Shown: one piece after another, positions 1 to 64,000 of the stretch
How the letters are laid out: each line of letters begins with the position of its first letter
How positions within the stretch are numbered: position 1 is the first letter of the stretch
From: Bdellovibrionia bacterium
GTDB lineage: Bacteria; Bdellovibrionota; Bdellovibrionia; Bdellovibrionales; JAGQZY01
Reading direction: 5' to 3'
DNA: 64,000 nucleotides
NCBI GenBank assembly: GCA_030427805.1
Contig: JAUICP010000007.1
Span: forward strand, 1 to 64,000
Notes under the pieces: model-generated
What the model was told of the DNA's origin: nothing
The model's input: the letters and a program-made list of their open reading frames with translations, nothing else
The model's database searches: none
Made by a program: the position numbers and the translations under genes

Positions 1-3000
1 TTAAATATTTGAGAATACCGGACTCTTCCCGATTTCTTGACTTCTTTTTTGTCTGACATAGTATACGCCTCCCATTTTGGGCTGCGCTACTTTAACACAC
101 TCTCCACTTTTTCCGGGTAGGGTCACTCTTAAGATTTGCACCTCTACTCCCAACTGAATGAGTTCCGAGTCATTCTGCCTTGCAATGAACACTTCGCTTT
201 CGCATCCCTGATCTCCATTACATGCTTCATGTTGAGCGTCATAAGCATCATTAATCAAAGATTGTTCGGCACCCAGTCTTTCCTGTTCTAGATAATATTC
301 TTCAAGTAATGCAATAGCAGCTAAGTATTCTTGATATGCAATTAATAAGTTATCGTTCTCATTTTCCAACCAAGCCAAATTTTGGAAACCGCAAGAAACT
401 GTAAATTTTTTCTCAGGTAAATACATCCAGTTTCGGTCATCGTTGGTCATAAAGTCCTTCACTTTAAAGCTTTCAATTTCATGGTACCCTCTAACATTTA
501 AGAAGTTTTCGTATCTGTCTGAGGAAAAGTCCCAGTTATATATTCCCTGCTTATAGTAGAGAATTTTCGACCGTTCCTCAAAAATGATATTTCCATCTTC
601 ATCGAAGTAATTGAAAGGAAGAATATTATCAGCATTATACTTTATTAAGTTTTCATCTGGCTCACCTACATTTAATCTTGCAATAGATTGCCTGATTCCA
701 AGGGTTTCTATAGTATTTAGTGAAACCTTTCCTATAGAATTTCCAATAAGACTGCTCGGTTCTAAGGTGTAAGATGAGTTATCTATATTAGATAAGCTGC
801 CTAGGATTTTTTCTTCACTATTGAGGCCAGATATCGTGAATCTAGCCAACGGCAATCCCTCTAGGTTGTTTATTCCAGGAAACAGAGTTCTTTTTACAGA
901 GAAATTCTTTGTGTTTGTGTAAATTTCAACCTCAATTTCATTTTCACCTTTATAATCTGCAACTACTGGCTTCGTACCGACATAGAAATAGTCGGATTCT
1001 CCTGAGTATGCTTCGTAGTCGGTTGTTGTAATATTAACCACTAACCGATATCGGCCAATCGCAATAGTTGATTGGGAGAGATCCAAAACTAAAAGACCTG
1101 ACTGAAACGAATAGAATTCATTTAAGCTGACTCGTTCTCCGTCGCTAGATTGTAGGAAAATATCGAAATAATCATAAGGACCAGTCTCTAGTTCAGAATA
1201 GTTTCCGAAGTAGGCAATTATTTGATCCTCCGTCAGTAGATTGTTAGCTCCCAAATTAATAATTTCCAGACAAAATTCACTTTCTTCAAAAAGTGATGCA
1301 TCAGTATCACATGTTCGAGAATTTATTGTTACCGGAAATGAGATAGATTCACTCAATCCTGAACTATCTGTCGCTGTCATTTGAAGGGTACGAGAAGAAG
1401 AGTCTACGAATTTAATTAAGACTTCTTGTCCGTAGAACTTTTCTCCAGTTTCAAGTATCTCCCATACATATGAAACTAGTTGGTCTTCCAAGTCATTGGT
1501 TCCAGTCGCAGAGAGTCTCAGTTGCTTAGAACGCTCTACAGACACACCGGTTCCATCGACTTGTCTCCTATAACCGGAAGGCTCTTCAATAAGGTCTACT
1601 CTCGCTTGCGGAGCAAAGTTCTCTAGAACATTAATCGATTTAGATTTCGATATTTGGTTGGAATCTGAAAATGTAACAGTAGCGGTAATTGTTTGACTAC
1701 CCGGTGAGTTAAATGTCTGGATAAAGTCACTACTTGAACCGCTCTCTACCCCATTAACTTCCCATTGGACATTGCTGTAGTTAGCTTCCGTATCTATGCG
1801 AAATTCAATTTCTTCTCTCACGTATACTTTGTTAAAGGAAGAAATGATTTCGAACTGATAGGGATCCGTCACCTCAATATTCACACTATAAAAGGCAAAA
1901 ACACCCTTCTCGTCGTTGATCGCAAGATAAACAGGATAATTCCCAGGCTCAGTAAAGGTTCTTGTAAAGACAGGATCAAAGCTTTCTGGGTTGTAAATGC
2001 CATCATCACCCACTTCCCAAGCGTAGCCCACAATTTGGCCATTATCTGAAAAGCTTGAGCTTGCATCAAATGTGACCGTCAGCGGTGCTTCTCCACTGAG
2101 TTGGTCAATATTTACTACAGGAACCGGTAGCGGAAGACCGAGCTCGATTTGTTTGGTAATTTCAGATTGAGCACCCTCCCCGTCTGTCACCCTGAGAGTC
2201 ACATCATAAATACCTGGGTCAAGATCATAGTTCATATCAACAATGCTACCATAAGCAGTCGAGCCATCAGCTAAGATCCATTCTTCTGAAACAATAAAGC
2301 CATCGGGATCATAACTTTGTGAAAAGTGTCCAACACTAAATGGCCTTTCAGGGTTGTAGATATTAAAATTGAAATCAGCGACAGGTGGAATGTTACTAGA
2401 GCTTGGAAATACATCAATTGTGGTCGAATAAAAGCTATAAACCCCTTCAGAGTCAGCTATGCCTAGATAAACTGGGTAACTTCCGGGCTCTTCAAAGGTT
2501 CTTGTAAAGATGGGATCAAAACTTTCAGGGTTATAGAATTCATCATCACCCACTTCCCATTCGAAGCTTACGATGGGACCATTTTCTGAATAACTCCCTG
2601 AGGCATCAAAAGTGACAGTGAGTGGTGCTGTTCCACTTTGGTGATCGACGCTAACAACGGGAGTTGGCAGCGGGAGACCAAGGGTTACAGGGACAGTCAA
2701 AGAATCAGTCGCCCCTAGGTTATCAGTCACAGTGAGAGTAAGGTTATAAGTACCGGGATCAAGCTCATAGAGTTTATTTACATGGGTCCCACTGGCAGTG
2801 GTTCCATCAAGAAGAACCCATTCTTCTGAGACGATAATTCCGTCTGGATCATAGGCATTTGAAAAGTGATCCACATTAAATGGCCTCAGTGGGTCATAAA
2901 TATTTGTTTGAATGGCTGCAACTGGCCTTTGATTTTGATTTTCTTCAAAAACATTGATCGTAACTCCATACACTCCCACATAGCCAAGCTCATCCCTAAC

Positions 3001-5058
3001 AAAGACCGTGTAAAAATAGTCTCCAGGCTCTTCAAGTGTGAGATAGAGCTCAGGAGTTTCAGCGACCAAATCTCCCACTGTATCGACCCACTCATAGGCG
3101 ACAATGGCCCCATTATCAGAAAAACTTGATGAGGCATCGAGATCCACATCAAAGGGTGCTATTCCCTCATAGGCAGAAGCAGTTACGATCACTTGAGGAA
3201 CAGGCCTTCCTAGTTCTATATCTTTTGTAACAATGGTTTGCGCACCAAGATCATCGGTCACCGTCATTGTGACGGGATAGGTCCCAGCCTCTAGATCATA
3301 TTGGTAAGGGACAAAGTTACCGGTAGCAGGAGTGAGATCCGCTAAAATCCAATCGACACTGACCACATAGCCATCAGGATCATAGCCCTCAAAGAAGTGA
3401 TTTACATCAAAGGGTCTTTCCGGATTAAACACATTAGTAATAATTTGCCCAACAGGAGCCTGATTGAGTTCACAGTTGGAGATTTGATTAAGGCTGACTT
3501 GATCAATATAGCCACCATAGCTATCAGAAGTCCCCTCAGCGCGAAATTCAATACGGGAGGTAGTAAGTTCAGGCTTAACGATAAACTCAAAAGGCTTCCA
3601 GCCTTTCTGGGTGCCATTGAGTTCCCCAATTTTTTCGCCCTCAAAATATACGCCGACTTTATTGGTCTCAAGATCACCATTGACTCTTGGAGTATAAAGA
3701 AGTGAAAGAAGATACATTCGGTTTTGATCTAAACTAAGATCCTGAAAGACAGCAGAATTTTCGTGAGCATCCATTTCAAGCTTTGCATTAGCGTCGCCAG
3801 CAAAGAATCCGCCAACTGTTTCACCATTTTGAATTTCAAAGGGCACAATAACATCTTCTTCAATAGACGCAGTCCAACCAGGAATACTCTGATAAAGGCT
3901 CCACTTATTGTCGCCAAGGCCAAGATCCTCTTCGAAAGAACCATTTACTAAAAGGTTGCCCCCTCCATCGAGGCTTAAAGCCACATTATCAAGGTAAGCT
4001 CCTAAGCCATCTGATGTTCCTGCGCCTCGAAATTCGACCTTTAAAGAATCATATCGTGCTAAAATATCAAAATCGTAGCGAACAAAGCCCTTTTGGTTAC
4101 CAGAAATAGTTGCGATAAATTCATTATCAACCCATAACTCCATTAGGTTCGTGTCTTCATTGGTGGTACGAGGTGAATAATCAAAAGAGAGCTGGTAAGT
4201 CGTTTGCGATATACTTGGTACTTCTTGCAATATGGCAGCATTTTTTTTGCCATCAAGCTCAATTTTTTGTAAGCCGTCGCTTGGAGCAAGCCCACCAATA
4301 GTGGCTCCCTTTTGGACCTCAAACTTTATAGCTGATAATTTTGTACCAGCTTGCCATGCACCAAGACTCTCATAGGTTGACCACTTGTTTTCATCAAGAC
4401 CGTGTCCGATCTCAAAAGAAGGGTTATCAATATCATTGAGTTCTAGGGCTAAATTTGATTGATAAAGGCCAACATTATCTAGATACACACCAATACCATC
4501 AGAAGTTCCAGTACCGATGAATTCAACTTCAAGTTCATTTGATGTGGCCACTACAAAAAAAGACTGAGTTCTCCAGCCTTTTCGATTAATTTGTTCAGAT
4601 AATACATCAATGCCATCAACGAGGACTTGAATGCCATTTGATTCGGGATTGTTATTTTGCCTTGCTGAATAATTAAATCGAAGATGATAGGAGAATCCCG
4701 ATTCAACTGGAATGAGCTGCTTAAGACTACTATTTTGATTTGAGTCTAATTCAATTTTTGCGCTTCCATCTATAGGGTTAAGTCCACCGATGGTTGGACC
4801 ATTTTGAATTTCAATCGAAGGCCCACTTGGATCAGATTTTTGCCAACCAGGAACAACATCAAAAAGAGCCCATTTATTCTCGAGAAGTTCATGGCCTTCT
4901 TCGAAGGAACCATTGTAGACCAGGTTTTCACGATCCAGAGTGCCGGTATTACGCACTGTATAGTCAGGTAGATAACATTGGCTTGAGGCCGCTAGTGATT
5001 CCATCGAAATGGAAAGAATAAATAATAAAACAAGTCCCTTGAGCCAACGTTCTACCAT
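1..5058 (-). CDS. Giant secreted multidomain protein with CBM-like and PKD repeats
   Basis: A 1685-residue protein whose stop codon is exactly the first three bases of the window, so it is complete. A signal peptide (hydrophobic stretch about 7-22, ending SLAAS) sends it out of the cytoplasm. Three repeats of about 160 residues follow (about 47-205, 213-365, 370-530), each with NGSFEE-like, PGW, IGG and KIELD signatures of DUF642/carbohydrate-binding-like beta-sandwiches. Three tandem pairs of PKD-type domains come next (about 533-1063, DPDG, TVTD and DASSSFS motifs), then two more Ig/PKD-like segments and a C-terminal region with scattered cysteines that I do not recognise. No catalytic domain is visible. 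By family knowledge such modules bind glycans or act as spacers, so an adhesin or matrix-binding role is likely. It stands alone on its strand, with its own upstream dyad. Confidence 0.85.
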   Translation of the reverse strand: MVERWLKGLVLLFILSISMESLAASSQCYLPDYTVRNTGTLDRENLVYNGSFEEGHELLENKWALFDVVPGWQKSDPSGPSIEIQNGPTIGGLNPIDGSAKIELDSNQNSSLKQLIPVESGFSYHLRFNYSARQNNNPESNGIQVLVDGIDVLSEQINRKGWRTQSFFVVATSNELEVEFIGTGTSDGIGVYLDNVGLYQSNLALELNDIDNPSFEIGHGLDENKWSTYESLGAWQAGTKLSAIKFEVQKGATIGGLAPSDGLQKIELDGKKNAAILQEVPSISQTTYQLSFDYSPRTTNEDTNLMELWVDNEFIATISGNQKGFVRYDFDILARYDSLKVEFRGAGTSDGLGAYLDNVALSLDGGGNLLVNGSFEEDLGLGDNKWSLYQSIPGWTASIEEDVIVPFEIQNGETVGGFFAGDANAKLEMDAHENSAVFQDLSLDQNRMYLLSLLYTPRVNGDLETNKVGVYFEGEKIGELNGTQKGWKPFEFIVKPELTTSRIEFRAEGTSDSYGGYIDQVSLNQISNCELNQAPVGQIITNVFNPERPFDVNHFFEGYDPDGYVVSVDWILADLTPATGNFVPYQYDLEAGTYPVTMTVTDDLGAQTIVTKDIELGRPVPQVIVTASAYEGIAPFDVDLDASSSFSDNGAIVAYEWVDTVGDLVAETPELYLTLEEPGDYFYTVFVRDELGYVGVYGVTINVFEENQNQRPVAAIQTNIYDPLRPFNVDHFSNAYDPDGIIVSEEWVLLDGTTASGTHVNKLYELDPGTYNLTLTVTDNLGATDSLTVPVTLGLPLPTPVVSVDHQSGTAPLTVTFDASGSYSENGPIVSFEWEVGDDEFYNPESFDPIFTRTFEEPGSYPVYLGIADSEGVYSFYSTTIDVFPSSSNIPPVADFNFNIYNPERPFSVGHFSQSYDPDGFIVSEEWILADGSTAYGSIVDMNYDLDPGIYDVTLRVTDGEGAQSEITKQIELGLPLPVPVVNIDQLSGEAPLTVTFDASSSFSDNGQIVGYAWEVGDDGIYNPESFDPVFTRTFTEPGNYPVYLAINDEKGVFAFYSVNIEVTDPYQFEIISSFNKVYVREEIEFRIDTEANYSNVQWEVNGVESGSSSDFIQTFNSPGSQTITATVTFSDSNQISKSKSINVLENFAPQARVDLIEEPSGYRRQVDGTGVSVERSKQLRLSATGTNDLEDQLVSYVWEILETGEKFYGQEVLIKFVDSSSRTLQMTATDSSGLSESISFPVTINSRTCDTDASLFEESEFCLEIINLGANNLLTEDQIIAYFGNYSELETGPYDYFDIFLQSSDGERVSLNEFYSFQSGLLVLDLSQSTIAIGRYRLVVNITTTDYEAYSGESDYFYVGTKPVVADYKGENEIEVEIYTNTKNFSVKRTLFPGINNLEGLPLARFTISGLNSEEKILGSLSNIDNSSYTLEPSSLIGNSIGKVSLNTIETLGIRQSIARLNVGEPDENLIKYNADNILPFNYFDEDGNIIFEERSKILYYKQGIYNWDFSSDRYENFLNVRGYHEIESFKVKDFMTNDDRNWMYLPEKKFTVSCGFQNLAWLENENDNLLIAYQEYLAAIALLEEYYLEQERLGAEQSLINDAYDAQHEACNGDQGCESEVFIARQNDSELIQLGVEVQILRVTLPGKSGECVKVAQPKMGGVYYVRQKRSQEIGKSPVFSNI
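1870..3475 (-). repeat. Three tandem ~535-nt units encoding PKD domain pairs
   Basis: Inside the large secreted protein gene, three consecutive units of about 530-540 nt each encode one two-domain PKD module. The two units at about 1870-2395 and 2405-2935 are still clearly similar at the nucleotide level, for example around 1960-2020 against 2500-2560. The third unit, at about 2945-3475, has diverged further. This points to stepwise tandem duplication within the gene, the youngest event being the pair nearest the 3' end. Unit boundaries are estimates by eye. Confidence 0.7.
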
Positions 5059-5094
5059 GGTACTTCCTTTGAATGATTCAATTTTGAAATGACA

Positions 5095-5116
5095 ATTCTT
5101 AAACTATGTTAAGAAT
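5095..5116 (-). promoter_or_regulatory. Possible operator upstream of the PKD protein gene
   Basis: A perfect 8-bp inverted repeat with a 6-nt spacer (ATTCTTAA-ACTATG-TTAAGAAT) lies about 37 nt before the start codon at 5058, a suitable place for a regulator site overlapping the promoter. It is AT-rich and not matched to any known regulator. Confidence 0.3.
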
Positions 5117-5191
5117 GATTGATATTCGGTAGCCTCGACTCGGGTCTTAAGGAACTTATCAGAATGAGGCTTTAAGATTTAATTAAAGAAC

Positions 5192-5228
5192 GTTCGAAAA
5201 AGAAAAAGCCCAGAAAATACTGGGCTTT
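5192..5228 (-). terminator. Intrinsic terminator downstream of the trypsin-like gene
   Basis: Read on the minus strand, AAAGCCCAG pairs with CTGGGCTTT (9 bp) around a 6-nt loop, followed by a T-rich run TTTTTCTTTTTC. It lies about 170 nt past the stop codon at 5397 and ahead of the next minus-strand gene, so it separates the two transcripts. Confidence 0.75.
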
Positions 5229-5396
5229 AATAGATGAATGTGCAAAAAATTTCATATAAACTCTCTTTTCGGATACAACTGACTGATAGCTTAGATTAAA
5301 GATTTAATATCCATCTATCAGAAAAGGGTCAATAGTTTCAAAAAACGTGTTAGTTATCAATGATTCTAATTCAACATAAGAAAGCTCATCAGAAAA

Positions 5397-6527
5397 TTAC
5401 TCACACAATTTAATATGGGGATCGTAAATATGATCCCAGAGGGTCACTGGGTAGTGATCGGCGTAGCTTCCGTCTGTCATCTGTAGAGACCGGTTTCCGC
5501 CGGCGAATACCTTCTTTCCGCTTTCGGTTTTAGCAAAGAGCTTAATCGCCGTAGGAGTTTGAGAGTCGCCATTGGCATAGGGAAGAATTTGTACTCGAGC
5601 AATTTGTGATTTCCCGGAAGATACAAATTGGTATTGGCTCTGGTAAACATCTTTGCCATCAAGATTTGTATAGCGAACAGAAAACTGAACGACTTCGCCA
5701 CAAAGATTGGTGACCGTTACGGTTCTAAATCTCCAGTGACTGGATTCGACATCAAGTTGGGTAAATAGAGAAAGGGAGTCTTTGTCCCCGTCCATTAGTT
5801 TTTGTAGATCTTCTAGAATATCTAAATCAATTCTAAGACCGCGATGGATATCCGTGCCGTAAAGCTTTCGGGTATTAATTGCGACAATCCGGCCCTCTTT
5901 AATAAGTGGGGCGCCATAGCTCGACCATTCGTAATCACAATTGTGCTTAATAACAAAATTATCAACGTTGGTTTCAACAATTTGGCACTCTTTGACAATG
6001 GTTTGTGCGCCAAAGAATTCTTCGTAACCGATCAGGTCAACTTGCGCTCCATCAAGAATATAAGGCGGCTCACTTCGAACCGGTAAAGTGTCGGCAACGG
6101 CATTGAATCGAAAAGCCTCTTCAAATGTTTGCAATTCGATGACTGCAAAATCGGTCCAATAATAGTTTTCGTAGTAGACTTTGTCGGCCGCATTGACAAA
6201 AAAATCTTTGTGGATGTACATGGCCTTCGGAAAAAAACGTTCTTTTGATCTTTGGTTGAGCTCCAGATTCATATAAGGGATGATACTGAGATTCACCTTG
6301 CTGTGTCCCTTTTCGATGTCAAAAACACAACCAGCCGCAGTGAGAACATAGTTTTGCCCAATGGCAGTTCCCGTACAAATAACTTCATTGGCCCCAGAAA
6401 CGATGGCAACAACGGCCCCATGGGTGTTTTGATTGAGCTTAAGATTATTTTCGCCAATGATACTTCCAGCCCAGGTCACCTGGCTCAGGGAAAATAATAC
6501 AAAAATCAAAGGGAGTCTCATTCTCAT
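5397..6527 (-). CDS. Secreted trypsin-fold protein with degenerate catalytic triad
   Basis: A 376-residue exported protein. I place the start at the internal ATG at 6527 because an AAGGA ribosome site precedes it at good spacing and it gives a clean signal peptide (MRMRLPLIFVLFSLS...TWAG); an upstream ATG at 6581 would add 18 polar residues. The chymotrypsin-like S1 core is recognisable in the CTGTAIGQNYVLTAAGC segment, but the usual TAAHC is TAAGC, so the catalytic His is Gly (about residue 66). The Asp survives in TDFAVIEL. The usual GDSGGP becomes SSYGAP, putting Tyr in the place of the nucleophilic Ser. It is therefore probably a pseudoprotease with a binding or regulatory role. About 140 further residues follow the S1 fold and have no domain I recognise. 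A terminator follows at 5192-5228. Confidence 0.8.
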   Translation of the reverse strand: MRMRLPLIFVLFSLSQVTWAGSIIGENNLKLNQNTHGAVVAIVSGANEVICTGTAIGQNYVLTAAGCVFDIEKGHSKVNLSIIPYMNLELNQRSKERFFPKAMYIHKDFFVNAADKVYYENYYWTDFAVIELQTFEEAFRFNAVADTLPVRSEPPYILDGAQVDLIGYEEFFGAQTIVKECQIVETNVDNFVIKHNCDYEWSSYGAPLIKEGRIVAINTRKLYGTDIHRGLRIDLDILEDLQKLMDGDKDSLSLFTQLDVESSHWRFRTVTVTNLCGEVVQFSVRYTNLDGKDVYQSQYQFVSSGKSQIARVQILPYANGDSQTPTAIKLFAKTESGKKVFAGGNRSLQMTDGSYADHYPVTLWDHIYDPHIKLCE

Positions 6528-6647
6528 CGTTCCATCCTTTTTGTGAATCCGTGTTCTAGTTGAAATGAAGGGACTAATCAATAGAGAATGAAAAATACAC
6601 AGGTTTTGATTTCGTCTGATGGAAGTGAATTCACTGTGGCAGAAGAG

Positions 6648-7139
6648 CTATTTTTTGTTCCTTAGTTTCTCGATGCACTTGAGTATTTGATCGCGGTTTT
6701 TCTTGCTTTTCAGCCATTTTGGCAGCCGACTGACCAGAGAGCGATTATTCCAACCCTGCTCGCCCTGGCTTCGTTCTCGGAGCTTGGCACTGACAAAGTC
6801 GTTGAGCCACTCAAGGTGTTCCCTATTATAGGCCCAGAGTTCATTTCCCCCGCAATCGGCTCTTAGCCAAAGGGGCTGGTGAAAATAGCTATCGATGGCT
6901 TCTCCGATGATCATCATTCCAGTTTGGGAGACCTCGATGTCTTCGGATAAAATGGATTTTGAATTATTTTGCAGAACCTTGTTATATGAGCAATTAAGGC
7001 AAGTCAGTTGAGTTTCACCTGGGGAAAGGTCTTCGCTGTCATTTTTGACCCGGGCGCACTGACTGCACTTCGGACACTCGATAAGGATTTCTTTTATAAA
7101 ATCATAAATTCGAATGTCCGAGTCAAAGCTGCTTGCCAT
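6648..7139 (-). CDS. Small cytoplasmic zinc-ribbon protein
   Basis: A 163-residue protein without signal peptide. Near the N terminus, CPKC and CLNC pairs about 27 residues apart form a four-cysteine zinc ribbon; an extra Cys lies just after the first pair. The rest carries the stretch YFHQPLWLRADCGGNELWAY and a basic C terminus rich in Lys and Arg. I have seen such zinc-ribbon proteins annotated as conserved hypotheticals in several proteobacteria, but I cannot name a function; nucleic-acid binding is possible. The ribosome-binding site is weak. It lies in line with the flanking genes on the minus strand, about 80 nt downstream of the sulfatase gene, and might share its transcript. Confidence 0.7.
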   Translation of the reverse strand: MASSFDSDIRIYDFIKEILIECPKCSQCARVKNDSEDLSPGETQLTCLNCSYNKVLQNNSKSILSEDIEVSQTGMMIIGEAIDSYFHQPLWLRADCGGNELWAYNREHLEWLNDFVSAKLRERSQGEQGWNNRSLVSRLPKWLKSKKNRDQILKCIEKLRNKK

Positions 7140-7222
7140 GATTCATTCTATCTTAAAGTAAGGGACCCAGTAAATAAATTCATCTGATTCGTCGATGAAT
7201 CAAGTATTACTGGGCCTCGAGT

Positions 7223-9391
7223 TTAGTCGAATCGATTTCCCCACCATCTTTGACCGTAACCGATCTCTCCCCTCTTTAGAGGTGCGTGGTAGATTCTAAA
7301 ATCCTCGACGAGTCCAAAAAACGAAGTGTGACTTGTACTCGGGTCCGCACCGACATGGATCGTATTCACATTCGAAGCCAGTCCTTTAGAGGTTTCTTGA
7401 CGGGCCACTTGGATGAGGCGTTCCTCGTCGTCCAGGTCATCGCCGTGGTCTCGCACGAAAACTTTAATCACGGTGTTCAGTGACTTGAAGGAATAAATTG
7501 TAAATCCCACGTCGTAAGCTTTTCCAGAGCTCAATCGAGCTGTTGATTTTACGGTCGAGAGTTTTCCATCGCGATCTCTTGTAATAACCTGTAAGTAACC
7601 ATCTGCGGAAACCTCAAACCTCCAGGTTCCTTTTCTCATGGCGATAACCTGCCTCGTATTCACTCGATCCGGTGTAATTGTGGCCGAGACCGTAAAGTCT
7701 AACCTGTTGACGTCAAACTTGATGTGATTGTTGAGGGCAACGTATCGTTTGGCGGGAGTCGATGCGAAATCATAATCGCGAACAACTTCCCCAGGTCCTC
7801 CCCTTTTAAAGCCTTCAATGGTGGTTTTTAAAACAGAGACGCCTGTGCTCTTTTTGGCAATCCCCGTTGGAAGTTGCGTGGTTGCAAGGTACCACTCGAT
7901 GTAGTCTTCTCGCAATTCTTTAACCAATTGCGGGCGCGCTTCTGATAAGTCATTTTCTTTTGATTCGTTATTATACCCACTTGAGAAGTCAAACAAGCAA
8001 GGAGTGCAGCCATCCAGGGGTTCAGAGACCAGTTTCCACGGCCCTCGCCTAATGGCAAAGCTCATTTTTGCATTACCCTCAGTGGTATCCACATGCTCAT
8101 TTTTAACTTTAAATGGCCAGTAGAGGGATTTCTTTCGAGTGAATGTATTCTTTGGGTTCTTAAGTATTTTCGCAAAACTCTGACCATCAAACTTTTTGCT
8201 CTCTTTGGCGGTCGGTGAACTGCCGGCCAGTTCTAAATAGGTCGGAAATAAATCCATCACGGACAGAGGAGTTGTATCGATTCGCGGTTTCGTTTGCCCG
8301 GGCATTTTTACGAGAAGGTTTTGTCGAATACCGCCTTCGAAGACATCTGTTTTAAAACCGCGAAGATCTCGGCCAAGGTAATCAATATTGCCATAGGCAT
8401 CTGCTGAAGGCCTGGTTTTGTCCGTTCCACCATTATCACTCGTGATTAAGATTATCGTATTTTTAAGAAAGGGGTCACTTGAGTTTTTAATAAGATTAAT
8501 CACCTTGCCAATGTTTTGATCGGCTTGACCCAAGAGTTTTCTATAGAGCATCGGTTTGTTGTTTGCAAAGTAACTCTTAGCTTCTTTTTTAAGTGTCGCA
8601 TTTGAGCTATTTAAATTTTTTAAATGCTTCTCGTAGGTGGCGCGCTTTGCCTTGTTTGTAAACATTCTCGGGTGAGGGTGATGGGGGCTATGGGGCGCGT
8701 TGAGCCAGTACTGCATGTAAAATGGCTTCGATTTATTTTTTGCCAGGTTCTTCAAGCGGTTCACAACTTGATTTCCCTGAATATCAGTTTGGTGGCCATT
8801 GATTTTTTGGGGAGTCCCATTGTTGTTAACCACGGGGTTATGATATCCGTCTGAAACAACTCCCTGAGAAATAATGTAATTTTGAAACTTCTGATCGGGT
8901 CCGTATTCGATGGCTGGAGGAAAGACCTTGGCGGCTTTGGCCGTATCCTTTACGCTGGCATGCCACTTCCCGATGGTGTTCGTTCTATAGCCTCTCGCTG
9001 CAAGACTTTGAGGAATTGTTGCATCTGAATTTGGAATTCCATAAATGGCATTGGAGCCACAAACCCAAAGTATTGAGTAGTCGGTGTGTGATCTTCCAGA
9101 CAACATACTGATTCTCGTGGGTGCGCACATGGGTGAAGTGTAGAAGGCCGGAAAAAGTGTGGCTTGTTTTCTAAAGCGATCGACATTGGGTGCGATTGAA
9201 GGATCGATCCAATCCCCTTGCCCGGCATCGTCGAGCATTATCATTAAAATATTTGGTTTCGAAGTAATTGCCGCAGCCTGAACATCTAAACTGCTGAGCT
9301 CCTTTTTGGGAGCTATGAACTGTCCACCGCAGGCCTGCAAAAAGACCGCTGCGATAATTACGAACAAATATTGAATTCTCATGTTTTTCAT
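7223..9391 (-). CDS. Lipoprotein arylsulfatase with C-terminal LamG-like domain
   Basis: A 722-residue type I sulfatase predicted to cleave sulfate esters, probably of sulfated polysaccharides or glycans, outside the cytoplasm. The N terminus is a lipoprotein signal with lipobox LQAC, lipidated at Cys21. The metal-binding DD is at 54-55 (NILMIMLDD). The CAPTR motif at 89-93 is the C-x-P-x-R signature in which Cys89 becomes formylglycine, so a formylglycine-generating enzyme should exist elsewhere in the genome. SDNGG further on is another metal-site motif. The last 190 residues or so resemble a LamG/concanavalin-like sandwich (DFTVSATI, HVGAD, FFGLVEDFRIYHAPL). Start ATG at 9391 has an AGGGTGG ribosome site; a second ATG at 9382 is possible. 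No sulfate permease or carbohydrate operon surrounds it. Confidence 0.9.
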   Translation of the reverse strand: MKNMRIQYLFVIIAAVFLQACGGQFIAPKKELSSLDVQAAAITSKPNILMIMLDDAGQGDWIDPSIAPNVDRFRKQATLFPAFYTSPMCAPTRISMLSGRSHTDYSILWVCGSNAIYGIPNSDATIPQSLAARGYRTNTIGKWHASVKDTAKAAKVFPPAIEYGPDQKFQNYIISQGVVSDGYHNPVVNNNGTPQKINGHQTDIQGNQVVNRLKNLAKNKSKPFYMQYWLNAPHSPHHPHPRMFTNKAKRATYEKHLKNLNSSNATLKKEAKSYFANNKPMLYRKLLGQADQNIGKVINLIKNSSDPFLKNTIILITSDNGGTDKTRPSADAYGNIDYLGRDLRGFKTDVFEGGIRQNLLVKMPGQTKPRIDTTPLSVMDLFPTYLELAGSSPTAKESKKFDGQSFAKILKNPKNTFTRKKSLYWPFKVKNEHVDTTEGNAKMSFAIRRGPWKLVSEPLDGCTPCLFDFSSGYNNESKENDLSEARPQLVKELREDYIEWYLATTQLPTGIAKKSTGVSVLKTTIEGFKRGGPGEVVRDYDFASTPAKRYVALNNHIKFDVNRLDFTVSATITPDRVNTRQVIAMRKGTWRFEVSADGYLQVITRDRDGKLSTVKSTARLSSGKAYDVGFTIYSFKSLNTVIKVFVRDHGDDLDDEERLIQVARQETSKGLASNVNTIHVGADPSTSHTSFFGLVEDFRIYHAPLKRGEIGYGQRWWGNRFD

Positions 9392-9669
9392 TTTTAACCA
9401 CCCTTTTAAGTCTCCAGATTGAACCCATTAATAGGATCCCATGGGTCAGGGGCAGTCTTGGTAACATTAATGGCGATAAAGAATGAATTATTTCAGTTAT
9501 TTATGGGGAATTTGGAGGATTTTTCTTTGAAAAATAGGGAATTCATTGCCCAAATAACGACTGCAAAGATCCGGTTTGCAAGGGTCTACTTTTGACCCTT
9601 TGGGATGAGCGCCCAGCCGACGGAAATGCCAAACTTCTATGCCTCGGGATCATCGAGCCCTGAGCTCTT
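9392..9669. other. Intergenic region upstream of the sulfatase gene
   Basis: This 278-nt gap holds the leader of the sulfatase gene and the 3' side of the next minus-strand gene. One small dyad, ATTTTTC-TTT-GAAAAAT at 9519-9535, lies about 130 nt upstream of the sulfatase start and could be a regulatory site. I see no terminator with a clear T-run and no gene. Confidence 0.4.
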
Positions 9670-10458
9670 TTAGAGTTCAATGGGACTAAGTCGTTCTGAA
9701 GGATTCACTCTCAGTTCTTCAGCGAATTGAATCGTTTCCTCAGTCCTCTGAGAATCCATTGCGCTCTGGCACTGGGGCGCAAGAACACCCCGGTCGGCAA
9801 CCAGGGAACGATGTTGGTCAGCCAAGGACTGCCCGGCATAACGGAGGTCAATGTCGTTACCACAACTTTGAATTCCAAGTACACCGAGATCGCTGAGTCG
9901 AAGCCTTTGGCCATCGTCTAACTGACCTTCGATGTACTCAAGGCACGAGTAAAATGTCAGGGAGCGCATCCCCTTCCAGCCGTTTTCGAAAACTCGTTCT
10001 TGAAACATGAAAATATCGTCTTCGGGTAAGGCCTGTTCGCCTTGGTACACACTGTCCATAAAAAAGCCGCGATCATTGAGGCATTCGATAAAGAGCCTCT
10101 CTTCTCTGTTGATAAATATTCTCTCAAAAAATGAGCCGTTAGGAACGTGATAATTGGGGCCACCAACAATAGAATTTGTAAAGGCAGGGCCGTGAATCAC
10201 CTCAACAATAGTTCGAACGCGCTCTAAGTGGGCCCTTTCCGCTTCGCTGAGATTGTTGATACTTATCCTGCATAAATTGATTTGTTCTCGGCCCAATTGC
10301 CTCTGACGGATGCACGTCGTATAAATCTGGCGAAGAGTTAAAAAGGGAGTGATGGAGTTTTCAACTCGTTCATCGACCCAAAATTCTTCAGTGGTATGGG
10401 CCATTCCAGATAAACTCATAAAAATAAGAATCAGTGCAAGAATCACGTTGAATTTCAT
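9670..10458 (-). CDS. Secreted protein of unknown function
   Basis: A 262-residue protein with a typical signal peptide (MKFNVILALILIFMSLSGMAH) and a GGGAG ribosome site before ATG 10458. The mature part is mostly polar and helical-looking, with six or so cysteines spread along it, which suggests disulfides in the periplasm or outside. I recognise no domain. It lies upstream of the sulfatase on the same strand, 278 nt away, so co-transcription is uncertain, and it is divergent from the TPR regulator at 10747, with which it shares an upstream region. That arrangement makes it a candidate target of the regulator. Confidence 0.7.
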   Translation of the reverse strand: MKFNVILALILIFMSLSGMAHTTEEFWVDERVENSITPFLTLRQIYTTCIRQRQLGREQINLCRISINNLSEAERAHLERVRTIVEVIHGPAFTNSIVGGPNYHVPNGSFFERIFINREERLFIECLNDRGFFMDSVYQGEQALPEDDIFMFQERVFENGWKGMRSLTFYSCLEYIEGQLDDGQRLRLSDLGVLGIQSCGNDIDLRYAGQSLADQHRSLVADRGVLAPQCQSAMDSQRTEETIQFAEELRVNPSERLSPIEL

Positions 10459-10746
10459 AGAGGTCTCCCTTTTCTACTCCTACTTTTGATAAAAGCGAAG
10501 TTTGTGCCCAGTAAGGTTGCTTTTGTTTGAGTAGAGAGAGTTTATCTAAAGAGATGTCACAATTTGCTCGCCTTTGAATAGCCCATGATCACCGTCTCAA
10601 AATGAGATTCCCTTCAACCAAAAAAAATTTTGATGTCACTTTGCATCCCCAAAAGGTACTTGGTACCTGAACTGCTTCCGCTAAGACTGGCAGGTACCTG
10701 AACTGGACTCTCGGTGGCATGGGATAAAACCGAATAATTTGGCGAG
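10459..10746. other. Divergent promoter region
   Basis: These 288 nt separate the secreted-protein gene (minus) from the TPR regulator (plus). The regulator side carries the palindromic operator set at 10654-10705. The rest shows no gene; the short antisense frame at 10614-10880 mostly runs through the regulator start and lacks a ribosome site. Confidence 0.5.
10654..10705 (+). promoter_or_regulatory. Tandem palindromic operators upstream of the TPR regulator
   Basis: Two identical 13-mers, GGTACCTGAACTG, start at 10662 and 10693, exactly 31 bp or about three helical turns apart. The first is also the right half of a perfect 15-bp dyad, AGGTAC-TTG-GTACCT (10654-10668). The second sits inside a 10-bp palindrome, CAGGTACCTG (10691-10700). 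The set ends about 41 nt before the ATG at 10747. Same-face repeats of a palindromic core are typical of cooperative regulator binding, possibly autoregulation by the adjacent gene. Confidence 0.65.
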
Positions 10747-12219
10747 ATGGAAGACCAAAAACGATTTTTACGGATGGCCCATTCCCTCATTATCCAGGGG
10801 CGTGGCGAATCCGTTAAAGACAAGCTAAAAGTCCTGCAGAAGCAAGGGACAACTATTGACGACCCAGTCGCCATGGCCAATTTAGCCCGTCGTGTGGGGA
10901 TGTACCATTTCGCTGCCTCAATGCTCTATCCGATCGTTCGAAGTGAGACATCTGAAGCTTCTGAAAAGGCCAAGGCCGAATACGCGGCGGCCCTTTCGCG
11001 CATCGGAAATTACAAAGAAGCCGAAGAACTCTTTTCGTCCATTAGTAACTCCATCGTTAAAGACTATAGCTCTGAATATGTCGATGTTCTTTTTAAATCA
11101 TGGAACAACAAAAAAGCATCGGAATTGCTTGAGCTCTCTGTAGAAGCTATCGAAGATCCATACCGCAAAGTGGTCGCCATGCTAAATCTCGCATCGGCTT
11201 ATATAGGCAACCAAGACTTCAAAAAAGCTGAAGGCCTTTTAGAGGAGTTGGATGAGATTTCACTCATTAACAATTACGGCCTTATCATGGCGAATACTCG
11301 AGAGATGATGGGGCAAATTCAATTTTACAGTCAGAAATATGGCAAGGCCCATCAGTATTTCAAAGAAGCTGAAGAGATGTTGAAAAACTCAAATAGCCGA
11401 ACTTGGATTTTTGCAAAAAAATGGTTGGTGATTGCGCGGTTCGCTCTCGGTAAGCCCCTCAATGAGACCACTGCAGAAATGAATGAAGTGCGCACCCTTG
11501 CCAGGCAATTTAATCACTGGGAAACACTGAGGGACTGTGACCTTTATCAGGCCATTTTCACAAAAGATCGGGATCTGTTTCAACGCGTCTATTACTCCAC
11601 TCCCCATGAGGCCTACCGACAGCGCGCCCTTCAGTTTTGGACGGAAGAGCCGCCGGCTGATACCATTGTTCATTTTGGCAAGAAGACCAGCAAAGACACG
11701 CCCCTTCTCGATTTAGAAACGGGTATGATTAACGGTAAAATCGATTTTATAAAGCCCGGAGAGATGGCCCATAAGCTCACGGTTTCACTATTTAAAGACT
11801 TCTATAGTCCGATCTCAGTTTACGAGATCTTTCAAGATTGTTACGAAGGTGAGTACTTTCACCCCGAAACGTCCAAGGATCGAGTTTATAAGTCGATTCG
11901 AAAGCTCAAGAATATTATCGAGCCCACAGACTACGGTTTAGAGGTCACCAATAATAAGGCTTTTGGTTATCGTCTCAGAACGAGAAAGCCCTTGAAGGTG
12001 AAATATATCGAGTCTGGCTTAGCTGTTGATAAATCGAATCATCACTTGGCCCTTATTCGCGATCATTTCAATACCATTCCCTTTACCCGTAAGGAGCTCC
12101 AGAACCATTTAAAGGTCTCAGATCGATCCGCAAACCGTTTGATCACCGATTTGGTAGACTCCGGCGAGCTTCAAAAAATCGGTTCGGGGCCAAAAACCTC
12201 ATATAAATTAGTAAGTTAG
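10747..12219 (+). CDS. TPR-repeat transcriptional regulator with two C-terminal helix-turn-helix domains
   Basis: A 490-residue cytoplasmic protein. The first 300 residues or so are helical with TPR-like periodicity (for example GNYKEAEELF, GNQDFKKAEGLLEEL, QKYGKAHQYFKEAEEML), a scaffold for protein or peptide binding. The C-terminal part holds two predicted winged-helix segments: one around SKDRVYKSIRKLKNIIEP followed by an YRL wing, resembling OmpR-type domains, and a last one around FTRKELQNHLKVSDRSANRL, which looks MarR- or Fic-associated-like. The combination suggests a DNA-binding regulator whose activity depends on a partner or ligand at the TPR part. The tandem operator directly upstream argues for autoregulation. 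The ligand and targets are unknown. A short membrane peptide gene follows 89 nt downstream. Confidence 0.75.
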   Translation: MEDQKRFLRMAHSLIIQGRGESVKDKLKVLQKQGTTIDDPVAMANLARRVGMYHFAASMLYPIVRSETSEASEKAKAEYAAALSRIGNYKEAEELFSSISNSIVKDYSSEYVDVLFKSWNNKKASELLELSVEAIEDPYRKVVAMLNLASAYIGNQDFKKAEGLLEELDEISLINNYGLIMANTREMMGQIQFYSQKYGKAHQYFKEAEEMLKNSNSRTWIFAKKWLVIARFALGKPLNETTAEMNEVRTLARQFNHWETLRDCDLYQAIFTKDRDLFQRVYYSTPHEAYRQRALQFWTEEPPADTIVHFGKKTSKDTPLLDLETGMINGKIDFIKPGEMAHKLTVSLFKDFYSPISVYEIFQDCYEGEYFHPETSKDRVYKSIRKLKNIIEPTDYGLEVTNNKAFGYRLRTRKPLKVKYIESGLAVDKSNHHLALIRDHFNTIPFTRKELQNHLKVSDRSANRLITDLVDSGELQKIGSGPKTSYKLVS

Positions 12220-12307
12220 ATCTCGCCACCCTTTTCGGTTCGAAGCCTAATGACCCTCCCACATATTGAAAGTGTCCAAGGGGACATGGGTAACACTGGA
12301 GGGAATA

Positions 12308-12427
12308 ATGGAACAGAATAACTACACAGAGACTTTAAATTTTCCAAGCGAACTTGTTAGCTACAGCCTTTTTGCTGGAATGATTGCGATCAACTTAGTT
12401 TACTTTTCAATTCGTTTTTTAGGTTAA
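12308..12427 (+). CDS. 39-residue putative membrane peptide
   Basis: A small open frame with a near-ideal ribosome site: GGAGGG followed by AATA and ATG at 12308. The product has a polar N terminus of about 15 residues (MEQNNYTETLNFPSEL) and one hydrophobic helix (VSYSLFAGMIAINLVYFSI) ending in RFLG, so it looks like a single-pass inner-membrane peptide. It lies between the TPR regulator and the phosphodiesterase gene, all on the plus strand. A dyad follows it at 12451-12488. I do not recognise a family. The strong Shine-Dalgarno sequence and the clean transmembrane pattern are the evidence that it is real. Confidence 0.6.
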   Translation: MEQNNYTETLNFPSELVSYSLFAGMIAINLVYFSIRFLG

Positions 12428-12450
12428 GACAAATACAAATCAAAATTTCA

Positions 12451-12488
12451 GATTTCACGATCCCTGTACGTCCCTTCCCCGTGAAATC
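12451..12488 (+). other. Inverted repeat downstream of the small membrane peptide
   Basis: A perfect 9-bp inverted repeat (GATTTCACG at 12451-12459, CGTGAAATC at 12480-12488) encloses a 20-nt pyrimidine-rich loop. It could form an RNA hairpin after the 39-residue frame but lacks a following T-run, so it is not a standard intrinsic terminator. It lies 60 nt before the next start codon. Confidence 0.35.
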
Positions 12489-12547
12489 GCAAATAAAAGA
12501 TCATAGATCGATGACAAGTAGCAAATATCTTTTTAACATAGGACTCT

Positions 12548-14098
12548 ATGCCAACATTGACAGACGGCCTGCAAATGGCGAGTAGTTTTATCTATCGATT
12601 TATACCGAGAAGAGCTCCTTCAGAAGAAGAGTTGTCAAAGGTAAAAATCGTGGCCCACAGGGGAGCTTGGAATCTCACCGACCGACTTGAAAATACTCTG
12701 CCCGCGTTTAGAGAGTGTTTAAATCACAAAATTTGGGCCATCGAATTTGATATTCGTTTCACCAAAGACGATATACCCATTGTGCATCACGATGAATCGA
12801 CCGCGAGAGTTTTCGAAAAAGACCATGTGATTGCAGATATGAATTTCGAAGACCTGCGCAGGGCAGTTCCCCAAATCCCCACTTTTGCAGAGGTCGTTGA
12901 AGAACTTGGTCAGAAGCTCCACTTTATGATCGAATTAAAGACTCAGTTGACCGAAAGCCAGGCTCATATTCTCCAAGATCTCTTAAAAGGCTTGAAGCCC
13001 ATTGAGGATTACCACTTTATGTCCCTAGAGATTTCACGGTTTCAGGCCCTCCATTTTGTTGATAAAAAAGCCTTCGTTTCGATCGCTCGCCTCAATATCA
13101 AGGATGTCTTCGATGAGAGCCTTCGGGAGGACCTCGGTGGCTTTACCGGTCAGTATTTACTTCTCAATCAGTCCATGAATCTTGCGTGCAAGAAAAAAGG
13201 TATTAAGGTGGGTACGGGATTTCCGGATTCCAAAAATCTTTTTTTTCGTGAGGTCAATCGGGGTGTGGATTGGGTGTATACGAATCATGCCCCACTGTTG
13301 GCCCAATTTCTTCTGACACTCTTTCTGGTTTGTAATACAGCACTCGCCAAAGAAAAGGTCTGTGATGGGAAATTTAAAGAACTACCTATTAAGAAAGAAA
13401 TACAGACCCTCGAGAAGATCGAAAGTAAGGCCAAAGAGCTTATCATTGAAAAGCCTGAATGTGAAAAAGACATTATAGAAGTTGCAAGGTATTTGCGGTC
13501 CCAGTATTCGGACCTGATCTCTCTAAAATTTTTGGCAAAGTACGACGGAAAAAAGAATCTGGATTCAATACTGAAGTTTTCTTCAGAGGATTTAAAGAAA
13601 TACGGTATGGAAGTCAGGTCCTCGGAGGGATCGTATTACCTTTTCGATAAGGAGAGTTATTACCTAAAACTGAAATCGAGTACCAACACTCCTTCGGGGC
13701 AGGCATACCAGGAGTTAATTACGGAATATGAAAATGTTGTGGTGCTTGACGATGCCTCGTTGTTAAAGCCCTTTATGGACGTAGCAAAGCTTCTTCTCAA
13801 ATTTGAGAAGTTTGCCCTGAAGTATCCGGAGGCCCTAGATAAAGAGGCTGAGTCAAAAATTAAATTCATGCGCAAAATTCTTGCTGGATTTCTCGACAAT
13901 TCCCCATGTGTCGATAAAAAGTCATTTAAGCTTCTTAAAAAATGTGGACGCGCTATTCGCCATATTGTGCGCTCAAAGTTTGAGTCGCCAAGTCGTAAAC
14001 TCTTTCGCCCGATTTTTAAAAAGGCTATATCTAAAAAAAGAAAAGAACGCAAAGAAGCGGATCTCCTTTTAGAGATGATTAGAAAAGATCCCCATTGA
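12548..14098 (+). CDS. Glycerophosphodiester phosphodiesterase fused to an unknown domain
   Basis: A 516-residue protein. Residues about 32-248 form a GDPD domain: HRG at 37-39, ENT at 48-50, EFD at 66-68 and the catalytic HH at 80-81 are all present, so hydrolysis of glycerophosphodiesters to glycerol-3-phosphate and an alcohol is likely. Directly after the domain end (VYTNHAPLL) comes a hydrophobic stretch, LLAQFLLTLFLVCNTALAKE, that looks like a signal peptide with an AxA-type cleavage site. It is followed by about 250 Lys/Glu-rich residues with no family I know. The reading frame is continuous, so this is either a genuine fusion with an internal membrane segment or two ancestral genes joined. 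No internal ATG or ribosome site precedes the second half. The AGGA site before ATG 12548 fits. Confidence 0.8.
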   Translation: MPTLTDGLQMASSFIYRFIPRRAPSEEELSKVKIVAHRGAWNLTDRLENTLPAFRECLNHKIWAIEFDIRFTKDDIPIVHHDESTARVFEKDHVIADMNFEDLRRAVPQIPTFAEVVEELGQKLHFMIELKTQLTESQAHILQDLLKGLKPIEDYHFMSLEISRFQALHFVDKKAFVSIARLNIKDVFDESLREDLGGFTGQYLLLNQSMNLACKKKGIKVGTGFPDSKNLFFREVNRGVDWVYTNHAPLLAQFLLTLFLVCNTALAKEKVCDGKFKELPIKKEIQTLEKIESKAKELIIEKPECEKDIIEVARYLRSQYSDLISLKFLAKYDGKKNLDSILKFSSEDLKKYGMEVRSSEGSYYLFDKESYYLKLKSSTNTPSGQAYQELITEYENVVVLDDASLLKPFMDVAKLLLKFEKFALKYPEALDKEAESKIKFMRKILAGFLDNSPCVDKKSFKLLKKCGRAIRHIVRSKFESPSRKLFRPIFKKAISKKRKERKEADLLLEMIRKDPH

Positions 14099-14141
14099 AG
14101 GTCTCAAAATAGTGCAATCCCTTTTTCCTCTAGAATCTGAT

Positions 14142-14192
14142 AAGAGCTTGTAAAACCAAGAGCTTACATTCGTCATTATTGTTACCAATAAT
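14142..14192 (+). promoter_or_regulatory. Repeats upstream of the heme-motif lipoprotein gene
   Basis: A direct repeat AAGAGCTT occurs at 14142-14149 and 14158-14165, followed by a dyad ATTATTG-TTAC-CAATAAT at 14175-14192, about 60 nt ahead of the start at 14254. The arrangement suits a promoter with a regulator site. No known consensus is matched. Confidence 0.3.
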
Positions 14193-14253
14193 AGCGCCCG
14201 AAGAGTTGATACTAGACTTGAGCTTGTTTGTTTCGAATTTGAAGGGGAATGTA

Positions 14254-16062
14254 ATGAAAAAGTTAGAAAACTTACTCGTGCTGTTTACGCTATCTACGGT
14301 TCTTGTTCTAGGCTTCCAAAATTGTGGTGAGTTTGCCATGAAAAACACGGACCAATCTTCGATGGACAGTCAAAACCAAGTGGCTACAAGTGCCCTTGAT
14401 AATGATGACATTGGTAAAAGCATTTTAATTAGCAACAATTCGGTTCTCGATAAGGTTAACGAGGACTTTGATATGGGTTACCTGCTAGGCCAAGTTGGAA
14501 AGATGGAAAATGCGGCCAATGTGAACGCCACTCGAACGGCCGGGCGTTGGGTGGCACAGATTTTTGAATTGGCGCAGAATCAACAGGATGATTATGTTGC
14601 AAGAGGACAGCTGCAACTAGGGCAGGCCCCTAATAGTGATCGTTATATGAAAAGGGTATTGCAGCGTTGGACGGACAAAGACTGTAAGCTCATACATCGA
14701 AATGACAATAACTTTCGTGCGATAAAACAAATCGACGACCCAGAAAAGCTAAAAAGTAAAACCTTTCGTTTGCTCGCAGTTGCTAATCGCATGGATTTGG
14801 CTGGGGAATACGACGATCGACTGACGAATTTGGCGACGTCCACTCCTCGCTTTTTGGGAGAAGTTCATTTGATATATAATCTTATTGATCGGACTTCAAA
14901 TTACGAAAATTCCAACTGCAGCGATGGCGATAAGGCGACGGGAAAAGCTTACCCCATGGCCTTTGTTGTTAGCTTTAGACTCCCAGTAATAAAAAGACAG
15001 GGTACAGGAAACTTTCCATTTAGACTTTCATCGACTCCGAGTCTCTATAGTTTAGGAGAAAACGAAGCCAACTGGAAGAGCCAGATGAAGCTTTGGGCGC
15101 AAGCTTGGCAGACCCTAAAGAATACTTCAAACTCAACGGCCCACGCCAATCTCCTAAAGAGAGTACTTTCACTGGCGGCACGCCCTGAGAACTTTTTATC
15201 TCTCAAGTCAAACACCGATATCGCGAACAAAGTCTATGAGCTTCGAGAATGGTATATCTTTAGATCGGGCTCGGTTGTTGGCAACCCAGACAACGCCAAT
15301 GGATTATTGATACCAAGAAAACTACGAAGAGAGCCCTATAAATGTTTGAACAATTCCCACGCTGTCACTAAGACTCTTGAGCATTATTGGAAAGACAGAG
15401 TGAATGATCTAGATATGACAACACGACGGTATAATCTCGATGACCCCGATGATCCGGTGTTGGGAGCACTTCGCGGTAATAGTTATGATCACCTTCGTGC
15501 CGGCTACGCAATTATGCGAGATCACACGCGCACTTTGATTGACGATTTGGACCTACTAAAAATTCGAGGGAGTGGAGCGAATAAAAACTATTATTGGTCA
15601 GACCGCTGTGGAACAACCACAACTGCAATGCCTTTTGGCATGCACACGGGGCCTGCTCGAAATGACCCTCCCACGGGTGATATTGATGAGGACACGCTAA
15701 TGATGTTAGCGCCTTTCGGTCGAATTCGTGGAAGTGGCCCCATATGGGAGGTTAGAAAAGCATCACTGCCCTCTGATTGGAGTGACAGCAAAATAGAATC
15801 CATGCGCCACGCCTTTGCCGTAAGAACTTGTACCGGTTGCCACTCCCAAGAAGGGGCCACAAGGGGCTTCCATATCGAGCCTCGATTGGCTGGTGAAAAT
15901 GGAAAGCTCTCAAAACACCTTACTGGTGGAGGAGAGTTCTCCTACGCTGGAGCTACCTATAAATATAATGTACTCAATAAGAGAAAAAACTGGTTCAATC
16001 AGTTCTTAAGCAAACAAAAATCTCTCTACAATACCTTGAAGCTACCAGAGAGAAATAATTAA
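14254..16062 (+). CDS. Lipoprotein with a CxxCH c-type heme motif
   Basis: A 602-residue exported protein. I use ATG 14254, preceded by AAGGGGAATGTA, instead of the frame's earlier start at 14179, because it begins a classic signal (MKKLENLLVLFTLSTVLVLGF) ending in QNCG. This FQNC form is not a standard lipobox, but I recall it from Bdellovibrio-type lipoproteins. Near the C terminus, CTGCH (about residue 525) is a heme-c attachment motif, so the protein may carry one covalent heme if a cytochrome c maturation system exists. The central region is conserved-looking (RLLAVANRMDL, GEVHLIYNLID, MPFGMHTGP) but I know no named domain. Its stop codon overlaps the convergent gene's stop by four bases. 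Confidence 0.75.
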   Translation: MKKLENLLVLFTLSTVLVLGFQNCGEFAMKNTDQSSMDSQNQVATSALDNDDIGKSILISNNSVLDKVNEDFDMGYLLGQVGKMENAANVNATRTAGRWVAQIFELAQNQQDDYVARGQLQLGQAPNSDRYMKRVLQRWTDKDCKLIHRNDNNFRAIKQIDDPEKLKSKTFRLLAVANRMDLAGEYDDRLTNLATSTPRFLGEVHLIYNLIDRTSNYENSNCSDGDKATGKAYPMAFVVSFRLPVIKRQGTGNFPFRLSSTPSLYSLGENEANWKSQMKLWAQAWQTLKNTSNSTAHANLLKRVLSLAARPENFLSLKSNTDIANKVYELREWYIFRSGSVVGNPDNANGLLIPRKLRREPYKCLNNSHAVTKTLEHYWKDRVNDLDMTTRRYNLDDPDDPVLGALRGNSYDHLRAGYAIMRDHTRTLIDDLDLLKIRGSGANKNYYWSDRCGTTTTAMPFGMHTGPARNDPPTGDIDEDTLMMLAPFGRIRGSGPIWEVRKASLPSDWSDSKIESMRHAFAVRTCTGCHSQEGATRGFHIEPRLAGENGKLSKHLTGGGEFSYAGATYKYNVLNKRKNWFNQFLSKQKSLYNTLKLPERNN

Positions 16063-17003
16063 TCCTGAATAACGAACTGGGTGAGGACCGGTAAATGGTC
16101 CGAGCCTATGTTTTCGAGCGTTTTAATATCAACAATTTGAACTCCCTTACTATAAAGGCATTGATCAATTGCGATTTGTACTGGATAGGTTTGAGCGGGC
16201 CAAGTCGGTCTTAAGCCAAAGCCCTTTCGACAGTCTTTCAGTTTGAGGTCGGTTTTAAATTTTTCGAATCGTCGAGTCCAGGCGGTGATATTTAGATCCC
16301 CAAACAACATCTTTGGTTCGGAAAGTCCGTTTAAGGCCCGGCTAACTTGGAGGAGCTGTTCATTTCTCTGTTCGTAATACTCTTGATTAATGGGGGGAGG
16401 CGGATGGGTAAAAACTAAATTAAAGACCTTTGTTTCCTCAATTACAAACTCAGTTACTAGTGATGGGACTTTCTTTGGGCCATAACTAAGACTTTTAATA
16501 GCTTTCCAAGGGACTTTACTCAAAAGAGCCATTCCGAAATTATCTTGGCGCAGTATTATTTCTTGGTGAGTGTAACTCTCGGCAATTTCTTCGATGCTTT
16601 TCTGCCATCGAGGACTAACCTCCATTAAAAATACAATCTCAGGATTGTATTTGTTAACCAATTGAACCAGTTTATTCGGACTTCCCGTTTGTCGATTTAC
16701 GTTTAGCATTAATAGTTGAAGCGGAGGTCCGTCCTTAATATTGATATCATCAATACGTGTCAGGTAGTAGGGAAGAATTTGAAAAGATAGATAGATGGTG
16801 GCCATTCCTGAAAGCGCAAAGGGAACCCAGTACTTTCGGATCACGCACAAAAGGGTGAAAAAGATAAAGAGTAGAAAGAAATGAAAACTCATGTGCGATA
16901 GAGATTCAGAGAGTAAGCTACTGCCTAAAAGGTGCTCCCACTGGCTTATAGCAAATAGAGCCAATGTAACAGTACTTAGAAAAACATTATTAAAGATATA
17001 CAT
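16059..17003 (-). CDS. Membrane-anchored endonuclease/exonuclease/phosphatase family protein
   Basis: A 314-residue protein. The first 95 residues or so hold three hydrophobic segments, making a membrane anchor. The rest is an EEP (DNase I-like) domain: LLMLNVN at the start, IVFLMEVSP with the metal-binding Glu, FTHPPPP, LFGDLNITAW with the Asp/Asn pair, and GSDHLPV at the end with the catalytic His. Such proteins cleave phosphodiesters or phosphomonoesters; the catalytic domain following the anchor could face the periplasm. The EEP core keeps its key residues, so activity is likely, but substrate is open. It converges on and overlaps the heme lipoprotein gene by 4 nt at their stops. Confidence 0.85.
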   Translation of the reverse strand: MYIFNNVFLSTVTLALFAISQWEHLLGSSLLSESLSHMSFHFFLLFIFFTLLCVIRKYWVPFALSGMATIYLSFQILPYYLTRIDDINIKDGPPLQLLMLNVNRQTGSPNKLVQLVNKYNPEIVFLMEVSPRWQKSIEEIAESYTHQEIILRQDNFGMALLSKVPWKAIKSLSYGPKKVPSLVTEFVIEETKVFNLVFTHPPPPINQEYYEQRNEQLLQVSRALNGLSEPKMLFGDLNITAWTRRFEKFKTDLKLKDCRKGFGLRPTWPAQTYPVQIAIDQCLYSKGVQIVDIKTLENIGSDHLPVLTQFVIQD

Positions 17004-17198
17004 CTCTTAGATGTCCTAGGTGCAAATGAAACAAGTGCTTTGGGTATAGAATCGAGGATTTTAGATCGGCGCGCAAGGGAGATTTTGGATTAATTTTAGG
17101 AACTTAGCATGGATAACTCTTACTTTGACTCCCCTATCAATTGAATTTAGTGTCTGGGCAATCAGGGACAACAAAAGATTCATACTCCAGGAGAAACT

Positions 17199-17609
17199 GT
17201 GGAAAAAGCTATAATTATTCTCATACCCCTTTATTTTGCTTATACGATTGCTCTAGGCCTTGTGATGTTTGTAAAGCGCTTCAAAGCCATCAAAAACAAG
17301 ACGATCCGTCTGAGCTATTTTCGTGATTATCAGGGTGAGGTCCCCCAAGAGCTTGAGGTCTACAAAAATCATTTCGAAAACCAGTTTCAAGTTCCGGTTA
17401 TTTTTATGATGGCCTGTTTAGCGATTGCGCTTCTGAAGCTTGCGAGTCCCTTTGTTGTTGTTCTCGCCTACGCCTTCATTATTAGCCGCTTGGCACACAG
17501 TTATATTCATCTCATAAGCAATAATGTGCGCCATCGCGGCCTCGTTTATATATTTGGTGCTCTGTGTGTTTTGGGCCTATGGATAAAAATTGCCCTCAGG
17601 TTTTACTAG
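17199..17609 (+). CDS. MAPEG-family membrane protein
   Basis: A 136-residue integral membrane protein with four predicted helices, starting at GTG 17199 behind an AGGAG ribosome site. The pattern ENQFQVPVIFMMACLAI followed by SRLAHSYIHLISNNVRHRG matches bacterial MAPEG proteins, relatives of microsomal glutathione transferases and leukotriene C4 synthase. The eukaryotic members use glutathione; for the bacterial ones the substrate is generally unknown. The gene is a single unit, converging on the hybrid histidine kinase gene with only 8 nt between the stops. Confidence 0.85.
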   Translation: MEKAIIILIPLYFAYTIALGLVMFVKRFKAIKNKTIRLSYFRDYQGEVPQELEVYKNHFENQFQVPVIFMMACLAIALLKLASPFVVVLAYAFIISRLAHSYIHLISNNVRHRGLVYIFGALCVLGLWIKIALRFY

Positions 17610-17617
17610 AGCTTATA

Positions 17618-20512
17618 TCAGCTGGCTCGAGGGGCCTTCTTCGAATTAAGAGCGCTTTTTAGCACTCGATAGATATCCGAATCGGAATAGGGCTTATAGA
17701 AATAGCCGTCAATGATGCTGTTGATATCATTTTTTGGGTCTTCAAAATCCACCGAAACACCGCCAGTTGTGAAAACTATTTTTGGTTGTTCCACTCCCTC
17801 TTGGGCCCGTAGATTTTTTGCCAACTCAAAACCATTCATTTTGGGCATATTGATATCTGAAAGAATTAAAGAATATTGTCCCGGATACTTCATAAAGAGC
17901 TTAAGAGCCTCTTCACCATTTTCGCAGAGAGCTGAATCAATTCCAAACTTGCTGAGACTCTCTCTTAAAAGGTTCCGAATTTCAGGTTCGTCGTCAACGA
18001 TGATGGCTTTGGCCTCGAGTTGATCGTATTTTAGATGAAAATGAGTCTTCACTTCGACCGGAGCCTGCACCTTTTCTTCGACTATATGCTTTGGGAAGGA
18101 AATCTTAAATCGAGTCCCTTTGCCAACCTCGCTGACTAAATCAAGTTCACCTTTCATCTCAGTGACAAAATTGTGAACCAATGCCAAGCCTATTCCAGTT
18201 CCTTTGTTTATGCCTTTAGTTGTAAAGAAGGGATCAAAAATGCGTTTCTTGATACTGTCTGGAATTCCTTTGCCGTTATCTTCAATTTCGAGGACAAAAT
18301 ATTCACTATTTTCTTCGGTTCGAATCTTAATGAGCTTTTCTTTTTGATCTTGAATGGCATCTTTAGCGTTAGATATGAGATTGACAATAATTTGTTGGAA
18401 TCGATTTCGGTCCCCAAGGATCTGGAGATCCGGGTTTTCAACATTGTTGTCTATGCTTACTTGAACGCCCTGATGTTGATATATCTCTTCGATCATATTA
18501 AATGACTCTTCGATGGCATCGATCGGATTGATTGGATGAATTTGGTCGGACTCGGAACGAGAAAAAGTTCTTAGCCCTTTGACAATTTTACCTATTCGAT
18601 TGGCGGCGATATCTATTTTTCCTAAATAGGTATCAAGGCCCTGGTCATCTAATGCTCCTTTTTCGGACTTAATCCTCAGGGTATTAATGTAGCCCTTAAT
18701 GATAGCTAGTGGATTATTGATTTCGTGACCAACCCCAGCGGCCATTTCGCCGATAGACGCTAGTCGAGCCTGGTGTTCAGCAATGACTTTTTGATTTTCA
18801 TACTCTTTTTCTTTAGTAATATCCTCGCACACACCTATGTAGCCGATGAGACTCCCCTCTTTATTTTTGATGGCTGTTGCGGTGACTCTACCAGGAAACC
18901 GCGTTCCATCTTTTTTGATAAAGGTCCATTCACTGGAGTCAATTTTCTGATCTTTGAGCTTGCGAATAAATACACCCATGCCGGGTTTAACAGCTTCTTG
19001 GTACTCTTCACTTAATTCACGAGCTTTATCAAAGATTTCACTGATGTCATGCCATATAGAAGGGGGTTTTTTTCCGACGACTTCTTCACTTCGATAACCG
19101 AACATCTCTTCTGCTTTTTTGTTGTAGCCGTTGACGATTCCATTGGGACCAATCGATATGAGTCCATGGGGTACGTTGTCTTGAATGCTCTGGGTAAATT
19201 TCAGCGAAGTTTCGAGCTCAGCCACCATCCCTTTTAGGGATTTCTCGGCCTTTTTGCGTACCGTAATATCGTATCTAAAGGAGAGGAATGATTTAATTTT
19301 TCCAGCTTTATTCGTGATTGGCGAAATAGTTGTATCCACCCAGTAGATTGTTCCATCTTTTCGCTGATTGCGTATCTCTCCCCGCCATACTTTCCCACTC
19401 TTGATTGTTTGCCAAAGGCCTACAAAAAATTCCTTAGAGTGATAGCCTGAATTAAGTATGCGGTGATCTTGACCCAGAAGTTCTTCTTTTTCGTAGCCCG
19501 ATATTTTACAGAAGTTGTCATTCACCGATACAATTTTTCCTTTTGGATCTGTTTCAGCGATAATTGCATAAGTGTCGAGACCTCGGACAAAAGACTCAAG
19601 TTTGTGGTTGTTAAATACTTCACTAGTTATGTCTTGAAATGTTACGACGACGCATTGCCCGGTTTCGGCTTGAAATGGTGTCGAGTTAATATTGATCCAA
19701 CGGATATCATTTTGTCCGTCGTCTATGCCCATTTTAGCATTGCGAACTGGTTCCCCCGTACGGAGTGTTACCATAACGGGATGTTCCTCCCCAGGGTAGG
19801 GCCTTCCATCAAGGTGAATGGATTTCCATCGTGGATCCATAGAATCGAGTCCTAGGATTTGATTCTTGGAGACCCCTAGTATCTTAAGAGCCGCCGGATT
19901 GAAATCGACGATCTTGCCCTTTGCATCGTGAAGTACCATCCCCTCGGCCATGGTTTCTAGAACCTTGGAGTGGGAATGCTCGCGATTGAGAAGCGATTGT
20001 AGAATATGATCTTTTTCAAAATGAAATTTACGAAGATCCAAATGACAAGATACGAGTTCTGCCAGAGTTTTTAGTTTGTCTACCTGGTCGCGACTTAGTT
20101 TTCGAGGCTTATAATCAAGAACACAAAGTGCGCCCAGGGCGTAGCCCTCTTCAGTAATCAAAGGAATACCAGCGTAAAATCTTAGGCCCGGGTTTTCTTG
20201 AACGAGCGAATTATCTTTAAACCTTGTATCTTTGGTTAGATCCTCAATTTCTAAAATCTCTTCAGTCCGAATCGTGTATTGGCAAACGGAGAGGTTTCTT
20301 GGAATTTCTTTTTCATCGATTCCGATTTTCGATTTATGCCATTGTCGATTTTCGTCTATTAGAGTTATAAGCGCGATGGGACAGTCACAGTAGGTAGCTG
20401 CTTGTTTGGCAATTTTGTCAAATTGCATCTCTGGATCGGTATCCAAGATGTCCAATTTGAAAAGAGCTTCGAGTCTCTTTCTTTCGTAATTTTCATCGTC
20501 AAACTTTGCCAT
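17618..20512 (-). CDS. Hybrid sensor histidine kinase (GAF, multiple PAS, HisKA, HATPase, receiver)
   Basis: A 964-residue soluble signalling protein with no membrane segment, so it senses cytoplasmic cues. An N-terminal GAF domain (about 15-165, ALITLIDENRQWHKS) is followed by three or more PAS domains (about 175-565; WINI, GKIVSVNDNFCKISGY and GIVNGYNKKAEEMFGY mark them). The HisKA box GHEINNPLAI carries the phosphorylated His at about 595. The ATPase has N-box NLISNAKDAI, G1 DNGKGIP, F-box FDPFFTTK and G2 GTGIGLAL. The C-terminal receiver has the acidic pair VDDE and phospho-acceptor SDINMP at about 884. Phosphorelay from His to the internal receiver is expected; the downstream phosphotransfer partner is not encoded nearby. 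It has its own promoter region and a weak ribosome site. Confidence 0.95.
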   Translation of the reverse strand: MAKFDDENYERKRLEALFKLDILDTDPEMQFDKIAKQAATYCDCPIALITLIDENRQWHKSKIGIDEKEIPRNLSVCQYTIRTEEILEIEDLTKDTRFKDNSLVQENPGLRFYAGIPLITEEGYALGALCVLDYKPRKLSRDQVDKLKTLAELVSCHLDLRKFHFEKDHILQSLLNREHSHSKVLETMAEGMVLHDAKGKIVDFNPAALKILGVSKNQILGLDSMDPRWKSIHLDGRPYPGEEHPVMVTLRTGEPVRNAKMGIDDGQNDIRWININSTPFQAETGQCVVVTFQDITSEVFNNHKLESFVRGLDTYAIIAETDPKGKIVSVNDNFCKISGYEKEELLGQDHRILNSGYHSKEFFVGLWQTIKSGKVWRGEIRNQRKDGTIYWVDTTISPITNKAGKIKSFLSFRYDITVRKKAEKSLKGMVAELETSLKFTQSIQDNVPHGLISIGPNGIVNGYNKKAEEMFGYRSEEVVGKKPPSIWHDISEIFDKARELSEEYQEAVKPGMGVFIRKLKDQKIDSSEWTFIKKDGTRFPGRVTATAIKNKEGSLIGYIGVCEDITKEKEYENQKVIAEHQARLASIGEMAAGVGHEINNPLAIIKGYINTLRIKSEKGALDDQGLDTYLGKIDIAANRIGKIVKGLRTFSRSESDQIHPINPIDAIEESFNMIEEIYQHQGVQVSIDNNVENPDLQILGDRNRFQQIIVNLISNAKDAIQDQKEKLIKIRTEENSEYFVLEIEDNGKGIPDSIKKRIFDPFFTTKGINKGTGIGLALVHNFVTEMKGELDLVSEVGKGTRFKISFPKHIVEEKVQAPVEVKTHFHLKYDQLEAKAIIVDDEPEIRNLLRESLSKFGIDSALCENGEEALKLFMKYPGQYSLILSDINMPKMNGFELAKNLRAQEGVEQPKIVFTTGGVSVDFEDPKNDINSIIDGYFYKPYSDSDIYRVLKSALNSKKAPRAS

Positions 20513-20590
20513 GCTTACTGGAACTCAATTTCATCTAAGGATTTCTATTACATTAACCTTTTCGGGTATTTACATGGGATTTCAAGCTCA

Positions 20591-20634
20591 ATTAAAAAAG
20601 TTTAATAAGCTCTTAATAGAGGTATTAAACTTTT
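20591..20634 (-). terminator. AT-rich intrinsic terminator after the rhodanese operon
   Basis: A perfect 12-bp inverted repeat, AAAAGTTTAATA (20596-20607) and TATTAAACTTTT (20623-20634), encloses a 15-nt loop that itself contains CTCTTAATAGAG. Read on the minus strand, the stem is followed by a T-run (AAACTTTTTTAATTG). It lies 54 nt past the stop of the gene ending at 20688 and just upstream of the kinase start at 20512. Confidence 0.6.
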
Positions 20635-20687
20635 AACAGAAACATTCTAAAATCGAGACCATTTCTTAGAACTTAAGGTGAGTTCTA

Positions 20688-20936
20688 TCAATTTTGAGAC
20701 ACTGCTTTTTTGTAAAAGAGCATTCTAATAATTTTGGTGATTAATAAGAGCCATGGTGTTCCATGAAAGAGCAAGTCGAAGATATCTATGCCTTTAGTCA
20801 AGCTACCAGAAAATAGCAGCATTAATTTTTCGACGATATGGGGCATTGGTACAAATGGGGCAAGACCTAAGCTGAGGCTTGCTACTAAAAACAAGTATAT
20901 TGAAGTGTTATCAATGTATTTAAAAAAGTGTTTCAT
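20688..20936 (-). CDS. Small two-helix membrane protein coupled to a rhodanese
   Basis: An 82-residue protein with hydrophobic segments at about 12-30 and 55-72, and conserved-looking motifs LGLAPFVPMPHIVEKLMLLF and DIFDLLFHGTPW. I recall similar short proteins next to rhodanese genes in marine gammaproteobacteria, where they are automatically called RND transporter although far too short to be one. Its start codon overlaps the stop of the upstream rhodanese lipoprotein gene (ATGA), so it is translationally coupled and probably works with it at the inner membrane. Function unknown. Confidence 0.75.
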   Translation of the reverse strand: MKHFFKYIDNTSIYLFLVASLSLGLAPFVPMPHIVEKLMLLFSGSLTKGIDIFDLLFHGTPWLLLITKIIRMLFYKKAVSQN

Positions 20937-21298
20937 TTCTTTTTAGACAGCCTATTCCATATGCGCCAATCACCAATATTAACGACATTATTAAAACCCT
21001 TTGCCTTTAAAAGACTTTGTGCGCTTGAAGCCCTTCCGCCCGATTCACAAAAAACTAAAATCGTTTTGTCTTTGCTAAGCTCTTGGACCCTTTGATTGAG
21101 TTCATCCACCGGTATATTAATCGCCAGCGACGAACCATTGGCAGAAAATTCCGTGGTGGAACGAACGTCCAGCCCGATAGCATCTCCGGTGGTAATCGCT
21201 TTTGAATATTGAGATTCGATGGGCTCCTGCTTAGAACTTTCTTTATCGGTACAACTGGTGAGGCCCACAATACAGAATAAAAATATAACGAGTTTCAA
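20933..21298 (-). CDS. Rhodanese-domain lipoprotein
   Basis: A 121-residue lipoprotein (lipobox LTSC near residue 16) with a single rhodanese domain. The motif LDVRSTTEF opens the domain and the active loop is FCESGGRASS, giving the Cys-x5-loop with Arg expected of sulfurtransferases. It should carry a persulfide on this Cys, in the periplasm. A small membrane protein gene overlaps its stop by four bases. The predicted partner and sulfur acceptor are unknown. The pairing with a persulfide dioxygenase-rhodanese fusion at 25514-26545 suggests that reactive sulfur handling matters to this organism, but the two genes are not linked in one operon. Confidence 0.88.
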   Translation of the reverse strand: MKLVIFLFCIVGLTSCTDKESSKQEPIESQYSKAITTGDAIGLDVRSTTEFSANGSSLAINIPVDELNQRVQELSKDKTILVFCESGGRASSAQSLLKAKGFNNVVNIGDWRIWNRLSKKK

Positions 21299-21669
21299 GC
21301 GTCGTCTCCTTTACTTAGCGCTTTAAACGCCATTAATACCATTAATTATAAAATAGACTTCATGTGTTCTTTATCATCTTGCTTATAATATACTTTTTTC
21401 TCTCGTTAAGCTTGGTTTTTAAAGGCAAATACTGACGAAATTCCCTATGATAGAACTTTTAATTTGGTACTGCTATCACGTCCAAAAGTGACACTTTTGG
21501 GCTCTATCCAATCGATGGGGTGACCATTCTGGTCTCCTCACGAAGAGTCATTTGTGAATTGTTTTCTGATACATCGCGGATTCTTTGCCTTAAAAATATT
21601 TTTGTATTTTCATCACCCTGTTTTTTAGAAACGAAAAACAAAATTCATCTTTTGTTTCAAGGGGGAAAC
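21299..21669. other. Intergenic region with a strong palindrome
   Basis: These 371 nt lie between the divergent rhodanese (minus) and M15-like peptidase (plus) genes. The main element is the 19-bp palindrome at 21482-21500. An open frame runs from 21520 into the peptidase gene but its N-terminal part has no ribosome site and no signal-peptide logic, so I treat it as leader. Nothing else is recognisable. Confidence 0.5.
21482..21500. promoter_or_regulatory. 19-bp perfect palindrome, candidate operator
   Basis: CCAAAAGTG and CACTTTTGG, 9-bp arms around a single central A, form a perfect palindrome in the divergent intergenic region. It lies 170 nt ahead of the GTG at 21670 and 184 nt from the rhodanese start. 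Its short centre suits a dimeric regulator site better than a terminator, and no T-run follows. Confidence 0.5.
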
Positions 21670-22560
21670 GTGAAAAGCAAAATAAATTTACTCAGCATAG
21701 AGAATATCGTTCTTAGTTTACTTCTTATTGGTTTTACCAGTTCATCGATTGCATCATTACCTGTCGATCAAAGGCCTCGATTGGAAGATGATCAATTGAT
21801 CCGAATGAGTCATCATGATCACGAAGACGAAGATCATTCCCACGAAGAAAGACCGGCCGACGACAAAGTCATTGCTGAATACATTCAAGCAGAATTTATC
21901 GGCCTGGACTCATTTGGACGAGCAAAGATTATTGATCCGGTCACTGGAGAATCGGTTACGGTAGATATTAATGATCCAGAGATTAGCTTTCTCAATGAGG
22001 AGGGTTTGCTGGCTGAAGATGAGGCTGATATTGAAATTGTCGCTGTACCCAACTTTTATTTTCCGTCATATAGAACCAGACTTTCTGGGCAGGGTGGTTC
22101 TCGATCAGTAGGAAAATTAAAGTCCTGGAAAGAATGTTCAGGTTCCATAAAAGGCCGTTATGCGGGGGCGAGTCGCTGTACAAGTCGAGCCCGCGTTGTT
22201 CATTCCAGTCTTTACGATGTTCTTATGAAAATGCCATCTATAGCTGGTGGAAAAAGTATTTACCTTGTTCACCACGGTATTACGGGAGACAGAAATCACC
22301 GAAAAAGAAGAAGCCTTCACAATTCGTTTCGTGCTATTGATGTTTCTGAAGTTAAGGTTAATGGAAAGATCTATAAATATCGAACGGCTGTGCGTAACTC
22401 AAAGTCAGCAGAGCGACGATTTTATAATAAGCTGATCAAAAACTGGGAGTCTGCGGTTCGAAGACGTTGTGGCGGAGTTGTGAACGCTACCACTATCAAC
22501 TGGACTGACAAGAAACATCGATCCCACCTCCATCTTGGAACGACCTATAATTGTCGCTAG
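21670..22560 (+). CDS. Secreted M15-like (D-Ala-D-Ala carboxypeptidase-like) protein
   Basis: A 296-residue exported protein. The start is GTG 21670 with an AAGGGGG site, giving a signal peptide that ends near SSSIASLPV. The mature N terminus is His- and acid-rich (MSHHDHEDEDHSHEE), a likely metal-binding tail. The C-terminal half resembles peptidase M15 fold enzymes: HNSFRAID (about 217-224) fits the H-x6-D zinc motif, although the usual Gly is Phe, and HLHLG (about 286-290) fits the HxH ending. Murein peptide cleavage is plausible by family; the divergence leaves activity uncertain. Four cysteines in the C-terminal half (KECSGS, SRCTSR, RRCGGV, YNCR) could form disulfides. Confidence 0.65.
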   Translation: MKSKINLLSIENIVLSLLLIGFTSSSIASLPVDQRPRLEDDQLIRMSHHDHEDEDHSHEERPADDKVIAEYIQAEFIGLDSFGRAKIIDPVTGESVTVDINDPEISFLNEEGLLAEDEADIEIVAVPNFYFPSYRTRLSGQGGSRSVGKLKSWKECSGSIKGRYAGASRCTSRARVVHSSLYDVLMKMPSIAGGKSIYLVHHGITGDRNHRKRRSLHNSFRAIDVSEVKVNGKIYKYRTAVRNSKSAERRFYNKLIKNWESAVRRRCGGVVNATTINWTDKKHRSHLHLGTTYNCR

Positions 22561-22701
22561 TTTCGATGTTGAGAGAAACCAACAGTTGTTAAAATATGGA
22601 TATTCATACAATATTGTTCACCTGTTTTACTCTTAAAGCCGGCGGAAAGTTGATTGAAAGAGAGTAGACCGTTTTTTAATAGTTCTTTGTAAGAGTATGC
22701 T

Positions 22702-22734
22702 TCAATATTGGCGAGATCGGCTCGCCAATATTGA
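22702..22734. other. Perfect 14-bp stem hairpin without T-run
   Basis: TCAATATTGGCGAG (22702-22715) and its exact complement CTCGCCAATATTGA (22721-22734) flank a 5-nt loop, ATCGG. It lies 142 nt past the peptidase stop and 57 nt before the next start at 22792. No T-run follows on either strand, so it may be a leader structure, an RNA-processing site or a protein-binding dyad instead of an intrinsic terminator. Confidence 0.5.
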
Positions 22735-22791
22735 CTTCTGAATTAAATTCACTTACCTTCTCATCTGGGTTTGGGACTTATGAGGCATAAG

Positions 22792-24411
22792 GTGAAGCTA
22801 AATTTTCGAACCCGCAATTTACTTTTTTCGATTTTTATCGTCCTTCAAGGTTTCACTAGCTTTGCACAAGTAAATCACTTAGATTCCCCCTATGGACAGA
22901 TATCAAAGAATATAGCTTTTAATTCAGCTGAACAAAAACTTCTTAATTACCCAAGTGCATATACAAAAGTGACAACCGAAAACCCTTATAGAATGGTTCA
23001 TTGCTCTGACTTGAGTTCTGGGCAAGGATGGGATGACTTTGTTGCTTTGGTCATGTCGAATATCCAAAAGGTTCACGGTTTCGAGTCGTCGTCTTTTCTC
23101 AAAAACTTTGCCGGATCTCATTTTGGTGTCGAACCTAAGGCTTCCAAGGATTATTTACCCTTTTATAGGGCATTAAAGAGCCTCAATGACTGTCTTCCGT
23201 CCATTGATTCCGAGGTCATTCTTGAGCGTGCTGAAAAGCTTCGCCGATTTTTAATTTCGGTTGGTATAAGTCAGCTTCCCGATCATTCCTATGGGTACTT
23301 GGTGAGCGACAAAGAGTATGTGGCGACTGCGCCTGAAGAAGCCCTCGAGTTACCTGAGGAAGCTATGTTGAATCTTGGGCTCGTGCAAAATTACGAGGAG
23401 GTTTTTAGGTCCAATGGTTGGCCGTTTTTTAGATACCGATCTCGACACGTGGCCAATGGAAAAAACCTACCTTTTTCATTTGAACGTCTTTTGCTAATGA
23501 TACCAGGTGATACTAGGACCCAGTTAATTCAGTATACTTTTCCTCCGAAAGGTCAAGAAACCACGAGTGGGCGGAGTGGATTTTTAAAAGGTGATATAAT
23601 CAATCTCATTTCAATTGATCACTCCGAAGACGGAGCTAATCGGATCTATTTTCGAGAATTTCAGAGGGACTCCCAAGGTCGAGTTCAAAACAGAGTACAC
23701 AAAGCATCGAATTGTTATTCCTGTCATAGTAATGGCGTACGGATGATTCTGCCTGTGGCGGGATCGATTCCCATTGAACAGGAATCGAGCCACAAGCAAA
23801 TTGATCGTTTTCTCAAACAGGCCTACAACTCTAGATCTGGATTTGACTTTGGAAATTACTTACCTATTGAAGATTTTGGACCTCAATTAGCGGGTCAAAT
23901 GAACGTGGAGGAGTCGCAAAGACTTGGACTGCGCCGCCCAATAAGTTGTCAGCAATGTCATGATGAGAGCAAACCACTTAATTTTGTGGCAAATTCGCGC
24001 CATTTGAAATTCAAGATGGTGGATGAGTTGACCATGCCCATCGGGATGTCTGTCGAGTCAAAGGCTTTAAGAAATGGATTACCCCTTAATATTTATAAAA
24101 AGATGTCGGAGAGCATTGGCGCCGACTCCGAGATTGCTTCGCAAATCTACGGGGGTTTTCAGTGTAATCCTGTCTGTAGCTATACCCGGGTGGGAAGTTT
24201 GCAAAGTTTGGTTAGCCAATTGGAAGACTTGCGTATTATTGAAAGCGATGAAGCTCGAGAGGCTCAGGTAAATATTGATCGTCTACAGGAGTCTGCTTCC
24301 CAATATTACGAAAGAATAATGAGACAGTATTTGGATCAAGAAATGAATTCTAATTTTTCTACTGGGAAATATCGATGTACACTTCACTTTACCCTAAGGC
24401 CCTCGAAATGA
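22792..24411 (+). CDS. Secreted protein with two CxxCH heme-c motifs
   Basis: About 540 residues, exported (MKLNFRTRNLLFSIFIVLQG with cleavage near SFAQ). I prefer GTG 22792, with GAGG six bases upstream; ATG 22780 and TTG 22771 are alternatives. CYSCH (about 308) and CQQCH (about 386) are c-type heme attachment motifs in a region otherwise unlike ordinary cytochrome c, resembling the large cytochrome-like proteins common in delta-type and planctomycete genomes. A periplasmic redox role is possible. The stop overlaps the next start (ATGA at 24408), so the NlpC/P60-like protein is translationally coupled to it. Confidence 0.7.
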   Translation: MKLNFRTRNLLFSIFIVLQGFTSFAQVNHLDSPYGQISKNIAFNSAEQKLLNYPSAYTKVTTENPYRMVHCSDLSSGQGWDDFVALVMSNIQKVHGFESSSFLKNFAGSHFGVEPKASKDYLPFYRALKSLNDCLPSIDSEVILERAEKLRRFLISVGISQLPDHSYGYLVSDKEYVATAPEEALELPEEAMLNLGLVQNYEEVFRSNGWPFFRYRSRHVANGKNLPFSFERLLLMIPGDTRTQLIQYTFPPKGQETTSGRSGFLKGDIINLISIDHSEDGANRIYFREFQRDSQGRVQNRVHKASNCYSCHSNGVRMILPVAGSIPIEQESSHKQIDRFLKQAYNSRSGFDFGNYLPIEDFGPQLAGQMNVEESQRLGLRRPISCQQCHDESKPLNFVANSRHLKFKMVDELTMPIGMSVESKALRNGLPLNIYKKMSESIGADSEIASQIYGGFQCNPVCSYTRVGSLQSLVSQLEDLRIIESDEAREAQVNIDRLQESASQYYERIMRQYLDQEMNSNFSTGKYRCTLHFTLRPSK

Positions 24412-25484
24412 CTAAGATTCGTAGTTACGCGTTAGCACTGCTTATACTTTTTTCCTTTGGATTTAACAGATCTATGGCGCATACATGCCAGGCTCATTTT
24501 TCTCCGAGTACAATCCTTTCCCTATCTGATGCTGATAAAGCCGGTCAAGCTGTTCACCCCAATCTTTACGGGAGTGATGGTTGGTTCTTAGAAAAATTCA
24601 ATGAAGAAGGAAGAGGGCAAAACAAGATAATTCACGTCGGGCGAGAGTCCTATCTTTCTTATGACCGTCCCGATGAATTTCAGAGAATATTGAAGCGATT
24701 CGGCTTGAGTTTTAATCCTGAGTTATTGATCCAAGTTCCCGAGGTTCCTGGAAGTCGGTTTTATCCGATTCAGCTTTCTAGCTTGCCAGACCGATTTCGT
24801 GAGAAGATTGGGTTGACTACAATTTATGAAGGAGCCCGCTGTTATAGTGCCCTCTTTTTTGCTCTTGGATACAAAAACTATATAACCAGTGCTGGTCCCG
24901 AAGAAAGCAAGCTTTTGCTTGCCTCTGACCTTTTTGAAAGGATCTCCAGGGAGGAACTCAGAGAAGGAGATGTCATTACTCTCGGAAAAGGCAGCTATCC
25001 AACGGATCACGTCGCCTTTCTCATCACCGATGATCTCGTCTTTCACAAGGCCAATGAATTTACTGAGGAATACATTTCATTGGTGCCGAGAAGTCATTTT
25101 CGCTCGAGCTATAATAACTACGAAGACGGTGCTCAGTTTTTTAGACCGCGACTCTCGTGGCAAGACTTTCTTGAAAAGCATAAAGATGAGATTCCTAAAG
25201 AGGCTTTAGCAGGACTTCGAGCGATCGAAGTGATGGCTAAAAAGTTAGAAGAATACTATTTAACAGGTCATATCGAAAGTTGGTATGACAAGCCTGAAGC
25301 ATTCTATGAAGACTTTCAAAAACAAATCGACTTAGCCGATGACATCGGAAAGAAGTGGTATGCTTATGCGACGGCTGAACTTGAAAAACCTGAGGTCAAA
25401 AATAATCCAAACCTCAGATTGGTACTGGGTTTACTGCGGGAGCAGGCCGACTCCATGAGCTCCCTTGAGGGTCCCTACGACTAG
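24408..25484 (+). CDS. Secreted NlpC/P60-like cysteine-peptidase-fold protein
   Basis: A 358-residue exported protein; ATG 24408 overlaps the previous stop by four bases and starts a signal peptide (MTKIRSYALALLILFSFGF...SMAHT). The middle carries GARCYSALFFALG (Cys about 145), then EGDVITLG and TDHVAFLI (His about 200) and VFHKAN, the order Cys, GDV, His seen in NlpC/P60 and related CHAP-type papain-fold enzymes. That suggests cleavage of peptidoglycan stem peptides. The remaining 130 residues are helical and charged. The assignment rests on motif order only, so activity is tentative. Its coupling to a heme-motif protein is unusual. Confidence 0.6.
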   Translation: MTKIRSYALALLILFSFGFNRSMAHTCQAHFSPSTILSLSDADKAGQAVHPNLYGSDGWFLEKFNEEGRGQNKIIHVGRESYLSYDRPDEFQRILKRFGLSFNPELLIQVPEVPGSRFYPIQLSSLPDRFREKIGLTTIYEGARCYSALFFALGYKNYITSAGPEESKLLLASDLFERISREELREGDVITLGKGSYPTDHVAFLITDDLVFHKANEFTEEYISLVPRSHFRSSYNNYEDGAQFFRPRLSWQDFLEKHKDEIPKEALAGLRAIEVMAKKLEEYYLTGHIESWYDKPEAFYEDFQKQIDLADDIGKKWYAYATAELEKPEVKNNPNLRLVLGLLREQADSMSSLEGPYD

Positions 25485-25513
25485 TCATTATTGAGAAGCA
25501 GCCTTATAGGACC

Positions 25514-26545
25514 TTAATTCTTAACCAGATTATGACCTGAATCGATCCAAATAGAAATACCATCATCGAGGTGTCCAATATTGGTCATTCCTTTTTCGCT
25601 CACAATTTTTAAGGCCAGGGCTGAGCGTTCGCCATGGGCACAGTAAAAAACATTTCGTTTTTCATCCTTTAATAAACGACTGATCACGGAATCTTCTGAG
25701 TCAATTTCTTTGGCAAGCTGTGTGTAGGCGATCTTTTTAGCGCCCTCGATAATTCCCGTTTTAGCAATTTCTTCGGGTTCACGAAGGTCAATAATATTCC
25801 AATTTTTTCTATTGGCCTCCAACTCCTCAGCAGAGACGAGCCAGTCCTTTGCAATTTTTTGCTTGAGGTCGCCGGCCATCGACAAGTTTGCCGGGACAGC
25901 AATATCCATTAACTTAGGGTCCGGGAGATTGAGGTTTTCCATGATCGAAATAAATTCCTCACGAGTTCTTCCGGCGAACCTTGGATTCTCAACTTTCTCC
26001 CGTCCGATTGTAGAATAGTTTTCACCTTTGTAGTCGTGGCCCGGAAGGACTATTGTTTCGTTGGGCAATTCAAAAAGTCTCTGGAGACTGTCGTAAAGTT
26101 TGCTGGGACTTCCATTTTGAAAATCAGTTCGACCATTACCTCGGATGAGCATGGTGTCCCCAGTAAAGAGATAATTCTCAAATAAAAAGCTATAGGAATC
26201 ATCTGTGTGTCCGGGTGTGTAGAAGGTTTTTAGTTCTATATCCCCTAGCCGAATGACCTCCCCATCGGCCAGTCTTCTAGAGACCAAGTCTGTTTTTGAT
26301 GCTTCCCCCATGAGAGTCATGCACAAAGTGAGATCGCGAAGTTTTTTTAATCCCGATATATGATCGGCATGGACGTGGGTATCAAGGGCTGCGATGAGAC
26401 GCAGTTTTCTCTCTCCGATAAATTTCAAATATTGGTCGCAGTTTTCTTCAACGGGGTCGATAATTATGGCTTCAGAACCCGCTTTTTGTGCAATGAGATA
26501 GGTGTAAGTCGAAGATGTTTGATCGAAAAACTGTTCTAGAATCAC
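25514..26545 (-). CDS. Persulfide dioxygenase-rhodanese fusion (ETHE1-like)
   Basis: A 343-residue cytoplasmic enzyme starting at GTG 26545 with an AAGGAG site. The first 230 residues or so are a metallo-beta-lactamase fold of the ETHE1 type: THVHADH holds the metal ligands, TPGHTDDS and FTGDTMLI follow, and RGNGRTDFQNG is characteristic of the mononuclear-iron persulfide dioxygenases. A C-terminal rhodanese domain has active-site loop CAHGERS. Such natural fusions oxidise glutathione persulfide to sulfite and can hand the sulfite to the rhodanese to make thiosulfate. It is a single gene converging with the NlpC/P60-like gene, with 29 nt between stops. Confidence 0.93.
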   Translation of the reverse strand: MILEQFFDQTSSTYTYLIAQKAGSEAIIIDPVEENCDQYLKFIGERKLRLIAALDTHVHADHISGLKKLRDLTLCMTLMGEASKTDLVSRRLADGEVIRLGDIELKTFYTPGHTDDSYSFLFENYLFTGDTMLIRGNGRTDFQNGSPSKLYDSLQRLFELPNETIVLPGHDYKGENYSTIGREKVENPRFAGRTREEFISIMENLNLPDPKLMDIAVPANLSMAGDLKQKIAKDWLVSAEELEANRKNWNIIDLREPEEIAKTGIIEGAKKIAYTQLAKEIDSEDSVISRLLKDEKRNVFYCAHGERSALALKIVSEKGMTNIGHLDDGISIWIDSGHNLVKN

Positions 26546-26735
26546 AGGGGCTCCTTTTTATCTAATGTAAGATCTTATCAATTTACTTTCCTATTTATTA
26601 GGACGGGAGAGATTGAACGCTTTGCGTTAACCCCTTTAAGCCGGAGAATTTTGCAAAAGATCCAAATTCGTTTGTTCTCTGTGAAATTCATGTTAGCAAG
26701 GGCCTTAAGGGTTTAAGAAGGTTCGGGAGGACTCA

Positions 26736-27395
26736 GTGATTAAAAGACTTATTTTATTAGTAACGAGCAGTTTTATTTTAGCTGCTTGTGGGAGTGATCG
26801 TTATTCGGGTGAATTGGTCATGGAATCGGGGGAAGAATCGATTACCATTCAAACCGCTGAAGGGCCTGTGCAATTCGAAGAAGGTCCCATGAATATTAAG
26901 CTTGATGTGCAAACTGGACGTTTTCAAACTAAGGCCTATATTCAACTGAAGCAGAAGCAAATGCTTGAAGGGCAGCGAAGAGCGAGCAATGTGAAGGCAA
27001 AAATTCAGTTTGAAACTCTGAATCACAATTTAACAAATCGAGATTTTGAAGTTCCATCATCAATGAGTGGCCAGGATTTTATAATGGCCGGTGAGTTGGA
27101 TACTTATGCTCATCGCACATGGGATACGACTGGTACAGTCAGTTGCACCTATTCCGGTTACTGCTATACTTGCACGCCCGGCCCCTTCGACGATCCAGAT
27201 GATTCCTGTGGATATAAGTACAGCTATAGCTGTAGTGGTCGACAGGCGGCTGACTTTCGCAATCATTCTTATACAGAGCAGTTTACTCTTGAGTTCTTAT
27301 CTACAAACTCTAGTGAGCGCTTTGCATACTTTCAATCGAGCCCTAAGGGTCGTAGTACTCGCGAAGTTATTAGACGCTACGGGCGCTGTCGATAA
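26736..27395 (+). CDS. Lipoprotein of unknown function
   Basis: A 219-residue lipoprotein starting at GTG 26736 with a GGAGG site. The signal MIKRLILLVTSSFILAAC has a clean lipobox (LAAC), with lipidation at Cys18. The mature protein has a beta-rich N-terminal half and a segment dense in cysteine and tyrosine (around TVSCTYSGYCYTCTPG and CGYKYSYSCSG) that probably forms several disulfides. I know no family. It is transcribed alone and ends at a strong terminator. Confidence 0.75.
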   Translation: MIKRLILLVTSSFILAACGSDRYSGELVMESGEESITIQTAEGPVQFEEGPMNIKLDVQTGRFQTKAYIQLKQKQMLEGQRRASNVKAKIQFETLNHNLTNRDFEVPSSMSGQDFIMAGELDTYAHRTWDTTGTVSCTYSGYCYTCTPGPFDDPDDSCGYKYSYSCSGRQAADFRNHSYTEQFTLEFLSTNSSERFAYFQSSPKGRSTREVIRRYGRCR

Positions 27396-27423
27396 ATTGA
27401 TTGCATCAATATTGAGATTCAGA

Positions 27424-27450
27424 GGCCACTTTTTCTAGTGGCCTTTTTTT
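27424..27450 (+). terminator. Intrinsic terminator after the lipoprotein gene
   Basis: GGCCACT (27424-27430) pairs with AGTGGCC (27437-27443) around a 6-nt loop and is followed by seven T residues. It sits 28 nt past the stop at 27395 and abuts the end of the convergent oxidoreductase gene. Confidence 0.9.
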
Positions 27451-28852
27451 ATGCCGGAGGAAGGTCGCTAAAATCTTTCTTGTCGTCTTCGATATAGGAA
27501 TTATCAAATTCATTGAGAAAAGTTTCTAACGAGGATAGATCGTCAGAAATTATAGATTCGGCGGCTTTTAGCCCCATCTTGATGCAAATATCTTGATTGA
27601 TATAACTGTAACTGCCGCCGCGGCCGAGGGGAATGATCTTTCGTTCAAAGAATTGTGATAGATCTTGTTTTCGACAGTTCTCGAAACCCTTGAAATAAAT
27701 AGGATAGGTGTCAGGGATTCTTATGACCTTCGCTTGCGAAAATGAGCAAGCATTTGGTAGGTGCTTCAAAGTGTTCTTTGCAATTTGAAAGAGTTTTTCA
27801 TCATCCATGCTCCAGAGTTCATCTTCATGCCCGCACCAAAGTTCGAGGCAAAGAACGTGTGCCCCGTTGCCATTGGATTTCATTTTCCAATTACTAAAAT
27901 TGCTTATTCGACCGACTTCGAGACCGGGTTCATTGATGTAAATCCACTGGTCCGGGAACGGGTTTTTGCCCTCAACGAGAACGTAAATAAAGATCGTATT
28001 GCGAAATCGAAGTTGGTCATGGGATTTGGATTCTGGAATGATACCTGTCATCTTCTTGAGCTGATCGAAAGGAGCTGTGGAGATAAGCCAATCAAATTCC
28101 TCAGAGCCAGAGTTGGAAGTTACTTGAATCAGTCCTTCAGAGTTAACTTTGATGCCTTCAATTTTTTGACAAGCTCTCAGTTCGCCATTAATTTTGGTGA
28201 ATTCCTCAGCCAACTGGTCCCATACTTGCCCTGCCCCCTGCTCGGGATAATAAAAACTATCGTGTTTAGCGATTTTTCGCTTTTGAATGATTTGTTTTAA
28301 GCTATTTACGAGATTAAATTTTCCAATTCGTTGCTGAACAATCTGACTCGATAAATTATGGGTCTTCTCCCCCCACAATCTTTCGGTATAATCTTTAAAA
28401 AACTGATTAAACAAGTATGGACCAAAGCGATGAACCATTTCTGTTTCGAAGCTTGGGTCGTCACTTCGTTTATGGGTGATCTTGTTTACACTAAAATCTA
28501 ACAGTACCTTTGATGAAAAGGAGAAGGGAAGTGTCGACACGATATTAAACATGTCGAGCGGATAGTTTATGTAGGTGCCCTTAAAGAAAATACTCGTCTT
28601 GCGTTCGATTCGATTGAACTGGATACCTGGAACAGTTGTAAAAAAGTCGTTGATTTCACTGTCATTAGAGAAAAAACGATGGGGCCCAATATCAACAATC
28701 TGATCCCAAAGGCGGAAGCTTTTGGCGAGTCCTCCAACTTTTGAATCGGCTTCGAAAACGACGACCTCATGCTTTGAATTCTTTTTTAATTGATAGCTGG
28801 CCGTTAGTCCGGTGGGACCAGCGCCGATTATGGCAATTCTTTTCGTTTTCAA
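27449..28852 (-). CDS. FAD-dependent oxidoreductase (amine oxidase/UDP-galactopyranose mutase-like)
   Basis: A 467-residue flavoprotein with TTG start at 28852. The dinucleotide-binding motif IGAGPTGLTASYQL opens the protein, followed by VVVFEADSKVGGLAKS, typical of the family of protoporphyrinogen oxidases, amine oxidases and galactopyranose mutase-like enzymes. DIGPHRFFS and the C-terminal LGRGGSYSYINQDICIKMGL flavin motif agree. Members with this signature often sit in polysaccharide loci. Here it is divergent from a polytopic membrane protein with 29 nt between the two starts, so they share a promoter region and perhaps a pathway. The exact substrate cannot be read from sequence. Confidence 0.85.
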   Translation of the reverse strand: MKTKRIAIIGAGPTGLTASYQLKKNSKHEVVVFEADSKVGGLAKSFRLWDQIVDIGPHRFFSNDSEINDFFTTVPGIQFNRIERKTSIFFKGTYINYPLDMFNIVSTLPFSFSSKVLLDFSVNKITHKRSDDPSFETEMVHRFGPYLFNQFFKDYTERLWGEKTHNLSSQIVQQRIGKFNLVNSLKQIIQKRKIAKHDSFYYPEQGAGQVWDQLAEEFTKINGELRACQKIEGIKVNSEGLIQVTSNSGSEEFDWLISTAPFDQLKKMTGIIPESKSHDQLRFRNTIFIYVLVEGKNPFPDQWIYINEPGLEVGRISNFSNWKMKSNGNGAHVLCLELWCGHEDELWSMDDEKLFQIAKNTLKHLPNACSFSQAKVIRIPDTYPIYFKGFENCRKQDLSQFFERKIIPLGRGGSYSYINQDICIKMGLKAAESIISDDLSSLETFLNEFDNSYIEDDKKDFSDLPPA

Positions 28853-28881
28853 GGCAATCTCTCATTGGTATATTCTTAATA

Positions 28882-30255
28882 ATGTCTGATAGTACATTTG
28901 TTGACAATCTAAAAAGGTATTGGGATTTCTATCTCATTCTCATCTATAGTTTTATTGCTCCCTTGCTCTTCACACCAGGATTTTTGTACTTCGATTCTTT
29001 TGAACATATTCGTATGATCGAGGAAGGAATCGATACTACTTGGCAGTCCCCGATACCAGCCATGATTTGGTATGTTTTCTATAAAGCTTTCTACTTTACA
29101 GGGCCGTTGCTCCTTCACTTTCTTTTAATCAATTTTGGAATTTTCTTTCTCGTTAAATACTTTATTAAAAATAAAAAACTGTGTTTCGCACTCACGGTTA
29201 TGTTCATTGTGACTCCGATAATATTTGGTTTTAGCGTGATGACATTAAGAGAGTCTTTGTTGATGGGTTTGAGTTTATGCTACTTAGCTCTCTCGTTAAG
29301 GCTTACTACGTTTTCCCGTTTTCTTCTTCTCACATTAGCAAGTATACCGGCGGCACTCATTCGCTATGAATTGATCCCAGTGTTTATATTAGTTTGGGGC
29401 GCGATTTATTTTTTGAAAGTCAAAGACAAGTCGCGAAAGAAAGAAGCTCTATTGGGTGCCTTGATTCTCATCTTTCTGTTTATTCCAAAAGTCATGCAAG
29501 TCAGTTTAGAAGTAAAAAAATCTCACCCTAGTGCCCAAATCTTTCAATTGGATTTGATTCAGATGAGTGCCCTCAATGAGAACTTTCAATTTGAACATCC
29601 CAATATTATCAAGAAAAACATAGATCCCAATACATTTAAACGTGAGCCAGGTGACATTCTCGCCTATCCAACGAGCGCCAATGTCGTTCTTGATATGAAT
29701 TTTAAGGGCGATGCTTATTCAGAGCTGCGAAGTTTGTGGCTGAACTCAATTGTTTCACACCCTTTAACTTATTTAGAAAATAGGTGGGTGACCTTTAAAA
29801 GACTCCTTCGTCTTCCGGGCCAGGAATTCTGCATGGATTATGTGGTCTTTTTAGAGCGAAATAATCCCTATGGATATCGATGGAGTAAGGAGATATGGTT
29901 TGATGGAGCCCTCAAGTTCTTGCAGTTTCATTCAAACCGCGGCTACTACCAACCCTACATCGTCTTGCTCATTGCTTTTTTTCTGCCTCTGATCGTCTTA
30001 TTTTTTTATAAGGAGAGTTTTCAGCTTATATTTAGAGATTGGATCATCTTTTATGGATTTGGATGGTGTGGCTTCTTAATGTCTTTTCTCGTGACGCCAA
30101 CCTGTCACCTGCGGGTGGTTATTTTGCAGATGACGCTCTTAATGTTTTCTATTCTTGTATTAGTGGGGCTCGTCATCGAAGAAGAAATCAATAAAAAAGG
30201 CTTGGTTTTGTGGACCCAAGCCTTGTTGAAAAAATACCTATTTAAAAAATCTTAG
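28882..30255 (+). CDS. Polytopic membrane protein, possible lipid-linked glycosyltransferase
   Basis: A 457-residue integral membrane protein with around ten hydrophobic segments. I start it at ATG 28882; the open frame runs further upstream but those residues overlap the divergent gene and are not hydrophobic. The first loop carries FDSFEHIRMIEEG after TPGFLYFDS, with acidic residues in the place where GT-C/PMT-type glycosyltransferases have their catalytic Asp or Glu, and the C-terminal part has two more helices. That makes a dolichol- or undecaprenyl-phosphate sugar transferase plausible but unproven. Divergent pairing with the flavoprotein supports a surface-glycan role. The ribosome site is weak. 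It overlaps the htpX stop by 4 nt. Confidence 0.7.
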   Translation: MSDSTFVDNLKRYWDFYLILIYSFIAPLLFTPGFLYFDSFEHIRMIEEGIDTTWQSPIPAMIWYVFYKAFYFTGPLLLHFLLINFGIFFLVKYFIKNKKLCFALTVMFIVTPIIFGFSVMTLRESLLMGLSLCYLALSLRLTTFSRFLLLTLASIPAALIRYELIPVFILVWGAIYFLKVKDKSRKKEALLGALILIFLFIPKVMQVSLEVKKSHPSAQIFQLDLIQMSALNENFQFEHPNIIKKNIDPNTFKREPGDILAYPTSANVVLDMNFKGDAYSELRSLWLNSIVSHPLTYLENRWVTFKRLLRLPGQEFCMDYVVFLERNNPYGYRWSKEIWFDGALKFLQFHSNRGYYQPYIVLLIAFFLPLIVLFFYKESFQLIFRDWIIFYGFGWCGFLMSFLVTPTCHLRVVILQMTLLMFSILVLVGLVIEEEINKKGLVLWTQALLKKYLFKKS

Positions 30256-31184
30256 TTCAAAGATGTCAATGATCTAAGTCTTGCGATTCGATCACTGAGG
30301 TCCGGGTGGGACTTTCTCGCTAAATCCAAAAATGACCCTTTTGATTTTCCGCCAGAAATTTTAAAAGCTGCGAATTGACCTTCGGGATCCAGTCTTTCAC
30401 TCGTGGCGTATTCAACTTTTCTCTGAAGGACTTCGAGGGCCGAGATCATTTTCTCTTTGCTTGTGAGGCGAGCACTGGCTTTATCGGCACGGTATTCACG
30501 AAGTCGTGAGAACCAATTCACTACGAACATAGCGAGGAAACCCAAAATATATTGAAAGAGTAAAGTTACAAAAAACTCTGCCAAAAAACTTCGTCCCCCA
30601 TCTCGGTCGGATGTAAGAAAGATGGCAATGATTCGCGAAAAGAAAATCACAAAACTGTTCAGAACACCGGCAACTAAAGTCATGGCAACCATATCGCCGT
30701 TGGCAATGTGGCCCACTTCATGTCCCAATACTCCCTCTAAGGAGTCTCGATCCATCGAGTGAAGAAGTCCCGTTGAAACTGCAACCAAAGAGTTGCTTTT
30801 AGACGGACCTGTAGCGAAGGCGTTGACTTCTTCAGAGTTATAAATTGCAACTTCAGGCATCTTAGGAAGCTTTGCTTTTCGCGAGATTTGGTGAACCATA
30901 TCGACGAGTTCTTTACTCGCTCCATGGGCTGTCTTTGGGTCGATAATTTCTAAGCCATAGGCTCTTTTAACCAGCCACTTAGACATGTAGAGGCTGACAA
31001 ATGCACCCCCCATCCCGAATACGACGGAAAAGAACAAATAGAAGTTGAGGTTTTGCATAACTGGGTGTTGGCCCATTTCTGGGTCCGGTGGAAAGAAAAC
31101 GGATCCCACGACACTCAATACAAGACCGAGGACGATCATAATCGCAAAATTCACTATTAAAGATAGAGCTGTCCCTTTGAACAT
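30252..31184 (-). CDS. htpX: HtpX-type membrane zinc metalloprotease (M48B)
   Basis: A 310-residue protease of the inner membrane with quality-control function for misfolded membrane proteins, by family. Two N-terminal transmembrane helices are followed by the conserved cytoplasmic part: VNAFATGPSKSNSLVAVS, LLHSM and the zinc motif HEVGH with DGxx-type downstream Glu in the FSRLREYRADKASA block. Two further helices lie between. Start ATG 31184 has a strong AGGAGG site. Length is close to the usual 290-300. The last codons overlap the convergent membrane protein gene by 4 nt. Confidence 0.95.
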   Translation of the reverse strand: MFKGTALSLIVNFAIMIVLGLVLSVVGSVFFPPDPEMGQHPVMQNLNFYLFFSVVFGMGGAFVSLYMSKWLVKRAYGLEIIDPKTAHGASKELVDMVHQISRKAKLPKMPEVAIYNSEEVNAFATGPSKSNSLVAVSTGLLHSMDRDSLEGVLGHEVGHIANGDMVAMTLVAGVLNSFVIFFSRIIAIFLTSDRDGGRSFLAEFFVTLLFQYILGFLAMFVVNWFSRLREYRADKASARLTSKEKMISALEVLQRKVEYATSERLDPEGQFAAFKISGGKSKGSFLDLARKSHPDLSDRIARLRSLTSLN

Positions 31185-31246
31185 AACTTCCTCCTGATAC
31201 TATGGAGATTATGAGTCCGAATTAAATTTCGTCAAGTAAAACAGGA

Positions 31247-31295
31247 TTTACGCTAAAAATTAAATCGGCAAATAATCACTGATTTCGCCGATTTA
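31247..31295 (-). terminator. Terminator after the zinc-ribbon CPBP gene
   Basis: On the minus strand TAAATCGGC (31295-31287) pairs with GCCGATTTA (31269-31261), a 9-bp stem with a 17-nt loop, followed by the T-rich ATTTTTAG. It begins right after the stop of the CPBP gene at 31297 and isolates that operon from htpX. Confidence 0.65.
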
Positions 31296-31296
31296 G

Positions 31297-32070
31297 CTAG
31301 AGGTCCAAGTAGACGTGGTAGCTGTTCCACAGAATGTGCAGAATCACACCGAAATAGATGTGTCCAAAGCGATGTCGGGCCCATCCGAGCAGAAGTCCCA
31401 TCACAAAATGGCTCACAAAAATAGCAGGACTGAGGTGGATCACACTAAATAGAGCGGCCTGGAGAATGATGGCCTCCCAGCGAAACAAAAAGCCCTGGAG
31501 CCGCGACTGAATGATTCCGCGAAAGGCAATTTCTTCGATGACTCCCGGTAAGAGGGCCGTCATAACAAAAAACGACCAGACGGGCCAGCCGGCTTCGGCA
31601 TAGGATGAATTTGTGTTAATTGAGTTAATACCCAATATCTCAAAGACCTTAAAGTAAGCTGTTAAAAAGAGATAAGAGGCAACACAAAGTCCGACCAACT
31701 CGATGACGAGTTTAAGCTCTGGCTTCTTAAATTTAAGTGAGGGTCGCAAATGGGCCCAGGTAATTTGGCCAAAGTGAACGATCATAATCACATCGATGCA
31801 CCAATAAATAATATGGGTGATCGGGTTGGCTATGAAGTATTGCGAAACTCCCAGAGCAAACGAACCCATGAGCATAAACCCATAAAAGAGAATAAGGGGT
31901 TTGAGCGATAGCCAATTTTGTTGGCTGAGTTTTTTTAACATGGTCGTTTGCCGCAAAATCTGTTGTGGAGCGGTCTTACCCGTTAGGGAATATCCACATT
32001 TACCGCAAAAGACTGCGGACTCTTGAATAAGGCTCTGACAGGATGGACATTTTTCAGGTGGGATTTGCAT
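31297..32070 (-). CDS. CPBP-family intramembrane protease with N-terminal zinc ribbon
   Basis: A 257-residue membrane protein. Residues about 8-27 are a zinc ribbon (CPSC and CGKC pairs). Six or more hydrophobic segments follow, with the CPBP/Abi signature: EEIAFRG (the paired Glu and Arg), then FSVIHLS and HILWN with the conserved His residues. By family it is an intramembrane glutamate-type protease, related to CAAX prenyl endopeptidases. In bacteria many of these process or protect against peptides. It is the last gene of a three-gene unit: it starts 17 nt inside the preceding membrane protein gene. Zinc ribbon fused to CPBP may sense or recruit a partner. Confidence 0.9.
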   Translation of the reverse strand: MQIPPEKCPSCQSLIQESAVFCGKCGYSLTGKTAPQQILRQTTMLKKLSQQNWLSLKPLILFYGFMLMGSFALGVSQYFIANPITHIIYWCIDVIMIVHFGQITWAHLRPSLKFKKPELKLVIELVGLCVASYLFLTAYFKVFEILGINSINTNSSYAEAGWPVWSFFVMTALLPGVIEEIAFRGIIQSRLQGFLFRWEAIILQAALFSVIHLSPAIFVSHFVMGLLLGWARHRFGHIYFGVILHILWNSYHVYLDL

Positions 32071-32866
32071 TGTTAAACTGCCTTAAACTGAGAGCCGATT
32101 TAATACCCCGAATGAGCAAACCTATGACGATAATTTTTATAACGATTCCTTTACCAATCGTTGCAGGTTCGTAGATGGCATTGGCGACGATGAGAACGAC
32201 ATAAATAGAAGTCGCAATAATGAGAGCAGGAAGGGGTGCATTCTTAGCCCAAAAGAAGAGTCCGATCATTAAGGTGGCTAAAAAAAGATTCAGGCCAAGT
32301 TCTAAGTATTGATTGGCTAATATTTGCTTTCGCAGTTCACCCACTGTCAATTCGACCCCTTCGATCTTTTCTGGGTAAAGGTCGGAATCATTATATTGGG
32401 CCAGTTCTCTCAGGGCTGTATTAATCGTGGGTTGTTGCATGTAGTACATGGCGATCCCCGAAAATACGAAAATCACAGACAGAAAAAGTAGAACTTTTCG
32501 GGCTCCATTGACAGCCTTTGTAACAAATATCGCCTCGGAACTGGGAAGTTGAGTTCCACACTTCACACAGAATGAATCATTGGGTTTATTTTTGGTCTGG
32601 CATTTAGAACAAATTTTAATGCTGTCTTTATCGGTGGGTAATTGCAGTTTTCCGTCGATGCGAAGCTCGAAATCACTGGCCCATCCAGTTGAATCCAGTT
32701 TTAGACTGAGTTCACGACCATCTTTGAGAGTTTTGCTGACAACTTGATTGGCTTTCAATCTCTGTTTATCAATGAGCTTTTCGCCTTGGTATTCCAGAGT
32801 GGTTTTTCCCCAGGAAAAGTGGAGGTTAATTTGCGTATTATCATCGATGTCGTAGATTTTTTTCAT
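32054..32866 (-). CDS. Zinc-ribbon membrane protein of unknown function
   Basis: A 270-residue protein. The N-terminal 85 residues form a beta-rich domain (INLHFSWGKTTLEYQ, DGRELSLKLD), followed by a four-cysteine zinc ribbon, CSKC and CVKC, at about 90-107. The C-terminal half has four hydrophobic helices, so it is anchored in the inner membrane with ribbon and beta domain probably cytoplasmic. I do not recognise the family. It overlaps the following CPBP gene by 17 nt and starts 29 nt after the methyltransferase-like gene, so the three are likely co-transcribed. The shared zinc ribbon of the two membrane proteins hints that they belong to one complex. Confidence 0.75.
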   Translation of the reverse strand: MKKIYDIDDNTQINLHFSWGKTTLEYQGEKLIDKQRLKANQVVSKTLKDGRELSLKLDSTGWASDFELRIDGKLQLPTDKDSIKICSKCQTKNKPNDSFCVKCGTQLPSSEAIFVTKAVNGARKVLLFLSVIFVFSGIAMYYMQQPTINTALRELAQYNDSDLYPEKIEGVELTVGELRKQILANQYLELGLNLFLATLMIGLFFWAKNAPLPALIIATSIYVVLIVANAIYEPATIGKGIVIKIIVIGLLIRGIKSALSLRQFNNANPT

Positions 32867-32895
32867 AAAGACCGAACCTCTCCCTTGTAAAATTC

Positions 32896-34113
32896 CTATC
32901 GAATACCGATCAGCATAAATCTCTGGTAGTGATTCAAATCTAGAGTTCCAGAAAACTGTAAGTCAGAGAGGTGGGCTTGCTCCTTGAAGGCCTGCAGACT
33001 TCCAACACAATTGACGTGGGTCGGTTCGGCAAAAAAATTGTTGCTTTGTAAAATGAGGCGCGTGCCGAAGGGTATTTTACTGAGCCAGAGTTCAAAATCA
33101 TCGAGATGTTCGCAAGAGGTATTAATAATAACGTCGGCTCTCTCAACAAACTTTTCCATAGAGCCATCAGCCTTTGCCGTTTCATACTCCGTGAGTTCAT
33201 AGTTCATTTCGTAGAGATCCATGACCACGCCCTTGTATTTCCAATCGTCTTGGACCAAGTGTTTGCAGATTCTTTCAGAAAATTGAATCGCCTTGGGGTC
33301 TATATCAAAGTTACGAAATTTTTTACTCAGATTGTAAGACTTCTCAAAGTGCATCAATGGAAGAATCCCCAACCAGCCACCGAGTACGTAGCTCATGTCG
33401 ATGGGCTCATCTTGAATTTTCGACCATTCCTCAAGTAACCACTTTTTACTTTGAATCTGACCGTGGCTCAGCGCTGGTACAAGAATCGAAATGTCGATAT
33501 CACTTAGGGCTTTTCGCAAGTCGTGAAACACAGGTCGATCGGTTTTAAGGTTCAAGAATTTTAAAAAATAATTGAGAAAATCTTTGATGTTAGGGAGATG
33601 CATTAAGGCTTTGCGGAGTTCTTCAAGGGCTTCACTGTTTTTAGAAAAATTGGCAAATTTGACCAAATCGCTAAGAGCTTTACTCTTATCTTTGTTAATC
33701 CCAAGAATCGATTCTCGTAAAAGATAAAAACGATCAGATGCCGAAGAAATTTTTGCTAGAGAATGGCTGAGATCTTTGAAACTCCACGTTTTTTGGTCTT
33801 CTGTAGGAGCGACTTGGTTCATCAAAGTACGAAACTCTGGAATGCTCAAAGTCACCTGTGATTCATTATCACAGAGGAAGTCGAGAAAAATTTGTAGATA
33901 AGTGTTTTCTAAATCCCCTCTTTTTTGAAAACGATCACTAACAAGAAAGTCAGATGTTGCATTATTTTCAGAGAAGGCCAATTCAGCGCCGTTTTTTAGT
34001 AGGCCCAGGTCATTTCCATCTTCATAGGAGAGGACGAGTCCCTTGGCGAAGTTTATTTCTTCGACTTCGGTGAGCTCATAAAGAGCATTTAAAATAATGA
34101 TGAGATCTTGCAC
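32896..34113 (-). CDS. Large protein with C-terminal methyltransferase-like fold
   Basis: About 405 residues. I choose GTG 34113, preceded by AAAGGA at good spacing; an upstream TTG at 34170 would add a polar 19-residue tail with no ribosome site. No signal peptide. The N-terminal two thirds are helical with no domain I know. The C-terminal part has an apparent Rossmann-type order: YNLSKKFRNFDIDPKAIQ, ADVIINTSCEHLDDFELWL, then GTRLILQSNNFFAEPTHVNC, reminiscent of nicotianamine-synthase-like or SAM-dependent methyltransferases, but the classic SAM-binding glycine loop appears weak (VLGGWLGILP). It is the first gene in the operon of zinc-ribbon membrane proteins. Confidence 0.6.
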   Translation of the reverse strand: MQDLIIILNALYELTEVEEINFAKGLVLSYEDGNDLGLLKNGAELAFSENNATSDFLVSDRFQKRGDLENTYLQIFLDFLCDNESQVTLSIPEFRTLMNQVAPTEDQKTWSFKDLSHSLAKISSASDRFYLLRESILGINKDKSKALSDLVKFANFSKNSEALEELRKALMHLPNIKDFLNYFLKFLNLKTDRPVFHDLRKALSDIDISILVPALSHGQIQSKKWLLEEWSKIQDEPIDMSYVLGGWLGILPLMHFEKSYNLSKKFRNFDIDPKAIQFSERICKHLVQDDWKYKGVVMDLYEMNYELTEYETAKADGSMEKFVERADVIINTSCEHLDDFELWLSKIPFGTRLILQSNNFFAEPTHVNCVGSLQAFKEQAHLSDLQFSGTLDLNHYQRFMLIGIR

Positions 34114-34296
34114 ATTGAAATCCTTTCTTTGATGTTCTCTTCTCCAAACGGGGCTGTCAATTAGTGACAATGAAGGGCTAGAAATCGAAAAGGATTCAGA
34201 GAAAGCTTCGCCGGTTGACCCATCCAGGTCCCTCCACTACCTAAGGGGCAGGGTTTTAAATGGTCTCTTTGAGGAGTCGTTCTGGAAGGTGTAAGG

Positions 34297-34620
34297 ATGA
34301 AGTTCTATTTGTTGTTTTCAATTCTCCTATTTTCTCAATGGGTCACTGCGAATTCTTGTTATGTCGAAAGAGACAGCTCCTATACCCTCTGTGCTCAGTA
34401 CACAGCCCCACAGAAGTATTTGGATCTTTTCAAAGAAAATTGCAAAAGCAAACAAGGTGGCATTTGGAGCCGAGAGAACCAATGTCTGCAAGCGACCTAT
34501 GGCTGCAAGATCGATACGGACAATGGTGTAAGCGTTAAGGTTTGGTATGTCGATGTGGATTCTGTCGAGGCCGTTGAATTTGCCTGCAATGCTATGGGAG
34601 CTAAAATCCTGCACCAATAA
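34297..34620 (+). CDS. Small secreted cysteine-rich protein
   Basis: A 107-residue protein with an excellent ribosome site (GGAAGGTGTAAGG before ATG 34297) and a signal peptide cut near VTANS. The mature chain of about 88 residues has six cysteines, probably three disulfides. No family recognised. It stands alone between the minus-strand zinc-ribbon operon and the HTH protein, so its role cannot be guessed from neighbours. Confidence 0.7.
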   Translation: MKFYLLFSILLFSQWVTANSCYVERDSSYTLCAQYTAPQKYLDLFKENCKSKQGGIWSRENQCLQATYGCKIDTDNGVSVKVWYVDVDSVEAVEFACNAMGAKILHQ

Positions 34621-34814
34621 TGGCTGATTTTTCTTTTCTGAGCTTATGTTTCTGGCTCATTTGCGTAACTTTTATGCGGATTTACAGACATTGTCCCCCA
34701 TTCATAGGGCCTTTTTCAACTCAGAATGAAAATTAGGCCCCACTCTACTAAAATCTGAAAAATCATTCATGGCTCTCTGATTGCTTTATGAAAAGAGCGA
34801 ATGAGGTGAATGTT

Positions 34815-35825
34815 GTGGATTCAAAGTTAGTAAAGTCGAAGCGGATAGAGCTCCTCAAGAGCATTAGAGATAGAAATAAACACATTAAAATCACGAATTC
34901 GGCCACGGCCGCAAATGTGAAAAGTTGGCTTTCGGGCCGCTCCTGCCCCAGTTGGGATCAATTTGTAGATTATTGTAAGCACTATGAACTTGATTTGGGT
35001 TCATCCCTTCTTCTGGCCGGATATCGCTCAGAAGATCTCAGTTATGACTATTTTGTGACCTTTCTTCTTCTCAACTTTAATAGAGATACTCTCAAAGAAG
35101 TCTTAGGCCTTTCACCGAGTTCGATATCAAAAATATCTTCACTCCAAGTAAGACTCAACCTTGATAAAATACTATTACTCATGGGTATTTCATCTCGCCC
35201 ATTTTCTTTAAGCCTCTCACGGCTCCTGGGCAAAAACTTCGCCCTGAGAAATGACTCTGAAAAACAAAAAGAAAAGTATCGTTATATCGAAAAATTGATG
35301 ATGGAAAAGCCTTGGGTTAATACTCTGATCGAAGCTTCCTATCTTTTTTCAGATGAGAACATGCTCGAAAAGTCGACTTATTTTGGTTCCAGTTTTGGGA
35401 TTACTGCTGAAGAAGTAAAGCGAACTTTTAATGGTTTAATAGAACAAGGAATCCTAGAAAAAGATGAGTCTGGTAATTATAAGCCAACTATTTCTGGGCG
35501 ATCGATGGACTACTTCCCCGAGTACGTTCTTGAATACATGCGCTATTTTGCAGACAAGCAAATTCAAGCTTTAGGTAATCATCGTGATAACTACGCGATC
35601 ACCAATACTTTGGCTGTTTCGAGAAAGACCGCATTGCAAATTAGTCAGAAATATTGGGAGTTTGAGAATCACGCAAAAATGCTCGCATCATGCGATCAGA
35701 AAAAAGAAGTGGTTTTACAGATGGACCACTATTTTTGGATCCTTTATCGAGACTTTGAGAAAGAAAAAATCGAAGTCGAACGTCTATTGCGATCTGAGGT
35801 TGAAAACTCTCGCGCACAGCATTAA
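34815..35825 (+). CDS. HTH-type putative regulator, paralogue 1
   Basis: About 336 residues, cytoplasmic. I start it at GTG 34815, where GAGGTG precedes and where the paralogue at 43128-44141 also begins; ATG 34788 would add nine residues. The N-terminal block KRIELLKSIRD...NVKSWLSGRSCPSWDQF resembles an XRE-type helix-turn-helix. A central helical region (LSPSSISKISSLQVRLNLDK) and a C-terminal block, RDNYAITNTLAVS and VVLQMDHYFWIL, follow. The layout distantly recalls the TIGR02147/DUF4423 proteins of Fibrobacter and Bdellovibrio, but that link is by eye. The second copy is about half identical. It is upstream of a collagen-like secreted protein on the same strand, 150 nt away, a candidate target. 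Confidence 0.75.
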   Translation: MDSKLVKSKRIELLKSIRDRNKHIKITNSATAANVKSWLSGRSCPSWDQFVDYCKHYELDLGSSLLLAGYRSEDLSYDYFVTFLLLNFNRDTLKEVLGLSPSSISKISSLQVRLNLDKILLLMGISSRPFSLSLSRLLGKNFALRNDSEKQKEKYRYIEKLMMEKPWVNTLIEASYLFSDENMLEKSTYFGSSFGITAEEVKRTFNGLIEQGILEKDESGNYKPTISGRSMDYFPEYVLEYMRYFADKQIQALGNHRDNYAITNTLAVSRKTALQISQKYWEFENHAKMLASCDQKKEVVLQMDHYFWILYRDFEKEKIEVERLLRSEVENSRAQH

Positions 35826-35975
35826 ATCCACCTATTCAGTTCCTATTTACGGGCTTTAGAGGGCGAATGATCCTTCTAGTAAGCCTGCAGTATTGCTAAG
35901 GACCTTCTTTTGTGGTTCAACTGATCTCGGGTCACGGGGGTCAAATCCAAATCACAAAATTTAAAGAGGTTCGAG

Positions 35976-37910
35976 ATGAAATCAATTGCATCTATGGCAG
36001 TGGTTTGCGCTATCTTTCTATTGTCATTTCTGACAGAAGCGGCAGCAATAACTAAAATTTACGACGTTTCAGGAGCTACTGGCTCATCGGGGTCTAATGG
36101 CCATGACGGGTCCGACGGTTCGTCTTGGCGCGGAGAAAACGGTGACAACGGAGACAATGGGAGAAGGGGCGAATCTGGAACCGATGCGGGGCGAATCGAC
36201 GTCCGTGTCGAGTTGGTAGAAACGGCCGAGGGTGTTTTTATCGACGTAATCGGTACCACGACGACCGCTCGAGGCAGCCAAACAAATGTACAAGATCGCT
36301 TTTTAGCTTCTCAGGTTGAGGCCTTAGTTTTTAAAGCTCGCGGCGGTCATGGTGGCGATGGAGGCCGCGGTGGCGATGGCGGTCGCGGTGGTGACGGCGA
36401 TGATGGTGATAACGGGAGTAGCTGGTCGCGCTGGGACCTTGACGGTGAAGATGGTGAAGATGGCGGAAACGGTGGCCACGGTGGCGATGGCGCAGCTGGT
36501 GGTGATGGCGGCCGCGGCGGAAATGTCCGTGTAGTTCTCGGTGTCAACTCTGATGTCCTCGCTGGAATCATTCGTATCGATAATCGCGGTGGAAACGGTG
36601 GCGACGGTGGTCGTGCCGGGAGCGGCGGCCGCGGTGGTGACGGTGGCGATGGTGGCTGGAGAGCCTGCCATACTGATGACGATGGCCATCAAGTATGTGG
36701 TCGCAGCGGCTGGGATGGAGACGACGGTTCGAGTGGACGCAGCGGAAGTCGCGGTTCTACTGGTAATTCAGGTCGGCCTGGGGATCTTCAGTTTCAATCG
36801 AACAAAGGTCAGTTAATTACTGAGGTCTTTAAGCTTTCACTCACTTCAGCGACTTATGAAGAATCCATCAAAGATGGAATTTTAGAGCCCGGTGAGAAGC
36901 TCAGCATTTCAGAAATTGTTTTTGCCAATCACGGTGGAATGGACTTTCCAGCGGGTCGTCATCGACTCGTTTTTCCGGGAGAAACGACTTATGAAATGGA
37001 TTTAGATCCCATCGAAGTTTCTGGTTCTATGACAATTCCTTTGAACCCCCCACTTGATTTGACTCTGTCGGAGGCTCAAGCCTTTTCGGGAACAAATTTG
37101 AAAGTTGATCAAGTTCGAGTCCCTCTACAGGCCACTCGAAGCTTCACTTTAGCTCGTCCAGTTGGTCTTTTAGGTTTAGAGAAAGAGACGATTCGCACGA
37201 CGACGGATAATCTCAATGGAACCCTTAAGGTCAGTTTAAAAAATAATTCGCAAATTAATTACGGAAAAAATGAGTCCGTAGACCGAGCCCTCCGCGTGAG
37301 CCTGCATGCTATTGGCGAGGGGTCTCACTTTAGAGACTTTCTCTTCGACGGGGACCTAATTAACGAAAAGCTTGTGCAATTCGAGGTGGATTCTATCGAT
37401 GCCAGGAAATCTATGGATTTGCCAATGAACTTCCAGGTCAGAGAAGGATTGCCAGTAGGTTCACAACTTCGCGGTCGACTTGTTTTTGAATTGGAAGCCA
37501 ACGGAAGTTTTGTAGAAATTGGCAGTCAGGAATTTAACTTACAGCACCTTTTAAGCCCATCAACAGAAATCAAAATTGAGCAGAAGATTAGCCGCATGGG
37601 AATTCGTTGTCGGTACCCAAGAGCAATATTTGGTAAAAACACACGTCTGGGCAGCATGACCATCAAAAGGTCTGCTAATAGCGATATGATTTCGGTTCAA
37701 TACAAGGGGCATCTTTCAGCCAGTCGATCTCCCCAATATCGCATTGACCAAGAGCAGTTTGGTCCCGTCTTAAATAACCTTATTGGAAAGAGCCAATTGG
37801 ATAAGGATGAGATTTTGCTGCTATTCAATCAAGTGGTAATACCGGCGAGCCAGAGATACTTTTCTACGATGAACAAAGGAAAGGCCTGGATTATTGAGTC
37901 CTGCCGATAG
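35976..37910 (+). CDS. Secreted collagen-like (Gly-x-y / Gly-Gly-x) protein
   Basis: A 644-residue exported protein with a signal peptide (MKSIASMAVVCAIFLLSFLT...AAA). Three glycine-repeat blocks occur at about residues 31-68, 122-184 and 205-270. In the second and third, Gly-Gly-x triplets dominate (GGHGGDGGRGGDGG), rich in Asp, Arg and Asn with hardly any Pro, so the fold may be a collagen-like helix or a polyglycine-II bundle. The blocks are separated by beta-type segments. The remaining 370 residues contain two predicted beta-sandwich-like regions of unknown family. Likely a surface or matrix protein. It follows the HTH paralogue and ends at a strong terminator. The antisense frames here are artefacts of the repeats. 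Confidence 0.85.
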   Translation: MKSIASMAVVCAIFLLSFLTEAAAITKIYDVSGATGSSGSNGHDGSDGSSWRGENGDNGDNGRRGESGTDAGRIDVRVELVETAEGVFIDVIGTTTTARGSQTNVQDRFLASQVEALVFKARGGHGGDGGRGGDGGRGGDGDDGDNGSSWSRWDLDGEDGEDGGNGGHGGDGAAGGDGGRGGNVRVVLGVNSDVLAGIIRIDNRGGNGGDGGRAGSGGRGGDGGDGGWRACHTDDDGHQVCGRSGWDGDDGSSGRSGSRGSTGNSGRPGDLQFQSNKGQLITEVFKLSLTSATYEESIKDGILEPGEKLSISEIVFANHGGMDFPAGRHRLVFPGETTYEMDLDPIEVSGSMTIPLNPPLDLTLSEAQAFSGTNLKVDQVRVPLQATRSFTLARPVGLLGLEKETIRTTTDNLNGTLKVSLKNNSQINYGKNESVDRALRVSLHAIGEGSHFRDFLFDGDLINEKLVQFEVDSIDARKSMDLPMNFQVREGLPVGSQLRGRLVFELEANGSFVEIGSQEFNLQHLLSPSTEIKIEQKISRMGIRCRYPRAIFGKNTRLGSMTIKRSANSDMISVQYKGHLSASRSPQYRIDQEQFGPVLNNLIGKSQLDKDEILLLFNQVVIPASQRYFSTMNKGKAWIIESCR

Positions 37911-37953
37911 GTTCATTTTTTGACCTGTTGAAGAGTCAAAAGATTCGAGCACA

Positions 37954-37982
37954 AAAAAAGGGTCCTCACTGGACCCTTTTTT
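37954..37982. terminator. Bidirectional intrinsic terminator
   Basis: AAAAAAGGGTCC and GGACCCTTTTTT form a 12-bp stem around TCACT, with a T-run in each direction. It lies between the convergent collagen-like gene (stop at 37910) and the secreted protein gene ending at 38007, serving both. Confidence 0.93.
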
Positions 37983-38006
37983 AATAAGTAAAATTTCAAA
38001 GAATAT

Positions 38007-38729
38007 TTACTTTACTTTATGAACGCCTCGGGCGAAGTCTTCTGTACAGAAGGCACCCTTTTTGGCCCATAGAGGACTGCTTTTGAGATTCCAGCTAAGA
38101 CCGTAACCGTCTTTTGAAGTGACTCTCCAGCCGCCGCCCTGTTCGTTCTTATATAGGTTGCCGAATTCGATGTCGACACAGTAGTCGATACCAAGACCAC
38201 AACGAACTTCTGAAAGAATATCTTTGAGATCAATACCTTTTCGAACGCCCGCATGACGGCGAAGACGGTTGATCACTTTCATTTCGGCATCGGCGCCACC
38301 ATCAATTGCGAGAACGAGCATATGTCTTTTATATGCTTCTTTAGCCTGATTTTTCTGAGCACATAAAATTTGTTCGCCCTTAACAACACATGGAGTGTCG
38401 AGTCTGTAGCGACATGAAAATTCTGCTGGTTCGCCAACAAGATTTTTAACGAATGGTAAGCGAAGAGTACAAGCACCAGTGGAGTGAGACCCTGCTTCGT
38501 CGAAACGAATATTCATTTCCGTTTCGAAAATAGTTCCACGGCCTTCTTTTTCGAGTTTCATAGTTCCGAATTGAAAAAAGGCTTTTCCCAAACCGTGGGG
38601 ATTGAATTCGGTCATATAGTGACCAAGAAAAATTTCATCGCCATTGGCTACGTTGTAACATGTTTTATCCGCAGCAAAGGCATTAAGACTCAAACAGAGT
38701 GTAAGCAATACACCTAAACTTCTAATCAT
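38007..38729 (-). CDS. Secreted protein of unknown function
   Basis: A 240-residue protein with a strong ribosome site (AGGGAGG) before ATG 38729 and a signal peptide ending at NAFAAD. The mature part has nine or so cysteines in pairs, probably disulfide-linked, and a basic, well-folded pattern (KVINRLRRHAGVRKGIDLKDIL, GGGWRVTSKDGYGLSW). No domain recognised. It is a single-gene unit ending at the bidirectional terminator. Confidence 0.75.
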   Translation of the reverse strand: MIRSLGVLLTLCLSLNAFAADKTCYNVANGDEIFLGHYMTEFNPHGLGKAFFQFGTMKLEKEGRGTIFETEMNIRFDEAGSHSTGACTLRLPFVKNLVGEPAEFSCRYRLDTPCVVKGEQILCAQKNQAKEAYKRHMLVLAIDGGADAEMKVINRLRRHAGVRKGIDLKDILSEVRCGLGIDYCVDIEFGNLYKNEQGGGWRVTSKDGYGLSWNLKSSPLWAKKGAFCTEDFARGVHKVK

Positions 38730-38924
38730 AGAAGACCTCCCTAATTATTTGCAGGGGTTCTAACCCAGAACGGAAGGCGCTGCTAGACGCACGGAGATGT
38801 GATTGAAATGAATTCATGGAACAACAAAAATGGTCGGCCTAAATATCGGATTTTGTATCCATTTGATATTTTATTTCGTATTTATCCCCTTTTAAAACGC
38901 TTATTCTAGTCCTTTGGCGGATTT

Positions 38925-39269
38925 TTGAAAAGCCTCTCAGTGATAAAATTAGGGGTGGAGGCTGATATTTATAATTCACCGAGAACTCACTTTTTTAGCT
39001 ATTCGATTTACTCTCTGCCCGTACTGGGGAGTTTGATCCTACTTGCTGTTAATAGTTCGTTTTATTTCTTTGCGAGCCTGGGTTTGGTTTCATTTTTCTT
39101 GGGAGTCTATTGCCTCGTCGCTATTCGCATCGATGAAAATTCGAGTTATAAAAAAGGAATTCACCCTTCTCATTACAATCCGCAATTTCTGCGTCTTGCC
39201 GCGTACCTTATGGCCATTGGAATTACGTCTTTGATTTGGACCATTTGTTTAGTTTTCTTTGTCTACTAA
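38925..39269 (+). CDS. Small membrane protein
   Basis: A 114-residue protein with three hydrophobic segments (about 27-44, 47-66 and 92-113) and a polar loop between the second and third. The start is TTG 38925 with a GGCGG-type site upstream; alternatives are limited, so the start is uncertain. No family recognised. It lies alone between a secreted-protein gene and ahpF, ending at a bidirectional terminator. Confidence 0.55.
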   Translation: MKSLSVIKLGVEADIYNSPRTHFFSYSIYSLPVLGSLILLAVNSSFYFFASLGLVSFFLGVYCLVAIRIDENSSYKKGIHPSHYNPQFLRLAAYLMAIGITSLIWTICLVFFVY

Positions 39270-39274
39270 AAGTA

Positions 39275-39306
39275 AAGAGGCCGCTTAAACAAGCGACCTC
39301 TTTTTG
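39275..39306. terminator. Bidirectional terminator between small membrane gene and ahpF
   Basis: AAAGAGGCCGCTT and AAGCGACCTCTTT pair with one mismatch around AAAC and are flanked by T/A-rich tails on both strands. It closes the plus-strand small membrane gene and the minus-strand ahpC-ahpF unit, whose stop is at 39334. Confidence 0.88.
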
Positions 39307-39333
39307 GGGTTTAAGAAGTTTTCAAGGGAGGGG

Positions 39334-40881
39334 CTAAAGCATCTGATCTTCAAATGCAGTGAGACCCGCCTTTGCACCCTCACCCATGGCGATAACAATT
39401 TGCTTAAAAGGTACAGTTGTTACATCGCCTGCGGCGTAGATGCCCTCTTGGCTCGTTCGACATTTGTTATCAATCTCGATTTCGCCAAATTTATTTTTAT
39501 CCACAACATCACCAAGAAACTGGCTGTTGGGTACTAAACCAATTTGCACAAAGACACCATCGAGGGGAAGGTCTTTGCTGTCTCCACTTTCTCGATCTTC
39601 GTATACAAGTTTGTTAACCTTATCACCGTCGCCAACAATTTCGCTAGTCCGTGCGTTAGTAAGGATCGATACATTATCGAGCGACTTAAGCTTGTCGATT
39701 AAAACCTGGTCGGCTTTGAGCTCTGGGTTGTATTCAATCACAGTAATGTGTTTGACGATTCCAGCTAAATCGATGGCCGCCTCAACACCGGAGTTCCCAC
39801 CTCCGACGATAGCAATGTCTTTTCCTTTATAATAAGGACCATCACAGTGTGGGCAGAAAGCCACTCCCCGACCTAGATAATCTTTTTCACCCGGAACTTT
39901 TAGTTCTCGCCATTGGGCTCCAGTCGCGACGATCAAAGCTCTCGTTTCGAGGGTTTCGCCAGAGTTCAGTTCCAGCCTTTTAAATTTCCCAGGTTCTACT
40001 TTGTTCACTCTTCGATGCTCGAGAATTTCAATGGGATACTCTCTAACATGTTGAAAGATATTATTGGTTAACTGCGGTCCTTCAGTATAGGGAACAGAAA
40101 TCATATTCTCGATACCCTTGGTGTCTTGGAGTTGTCCACCGAGTCGATCTGTAATAATAGCGGTCTTTAGCCCTTTTCTCGCGGTGTAAATCGCCGACGA
40201 GGCTCCTGCAGGACCTGCCCCCACTACGACGACATCGTACTGGCCGAGGTCCTTTGCAACAGGTGTGTCTCCCGACTCTTCAATACCGAACTTGGATTCG
40301 AGCTTTTCGAGAAGGTCAATAAGACCCATTTTTCCGCTACTAAGAAGTTCGTCATGGTGGATTACACTGGGAACACCTTGAATATTGAGATTTTCAATTT
40401 CATCTTGAACAAATTCACCATCGACCATCTCGTGGCTGAAATTTTCATTATAGACAGCCATTAAGTTGAGACTTTGAACGACTAAGGGGCAGTTTTCACA
40501 GGATAGAGATATGTAAGTTCGCAGATGAATGGGCCCCTTTAAACTCTTAAAGCGATGAAGAATAAGGTCATCAGGTAGCTTTCCCTTTTTGTCAGAGTTT
40601 AATATTGCCAGAATGAGAGACGTAAATTCATGGCCCCCTGGGATCCCAGAAAAAGCTATTCCATTGTCTTTTCCATTATGAGCAATTTTAAATCGCGGGT
40701 AATTTGATGTTTCACTGAGCTCTTCAAGTTGAATGTTATCCGAAGTACTTTCAACTTGTTTAAGCATTTCAAGCAAGTCTTTTTGTTTTGCGTGTTCTGA
40801 CTGGTAGTATTTGAGAGTTATTTGATTCTCAAGTTTAGTAAAGACTTCCTTCAATTGTTCAATCATAGCTTGTTCTAACAT
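39334..40881 (-). CDS. ahpF: Alkyl hydroperoxide reductase subunit F
   Basis: A 515-residue flavoprotein (E. coli AhpF is 521). The N-terminal thioredoxin-like domain carries CENC, the redox pair that passes electrons to AhpC. The reductase part has the FAD-binding GAGPAGASSAIY, the NAD-binding GGGNSGVEAA and the active-site FCPHCDGP disulfide, ending in GIYAAGDVT. It uses NADH to reduce AhpC, so peroxide removal depends on both. The gene follows ahpC by 86 nt on the same strand, with a hairpin between them. A GAGGTGA ribosome site precedes the ATG. Confidence 0.98.
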   Translation of the reverse strand: MLEQAMIEQLKEVFTKLENQITLKYYQSEHAKQKDLLEMLKQVESTSDNIQLEELSETSNYPRFKIAHNGKDNGIAFSGIPGGHEFTSLILAILNSDKKGKLPDDLILHRFKSLKGPIHLRTYISLSCENCPLVVQSLNLMAVYNENFSHEMVDGEFVQDEIENLNIQGVPSVIHHDELLSSGKMGLIDLLEKLESKFGIEESGDTPVAKDLGQYDVVVVGAGPAGASSAIYTARKGLKTAIITDRLGGQLQDTKGIENMISVPYTEGPQLTNNIFQHVREYPIEILEHRRVNKVEPGKFKRLELNSGETLETRALIVATGAQWRELKVPGEKDYLGRGVAFCPHCDGPYYKGKDIAIVGGGNSGVEAAIDLAGIVKHITVIEYNPELKADQVLIDKLKSLDNVSILTNARTSEIVGDGDKVNKLVYEDRESGDSKDLPLDGVFVQIGLVPNSQFLGDVVDKNKFGEIEIDNKCRTSQEGIYAAGDVTTVPFKQIVIAMGEGAKAGLTAFEDQML

Positions 40882-40936
40882 AAATCACCTCATTCGTTTC
40901 GAGCTAAAGATTTTACCGAGCGCTCGATATCAAGTG

Positions 40937-40952
40937 GGGGGCTGTAGCCCCC
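40937..40952 (-). other. GC-rich hairpin between ahpC and ahpF
   Basis: GGGGGCT and AGCCCCC form a 7-bp perfect stem with only a 2-nt apparent loop in the 86-nt ahpC-ahpF gap, with no T-run after it. Such structures often protect the upstream message or attenuate transcription, which would give more AhpC than AhpF, as their stoichiometry requires. Confidence 0.5.
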
Positions 40953-40967
40953 TCACCTGTAGAAAAA

Positions 40968-41534
40968 TTAAATTTTTCCAACGAGATCGAGACCAGGCTT
41001 TAATGTCTCTGCGCCTTCGTCCCATTTTGCAGGGCAAACCTCATTGGGGTTTTTAGCAATATACTGAGCCGCTTTTGTCTTTCTTAAAAGCTCATCAGCA
41101 TTTCTACCGATTCCGTTGTCATTGATTTCCGCAAGTTTGATTTCTCCCTCAGGGTTAATGAGGAAAGTTCCACGGTAAGCAAGACCTTCTTCTTCGATAT
41201 GAACACCAAAGTGGCGAGTTAAATGGCCAGTTGGGTCAGCAAGCATTGGATACTTGATTTTCTTGATCGTATCAGAAGCATCATGCCAAGCTTTGTGAGT
41301 AAAGTGAGTATCCGTAGAAACAGAATATACTTCTACACCCATCTTTTGGAAATCAGCGTACTTATCAGCCATATCGCCTAATTCAGTTGGGCATACGAAA
41401 GTAAAATCAGCTGGGTAGAAAAAGAAAATGGACCATTGGCCTTTGAGATCTTTTTCAGTCACTTCAACAAACTCACCGTTTTTGTAGGCTTGGAGTTTGA
41501 ACTCAGGAATAGTAGTGTTAATTAACGTGTTCAT
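40968..41534 (-). CDS. ahpC: Alkyl hydroperoxide reductase subunit C (2-Cys peroxiredoxin)
   Basis: A 188-residue typical 2-Cys peroxiredoxin. The peroxidatic Cys is in FTFVCPTEL and the resolving Cys in NEVCPAKW, both at expected positions. Length matches the enterobacterial protein (187). It reduces hydrogen peroxide and organic hydroperoxides in the cytoplasm using AhpF. The gene begins the ahpC-ahpF unit and its leader carries an ATAG-N7-CTAT element, as expected for OxyR-type control. AGGAGG lies upstream of the start. Confidence 0.98.
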
Positions 41535-41624
41535 CAGATGAATCCTCCTATAAGTTAAGTAATTACTTGATACTTACCCTAGAGCTTTTTTCATCTAAAA
41601 TCTAATCGTTTATTGTTATCCGAA

Positions 41625-41641
41625 TATAGAGAAAATCTATA
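41625..41641 (-). promoter_or_regulatory. OxyR-like half site upstream of ahpC
   Basis: The inverted repeat TATAGA-GAAAA-TCTATA contains ATAG-N7-CTAT, the half unit of the OxyR binding consensus, about 90 nt before the ahpC start. A second half unit with the required spacing is not evident (the next ATAG is 15 nt away instead of 7), so this may be a reduced or different site. A 12-bp palindrome AAGTAATTACTT follows in the leader at 41557-41568. Confidence 0.4.
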
Positions 41642-41722
41642 TTAGATGTATTAATATAGACAAACTTAATAGCGCAGATGATCACTGCTAAATTACTGAA
41701 ATAACAGGGCTTAAGCTACTGG

Positions 41723-42361
41723 CTAATCGAAGTCCAATTGCAGAGCTTTTGGAAGCTGCTCGATTTTTTGCATTTGATGGCCCAAGTCTTTTAAAAGTCC
41801 ATCTTCGATACTGTAAATCCAGCCATGAATTGTTAAGTCTCTTCCCGCCTTCCACGCCTTTTGCACCACTGGGAGGGCCGAGATATTTTCGATTTGCTTT
41901 TCTACATTGAGCTCGCAAAGCCGATTCAGCTGTTCACCGTGACCGGTACATTTCTCATTGATGTGAGTATGATTTTTTTCGTAGGTTTCAGCAATGTCCT
42001 GAATCCAATAATTGATGAGACCGAGATCCTTTTGATTAAGGGCCCCTTCTACTCCTCCACAGCCATAGTGGCCACAGACAATAATATCCGTTACCTTAAG
42101 ATAGTTTACGGCATAGTCGATCACCGAGAGGCAATTCAAGTCGCGATAAGAGACAAGGTTGGCGATATTTCTATGAACAAACATTTCACCGGGATCTAAT
42201 CCACAAATTTGTGTGGCGGGGACCCGACTGTCGGCACAGCCAATCCACAAGTATTTTGGTTTCTGTTGTTTCGAGAGTCTTTTAAAAAAGTCAGGATCTT
42301 GATTTTCGACAGATTGAGCCCACTTTTTATTGTTTTCGAATAACTTAGATAGTGTTTTCAT
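41723..42361 (-). CDS. can: Beta-type carbonic anhydrase
   Basis: A 212-residue cytoplasmic enzyme interconverting CO2 and bicarbonate. The zinc ligands are clear: CADSR (Cys and Asp), then HYGCGG (His and Cys), with the Arg of the DSR pair that controls activation. Length is close to E. coli Can (220). AGGGGG precedes ATG. It lies 189 nt upstream of ahpC on the same strand, with the OxyR-like element between, and so probably belongs to a separate transcript. Confidence 0.97.
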   Translation of the reverse strand: MKTLSKLFENNKKWAQSVENQDPDFFKRLSKQQKPKYLWIGCADSRVPATQICGLDPGEMFVHRNIANLVSYRDLNCLSVIDYAVNYLKVTDIIVCGHYGCGGVEGALNQKDLGLINYWIQDIAETYEKNHTHINEKCTGHGEQLNRLCELNVEKQIENISALPVVQKAWKAGRDLTIHGWIYSIEDGLLKDLGHQMQKIEQLPKALQLDFD

Positions 42362-42477
42362 GTGACCCCCTAAACGACATCAAATATATACATTTCTTTG
42401 ATTTTATCACCTACAAATTGCTTAAGTTTTAGTCCGATAAGAGCGCATCGTGTCGAAGGAGGAGTGGGGTTGCCCTA

Positions 42478-43104
42478 TTACTGATTTCTTGAATTTTCGC
42501 TCAAAAAATCATCGTAATAATACTCTGTACCGTCTGGTCTTCGAGGGGATAGGACTTGGCCCATTAGAATCATTTCTTCGAGGAGGGAATGGAATTGATC
42601 TTGTAGAGCTGGGTTGTTGATCATTGTGACGTAGTTTCCTTGAACCAAGCTAAAATTCAAGTTGGAAAGATCAAGAATTTCGTTGGTAACATTGTAAAGA
42701 ACAACATGACCGTCAAGGGATATAAAGAGCCCCGTGCGCATTTCGGGTGATGCAATAGAGCCCACGTAAGCCCAGCCTTGAAGGTCGGCTCGATAGACAA
42801 AAGTTTCTTTGGCGAGCCAGAGATCAGCGCCCAACTCTCGATTAAACATTTTAAACACAGCTCTCTTTACGCGTGCGCTGTAGGCGTCTGCTGTGCCAAT
42901 GAGCTTAATGACTTGAACCATGGCTTTTGTGACATCAAAAGAATTGAACTCAGGCATTTTTGCTGCGAGACCAAAAGTTTCAAAACTTTCATGGCACGTT
43001 AATACATTACTGTGAACATTGGCCGCGGCCGGGCCTGGCCCCCATAGAAACATGAGGGAGAGTGTGCCGATTAGAATTTTTTTTGAAACAAAAGTAAAAT
43101 TCAA
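42478..43104 (-). CDS. Secreted protein following HTH paralogue 2
   Basis: A 208-residue exported protein starting at TTG 43104, with AAAGGA upstream and a signal sequence (FVSKKILIGTLSLMFLWGPGPAAA). The mature part has one conserved-looking Cys (LTCHESFETFG) and a compact alpha/beta pattern (YVGSIASPEMRTGLFISLDGHVVLYNV). I know no family. It starts 23 nt after the stop of the HTH paralogue and is likely co-transcribed with it, which suggests that the regulator acts on, or with, this protein. Confidence 0.7.
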   Translation of the reverse strand: MNFTFVSKKILIGTLSLMFLWGPGPAAANVHSNVLTCHESFETFGLAAKMPEFNSFDVTKAMVQVIKLIGTADAYSARVKRAVFKMFNRELGADLWLAKETFVYRADLQGWAYVGSIASPEMRTGLFISLDGHVVLYNVTNEILDLSNLNFSLVQGNYVTMINNPALQDQFHSLLEEMILMGQVLSPRRPDGTEYYYDDFLSENSRNQ

Positions 43105-43127
43105 ATAACGTCCTTTAATAATAACAT

Positions 43128-44141
43128 TTACTTAGCGATGGAGTCTTGATCCATACTTTTTTCTTGAATACCGTTCAGTCCAACATTGATCTGAACCTTG
43201 TCTTTAAGAAGAAGCCAGAAAAAATGATCCATGTGCAGAACCAGGTCTCTCTTTTGATCTTTCTTTGCCTCAACTTTGGCGAAAATTTCAAATTCAGCAT
43301 ACTTTTGATAAATCTTGGATGCGGTTTCATTGGATATCGCCAAAGAGTTCGATACACAAAAGTTGTCTCTTCGTTCTTCTAAAGCTCGCATTTGGTACTT
43401 GGCAAAATACTTTCCGTACTCGACTCCCAATTCGGGGTAATGACTCAAACTACGAGCACCTATGCAGGGTTTAAAATACCCTCGAAGATCTCGTTCTATA
43501 ATGTCGTTGGATTCTAAGAGGCGAAGTTGCGCGATAATTTCTTCGGGGCTTAAATCGAAATAGTCGGCAAAATGCTCGGCCACTTGACTTTCATTTTCGT
43601 GACAGAACATATAGCTGCCTTCAATGAGTGTGTTGATCCAAGGCTTTTCAATCAGAAGTCGTTCGACTAAACGATACTTTTCTTCGAGGTCAGCATTACT
43701 CTCTCTAAGAACAAAACGTGTTCCCAACATTTTCGAAAACACCATTGAGAAGGGGCGGGTTGAAATTGTCATAAGGAGCATAATTTTGTCGAGATTGAGT
43801 CGGACCTGAAGGCTTAAGATTTTACTGATTGAACTGGGGGATAAATCGAGTAGTTCTTGGAGATTTTGCCTTGAGAAATCCTTGAGCAAAAACAAAACAA
43901 AACTCTCGTAGGACAAATTGTCCTTACCGTATCCGGAGTATGTGAGTCCTTGACTCAAATTGATCTCATAGTGTTTACAGTAATCAATGAATTGCTCCCA
44001 GCTAGGACAACTTCGTCCAGAGAGCCAATTTTTAACATTCGAAAGAGAAGGAACATCCCTAATTGGTTTTTTCTTGCAATTGTTGCGAATCATTTTTAGC
44101 AATTCGATTCGCTTTTGCCGAATACTATTTGCATCTATCAT
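43128..44141 (-). CDS. HTH-type putative regulator, paralogue 2
   Basis: A 337-residue protein closely related to the one at 34815-35825: the same KRIELLKMIRN...NVKNWLSGRSCPSWEQF helix-turn-helix-like block, the same LSPSSISKILSLQVRLNLDKI core and the same C-terminal RDNFCVSNSLAIS...LHMDHFFWLL. ATG 44141 is chosen because GAAAGG precedes it and it matches the paralogue's start; a further upstream in-frame start at 44195 would add a variable tail. The secreted-protein gene downstream is 23 nt away. It is divergent from the exbB-tonB operon, so it might regulate that operon too, with the palindrome at 44351-44366 as possible site. Confidence 0.78.
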   Translation of the reverse strand: MIDANSIRQKRIELLKMIRNNCKKKPIRDVPSLSNVKNWLSGRSCPSWEQFIDYCKHYEINLSQGLTYSGYGKDNLSYESFVLFLLKDFSRQNLQELLDLSPSSISKILSLQVRLNLDKIMLLMTISTRPFSMVFSKMLGTRFVLRESNADLEEKYRLVERLLIEKPWINTLIEGSYMFCHENESQVAEHFADYFDLSPEEIIAQLRLLESNDIIERDLRGYFKPCIGARSLSHYPELGVEYGKYFAKYQMRALEERRDNFCVSNSLAISNETASKIYQKYAEFEIFAKVEAKKDQKRDLVLHMDHFFWLLLKDKVQINVGLNGIQEKSMDQDSIAK

Positions 44142-44442
44142 TTTGTACCTTTCCTGATGTGACCCACTCAAGAAACTCCTTTGCACTACCACCACACAAA
44201 GGAATGACTAAAGGAAGAGCGAAAACTGTACCCGAAAGACAAGGGTTTAGAATGAAGTGAGGGCGATTAGAGGTCGTGGCCTCTGCCAAACTAATAGACA
44301 ATCCAGACATTATGGGACCATTACAAGACTGGCCGTAAGTCTCGAATCTCACTCAGATATCTGAGTTCAAGAAACTTTTAACGCGGCCCAATTTTCTTCT
44401 CAATTAATAATTGGCTAGAATAAGCAGTCCTAGGAGGAAGCC
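44142..44442. other. Divergent promoter region with a 16-bp palindrome
   Basis: These 301 nt separate HTH paralogue 2 (minus) from the exbB operon (plus). They hold the palindrome at 44351-44366 and a weak AGAGG/CCTCT dyad near 44269-44284. Short frames on both strands cross this region and the paralogue start but lack ribosome sites. No convincing gene. Confidence 0.5.
44351..44366 (+). promoter_or_regulatory. 16-bp perfect palindrome upstream of exbB
   Basis: ACTCAGAT-ATCTGAGT is self-complementary over all 16 bases and lies 76 nt before the exbB start. It does not resemble the Fur box, so control by something other than classic iron regulation is possible. The divergent HTH gene is the nearest candidate regulator. 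Confidence 0.5.
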
Positions 44443-45012
44443 ATGGCGTGGATGCTAATTGTTGAATGGAGTGCCCGACTCATCCTTTTACTTATGATTG
44501 GTTTATCGGTTTGGTCGATCTCGATTATTCTAAATCGTCGGAATTTTTTCTCGCAGTGGAAAAAACTAAAATCAAATAAAGAGATTGAAGAAAAGGGCTT
44601 CGAATACAAAGAGTCCGACGGTGACCCACGCTTGGAGTTTTTAAGTCAGTGCGATGGACTTCCTGAAAAATCCCTCGATCAAGTTTTTACAGCTTTTAAA
44701 AATGATAGTCTTAAAGACTGGGGGCAAGGTCTTAATGTGCTTGGTACCTTGGGCTCGACGACTCCCTTTATTGGTCTACTCGGTACAATCCTTGGCATTA
44801 TAGTTTCTTTTGGTGAACTTTCAGAAAACTCAGCCGATATGAATGCAGTTATGTTTTCGCTGGCAGAAGCACTTATCTTAACTGCGGTGGGTCTGGCTGT
44901 TGCTATTCCAGCGGTCATCGCTTTTAACTATTTTAATAAAAAAATGAATACGATGTTAAGGGATGTCGAGAGCATCAAGGAACGTTATAAGGCGCGCAAG
45001 CAGATAGGGTAA
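44443..45012 (+). CDS. exbB: ExbB/TolQ-type proton channel subunit
   Basis: A 189-residue inner-membrane protein with three helices. The conserved ExbB/MotA block spans the end of the second and third helices: GTLGSTTPFIGLLGTILGII and the SLAEALILTAVGLAVAIPAVIAFN helix-turn-helix typical of the family, ending in basic residues. It forms the proton-conducting complex with ExbD that powers TonB. Shorter than E. coli ExbB (244), lacking part of the N-terminal extension. First gene of a five-gene unit: exbD begins 3 nt after its stop. GGAGG precedes ATG. Confidence 0.93.
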   Translation: MAWMLIVEWSARLILLLMIGLSVWSISIILNRRNFFSQWKKLKSNKEIEEKGFEYKESDGDPRLEFLSQCDGLPEKSLDQVFTAFKNDSLKDWGQGLNVLGTLGSTTPFIGLLGTILGIIVSFGELSENSADMNAVMFSLAEALILTAVGLAVAIPAVIAFNYFNKKMNTMLRDVESIKERYKARKQIG

Positions 45013-45015
45013 CAG

Positions 45016-45435
45016 ATGGCCGGATCGTTTGACTCCGAAGGAGAATCAATAAGTGACATCAACATTACGCCTTTCGTAGATGTGGTGCTTGTTCTGCTCG
45101 TTATTTTCATGGTGACTGCACCTATGATGGTGCAAAAAGTACTGGATGTTCAATTGCCCAATTCTGAAAGTTCGGATACCACACAACCTGATACTCTAGC
45201 AGTTGCCGTGACCTCAAACGGTCAGTTTTTGATTAATGGCAATATTACGACCGATAATGGTCTATTAGATCAGGCGAGTTCGGCCGTTGAACGAAATAAA
45301 AATGTACAAGTTATTATTGCGGCGGACATGGAATCCGCTCACAAGTTCGTAATAAAGGCCATTGACCTAATCAAGCGAGCTGGGGTCGAAAACTTTGCTT
45401 TTCAGGTGACTCGGACAACTGAAGAAATTCAATAG
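45016..45435 (+). CDS. exbD: ExbD-type proton channel subunit
   Basis: A 139-residue protein with one N-terminal transmembrane helix (VDVVLVLLVIFMVTAPM), containing the conserved membrane Asp in the NITPFVDVVLVLL motif, and a periplasmic domain (TLAVAVTSNGQFLINGN) ending in VENFAFQVTR. Length agrees with the family (141). It couples proton flux to TonB together with ExbB. One nucleotide separates its stop from the tonB start. Confidence 0.93.
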   Translation: MAGSFDSEGESISDINITPFVDVVLVLLVIFMVTAPMMVQKVLDVQLPNSESSDTTQPDTLAVAVTSNGQFLINGNITTDNGLLDQASSAVERNKNVQVIIAADMESAHKFVIKAIDLIKRAGVENFAFQVTRTTEEIQ

Positions 45436-45436
45436 A

Positions 45437-46099
45437 ATGAAAATAAACAAAAACGTATTTGTCCTACAGTCTTTTGCGATTCATTTCTTAGGAGCAGCTC
45501 TGGTCCTTATCATAAGCCTATTGAGCACGTCAGAACCTCAATCAGATAAAATTCAGTTTAAAGTTATAGAAAAAGTAGTTGAGCAGAAGAAAGAAGAAGT
45601 ACAAATACAAATTACGCAAAAACCAAAACCAAAGGACCCTCCCAAAGATAAGCCAAAAAAGAAGCCGCGAGAAGTATTCGGTGTTAATAGAAAGTCTATT
45701 ACATCAGAGAAACAAGCGAGCCCTATTGTTAAGCAAGGAAACACGGTCACAAAGGAAGTTGATAATAAAAAACTCAATAAAGATGATCTCGACGAATTGC
45801 CAATTCCAAAGGCGGAGTACTTGGTGACTGAAATGCCGTCGATACTATCTGAGGCAAGGATAAGGTATCCGGAAAAAGCGAAAGAGATGGGCCTTGAAGG
45901 AGTGGTTGTCTTAAGCTTATTGATTGATTCCGAGGGACGAGTTAGAGAGGCTCAAATTGTCGAAGGCTTGACCAACGAAATGGATCAGGAGGCTCTGCGT
46001 GCTATTAAAGATTACCGTTTCAATCCCGCAAAAATTGAAAAAGAAAAGGTTGCAGTTAGGATTAGATATGCCATTCGCTTTGTACTTGAAAATAATTAG
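45437..46099 (+). CDS. tonB: TonB energy-transducing protein
   Basis: A 220-residue periplasm-spanning protein. The N-terminal helix (VLQSFAIHFLGAALVLIISL) anchors it in the inner membrane, a Lys/Pro-rich spacer (KPKPKDPPKDKPKKKP) reaches across the periplasm, and the C-terminal domain (IRYPEKAKEMGLEGVVVLSL, YRFNPA) is the receptor-contacting fold. It passes energy from ExbB/D to the outer-membrane receptor encoded next. The receptor start lies inside the tonB coding region by 32 nt. The gene order argues for a receptor-dedicated system. Confidence 0.94.
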   Translation: MKINKNVFVLQSFAIHFLGAALVLIISLLSTSEPQSDKIQFKVIEKVVEQKKEEVQIQITQKPKPKDPPKDKPKKKPREVFGVNRKSITSEKQASPIVKQGNTVTKEVDNKKLNKDDLDELPIPKAEYLVTEMPSILSEARIRYPEKAKEMGLEGVVVLSLLIDSEGRVREAQIVEGLTNEMDQEALRAIKDYRFNPAKIEKEKVAVRIRYAIRFVLENN

Positions 46100-48347
46100 T
46101 AGCATTCTTTTTAGTCTTTTCGTTTTCATGCATTCAGCCAATGCTGAGCTCGAGCTTAAAGGACAAGTTTTAGAGCGTGGAACAAAAAAACCACTGGCCA
46201 ATGTTAATGTATTTATACTCCCGGAGGGTTTAAAGGCGACAAGCGATAAGGACGGGAATTTCGTTTTTTCGAATGCTCCAAGGGGTGAGCGCGAGTGGAT
46301 TCTGACTGTGACTGGCTATAAGAGAGTCAAAGAAAAGTTTACCTACCAGGGGAACACCTCGAATATTCGAATATTCGTTGAAAAAAACTCTTACGTTGAC
46401 TTTGAAACGACAGTTGTCGGAAGGAGAGAGAAAAAGGAAGCCGCTCGAACTGTTCTAAAGCAAGAAGAGTTTATTACACTCCCCGGTTCTGCGGGTGACC
46501 CAGTTCGGGCCCTAGAAAACTTACCGGGAGTTCTGCAGAGTTTCGACGCGAATGTCGCTATTCAGGGGAGCCCACCCGAAGACACTAAATACCTGATTGA
46601 GGGACATGAGATTCCATTTATATTTCACTTTTTCGGACTCAATACCGTAGCGGTCCCGGAGACTGTGGAGTCCGTCGAGTTTTTGACTGCAGGTTATGGG
46701 CCCGAATATGGAAGAGCATCGAGTGGAATTATTAATTTAAATTTGCGGCAACCGCGCAAGGACCGTAGCTATGGAATGGCCTACATAGATTTTACGGCCT
46801 CAGGCGGATTTTTAGAGGGACGAATAACTGAGGACAAGAAGCAAAGTTACTTCGTTGGGGGTCGATATAGTTATGTTGGAGAAGTTATTAAATTTGCAAG
46901 CGAGCAAATTGACGATGAAGAAGATAGTCCGCCGGCATTTAATACAGCGCCTACCTATTGGGACATAAACCTCACATATCTTAATGAGTCTTGGGAGAAA
47001 ATGAAGTTTCGTTTGATTACATTAGCCTCTCAGGATCGTGTCGAGGCGATTGTCGATGGAGCTGATAACCCCACATTTTCTCGTAGAGTCTTTGGTACCA
47101 CTCGATTTTATCGAGTTATCCCAAAACTCGAATTTGATTTTTCGAGTCGTTCAAAATTTGAGACGTCGTTGGGAGTGGGAACGGATATTAGTGAATTTAA
47201 ACCTGGGGAGCAGGAGTTTTTAATTGATAACTTTCGCCTCAGTTGGCGGTCGAATTACTCGCGAGAAGTGAGTGACATTTATAATTTTAACATCGGAACT
47301 GACTTTATTTTTCAAGATTCGACGGTAGAGACACGAATTGCTCAGAGCTTTTTCAGTCGAAGTGAAATCAACACTCCCTTTGAAATTTCAGATTTAATTA
47401 TAGGTAAGCAAAAGTCGAGTGAATTGCAGCAAGGCTATTTTTTAAGAAATGAATTTCGCCTCTTTTCTCAAAGTCTAAAAGTTCAACCCAACCTTCGATA
47501 CGATTACTTTAAACTGCATAATCGAGGGTACCTTCAGCCGCGACTGAGCGTAATTTATAGTCTCACTGAGGATTCCAGCCTTTATTTTAATTCGGGAATT
47601 TACGTACAACCTGAAAATAGTATTAATTTGTCTGAGGAGTCTGGAAATCCAGATCTTCTACCAACCCAAAGCAATCATTATTCAATTCGCTATGAGCATG
47701 ATTTTCGCCAAGGTAAAAACGATGGTCTGTTGCTGACATCCGGTGTTTTTTATAAGAATCTGAAGGATCTTATTACTGACAGTTCCGAATTAGTCACCCG
47801 TGATGGTGAACAGGTGCCTGAGCGTTTTAGCAATTCTGGAAAAGGCGAAGTCAAGGGCCTCGAAACGCTCCTGCGTTATCAAAAGGGAAAGACGAAAGTT
47901 AACTTTGGTTACACCTACACAGAGAGTACTCGAATTGACCCTCTAACGGGTCAGGAATTTCCCTCTGAACAGGATCAAACCCACAATCTTAATCTAACTG
48001 TCGCCTATTCTTGGGGAAACTGGAATCTGTCCGGACGCTTTCGCTATGTAACGGGTTTACCTAAAACACCCATTGAATCGGGAATCTACTTTGAAAATGC
48101 CGATATTTATCTGCCAGTACAGGGAGAACGATTCTCAGAGAGATTGGGAGATTTTTGGCAATTGGACGCTCGTCTTGATCGCAAGTGGATTTACGATACA
48201 TGGATTCTCTCATTTTACTTAGACATACAAAATATAACGAATCGAGAGAATCCGACCGGTATTGCCTATAGTTTTGATTATTCTGAGCGAGATACAAACA
48301 TGGGGCTGCCTATTTTGCCAAGTTTTGGTGTTAAAGGAGAGTTTTAA
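46068..48347 (+). CDS. TonB-dependent outer-membrane receptor with carboxypeptidase-regulatory-like domain
   Basis: About 759 residues. I start it at ATG 46068 (AGGATTAGAT before it), 32 nt inside tonB; the open frame reaches back to 45999 but that part mirrors tonB. A signal peptide (MPFALYLKIISSILFSLFVF...ANAE) leads to a CarboxypepD_reg-like domain (about 25-105), then the plug (TTVVGRR, ALENLPGVLQSF, VAIQGSPPEDTKYLIEG) and the beta-barrel with a typical terminal aromatic (GVKGEF). Such receptors import siderophores, cobalamin, glycans or metals. The substrate cannot be deduced. Its partner lipoprotein is encoded just downstream. Confidence 0.95.
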   Translation: MPFALYLKIISSILFSLFVFMHSANAELELKGQVLERGTKKPLANVNVFILPEGLKATSDKDGNFVFSNAPRGEREWILTVTGYKRVKEKFTYQGNTSNIRIFVEKNSYVDFETTVVGRREKKEAARTVLKQEEFITLPGSAGDPVRALENLPGVLQSFDANVAIQGSPPEDTKYLIEGHEIPFIFHFFGLNTVAVPETVESVEFLTAGYGPEYGRASSGIINLNLRQPRKDRSYGMAYIDFTASGGFLEGRITEDKKQSYFVGGRYSYVGEVIKFASEQIDDEEDSPPAFNTAPTYWDINLTYLNESWEKMKFRLITLASQDRVEAIVDGADNPTFSRRVFGTTRFYRVIPKLEFDFSSRSKFETSLGVGTDISEFKPGEQEFLIDNFRLSWRSNYSREVSDIYNFNIGTDFIFQDSTVETRIAQSFFSRSEINTPFEISDLIIGKQKSSELQQGYFLRNEFRLFSQSLKVQPNLRYDYFKLHNRGYLQPRLSVIYSLTEDSSLYFNSGIYVQPENSINLSEESGNPDLLPTQSNHYSIRYEHDFRQGKNDGLLLTSGVFYKNLKDLITDSSELVTRDGEQVPERFSNSGKGEVKGLETLLRYQKGKTKVNFGYTYTESTRIDPLTGQEFPSEQDQTHNLNLTVAYSWGNWNLSGRFRYVTGLPKTPIESGIYFENADIYLPVQGERFSERLGDFWQLDARLDRKWIYDTWILSFYLDIQNITNRENPTGIAYSFDYSERDTNMGLPILPSFGVKGEF

Positions 48348-49198
48348 TGAGAAGTAAACTAACTCTATTAATGATCTCAAGCGTACTTTCTTTACTTTTA
48401 ACCTCTTGCAATCGAGCTGAGTTCGAGGAGTTTTCTGAGTTGGGTTCTTTGAGAATTCTCGGAGTCGTTGCCGACAGCCCAGAAGTGGATGGAACGGCTA
48501 CGGGAACTGTCAATATTAGTCTAACCCCAGTAATTAGTGATATTGATGGAGCTGGAAGAACTTTTGCCGTGACGGTAGTCTCTTGTTTAGACACTGGCTT
48601 TGTTCAATCCAGTCAGCCCTCTTGTGAAAATCCAACTGTTGAGGCTTATCCCAATGGAGGAACATTCAATACGACGGGTTTGGCGGCGAGTGATTTCACA
48701 GGGGCAATGGATCCGATTACAATTAGTATAAATAATCCAGCGTCTTTAATTGCCGATTTCAGTTCAACTCGTAGATTCAACGGCGTTTCCTACTTCGTGA
48801 TATTCAACTTGCAGTCAGGAAGTGAGAATTTTACTTTTGTCAAAGAACTCGTCATTACTGAGAGAACGCCTCTCAATCAAAACCCTGTTATTGACTCTAT
48901 TCAATTTAATGGAAGCGCAATCGCAACGGGACCGAGTACTACCGGAGAACTCTCCATGGAGTTTACTCCCGCGGGAGAGCCTGAAACCTACCAAGAGCAA
49001 AGGTCTGACGGTGTCTTGGAATCCATTACAGAATCTTATTTAATAACCTGGTTCTATTCCTCCGGAAAAGTGAGTCCCGGGAGAATTTTGACGGATCAAT
49101 CATCGACCTTTAAGCCCGAGAATTCGACGGCCATTCGCCTTGTGGGAGTTGTAAAAGACCGCCGAGGTGGAACCGCCTTTGTGAACTTGAGTCCCTAG
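48347..49198 (+). CDS. Lipoprotein encoded with the TonB-dependent receptor
   Basis: A 283-residue lipoprotein (lipobox LTSC, about residue 21) whose start overlaps the receptor stop by one base, preceded by AAAGGAG. The mature chain is beta-rich, with PKD/Ig-like spacing (GTVNISLTPVI, TEITFTPAG-like segments, SESYLITWFYSSGKVSPG and TAIRLVGVVKDRRGGTAFVNL). By analogy with SusD-like and BtuG/HusA-type partners it may hold substrate at the cell surface, but it resembles none of them in sequence. Last gene of the exbB operon. Confidence 0.75.
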   Translation: MRSKLTLLMISSVLSLLLTSCNRAEFEEFSELGSLRILGVVADSPEVDGTATGTVNISLTPVISDIDGAGRTFAVTVVSCLDTGFVQSSQPSCENPTVEAYPNGGTFNTTGLAASDFTGAMDPITISINNPASLIADFSSTRRFNGVSYFVIFNLQSGSENFTFVKELVITERTPLNQNPVIDSIQFNGSAIATGPSTTGELSMEFTPAGEPETYQEQRSDGVLESITESYLITWFYSSGKVSPGRILTDQSSTFKPENSTAIRLVGVVKDRRGGTAFVNLSP

Positions 49199-49327
49199 GT
49201 TTGTCAGGAGACTGTTAAGGGCTAATAATCCCGCGTGTAATAAGGATTTCGACCATTGACCAAGTTGCTGGGGCTGACTAGGCTATTTATATGTCGCCAA
49301 TGGATGGTGACTTAAGGGGAAAACTCT

Positions 49328-50098
49328 ATGGATGGATTCAAGAGGCTCCGAATTTTAGGTTGTATTCTATTTGTCTTTGCGGGAATTTCGATCTCAGCTC
49401 AGGCTCAGAATAGACCTCGCCTTTACCCTAACTCTAATTGCCAACAAATTGTCGATCACACCTACTACAGTCTTTGTTATTCAGAGCGCCACGAACAGGC
49501 CAGGTGGGTTATTCACTTTCTCTCGGTCGATAGTATTAATGGTGGCGCTAAGCGAACCAATGATTTTCGAGAAGATCCGCTTGTTGCATCGGGCTCAGCA
49601 GGGCCAGCGGATTACAGTCGAAGTGGATTTGATCGAGGGCATATGGTTCCCGCGGCAGATATGAAGCTCAGTCACCAGTCCATGTCGGAAACTTTTTTCA
49701 TGAGCAATATGTCACCACAAAGGCCCGAGTTTAATCGACAGATTTGGCGTATTCTCGAAGAAACGGTTCGTGATTGGTCTCTGAAGTTGGGTGGGACTTA
49801 TATTGTGACCGCCCCAGTCCTAGAGGACGACCTCCAGCAGCTTCCTTCGGGAGTCTCAATACCCCGCTGGTATTATAAAATTGTCTATGCTCCAGAGCAC
49901 AACCAGATGATTGCCTTCCTCATGCCCAATCAAAGAAACGACGAAAGCATCGATAAGTTTGTTTTAACTGTGAATCAGTTGGAGCAAATGGTAGGAATCG
50001 ACTTCTTTCCGCAGATTAGAGATGATCTCGAGGAACATATCGAAGGCCAAGTCGATTGGGATTTTTGGATCGCAGTTCACAACTTTCAGTTATTTTAA
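49328..50098 (+). CDS. Secreted DNA/RNA non-specific endonuclease
   Basis: A 256-residue enzyme of the NucA/Serratia nuclease type. The signal peptide ends at AQAQ. The active-site block DRGHMVPAADM (His about 103) and NMSPQRPEFNRQIWRILE (the metal-coordinating Asn) are intact. It degrades single- and double-stranded nucleic acids without sequence preference, outside the cytoplasm, perhaps for nutrient recovery. AAGGGG precedes ATG. Two bases separate its stop from the convergent LysR gene. Confidence 0.93.
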   Translation: MDGFKRLRILGCILFVFAGISISAQAQNRPRLYPNSNCQQIVDHTYYSLCYSERHEQARWVIHFLSVDSINGGAKRTNDFREDPLVASGSAGPADYSRSGFDRGHMVPAADMKLSHQSMSETFFMSNMSPQRPEFNRQIWRILEETVRDWSLKLGGTYIVTAPVLEDDLQQLPSGVSIPRWYYKIVYAPEHNQMIAFLMPNQRNDESIDKFVLTVNQLEQMVGIDFFPQIRDDLEEHIEGQVDWDFWIAVHNFQLF

Positions 50099-50100
50099 AA

Positions 50101-50973
50101 TTATTTCGACCACAGCTGTAGGAAGCGTTTGATTTCGTCCTTGATAAAGACCACCAATTCGCTCTCTTCGTTTTTCTGGTAAGAAAGTACGATGTTGTGC
50201 AGATCAAAACTGTTATCCTTTTTTTGAATTTTCTCAAAGGGAACAATTTTTCGAGCCAGTAGGGCCTCTCGTGCGACGAGGTGAGGTAAAAACCCCACTC
50301 CTAGGCCTTGCTCGGTCAGTGAACGCACGGTTTCTAAGTTATCGCAGCGAATAGACTGATTAAACTTATACTTTTTTTGCAAATTCTCTTCGGTTTCACC
50401 AAATGGAAAATAAATAAAGCTGTCTATGAAATCCTGATCGGCCGATGGGGCTTGGTAAAGGCCAAAGGAATCGGAGTAGATAGGTTCGTGAATGAGCTCT
50501 TTTGAGAGTTGCGAGTCGGCGACGACAACGGCGAGATCAAGAGCATCTTTTTGCAGTTTATTAAGCATGTCTTGGCTACGGCCGGTTTCTAAGTAGACCT
50601 TGATTCCGGGTGCAGTTTGTTTGAGGTACTTGAGGAAGCTCGGGAAGAAATAACGAGAAATACTATCGTAAGTACCAATTTGCACAGAACCCTTGTACTT
50701 TTGTTCTTTAGATTTAATTTGGAATTCTACCTGATCAACTTCTTCGAGCATCTTTTTTGCCGACTCGTAGAGAAGTTGACCTTCGAGAGTCAAACTGACT
50801 CCCCGGTTGGACCGCACGAGAAGTTGGGTCCCGAGTACATCTTCAAGTTGTTTGATCACTTTGGTCAGCTGAGGTTGGCCAACGAGTACGTCTTCGCTGG
50901 CCTTCTTGAGAGAACCATTTTCTGCAATACTACAAAAATAAACGAGTTTTCCTAAATGATCTCTCAATCTCAT
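50101..50973 (-). CDS. LysR-family transcriptional regulator
   Basis: A 290-residue regulator. The N-terminal winged helix-turn-helix is standard (IAENGSLKKASEDVLVGQPQLTKVIKQLE, then LGTQLLVRSNRGVSLT), followed by the effector domain (VQIGTYDSISRYFFPSFLKYL, LDLAVVV, GLGVGFLPHLVA). Co-inducer and targets unknown. It is the second gene of a unit headed by the Spondin_N protein, from which it is separated by 10 nt, instead of the usual divergent placement next to its target. AAGGAA precedes the start. Confidence 0.95.
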   Translation of the reverse strand: MRLRDHLGKLVYFCSIAENGSLKKASEDVLVGQPQLTKVIKQLEDVLGTQLLVRSNRGVSLTLEGQLLYESAKKMLEEVDQVEFQIKSKEQKYKGSVQIGTYDSISRYFFPSFLKYLKQTAPGIKVYLETGRSQDMLNKLQKDALDLAVVVADSQLSKELIHEPIYSDSFGLYQAPSADQDFIDSFIYFPFGETEENLQKKYKFNQSIRCDNLETVRSLTEQGLGVGFLPHLVAREALLARKIVPFEKIQKKDNSFDLHNIVLSYQKNEESELVVFIKDEIKRFLQLWSK

Positions 50974-50983
50974 AATATCTTCC

Positions 50984-51631
50984 TTAGAACATCGGTTCGA
51001 TGGTCACAAATGCAAAGGGTTGGTCAAAACCCGGTCCCATCAAACGAGTAATGGGTTGCTTGGGGTTTGTCTCAGGATTGTTAATGCTGTAATTTCCGCC
51101 AACATCACCTTGCTCGGTGCCGCCATCATAGGCGTAAAGTGGTATGCGCACAACTGGAGTGCCGACAAAACCGGTTTCATCGGAGTAAAGTTTGAGTTGA
51201 GAAACTCCAACGACCCAATCCGGACTCGGGGCAATCATTGTTACGAAAGAAAAATAAGGATGGGCCGGACTCACTGTAATGGTAAAAGTTTGTACGGGAG
51301 TCTGACGAATAAAAAGATTCTCCGTGTTCTGCAGGTCACCGGCGAGTCCCATGCGACCCGCTTGCATGACTTCATTGTTAAGAGGTCCGTGATTACCGAG
51401 TTCTGCCACTTGCTCTAAATTTGAATTTGCGATTCCTCCGATTGGGAATGGGAGATACCCGGCATTGTGCGCAACAGCGACAACGGGAGAAAAGTGTGCA
51501 TTTCTCGGTACAGAAATGTGGTCTCTTTGATTCCAGTTAGACTCGAAGGTAATTCGATAGGTCTGGAACATGCTTTGCGCCGAAAGCGGTAAGCTGAGTA
51601 ATAGGCTGAATAGAGCAATTAGTATTTTCAT
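50984..51631 (-). CDS. Secreted Spondin_N-domain protein
   Basis: About 215 residues after choosing ATG 51631 (TAGGGGAG before it, clean signal peptide MKILIALFSLLLSLPLSAQS). The mature chain matches the Spondin_N family: YRITFESNW, HFSPVVAVAHN, HPYFSFVTMIAPSPDWVVGV and the final DGGTEQG segment with its Asp residues. In animals this fold binds metals and matrix; in bacteria it occurs in many marine and predatory species, function unknown. It heads a unit with the LysR regulator. A 7-bp inverted repeat (ACAATTC/GAATTGT) at 51654-51680 lies in its leader. Confidence 0.9.
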   Translation of the reverse strand: MKILIALFSLLLSLPLSAQSMFQTYRITFESNWNQRDHISVPRNAHFSPVVAVAHNAGYLPFPIGGIANSNLEQVAELGNHGPLNNEVMQAGRMGLAGDLQNTENLFIRQTPVQTFTITVSPAHPYFSFVTMIAPSPDWVVGVSQLKLYSDETGFVGTPVVRIPLYAYDGGTEQGDVGGNYSINNPETNPKQPITRLMGPGFDQPFAFVTIEPMF

Positions 51632-51858
51632 TTCGTCTCCCCTAAATTCTTCAGACAATTCGCCCGTGATCGGAGAATTGTTACCGCTATAAAAGCCCTT
51701 TTAGGTCTTCAAAACAAATTCATAAAGTTGATACTGCTATTCCTGAAAAGAATACATGTCTATATTAAATAATGATATGCGTTAGTTGCTTAAAATCCTT
51801 AGCTTTTTAGGAATAGGTAGCTATTATAAAGGGATGAGTTTTGAAGGAAAATAGGTCC

Positions 51859-52557
51859 ATGGAATATCAAGTAAGACTCAATGATCTGCAATTTAAATAT
51901 CCGAAGGGTGGTTTTTCCCTGCGGATTCCGGATTTTCGTTTAAAGCCCAATGAAAGGCTTTTTATTAAGGGACCGAGTGGAAGCGGTAAATCCACATTTT
52001 TGAACCTTGTCAGTGGGGTTTTGAAAGCCAATTCTGGAGAGATCTTCTTTAGAGATGAAAACATGTCTAAGAAGTCGAGTGCCCAATGGGATTTAGTGCG
52101 AGGCGAATACATGGGCTTCATTTTTCAACAGTTTAATTTGCTCCCCTATTTTAATGCCCTAGAGAACGTTATTCTGAGTTGTGAATTTTCTAAGAAAAAG
52201 AAAATTCGTTGTCTCTCGTCTGATGTTGATATGGAAGCAAGACATTTTCTAAAAAGTCTCGATTTATCAGAGGCACAAATTCATCAGGAAGTCAGTCAGC
52301 TCAGTGTTGGACAGCAGCAGAGAGTTGCGGCAGCAAGGGCGCTCATGGGTCAGCCAGAATTAATTATTGCTGATGAACCGACATCAGCCCTTGATTATGA
52401 TTTAAGAGATCAGTTTATTTCTCAGTTGATCAAGCAGTGTGAAAAATCTAAGACGGCCCTTTTATTCGTCAGTCATGACCCTTCAATTAGTCATCACTTC
52501 GATCGAGTTGTCGATATCAGGGAATTAGTCGATCGAAGATCCCAGGCAAGGGTGTGA
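51859..52557 (+). CDS. LolD/MacB-type ABC transporter ATPase
   Basis: A 232-residue ATPase. I start it at ATG 51859; a TTG at 51841 is possible. Walker A is GPSGSGKST, the signature LSVGQQQRVAAARAL and Walker B ELIIADEPTSALD. Type and length match the LolCDE/MacB/FtsE group that drives export or lipoprotein release through FtsX-type permeases. The cognate permease starts 4 nt after the stop. No periplasmic adaptor is encoded. Confidence 0.95.
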   Translation: MEYQVRLNDLQFKYPKGGFSLRIPDFRLKPNERLFIKGPSGSGKSTFLNLVSGVLKANSGEIFFRDENMSKKSSAQWDLVRGEYMGFIFQQFNLLPYFNALENVILSCEFSKKKKIRCLSSDVDMEARHFLKSLDLSEAQIHQEVSQLSVGQQQRVAAARALMGQPELIIADEPTSALDYDLRDQFISQLIKQCEKSKTALLFVSHDPSISHHFDRVVDIRELVDRRSQARV

Positions 52558-52561
52558 TGCA

Positions 52562-53806
52562 ATGATTTTATTACGAATTGCTCTGCGAAGTATTTTGAAT
52601 CGAAAGCTATCGAGTTTTTTAAGCCTCATGTCGATTGCTTTGTCTGTTTGCCTTTTGCTCGGTATCGAGAGAATTAGGTATTCAACTAAACAGAGTTTTG
52701 AAACCACGGTCAGTGGCGTAGATCTCATCATGGGACCGCGAACGGGTCCTCTGAACCTTTTACTCTACTCAGTCTTTCGCATTGGAGATGCCACAAACAA
52801 TTTCGAACAAGAAACCTACAAAGAAATTCTTAAGTCAAAGTCCATCGATTGGTCGATTCCAATTTCCCTCGGAGATTCCCATAAGGGTTTTAAAGTCATT
52901 GGCACGAATCAAAACTATTTTGATCACTATCAATATGGTCAGGGTCGGAAGCTTGAGTTTCGTGCGGGACAGAGTTTTGAAACAATTTTCGAAGTGGTAT
53001 TGGGGAGCCGTGTGGCTCGAAAGCTTAAGTATAAGATTGGTGATTTAATCACTCTCTCCCATGGTACGGGTGATGTGAGCTTTACTCACCACGATAAGTT
53101 TCCCTTTGTCGTCGTGGGAATTTTAAAATCAACACTAACGCCGGTCGATGATTCCCTTCATGTCAACTTAAAGGCTATCGAGGCCCTTCATTGGGATGAA
53201 GAAAAGCAGGATCGTCTCCGCAAGGGAAAAATTAAGGGAAGCGAAATTGATGAAGCGAATGTGACGGCGGCTTTTTTAAAGCTAAAATCCAAAATGGATA
53301 TCTTTAATATGCAAAGGGATATCAATAATTATGAAAAGGAGGCCATCATGGCGGTGATTCCGGGCCTCACTTTGCGAAGTTTGTGGAAGAGTCTCGGCGT
53401 GATTGAAAAGAGTTTGATCGCCATTAGTTTTCTGGTTCTACTCGTATCTCTATTTAGTATTTTAATAAGCTTGCTTGCGAGTTTAAATGAAAGGCGAAGA
53501 GAAATGGCAATCATTCGTTCTCTTGGCGCTTCAAAGGGCTCTGTGTTTTTTCTCTTGATTGTTGAGTCGGTCAGTCTTTGCAGCATGGGAATTTTGCTAG
53601 GACTGGGCATTCTACAAGGGGCTCTTTTTACGGCTAAAGGATTTGTCGAAAGCCGAATTGGCCTCAGTATTTCGCCCTTTAATTTCGCAGAAAATGACAT
53701 TTATTTCATTTTACTGATCTTTGTCGGATCAGTGGCGGCGGGAATCGTCCCTGCCTGGCAAGCATACAGAAATAGCTTGGCTGATGGCCTCATAGTTAAG
53801 ACCTAA
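52562..53806 (+). CDS. FtsX/MacB-type ABC transporter permease
   Basis: A 414-residue membrane protein with the family topology: one helix at 15-35 (IALRSILNRKLSSFLSLM), a large periplasmic domain of about 230 residues with MacB-PCD character (VVLGSRVARKLKYKIGD, KFPFVVVGIL), then three helices near 280-400. It pairs with the ATPase just upstream. Systems of this type move lipoproteins, peptides or signals across the inner membrane. I recall related pairs in marine gammaproteobacteria near metal-related genes, but no metal gene is here. The downstream gene is separated by 115 nt. Confidence 0.9.
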   Translation: MILLRIALRSILNRKLSSFLSLMSIALSVCLLLGIERIRYSTKQSFETTVSGVDLIMGPRTGPLNLLLYSVFRIGDATNNFEQETYKEILKSKSIDWSIPISLGDSHKGFKVIGTNQNYFDHYQYGQGRKLEFRAGQSFETIFEVVLGSRVARKLKYKIGDLITLSHGTGDVSFTHHDKFPFVVVGILKSTLTPVDDSLHVNLKAIEALHWDEEKQDRLRKGKIKGSEIDEANVTAAFLKLKSKMDIFNMQRDINNYEKEAIMAVIPGLTLRSLWKSLGVIEKSLIAISFLVLLVSLFSILISLLASLNERRREMAIIRSLGASKGSVFFLLIVESVSLCSMGILLGLGILQGALFTAKGFVESRIGLSISPFNFAENDIYFILLIFVGSVAAGIVPAWQAYRNSLADGLIVKT

Positions 53807-53921
53807 TGACTGAGTCTTATCAACGACTTAGTCACATCGCCCCTTGAAATTTTCATATCCTAAACCTGGTTTCAGACTTGCAAAATTATTCCATATAAAT
53901 TGCAAATTTGGAGAGAAACCT

Positions 53922-55547
53922 ATGAAATTCAATTCTGGGGAACGATTTATCAGAATTCTTTTAATCACGATAGTGAGCTTGATTGCGGTTCTTATGGAGG
54001 CCCAGGCTAATCCCTATCTTCACGATGGAGTTTACCGGCCCAATGAACCGGGCAACTCTATGGAAGATCTTTTAAGTCCCGTTTACCTATACCAAGAACA
54101 GTCGATGATGACTGTAAATTGGATGTACATTGGTTTTGCTCCGCGAATCAATGACCCCAATCGCATAAAAGTGATTATTTCGAAACAAGGTTTTTCAATG
54201 CGAGTCCGTTTTGAGATGACTCAAGATGAAGTGATTCGCTACCCCGATTATCTTTTAGCCCGAGTCCGCGAGCTCGATGCAAAGTTGGCCCAACATGGTG
54301 TGGGGTACAACCCAGGAACTCAGACCTATTACCAAATGCAATTTGAACCGAGTGAACTTTATGCCCGATTTGCACAAAGGGGATACATGGAAATCCCTCA
54401 GTTATGGCGCCTCAATGAGTTTCGCCAGACCATCGAACGCAAGGTTCGGCCGCTTGCGGGGAACCGTGATTTCACGCGCGCCTATGATTTAATTAAAGAG
54501 TTTTACCCAGGGAATGTGACCGAAGCACAAAGAGATACGGAGCGCCTTGTGGTTGGACATTTCGTTTACCCATTAACAATTACTAAACACGGCCTTCAGC
54601 GGCCCATGGAGTCTGTCTTTCCTCAAGCGGGTATATATAGGACTTATGCTCTCGATGAAAGACGCTCTATTCACAATGAATACAAAGACGGACAAAAAAC
54701 AGGACGAGTTCTCGATGACTTATTTAATGGACTTCCCGCTTTTTGGATTGATCCCAATGGCAAAGGAACGGGAGTCCACGGTCCGATTCGATATTCAGAG
54801 CCCCATGATATGGGTGGTAATATGCCTCAATTTTGGGCCGAGAATAATTACCTACAACAACATCAAGGAATGGATCCGACTTTAGGTCTCGAAAATGTCC
54901 GCTTTCGCTTTGAAGTGATTCGAACAGCCAATAGTGAAGCCTGTTTTCGCTCTGAACCCATGGAGCTCAGACACCTTCTTCCTTCTAATCCAGAAGCAGT
55001 GAAGCAGGTTGTTTTTGAAGTCATCGATGATTTTGATACCATTGGGAATTGGATTGTCGATGTTAATTACTTTACAGACTATCACTACAGACGTGCTGAG
55101 CCAATGGCTTGGTATCGAAAGCACTTTTTAACTCTGGCAGAAAAAACCTTTAGTGAGGAAGTACAAACTGAAATTTTAGACGATCGGCTTTCGCAAACCT
55201 ATACGTTTCCTTATTTAGATCCAGCCTCACTTGAGTTCCACATAAAGAAGTACACCCTAAGCCCATTTGCATTACGGGCCTACAATAATGCTCGTGCGGA
55301 CATTGATATTTACGAAGATGAAAGGGCCGAGTTAGTGAATCGCTACAATCGTTTGCAAGCTGAAGAGCCGAATCGTATTTACAGAGAGACCTGGAATGCT
55401 TGGCGCAATGAAATTAACGAAATCGCGACAACATACCATGCAATGGAATTACCCCCTGAGCCGGTTCGTCCGACTCAACAAGGTTGGTATTCGAATCCCG
55501 CTGCCAATGTTATGGGTCACCTCAATCAAATTCCCACTGCGTGGTAG
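53922..55547 (+). CDS. Secreted L,D-transpeptidase-like (YkuD-type) protein with altered motif
   Basis: About 541 residues from ATG 53922, where GGAGAG and a signal peptide (RILLITIVSLIAVLMEAQAN) fit. In the centre, GTGVHGPIRYS (His 286) and later SEACFRSEPMELRHLL (Cys 341, Arg 343) sit where YkuD L,D-transpeptidases have HG and SHGCxR: the nucleophilic Cys and the Arg are kept, but the His and Gly of SHGC are Glu and Ala. It probably acts on peptidoglycan, or has lost the crosslinking reaction. The 200 N-terminal residues and the C-terminal DUF-like tail are unfamiliar. Converges on the subtilase with 3 nt between stops. Confidence 0.65.
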   Translation: MKFNSGERFIRILLITIVSLIAVLMEAQANPYLHDGVYRPNEPGNSMEDLLSPVYLYQEQSMMTVNWMYIGFAPRINDPNRIKVIISKQGFSMRVRFEMTQDEVIRYPDYLLARVRELDAKLAQHGVGYNPGTQTYYQMQFEPSELYARFAQRGYMEIPQLWRLNEFRQTIERKVRPLAGNRDFTRAYDLIKEFYPGNVTEAQRDTERLVVGHFVYPLTITKHGLQRPMESVFPQAGIYRTYALDERRSIHNEYKDGQKTGRVLDDLFNGLPAFWIDPNGKGTGVHGPIRYSEPHDMGGNMPQFWAENNYLQQHQGMDPTLGLENVRFRFEVIRTANSEACFRSEPMELRHLLPSNPEAVKQVVFEVIDDFDTIGNWIVDVNYFTDYHYRRAEPMAWYRKHFLTLAEKTFSEEVQTEILDDRLSQTYTFPYLDPASLEFHIKKYTLSPFALRAYNNARADIDIYEDERAELVNRYNRLQAEEPNRIYRETWNAWRNEINEIATTYHAMELPPEPVRPTQQGWYSNPAANVMGHLNQIPTAW

Positions 55548-55550
55548 TAA

Positions 55551-56885
55551 CTACTGAGCTGAATAGATAAGGTCTTTTTCAGTGGTCACAATCACAGGGC
55601 GTGTGAGAGTTTCAACATAATCTTCAACGCCCTCTTTACGGCTTGCTTTAGAATATGTGACTTCTCTTTCGGGCATGGCTGCGAAAAGTGCCGCTTTAAC
55701 TTGCTCGGGTGAATAGTTGGGATGGGTTGCCCAAATGTAACCAACGAGACCAGCGATAAAAGGTGAAGACATCGAAGTTCCACTCACGGTCTTAGTACCA
55801 CCACCCGTCCAAGTACTCGTTATATCGACTCCGGGGCCAAAGACATCTACGAGTGTCGTATCGAAATTAGAAAACTTGGCAAGCTCGGCCTCTTCATTCA
55901 CCGCACCTACGGTGATGATATTGGGGAGATCAAAGGCAGCTGGAAAGCTATACTTTTTATCCCGCGTGAAGTGAGTCCCTTCGTTACCGGCGGCAACTAC
56001 AAAGAGCATGTCCGGTGACTTTTCAATCTCTTCTTTGATTTTCATCAGGTCGTCCCATCGATCTTGGGCCGTCTCTATTACTTCACCCGTCTCGTCGTCC
56101 ACATTTACAGACTCGTTCCAAGTACTGGCAAGACTCATGTTGACAACTTTGTAGCCGCGAAGGCGGGCATAACGAACTGAGGCAACGAGCATGTCCAAAG
56201 AAATTTCGTTTTGCCCAAAGGTTTTTAAGGGCACAATAGAACATTTTTGCGAACAGGCATCGACGATAATTCCAGAAACATGGGTCCCGTGTCCGGGGCT
56301 TCCCATTTGCAGAACAGCTTTGATGAATTCAATAACATTGTTAAAGAACGTGGAGCCGACTCGCTCCCAATAGCTAGAACCTTGGTTGTCGTCATTCTCA
56401 TCGGGAACGGATTGAAAGCGAGGTTTATAGGATTTGAGGCTGTCAAAAGCATAGTTGTCACTGCTGTTAAAATCCCAACCGAATCGGTCGTTTAAAACAA
56501 CAAGATCTTTGTAAACGAGAAGTTCATCGGTATTCTCGTTGATATGCATGTGGTCTTTCAATGACGGATGCGTGTAATCGACCCCTGAGTCGATGACGAC
56601 GACTGGAAAGAGTTCTTTAGTTCCACCGATGAAAGGTGGATTATCGATTATGTCCTCGACGGCCTCGCCGGCGGCATCCTTAGGTTCCCTTTGCAAATTG
56701 AATTGAAGAAGCTCTCCGCTCGATAAAAGTTGGGCGTCTTGCTGAACCTGTTTGAGAAGCTCTTTATTGGAAGCAAAGTCAGTATTGAGCTTTTCGCTGA
56801 TAACTTCGAGAATATTCAAAGTTAAATAGGCGACAAAGAAAATAGAAAACAAAACAAAGAGATTTCGAAGAATCTTGCGAACCAT
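55551..56885 (-). CDS. Membrane-anchored subtilisin-like protease (S8)
   Basis: A 444-residue protease. An N-terminal hydrophobic helix (NLFVLFSIFFVAYLTLNIL), not followed by an obvious cleavage site, anchors or exports it. The catalytic triad is intact: VIDSGVDYTHP (Asp about 100), GSPGHGTHVSG (His about 199) and GTSMSSPFIAG (Ser about 371), with the oxyanion Asn in VVAAGNEGTH. It has an N-terminal propeptide-like segment of around 60 residues. Substrate unknown, periplasmic or surface. GAAGGTGG precedes ATG. Confidence 0.95.
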   Translation of the reverse strand: MVRKILRNLFVLFSIFFVAYLTLNILEVISEKLNTDFASNKELLKQVQQDAQLLSSGELLQFNLQREPKDAAGEAVEDIIDNPPFIGGTKELFPVVVIDSGVDYTHPSLKDHMHINENTDELLVYKDLVVLNDRFGWDFNSSDNYAFDSLKSYKPRFQSVPDENDDNQGSSYWERVGSTFFNNVIEFIKAVLQMGSPGHGTHVSGIIVDACSQKCSIVPLKTFGQNEISLDMLVASVRYARLRGYKVVNMSLASTWNESVNVDDETGEVIETAQDRWDDLMKIKEEIEKSPDMLFVVAAGNEGTHFTRDKKYSFPAAFDLPNIITVGAVNEEAELAKFSNFDTTLVDVFGPGVDITSTWTGGGTKTVSGTSMSSPFIAGLVGYIWATHPNYSPEQVKAALFAAMPEREVTYSKASRKEGVEDYVETLTRPVIVTTEKDLIYSAQ

Positions 56886-57039
56886 AACACCACCTTCACT
56901 AGTGACTTCCCAGTCACAGCCTTTACTACCAAATTGAGTGCTACAGTGGAGTGAAATGTTAAGGATTTGAAAGTTTTATTGGTTTTGACAATTTTTATCG
57001 CGAGGACGGGGAGCTTATTCTTGTAAAATACTAAAATTA

Positions 57040-57651
57040 TTACCTCATCGACTTCCTATGAAGCTTGTAGGCCATAAGGGTCCTAGAAATAACCGTAATA
57101 ATTAGAATTCCAAGCCACAGCCGTGAGCTGTAGAATACCGAGGATGGGAACAGTAAAAAGACGCTATAGGCGATGCCCGTTTCACCGGCTTCGGCCAATC
57201 CTGCTCCGAGCCTTAGTTTTCGGCTCTGGTCAGAGAAAGCTCCTAATTTTTGTTCCATATTTCCGAAGGCGAGGGCACTTGTTATACAGAGAACGTAGAG
57301 TAAGAGTATCCATTTCCAGATCATTGACTGTTCTGGAAAGACTTCCATAAAGGCAATGACCATTAAAGAGTATGCAAACATATCCAAAGTAATATCGAGA
57401 TAGGCGCCAAATTCGGAGCTTCGATTTAAATGTCTGGCAAGAATACCATCCATCGCATCCAAGAGGCGACCGGCCCACCACACGAGAAGGCCCAGGAAAA
57501 ACATCTTTTGATAGACGAAAACGGCAGCAATCGCCGCGATCAAAAAGGCCGCCACGGTGATCATGTTGGGTGTTATCCCCAAAGCAGAAAACGCCCTTAC
57601 TAGTGGTTTCACATATTTTGGGATGTGGCTTCTAAAGTAATTGTCGATCAT
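57040..57651 (-). CDS. CDP-alcohol phosphatidyltransferase
   Basis: A 203-residue membrane enzyme of phospholipid synthesis. The signature DG-x2-AR-x8-G-x3-D-x3-D is complete (DGILARHLNRSSEFG then AYLDITLD), so it moves a phosphatidyl group from CDP-diacylglycerol to an alcohol such as glycerol-3-phosphate, inositol or serine. Six hydrophobic helices. Which alcohol cannot be told. Its start codon follows immediately after a terminator T-run and has no visible ribosome site, an odd leader noted separately. Confidence 0.9.
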   Translation of the reverse strand: MIDNYFRSHIPKYVKPLVRAFSALGITPNMITVAAFLIAAIAAVFVYQKMFFLGLLVWWAGRLLDAMDGILARHLNRSSEFGAYLDITLDMFAYSLMVIAFMEVFPEQSMIWKWILLLYVLCITSALAFGNMEQKLGAFSDQSRKLRLGAGLAEAGETGIAYSVFLLFPSSVFYSSRLWLGILIITVISRTLMAYKLHRKSMR

Positions 57652-57685
57652 AAAAAATGCTCTTAAGAGGTCTTAAGAGCATTTT
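57652..57685 (-). terminator. Intrinsic terminator abutting the CDP-alcohol transferase start
   Basis: On the minus strand AAAATGCTCTTAAGA and its exact complement TCTTAAGAGCATTTT pair over 15 bp with a 2-nt loop (57685-57654), with six T residues running straight into the ATG at 57651. It lies 30 nt after the stop of the gene ending at 57715, so it ends that unit, but it also forms the whole leader of the next gene. Confidence 0.85.
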
Positions 57686-57714
57686 AATAGATTATTTAAA
57701 TAAAACAACTAGCC

Positions 57715-58098
57715 TTACTTAGGTTCCATATTAAGCTTCATCAAGCTTGGAATCATAAGGAGGTAAGAATCTCCACGCCCATCCGGAAGAGCGCTGATTT
57801 CTTTTTCAAGAGCGATGGTTCTAGGGTGCCCCTTAGGACAAGCGATCTCAGTTTGCGTGATGTTGTAGATACCAATCATAAGGCTCAATTCAGGTTGAAT
57901 CATGGCCATATCACCTTCGATTCCAAAGGTATTGCAGGTGTCTTCTGTAGCAAACTCAACAGAAACAACGAGCTTATTCGTCGCAAGATCATTTTTTTGA
58001 ATTGTATAAAGCGAAAAATCTGCGATGGGCTCGAGTTCAGCTGCGCCAGCAAAAACTGAGCTTAAAATTATCGTTAAATATAAAAATAGTGCTTTCAT
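57715..58098 (-). CDS. Small secreted protein following a protease
   Basis: A 127-residue exported protein (signal peptide cut after FAGAAE), with AGGGG before ATG. Two cysteines (TCNTFG, IACPKG) could bridge. No family recognised. It starts 15 nt past the stop of the trypsin-like protease gene on the same strand, so the two are probably one transcript, and the pair could be an enzyme with its helper or inhibitor. That last point is inference only. Confidence 0.7.
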   Translation of the reverse strand: MKALFLYLTIILSSVFAGAAELEPIADFSLYTIQKNDLATNKLVVSVEFATEDTCNTFGIEGDMAMIQPELSLMIGIYNITQTEIACPKGHPRTIALEKEISALPDGRGDSYLLMIPSLMKLNMEPK

Positions 58099-58113
58099 AG
58101 TTATGTTCCCCTC

Positions 58114-59226
58114 TTATTGTAGTTGATGCCAAAGTTCAGCGTCGGCTGCAAGACACTCTCTTACCGCGTTTTGGAAGTCTCTATTAAATGCAAGAGATGT
58201 CGACCCATTGTTTCCACCATTGGCGCGACATCCGCCGTGTGTGTGGATTCCAATGATTTCTTGAGTAGAAGCGGCTAGAACTGAAGAGCCAGAGTTTCCA
58301 GGCATAGTATCCACTTGGTGAAACATTCTGGAAGTTCCTTCTTCAACTGAAATCAAAGGACCAATATTGGTCTGTTGAGCTGCATTGCGAGTTGGGTCCG
58401 GACGATCTGTTCCGTAGCCAGTAATTTGTAAATCCATGCCCTCAGTTGGCGGGTTGTAATTCACGCTAAGAAAGCCTTGAACTTCACCTGGGTATTTACC
58501 AGTAATTGGATTTTTCTTGAGTCTAAATACGGCCCAATCTCTTCCGATCCCACCATCGTTTGAAGCAATGTGCTCAGACAATGGATACTGATGCTCTGGT
58601 GCCGGAAAGTTGGGTTGCCCGTTATCGTTACTAGCGGGAACGTTAAACTGAGCGACGTTGAGTACGCTCGTGCAATGACCAGCGGAAACGGCACAGCTCG
58701 GCCCAATCATAGTGGCTGAACATCCACTGCGTCCGTTTTGGGCGCTGACCATTCTCGCAAAAGGTTTAAGATCTGAAGGAATACGATTGTCTTCGCTTCC
58801 GCAGATGCTTTCAGTCTCTACATTATACGGAACTTCTAAACCTTGAATAAAAGCACCTGAAGTCGCACTGCCAGCGGCAACGACTAATTCAACACGAACG
58901 AGTTCGCCGTTAAGATAGGGGCTTTTGTAATTGAATTCATAGAGGCGCTGGTTATCGAGATAGAGGACCTGGCCCGTTCCATAGGTTAACTTTAAATAGT
59001 TACCGTAGCCTAATTCTGATGGATAAAAATGAATTCTTATCCCGCCGGCCCCTGGATAACTCACGTCGTGACTAGCGACGACGGCGGCCTGATTTTGTGT
59101 ATTGTAAGCAGAGTCCAAAGAAACCTGATAGTTGACCATCTGGTTGTACATTTCTGCCTGGGCGTAAACGCCACTCAAACTAATAACTAGGATGCTGACT
59201 AGTAATCGAAGTGATCGATTGAGCAT
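58114..59226 (-). CDS. Secreted trypsin-like serine protease
   Basis: A 370-residue S1 protease of V8/glutamyl-endopeptidase style. The signal peptide ends at VYAQAE (GGAGGGG before ATG). About 130 residues of beta-rich pro- or binding domain precede the catalytic part. The triad is intact: AVSAGHCT (His), RDWAVFRL (Asp) and MPGNSGSSVLA (Ser), with disulfide-forming cysteines around. The oxyanion hole GNSGSS resembles the V8 subgroup, which often cuts after acidic residues, but specificity is unproven. The small secreted gene downstream is in the same unit. Contrast with the disabled trypsin-fold protein at 5397-6527. Confidence 0.93.
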   Translation of the reverse strand: MLNRSLRLLVSILVISLSGVYAQAEMYNQMVNYQVSLDSAYNTQNQAAVVASHDVSYPGAGGIRIHFYPSELGYGNYLKLTYGTGQVLYLDNQRLYEFNYKSPYLNGELVRVELVVAAGSATSGAFIQGLEVPYNVETESICGSEDNRIPSDLKPFARMVSAQNGRSGCSATMIGPSCAVSAGHCTSVLNVAQFNVPASNDNGQPNFPAPEHQYPLSEHIASNDGGIGRDWAVFRLKKNPITGKYPGEVQGFLSVNYNPPTEGMDLQITGYGTDRPDPTRNAAQQTNIGPLISVEEGTSRMFHQVDTMPGNSGSSVLAASTQEIIGIHTHGGCRANGGNNGSTSLAFNRDFQNAVRECLAADAELWHQLQ

Positions 59227-59529
59227 AAATTCCCCTCCTGGTTTTAAATGTCCCTCGATCGGGACTATTCAACTCTATTAATGAAGTGTCAAAACAAATA
59301 CTAATGACTTAGAGCCTAAAATTTTTAAAAAATTCTAATAACGTGAAGCAAAAACAGGCTTTCAACTCGCTGCAGCCAGCTCCATAAAATTCTGTCTATT
59401 CGCTACTATAGGCAGTAGAACTGGGAACAAGTCGTCTAGTTTATCTGGACTGAAGTCCTAGGACTCGCCCTTTTGAACCGGGTTCAAAAGGTCTTAATGA
59501 TGCGGATCATCTAAATAGGAAATTTCAAA
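59227..59529. other. Divergent intergenic region with a 23-bp palindrome
   Basis: These 303 nt separate the protease operon (minus) from the COG0523 GTPase (plus). They hold an AT-rich block near 59318-59340, a 12-bp palindrome AGTCCTAGGACT at 59454-59465 and the 23-bp palindrome listed at 59469-59491. No gene is visible. Confidence 0.5.
59469..59491 (+). promoter_or_regulatory. 23-bp perfect palindrome upstream of the COG0523 GTPase
   Basis: CCTTTTGAACC and GGTTCAAAAGG, 11-bp arms round one central G, lie 38 nt ahead of the GTG at 59530. TTGAAC inside the left arm and TAATGA at 59495-59500 could serve as -35 and -10 with a 16-nt spacer, so a regulator bound to the palindrome would block or remodel the promoter. 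It does not look like the Zur box usually found near such GTPases. Confidence 0.55.
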
Positions 59530-60498
59530 GTGCCTAATAGTTCATCAGACAAAATGTCACAGTTATTAAAAGAGCCACTTATCGTTTTGGTTGGCTTTCT
59601 CGGTTCGGGTAAGACGACGCTCTTGCGAAAAATCATTCCCGATTTACTTCAAGAAGGATACGAGCCTCAATTAATATTAAATGACTATCAAAACGCGAGT
59701 CTCGATGCCACGTGGTTCAGGGAGCAATTTAAAAATCTCATGGTAAATCCCATGAGCGGAAGTTGTGTTTGTTGTTCGGGTTTAAGGGATTTGCAATTCG
59801 CATTAGAAAACCGACCCGAGGGACGTAAAAAACCCATCACACTCATTGAAGCCAATGGGACGACCGATAGCTATGATTTATTGTCCTTCCTCGGTCTCAA
59901 TTTAGAAAAGAACAAGTTACAGGCGCCTTTGCAGATCACTCCGGTCAATGGCAAGGACTGGAAACAAAGGGGCGAGTACAACCTTCTAGAGGAGAATCAG
60001 GTAAGAACCGCCGGTATTCTTCACGTTACTTGGACCGACTCGATTACTCCCGAACGACTCGAAGAAGTTAAAGCAGACTTAAAGAAACTCAATGGCAGAG
60101 CTGAAGTATGGTCTGCTGGCGACTTTAAGTCTCTTGGTCGGTTTTTATCGAGTGCGGGAACGAATGCGCCATTAAAGGGCCAACAAGATCCAATGGATGA
60201 AGACTTACACAAAAAACTCAGCCACTGGTCTTCATGTGAACTTGATCTTCCAGAAAGTGTTTCTAAAAAAAGCCTAAGGGCCTTTTTGCAGTCCATTGAA
60301 ATTGAAAACTTGCGCCTCAAAGGTTGTGTTCGTTTGAGTGATGAATTTGATCTGATGTATTATTTCGAAAAGACCCTAAGTGGTGAAGTTTTAATCAGGC
60401 CCTTTCCCGGGCAAGCGGCTTTTAGTGGCAAGATGATCCTCATCGCTCCAAGGATTGATGCCGAGAGCATTCAAGAAAAAATAAGTGAGTATTTTTAA
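59530..60498 (+). CDS. COG0523/CobW-family metal-chaperone GTPase
   Basis: A 322-residue GTPase starting at GTG 59530 with AGGA upstream; the next ATG (59554) has no ribosome site. The P-loop is GFLGSGKTTL and the metal-binding CxCC motif is SCVCCSG, followed by the switch region LIEANGTTDS. By family it delivers zinc or another metal, or insertion of cobalt for cobalamin, to client proteins. The C-terminal domain (about 200-320) is shorter than in typical CobW. A strong palindrome controls the promoter and a long gap follows before the MFS gene, so it is probably a single-gene unit. Confidence 0.9.
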   Translation: MPNSSSDKMSQLLKEPLIVLVGFLGSGKTTLLRKIIPDLLQEGYEPQLILNDYQNASLDATWFREQFKNLMVNPMSGSCVCCSGLRDLQFALENRPEGRKKPITLIEANGTTDSYDLLSFLGLNLEKNKLQAPLQITPVNGKDWKQRGEYNLLEENQVRTAGILHVTWTDSITPERLEEVKADLKKLNGRAEVWSAGDFKSLGRFLSSAGTNAPLKGQQDPMDEDLHKKLSHWSSCELDLPESVSKKSLRAFLQSIEIENLRLKGCVRLSDEFDLMYYFEKTLSGEVLIRPFPGQAAFSGKMILIAPRIDAESIQEKISEYF

Positions 60499-60564
60499 GG
60501 GTTCTATTTCGACACCTCATTAGAAAAATTTCACTGAGATATTGGGTGTTTAGGCCCTAAACTG

Positions 60565-60586
60565 GCCCTTAAGGGGCACGTTTTTT
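60565..60586 (+). terminator. Weak possible terminator before the MFS gene
   Basis: GCCC-TTAAG-GGGC (60565-60577) is followed closely by ACG and six T residues (60581-60586). The stem is only 4 bp, so termination would be inefficient. It lies 67 nt past the GTPase stop. Confidence 0.3.
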
Positions 60587-60601
60587 GTAGTTTAGAGTGC
60601 G

Positions 60602-61843
60602 ATGGTTTCAAAGCGCCCCCTCTTACTTAGAAATTCAAATTTTTTCCGCCTTTGGCTCTCCCAGGTTTTGAGTCAGGTTGGAAGTCGAATGTTTATTCTT
60701 GCTCTGCTGTGGTGGCTGATTGTCAACTACTCCGACAACCAGGGAATCGCGCTGGCGCTTTTTCTCATTCTATCGACACTTCCGAGTATTCTTTTTGTGA
60801 ACCCCATCGGAAGAATAGTCGATTCCTTGCCCCTCAAGACCATCTTAAAAAGAGCTGACCTTTCGGGAGTGATCATTTCTCTCGTTTTATTTTTGAGTCT
60901 GGGCAATGAAACATTGTTTGCAGTGAGTCTCGGTGTGAGCACTCTTTTATTTGCTGGCTGTCAGGCCTTTATAGAACCGAGTTTGCAAAAGTCCGTGAAT
61001 GAAGTTGTAGAAGAAAAAGAAATTACCAGCGCTGTGGCCTTTTTATCTACGACCCAAACTCTCGCTTATTTTGCAGGAGCTGTCGCCGGAGCGGTTCTTA
61101 TTGAGCTCTTGGGCCTGGAAGGGATTATATTATTAAATGCCGCCACCTATTTAGCATCGTACTTTATCGATTCATCGATTCATTTCAAAGAAGTGGCAAA
61201 AGATCCGGCATTGGATAACCCTACAGAAAAAGAAGCTTCGTCTTTTACGGTTCTAAAAGAACTCCCCCTTATCAGAAAAATATTGTTTGGATTTACCGCA
61301 GTTAACTTTCTTTCGGTTCCAACTCTACTTTTAATTCCTCTTTATACGAAAAACAGCCTCGGTGGAGACGCTGGCTTACTCGCTCTCAATGAATCGAGTA
61401 TATGGCTAGGTATTCTCAGTGGATCACTCTTGGGTCGCTATTTGCCCGAGCGGTACTCGGCTCTTCATTTGACGAGTCTGCTGACCTTCCTATTCGGGCT
61501 CTCACTGAGTTTACCGGGATTGTACATAGCAACGCCCTTGTACTTCGTAAGTCTCTTTTTTATTGGTCTCACTGTCGGTACCATGAATGTTCGAATCGTC
61601 AGTTATTTTCAGATGGAAGTTGCCGATGAGTTGAAAGGTCGGTTCTTTGCTGTTCTTAAAGCCTTAATCTCTTTTATGACTCCTTTTGGTTATTTAATGT
61701 TCGGTTTGCTATCGAGTCGAGTCTCCGCTCCCGATTTGAGTTTGGTGCAAGGAATTGGGGTTGTGTTTGTATCAGTTTATTTCTTTTATCTCTCCTTTTT
61801 GCACATTAAAGGAAAAGTGAAATATGCCAGAAGCCTCTCTTGA
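60602..61843 (+). CDS. MFS transporter (MFS_3 / EntS-like)
   Basis: A 413-residue inner-membrane transporter with 12 predicted helices. The opening NSNFFRLWLSQVLSQVGSRM and the loop NPIGRIVDSL, with the AFIEPSLQKSVNEVV block, match the MFS_3 group, which includes the enterobactin exporter EntS and macrolide efflux proteins. It has a weak ribosome site. The next gene, luxE-like, starts 20 nt inside its end, so the two are coupled; export of a product or acylated compound from the same pathway is a fair guess, not proven. Confidence 0.92.
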   Translation: MVSKRPLLLRNSNFFRLWLSQVLSQVGSRMFILALLWWLIVNYSDNQGIALALFLILSTLPSILFVNPIGRIVDSLPLKTILKRADLSGVIISLVLFLSLGNETLFAVSLGVSTLLFAGCQAFIEPSLQKSVNEVVEEKEITSAVAFLSTTQTLAYFAGAVAGAVLIELLGLEGIILLNAATYLASYFIDSSIHFKEVAKDPALDNPTEKEASSFTVLKELPLIRKILFGFTAVNFLSVPTLLLIPLYTKNSLGGDAGLLALNESSIWLGILSGSLLGRYLPERYSALHLTSLLTFLFGLSLSLPGLYIATPLYFVSLFFIGLTVGTMNVRIVSYFQMEVADELKGRFFAVLKALISFMTPFGYLMFGLLSSRVSAPDLSLVQGIGVVFVSVYFFYLSFLHIKGKVKYARSLS

Positions 61844-62963
61844 TGTTTTAAATAGGCTCTCTGATATTTCGGAGCCCTTGACTTGGAATGAAGAAAAGTC
61901 GGAGTTGATGCTCGAAGCGTGCCGAGTGTCTGCCCAGTATCACTATGAAAACAATAAGAGCATTCGCTTTTTATACGATCGCATGGGTTTTAAACCTTCT
62001 GATCTGCAGAAAGAAAGCGACTTCAGCAAGCTGCCTGCCCTTTCAGTCTATGCGATGAAGCATCACCTTCTTTTATCAATGGAAGAGTCGAAAGCGGTTT
62101 TGAAAATGACTTCCAGTGGAACTTCGGGACAAAAGACTTGGGCATGGATGGACCAAGAGTCTTTAGACCGCGGACAGAAGATGTTGCGCAGTCTCTGGCA
62201 GCAAGAAGGCTTGATCAGCGCAGCTGAAACAAACTATATGCTCTTTGTGTACAATCAATCCCAGGCTAAGGATTTGGGCGTCGCCTTTTCGGCAAAAAAT
62301 CGAACTCAATTTGCCCCTCCTCACCGGATTGAGTACGCCATTAATCAAAATCCCTCGGGATATTGGGAATTTCAAAAATCAAAAGTTTTAGAGAACCTAC
62401 TGCAATTCATCGAAGAGAAAAAGCCAGTTCGTGTGCTTGGTATTACCGGGTTTATTTATGAATTTATTCAAGAGTTAAAAGACAAAAAGACCAAGCTAGA
62501 GCTTCCCAAGGGAAGTTTTCTATTTACCACTGGTGGTTGGAAGGCTGCAGAAGCAAAGAAGGTGGATCGTTCTGTTTTTCAGAAGGAAGCCTCTGAATAT
62601 TTTGGCATCCAGTTACAGAATATAAGGGATGGCTACGGTATGGCCGAGCACGGAGCCCCCTACTGGCAGTGCAAGGATCATCACTTTCACGTACCCGCTT
62701 ACGCTCGTATTCTGAGTTTGGATCCAGTGACTCTGACGGAAAGAGAGCCTGGTGAACCCGGTCTCCTGAAGTTAATAACGCCTTTTAATCGAATGATGCC
62801 CAATCTCGCTATTTTATCGACCGATCTGGGTCGACTCATTACTGAGCCATGCTCCTGTGGTTGGAACTCTCCACGATTTGAAATTTTAGGCCGAGCGGGC
62901 CTTTCGAAAAATAAAGGATGTGCCATCCAAGCCGATGAAATCGTTAAGCGGGTGAAGTCATGA
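61824..62963 (+). CDS. luxE: LuxE-type acyl-protein synthetase
   Basis: A 379-residue member of the LuxE family, which activates fatty acids as acyl-AMP and transfers the acyl group to itself. The adenylation loop is KMTSSGTSGQKT, with FTTGGWK and DGYGMAEHG as further conserved sites, plus CSCGW near the C terminus. Length matches Vibrio/Photorhabdus LuxE (about 370-380). It overlaps the MFS gene by 20 nt and the luxC-like start by 4 nt (ATGA), so a LuxE-LuxC pair makes an aldehyde from a carboxylic acid. AAAGG precedes ATG. Confidence 0.9.
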   Translation: MPEASLDVLNRLSDISEPLTWNEEKSELMLEACRVSAQYHYENNKSIRFLYDRMGFKPSDLQKESDFSKLPALSVYAMKHHLLLSMEESKAVLKMTSSGTSGQKTWAWMDQESLDRGQKMLRSLWQQEGLISAAETNYMLFVYNQSQAKDLGVAFSAKNRTQFAPPHRIEYAINQNPSGYWEFQKSKVLENLLQFIEEKKPVRVLGITGFIYEFIQELKDKKTKLELPKGSFLFTTGGWKAAEAKKVDRSVFQKEASEYFGIQLQNIRDGYGMAEHGAPYWQCKDHHFHVPAYARILSLDPVTLTEREPGEPGLLKLITPFNRMMPNLAILSTDLGRLITEPCSCGWNSPRFEILGRAGLSKNKGCAIQADEIVKRVKS

Positions 62964-64000
62964 TGAACTTTGTTTTTGGTGAATACTTTCAAAAGTCACA
63001 AATCTCCCCCGATGACGCTTTAGTTATCCTTGAAAAGGCCAATCAAAGAAAAAAAGAATTCGCTGAGGTTCCACTCGATGCCATATACTTGGTACTCGAT
63101 CGCTTGCAAGAACGCTGGAGTGACCCTAATTACGAGCGTCGAATTCGCCTACAGAAAATTCTTCCACATGAACTTAACTTCTCTTCTGAGATGGTTGACC
63201 TGGGACTCAGCCGAGTGGCATTGATTTTAAACAGCGAAGTTCTTCACAAAAAGGTCGAAACTGAGTTGGGTTCGATTCCTCGCCATAGTGAATTTAAAAT
63301 ACAGGCTCAATCGGCTACGGCATTAAAGTGGGAGCCACTTGGCACTCTCTTTCACGTTCTTGCGGGTAATGGCTTTTTGGGGGCTTTAAGTAGTCTCCTC
63401 GAAGGTCTATTGACTTCGAACATTAACATTTTAAAGCTGGCCCAGGGTAAATCGAGCTTTATGGCAGAGTTTATTGAATCCCTTGAAGAAGTCGATAGCG
63501 ATGGGGTTATTTATAAAAATATCGCAGTCGTTCAGGTCCCCTCTTCTGACAAAGAGACTCTCAATGTTTTCAAAAAGAACGCCGATGGCATCGTCGTTTG
63601 GGGGGGCGAGGCGGCCATCCAAGCCTATAGACACGATCTGCCAGCGAGGACTCGCCTCATCGGCTTTGGACCTAAATTGAGTTTTGCCTACGTCAGTCGA
63701 CTCGGTTTATCCAACATGGGAACCACTTCAGCGGCCGATGCCCTGGCGTTAGAAATTAGTACTTGGGATCAGTCGGCCTGTACGGCTCCCCAGTTTTGTT
63801 ATGTTGAGGGCCTTGAGGGAGCAAGGAGTTTTTTAAAAGAACTCGAAAAATCCATGTTAAGAATGAATAATGAATTACCGCCAGGACCGGCTTCTGAAGC
63901 CGCAGCCAGTGAGATTCAAAAATGGCGTGGTCTTGCGCTCGTAGAAGAAAGTCTCGATCAAGGGCAGCTTCGAGCCAGCACTGACGACCTATCTTATAGT
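62960..64000 (+). CDS. luxC: LuxC-type acyl-CoA/acyl-protein reductase (truncated by window end)
   Basis: The first 347 codons of an acyl reductase, open to the last base. ATG 62960 overlaps the luxE stop. The LuxC signature is clear: ALKWEPLGTLFHVLAGNGF, NILKLAQGKSSFM for NADPH/acyl binding, and DQSACTAPQF around catalytic Cys274, corresponding to the conserved DQ.AC.SPQ of the family. It reduces an acyl thioester to an aldehyde with NADPH, using the acyl group presented by LuxE. About 100-130 more residues would be expected past the edge. No luciferase (luxAB) is in view. Confidence 0.92.
   Translation, partial: MMNFVFGEYFQKSQISPDDALVILEKANQRKKEFAEVPLDAIYLVLDRLQERWSDPNYERRIRLQKILPHELNFSSEMVDLGLSRVALILNSEVLHKKVETELGSIPRHSEFKIQAQSATALKWEPLGTLFHVLAGNGFLGALSSLLEGLLTSNINILKLAQGKSSFMAEFIESLEEVDSDGVIYKNIAVVQVPSSDKETLNVFKKNADGIVVWGGEAAIQAYRHDLPARTRLIGFGPKLSFAYVSRLGLSNMGTTSAADALALEISTWDQSACTAPQFCYVEGLEGARSFLKELEKSMLRMNNELPPGPASEAAASEIQKWRGLALVEESLDQGQLRASTDDLSYS

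Follow-up and report, generated by a model that had tools for sequence, protein, structure and literature searches.

The window, the whole 64-kb stretch of DNA analysed here, carries a compact operon that probably encodes a TonB-dependent import system that is assisted by a lipoprotein and has its own motor. Five plus-strand genes lie in the order exbB, exbD, tonB, TonB-dependent receptor (TBDR) and lipoprotein (Table 1), and the last two occur as a pair in other genomes of both Bdellovibrionota and Myxococcota. Lipoprotein-assisted TonB import as such is already known; what is new is an unnamed lipoprotein family as the partner of a TBDR, and a search of open-licence PMC papers returned no earlier description of the operon or of the lipoprotein family.

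The working mode is best read by analogy with SusCD, BtuBG or XusAB, with an unrelated lipoprotein in the partner role. The receptor would be an outer-membrane barrel closed by a plug, and the lipoprotein would be anchored in the same membrane, probably on the surface, where it may capture the ligand or cover the barrel as a lid and then pass the ligand in. Driven by the proton gradient, ExbB and ExbD would power TonB, which would pull the plug and let a small ligand through, and the tight coupling of the genes would cause the five proteins to be made together. Most of the known receptors that carry a lipoprotein lid at the surface come from Bacteroidota. Finding a conserved pair of this kind in two other phyla, with a motor of its own and a lipoprotein unlike SusD, BtuG and XusB, would mean that such import has more than one origin, and would offer a practical entry point to nutrient uptake in predatory bacteria.

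Gene layout and the Ton motor

The initial annotation described a compact exbB-exbD-tonB-receptor-lipoprotein operon, and the geometry agrees. The gaps are 3 nt between exbB and exbD and 1 nt between exbD and tonB, while tonB overlaps the receptor gene by 32 nt and the receptor gene overlaps the lipoprotein gene by 1 nt (TAATG). The 32-nt overlap is also present in a same-genus relative (L041, 6014 vs 6045) and in the nearest relative beyond the genus (L042, 9016 vs 9047; receptor identity 56%), so it is not an oddity of a single assembly. Since the gene order is conserved across two phyla, the operon is far beyond chance. An alternative GTG start of the receptor is possible at 45999. The closest named record is the Bdellovibrionia MAG JAUHWN010000065.1, with a receptor identity of 99%. 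One relative (G026, locus L020) has a 986-aa frame that spans both tonB and the receptor gene, but frame arithmetic puts TonB in a different frame, and a TonB-receptor fusion was rejected.

Table 1. Features of the operon, its upstream gap and the divergent gene, in window coordinates
Feature	Position	Strand	Basis
HTH-like gene, divergent from the operon	43128..44195	-	GTG start 44195 or ATG 44141
Intergenic region, presumed operon promoter	44196..44442	.	247-nt gap
16-bp perfect palindrome ACTCAGATATCTGAGT	44351..44366	.	77-92 nt upstream of exbB start
AGGAGG ribosome-binding site of exbB	44432..44437	+	Sequence reading
exbB, 189 aa, MotA/TolQ/ExbB proton channel	44443..45012	+	Pfam MotA_ExbB 2.6e-26, 92.3 bits (cut-off 22.9)
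exbD, 139 aa	45016..45435	+	Pfam ExbD 6.8e-27, 94.5 bits (cut-off 25.4)
tonB, 220 aa	45437..46099	+	Pfam TonB_C 7.9e-20, 71.5 bits (cut-off 24.6)
TonB-dependent receptor, 759 aa	46068..48347	+	Pfam CarbopepD_reg_2 + Plug
Receptor carboxypeptidase-regulatory-like N-terminal domain, residues 30-117	46155..46418	+	PF13715 4.5e-13
Receptor plug domain	46437..46727	+	PF07715, 1e-5, above Pfam cut-off
Partner lipoprotein, 283 aa, lipid Cys at residue 21	48347..49198	+	Lipobox from sequence
Cys21 codon, then NRAEFEEF (acidic mature N-terminus)	48407..48409	+	Sequence

ExbB, ExbD and TonB_C are encoded together and each exceeds its Pfam cut-off, in keeping with the earlier description of an import operon with its own ExbB/ExbD/TonB. 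The TonB protein has a membrane anchor and a Pro/Lys-rich linker, both read from the translation, followed by the TonB C-terminal domain. The ExbB/ExbD pair reaches no NCBIfam equivalog cut-off (best tolQ, 105/221 bits, and tolR, 96.7/127.3 bits), and its assignment as ExbB/ExbD rather than TolQ/TolR is based on the TonB_C domain and the adjoining receptor.

The motor had also been claimed as dedicated to this one receptor. That the operon has its own exbB-exbD-tonB stands, but exclusivity is not supported: the genome contains 8 Plug-domain matches against 3 strong TonB_C matches (73-82 bits, among 12 matches in all), and at least seven relatives lack a local exbBD. Each of the three strong TonBs has a receptor within ~6 kb, and five receptors are without any of these TonBs nearby. 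With 8 receptors to 3 strong TonBs, one TonB or more must act on several receptors, unless the five rely on a weaker TonB-like protein. The TBDR Oar of M. xanthus interacts through its N-terminal part with the TonBs MXAN_0276 and MXAN_0820 of other clusters, according to an excerpt of PMC6434023.

Distribution in Bdellovibrionota and Myxococcota

The lipoprotein query is found in 12 of 59 relatives, and the receptor adjoins the lipoprotein in all 12. Presence of the two genes is concordant in each of the 35 genomes (out of the 59) searched for the receptor, namely all 11 lipoprotein carriers other than the window's own genome and 24 non-carriers. A profile built from 12 lipoprotein sequences has matches in 68 of 290 Bdellovibrionota genomes. 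Scanning the genome collection with a receptor profile gave 377 related stretches, which were reduced to 79 distinct loci, 60 on the Bdellovibrionota side and 19 on the Myxococcota side. The 59-relative set and the 79-locus set overlap, with several loci on contigs of equal length (for example 23329, 22167 and 25581), so their counts are not summed.

On the Bdellovibrionota side, the lipoprotein gene adjoins the receptor gene in 55 of 55 testable loci, following it in 52 and preceding it in three (L069, L077 and L104). The remaining five of the 60 end at most 36 nt past the receptor and fall outside the testable set. In 40/60 loci the 9 kb upstream of the receptor contain both exbB and exbD, and the complete gene order with the lipoprotein is present in 34/60. 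In 13 of the 20 loci without exbBD, the sequence available ahead of the receptor is shorter than 2 kb; the other seven (L084, L086, L088, L089, L090, L092 and L097) lack exbB-exbD despite 5.9-9 kb of upstream sequence.

On the Myxococcota side, the lipoprotein gene directly follows the receptor gene in 15 of 19 loci; the four that differ include L118, where it precedes the receptor. A local exbB-exbD-tonB, as in the window operon, is present in two of the 19 (L100 and L107) and in the separately fetched L163. All 19 named receptors on this side have an additional TonB C-terminal domain encoded in frame, which the window receptor lacks. The receptor tree splits the Bdellovibrionota and Myxococcota sides with full support (56 and 25 rows; quick method with SH-aLRT values only), and the TonB_C-bearing, MxcH-like receptors of Myxococcus, such as that of L163, form a sister clade with a lipoprotein homologue downstream. 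Against the MxcH model NF038079 (cut-off 925 bits), the only match in the window is the separate TonB (positions 1-87, 63.7 bits); the Myxococcus locus L093 scores 89.2 bits.

The distance matrices of 26 loci, in which species history was corrected for by three control genes alone, give a partial correlation of 0.38 for receptor and lipoprotein, and of 0.43 for the known pair ExbB-ExbD. The corresponding values are 0.24 for lipoprotein-ExbB and 0.09 for lipoprotein-ExbD. By this measure the lipoprotein is linked to the receptor nearly as closely as ExbB is to ExbD.

L163, from a Myxococcus genome, combines exbB-exbD-tonB, a receptor with the extra TonB_C domain, and a lipoprotein. By its gene order it resembles, and may be, the M. 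xanthus cluster MXAN_0818-0822 (tonB MXAN_0820, receptor MXAN_0821), since tonB is followed directly by the receptor, as in the numbering 0820-0821. Of six strong family receptors inspected in that Myxococcus genome, just one was found to have a complete exbB-exbD-tonB beside it. The flanks of two weaker receptors there showed no Ton genes with the models used, so the elimination behind this identity is incomplete. The L163 receptor sits on a long branch with distant paralogues (row L155), and is therefore related to the window receptor without being its strict orthologue. MXAN_0819-0821 is named among Ton complexes expressed in predatory conditions in an excerpt of PMC9548883, and part of PMC6434023 states that deletion of the receptor MXAN_0821 failed. 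It is conceivable, if rather doubtful, that lipoprotein-assisted TonB import with a two-domain Ig-like lipoprotein and display through an LES-like signal (LES, lipoprotein surface-export signal) evolved outside Bacteroidota and is common to mainly predatory Bdellovibrionota and Myxococcota, with the MXAN_0821 Ton cluster as its L163-type counterpart. If this is true, the system would import something that a predator cannot do without.

Outside the five operon genes, no gene family recurs in more than 9 of the 79 loci, and the neighbours differ by clade; no iron genes were found as constant neighbours across the loci. A carotenoid substrate was rejected because the crt-like neighbours of L019 and L023 are not general. 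At L019, crtY-, crtI- and crtB-like genes follow the lipoprotein gene, and at L023 a phytoene-synthase-like gene lies 0.7 kb away (names given by eye from the sequence).

Receptor, lipoprotein and candidate ligands

The AF2 model of the receptor (pLDDT 82.6, pTM 0.80) aligns to solved TBDRs in VIA-align with Z 30.9-37.2 over 491-595 residues. Together with the Pfam Plug match, this fits the TBDR plan of a plug inside a 22-strand barrel. The top Z scores are those of Fiu (37.2), Cir (36.3) and FyuA (36.3), and BtuB reaches 35.7. As Fiu, Cir, FyuA, FptA and BtuB all fall within ~2 Z, siderophore and B12 receptors tie and the fold names no substrate. By sequence profile, the nearest solved chains are Cir (1.6e-8) and BtuB (4.6e-5). 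The substrate was left unassigned in the initial annotation, and the receptor indeed reaches no curated NCBIfam substrate cut-off, the best being a weak match to TonB-hemin (37.1 bits, cut-off 316.85). Plug and barrel together span ~645 residues, a size that resembles Fiu, Cir, FyuA and BtuB and lies below the listed FusA and SusC chains; a small ligand is therefore likely. Residues 113-118 (ETTVVG) precede the plug, with E113 and V116 invariant in 9 sequences. This stretch is a candidate TonB box.

The lipoprotein has no Pfam match at E 0.001 and no NCBIfam match, and eight of its relatives from both phyla likewise fall into no Pfam or NCBIfam family, sub-threshold chance matches aside. The view that it stands apart from the known partner families is thus supported. 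Cys21, Cys80 and Cys93 are invariant in 48 homologues. Its AF2 model (pLDDT 91.2, pTM 0.84) is beta-rich with a few short helices, and predicts two beta-sandwich (Ig-like) domains at residues ~33-171 and 180-283. The best VIA Z scores are 8.5 (RbmA) for the first domain and 7.2 (intimin) for the second, values that the tool rates as common or that come close to this. The top Foldseek rows (factor XIII and transglutaminases) were rejected, with TM <=0.28 and a common Ig/FnIII sandwich. The matches listed for the model are generic beta-sandwiches (Z 8.5 or less), with no SusD, BtuG or XusB chain among them, an absence that excludes nothing, a beta-propeller fold included.

The mature N-terminus of the lipoprotein begins with C-[GS] in 41 of 48 homologues, and an acidic residue occupies +3 in 25/48 and +4 in 27/48. 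At least one acidic residue at +2 to +6 is present in 46 of the 48, and in 3 of 14 further lipobox ORFs taken from these loci; this background set is small, and a P value would overstate the case because the 48 sequences are related. The window lipoprotein reads CNRAEFEEF, and several of the Myxococcota homologues (16 inspected) are also acidic there, for example CTPEDF and CEEDF. The family thus resembles the LES of Bacteroidota, which likewise has acidic residues soon after the +1 Cys (consensus sequences SDDDD and SDDFE in an excerpt of PMC5080379), a signal that was defined in Bacteroidota and whose export route may not exist in Bdellovibrionota. By this resemblance the lipoprotein is likely displayed on the cell surface. 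It could equally lie on the periplasmic face, and the acidic motif might instead serve to bind the receptor or simply reflect common descent. Surface export of lipoproteins in Bdellovibrionota can be tested on this acidic N-terminus.

XusAB, the Bacteroides xenosiderophore system, is described in part of PMC13142918 as a TBDR that bears a carboxypeptidase-like domain and is capped by a lipoprotein lid. It is the analogy used here for how the window system would work. The window system resembles it in joining a receptor with such an N-terminal domain (PF13715) to a lipoprotein. XusB is a beta-propeller of the DUF4374 family in the same excerpt, whereas the window lipoprotein has two predicted Ig-like beta-sandwiches, and no DUF4374 match was found in it or among 12 family members. 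The window system further differs from XusAB in having exbB-exbD-tonB in the same operon, and the phyla are different.

BtuBG, the Bacteroides vitamin B12 importer, has a receptor fold like that of the window receptor (8p97, Z 34.9; 8blw, Z 31.3) and also a lipoprotein partner. The window receptor differs in missing the cut-off of the BtuB equivalog TIGR01779 (16.5 vs 599.7 bits), and no solved BtuG-kind lipoprotein is matched by the lipoprotein sequence profile.

SusCD, the glycan importers of Bacteroidota, have in common with the window system the CarbopepD_reg_2 domain, a receptor gene followed by a lipoprotein gene, and an acidic N-terminus after the lipid Cys. The SusD fold is helical, whereas the window lipoprotein is beta-rich in its model, and the window receptor is smaller. 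The window receptor has no match at E 0.01 to the SusC/RagA-type TIGR04056, for which the best relative (L059) scores 21.7/368.25 bits. No SusD-type Pfam match is present in the window lipoprotein, and none is common to the 12 members.

An iron chelate is the best single guess for the ligand, if a tentative one. The ligand would then be a ferric siderophore or haem, and the operon would be an iron-uptake operon under some iron control. This reading draws on Cir as the nearest chain by sequence profile, on Fiu, Cir and FyuA at the head of the structural alignments, and on the TonB-hemin match, weak as it is. MXAN_0819-0821 of M. xanthus is moreover discussed together with iron uptake in the excerpt of PMC9548883. 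The nearly equal score of BtuB weakens this reading, since the fold does not separate the classes, as do the missed substrate cut-offs, the lack of an E. coli-type Fur box (see below) and the lack of constant iron-gene neighbours.

It is also possible that the receptor takes up another small molecule, such as cobalamin, another cofactor, a peptide or a prey-derived compound. BtuB and the BtuBG complexes are close in structure (Z 31.3-35.7), BtuB is matched by sequence profile, and carriers of the system include predatory lineages. The low score against the BtuB equivalog argues against cobalamin, and no neighbour points to a ligand of this kind, given that the additional gene families each stay confined to a few loci.

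A role like that of Oar (M. xanthus MXAN_1450) instead of nutrient import is very improbable: Oar is also a CarboxypepD-type TBDR beside a complete Ton system, but it reportedly exceeds typical TBDRs by 300-400 aa (excerpt of PMC6434023), the window receptor has an ordinary importer-size barrel at 759 aa, and the closest Oar-sized Myxococcus protein (a 1087-aa frame) reaches just 32.6 bits against the family profile. Protein secretion requires Oar, whose role is in that of PopC, and the available part of PMC6434023 mentions no lipoprotein of the window family beside it. Because of this secretion role, the direction of transport is not certain from homology; import is the preferred reading for the window system.

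The promoter gap and the divergent HTH gene

The 16-bp palindrome in the gap upstream of exbB is perfect, as first noted, and ACTCAGATATCTGAGT has its only exact copy in the 4.5-Mb genome at this site. There are 19 places within 3 mismatches of it, vs 24 for the reversed control, and all inexact ones have 3. The 64-kb window holds 4 perfect palindromes of at least 16 bp, for which a first-order Markov simulation expects 0.9 per 64 kb, and at least one such palindrome fell within the 247-nt gap in 0.4% of 3000 simulations. By these figures the palindrome stands out mildly in its position, but is nothing out of the ordinary in a 64-kb window.

An operator bound by the opposite HTH protein and controlling the operon, as the initial annotation implied, is unlikely. 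The perfect symmetry in the promoter gap, with its low chance there, speaks for such a role, and the sister species keeps the outer five bases of each arm. Its site, ACTCATTTATCTGAGT, is nevertheless changed at 2 of 16 bases, both changes breaking the symmetry. The gap as a whole is identical at 226 of 247 positions, and 2/16 against 21/247 changed gives no sign of special conservation. An exact copy occurs in 0 of 36 other upstream regions; the best of these has one mismatch to ACTCA-N6-TGAGT and lies elsewhere in position. The implied pairing of protein and site fares no better, as the HTH paralogue has no site within 3 mismatches and the whole window has one match. A leader RNA hairpin is no better supported as an alternative (z -0.91, nothing unusual).

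The palindrome had been called a non-Fur-type site. No E. coli-type Fur box was found in the upstream region, the best candidates having 8-9 mismatches of 19 where shuffles average 8.2, against an E. coli consensus that may not be this phylum's. No Zur box was found against a consensus either, which likewise may not be this phylum's. A simple scan of the gap gave no sigma-70-like site, and a terminator scan of the gap also gave nothing.

The HTH protein has no Pfam match at E 0.001 and no NCBIfam match, with weak sub-cut-off hits to HTH_3/HTH_26. Its gene stands beside the operon in the same-genus relative only, and it is probably a neighbour outside the conserved unit. Regulation by the HTH protein and palindrome within the genus is possible, and would not be a feature of the system. 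The HTH paralogue, at 34788-35825, is 51% identical and has a DUF4423 match below cut-off.

Myxococcota-side receptors with a TonB C-terminal domain

All 19 receptors of the Myxococcota-side loci (L093-L118), like that of L163, a separately fetched Myxococcus locus, contain a TonB C-terminal (TonB_C) domain, placed after the signal peptide and ahead of the carboxypeptidase-like domain. Some of these domain-bearing receptors (L093-L118, L163) also have a full TonB encoded immediately upstream. TonB_C matches number 22 and 21 in two Myxococcus genomes, and many of them fall in frames of 700-1050 aa. A TonB domain that is tethered to the receptor and lacks a membrane anchor might serve as an internal competitor for the TonB box.

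Features with coordinates
Feature	Location	Note
Receptor with extra TonB C-terminal domain	L163:2307-5033	
Perfect 18-bp palindrome	window 46360-46377	within receptor gene
Perfect 18-bp palindrome	window 13793-13810	

Operon layout and neighbours in relatives

L061 (CALQIT020000023.1) encodes the operon in a record titled as a Streptomyces griseus MAG, and groups within the Bdellovibrionota in the receptor tree; mislabelling or contamination of the bin is the probable reason. In the relative G007 the operon is split: three minus-strand genes separate tonB from the receptor gene (L022:3569-6853). Judged by eye, a carotenoid-like cluster (crtY, crtI, crtB; L019:10107-13638) lies directly downstream of the lipoprotein gene at L019, and a small 2Fe-2S ferredoxin-like gene lies upstream of exbB at L059 (directly before it), L066 and L099, ~2-3 kb before the receptor.

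HTH-like pair and palindromes in the window

The HTH-like proteins at 34788-35825 (+) and 43128-44195 (-) share 51% identity over 314 residues. The pair probably represents a divergent lineage of the DUF4423 regulator type, because the first matches DUF4423, below the cut-off. The 16-bp palindrome reported in the initial annotation is exceeded in length by two perfect 18-bp palindromes in the window.
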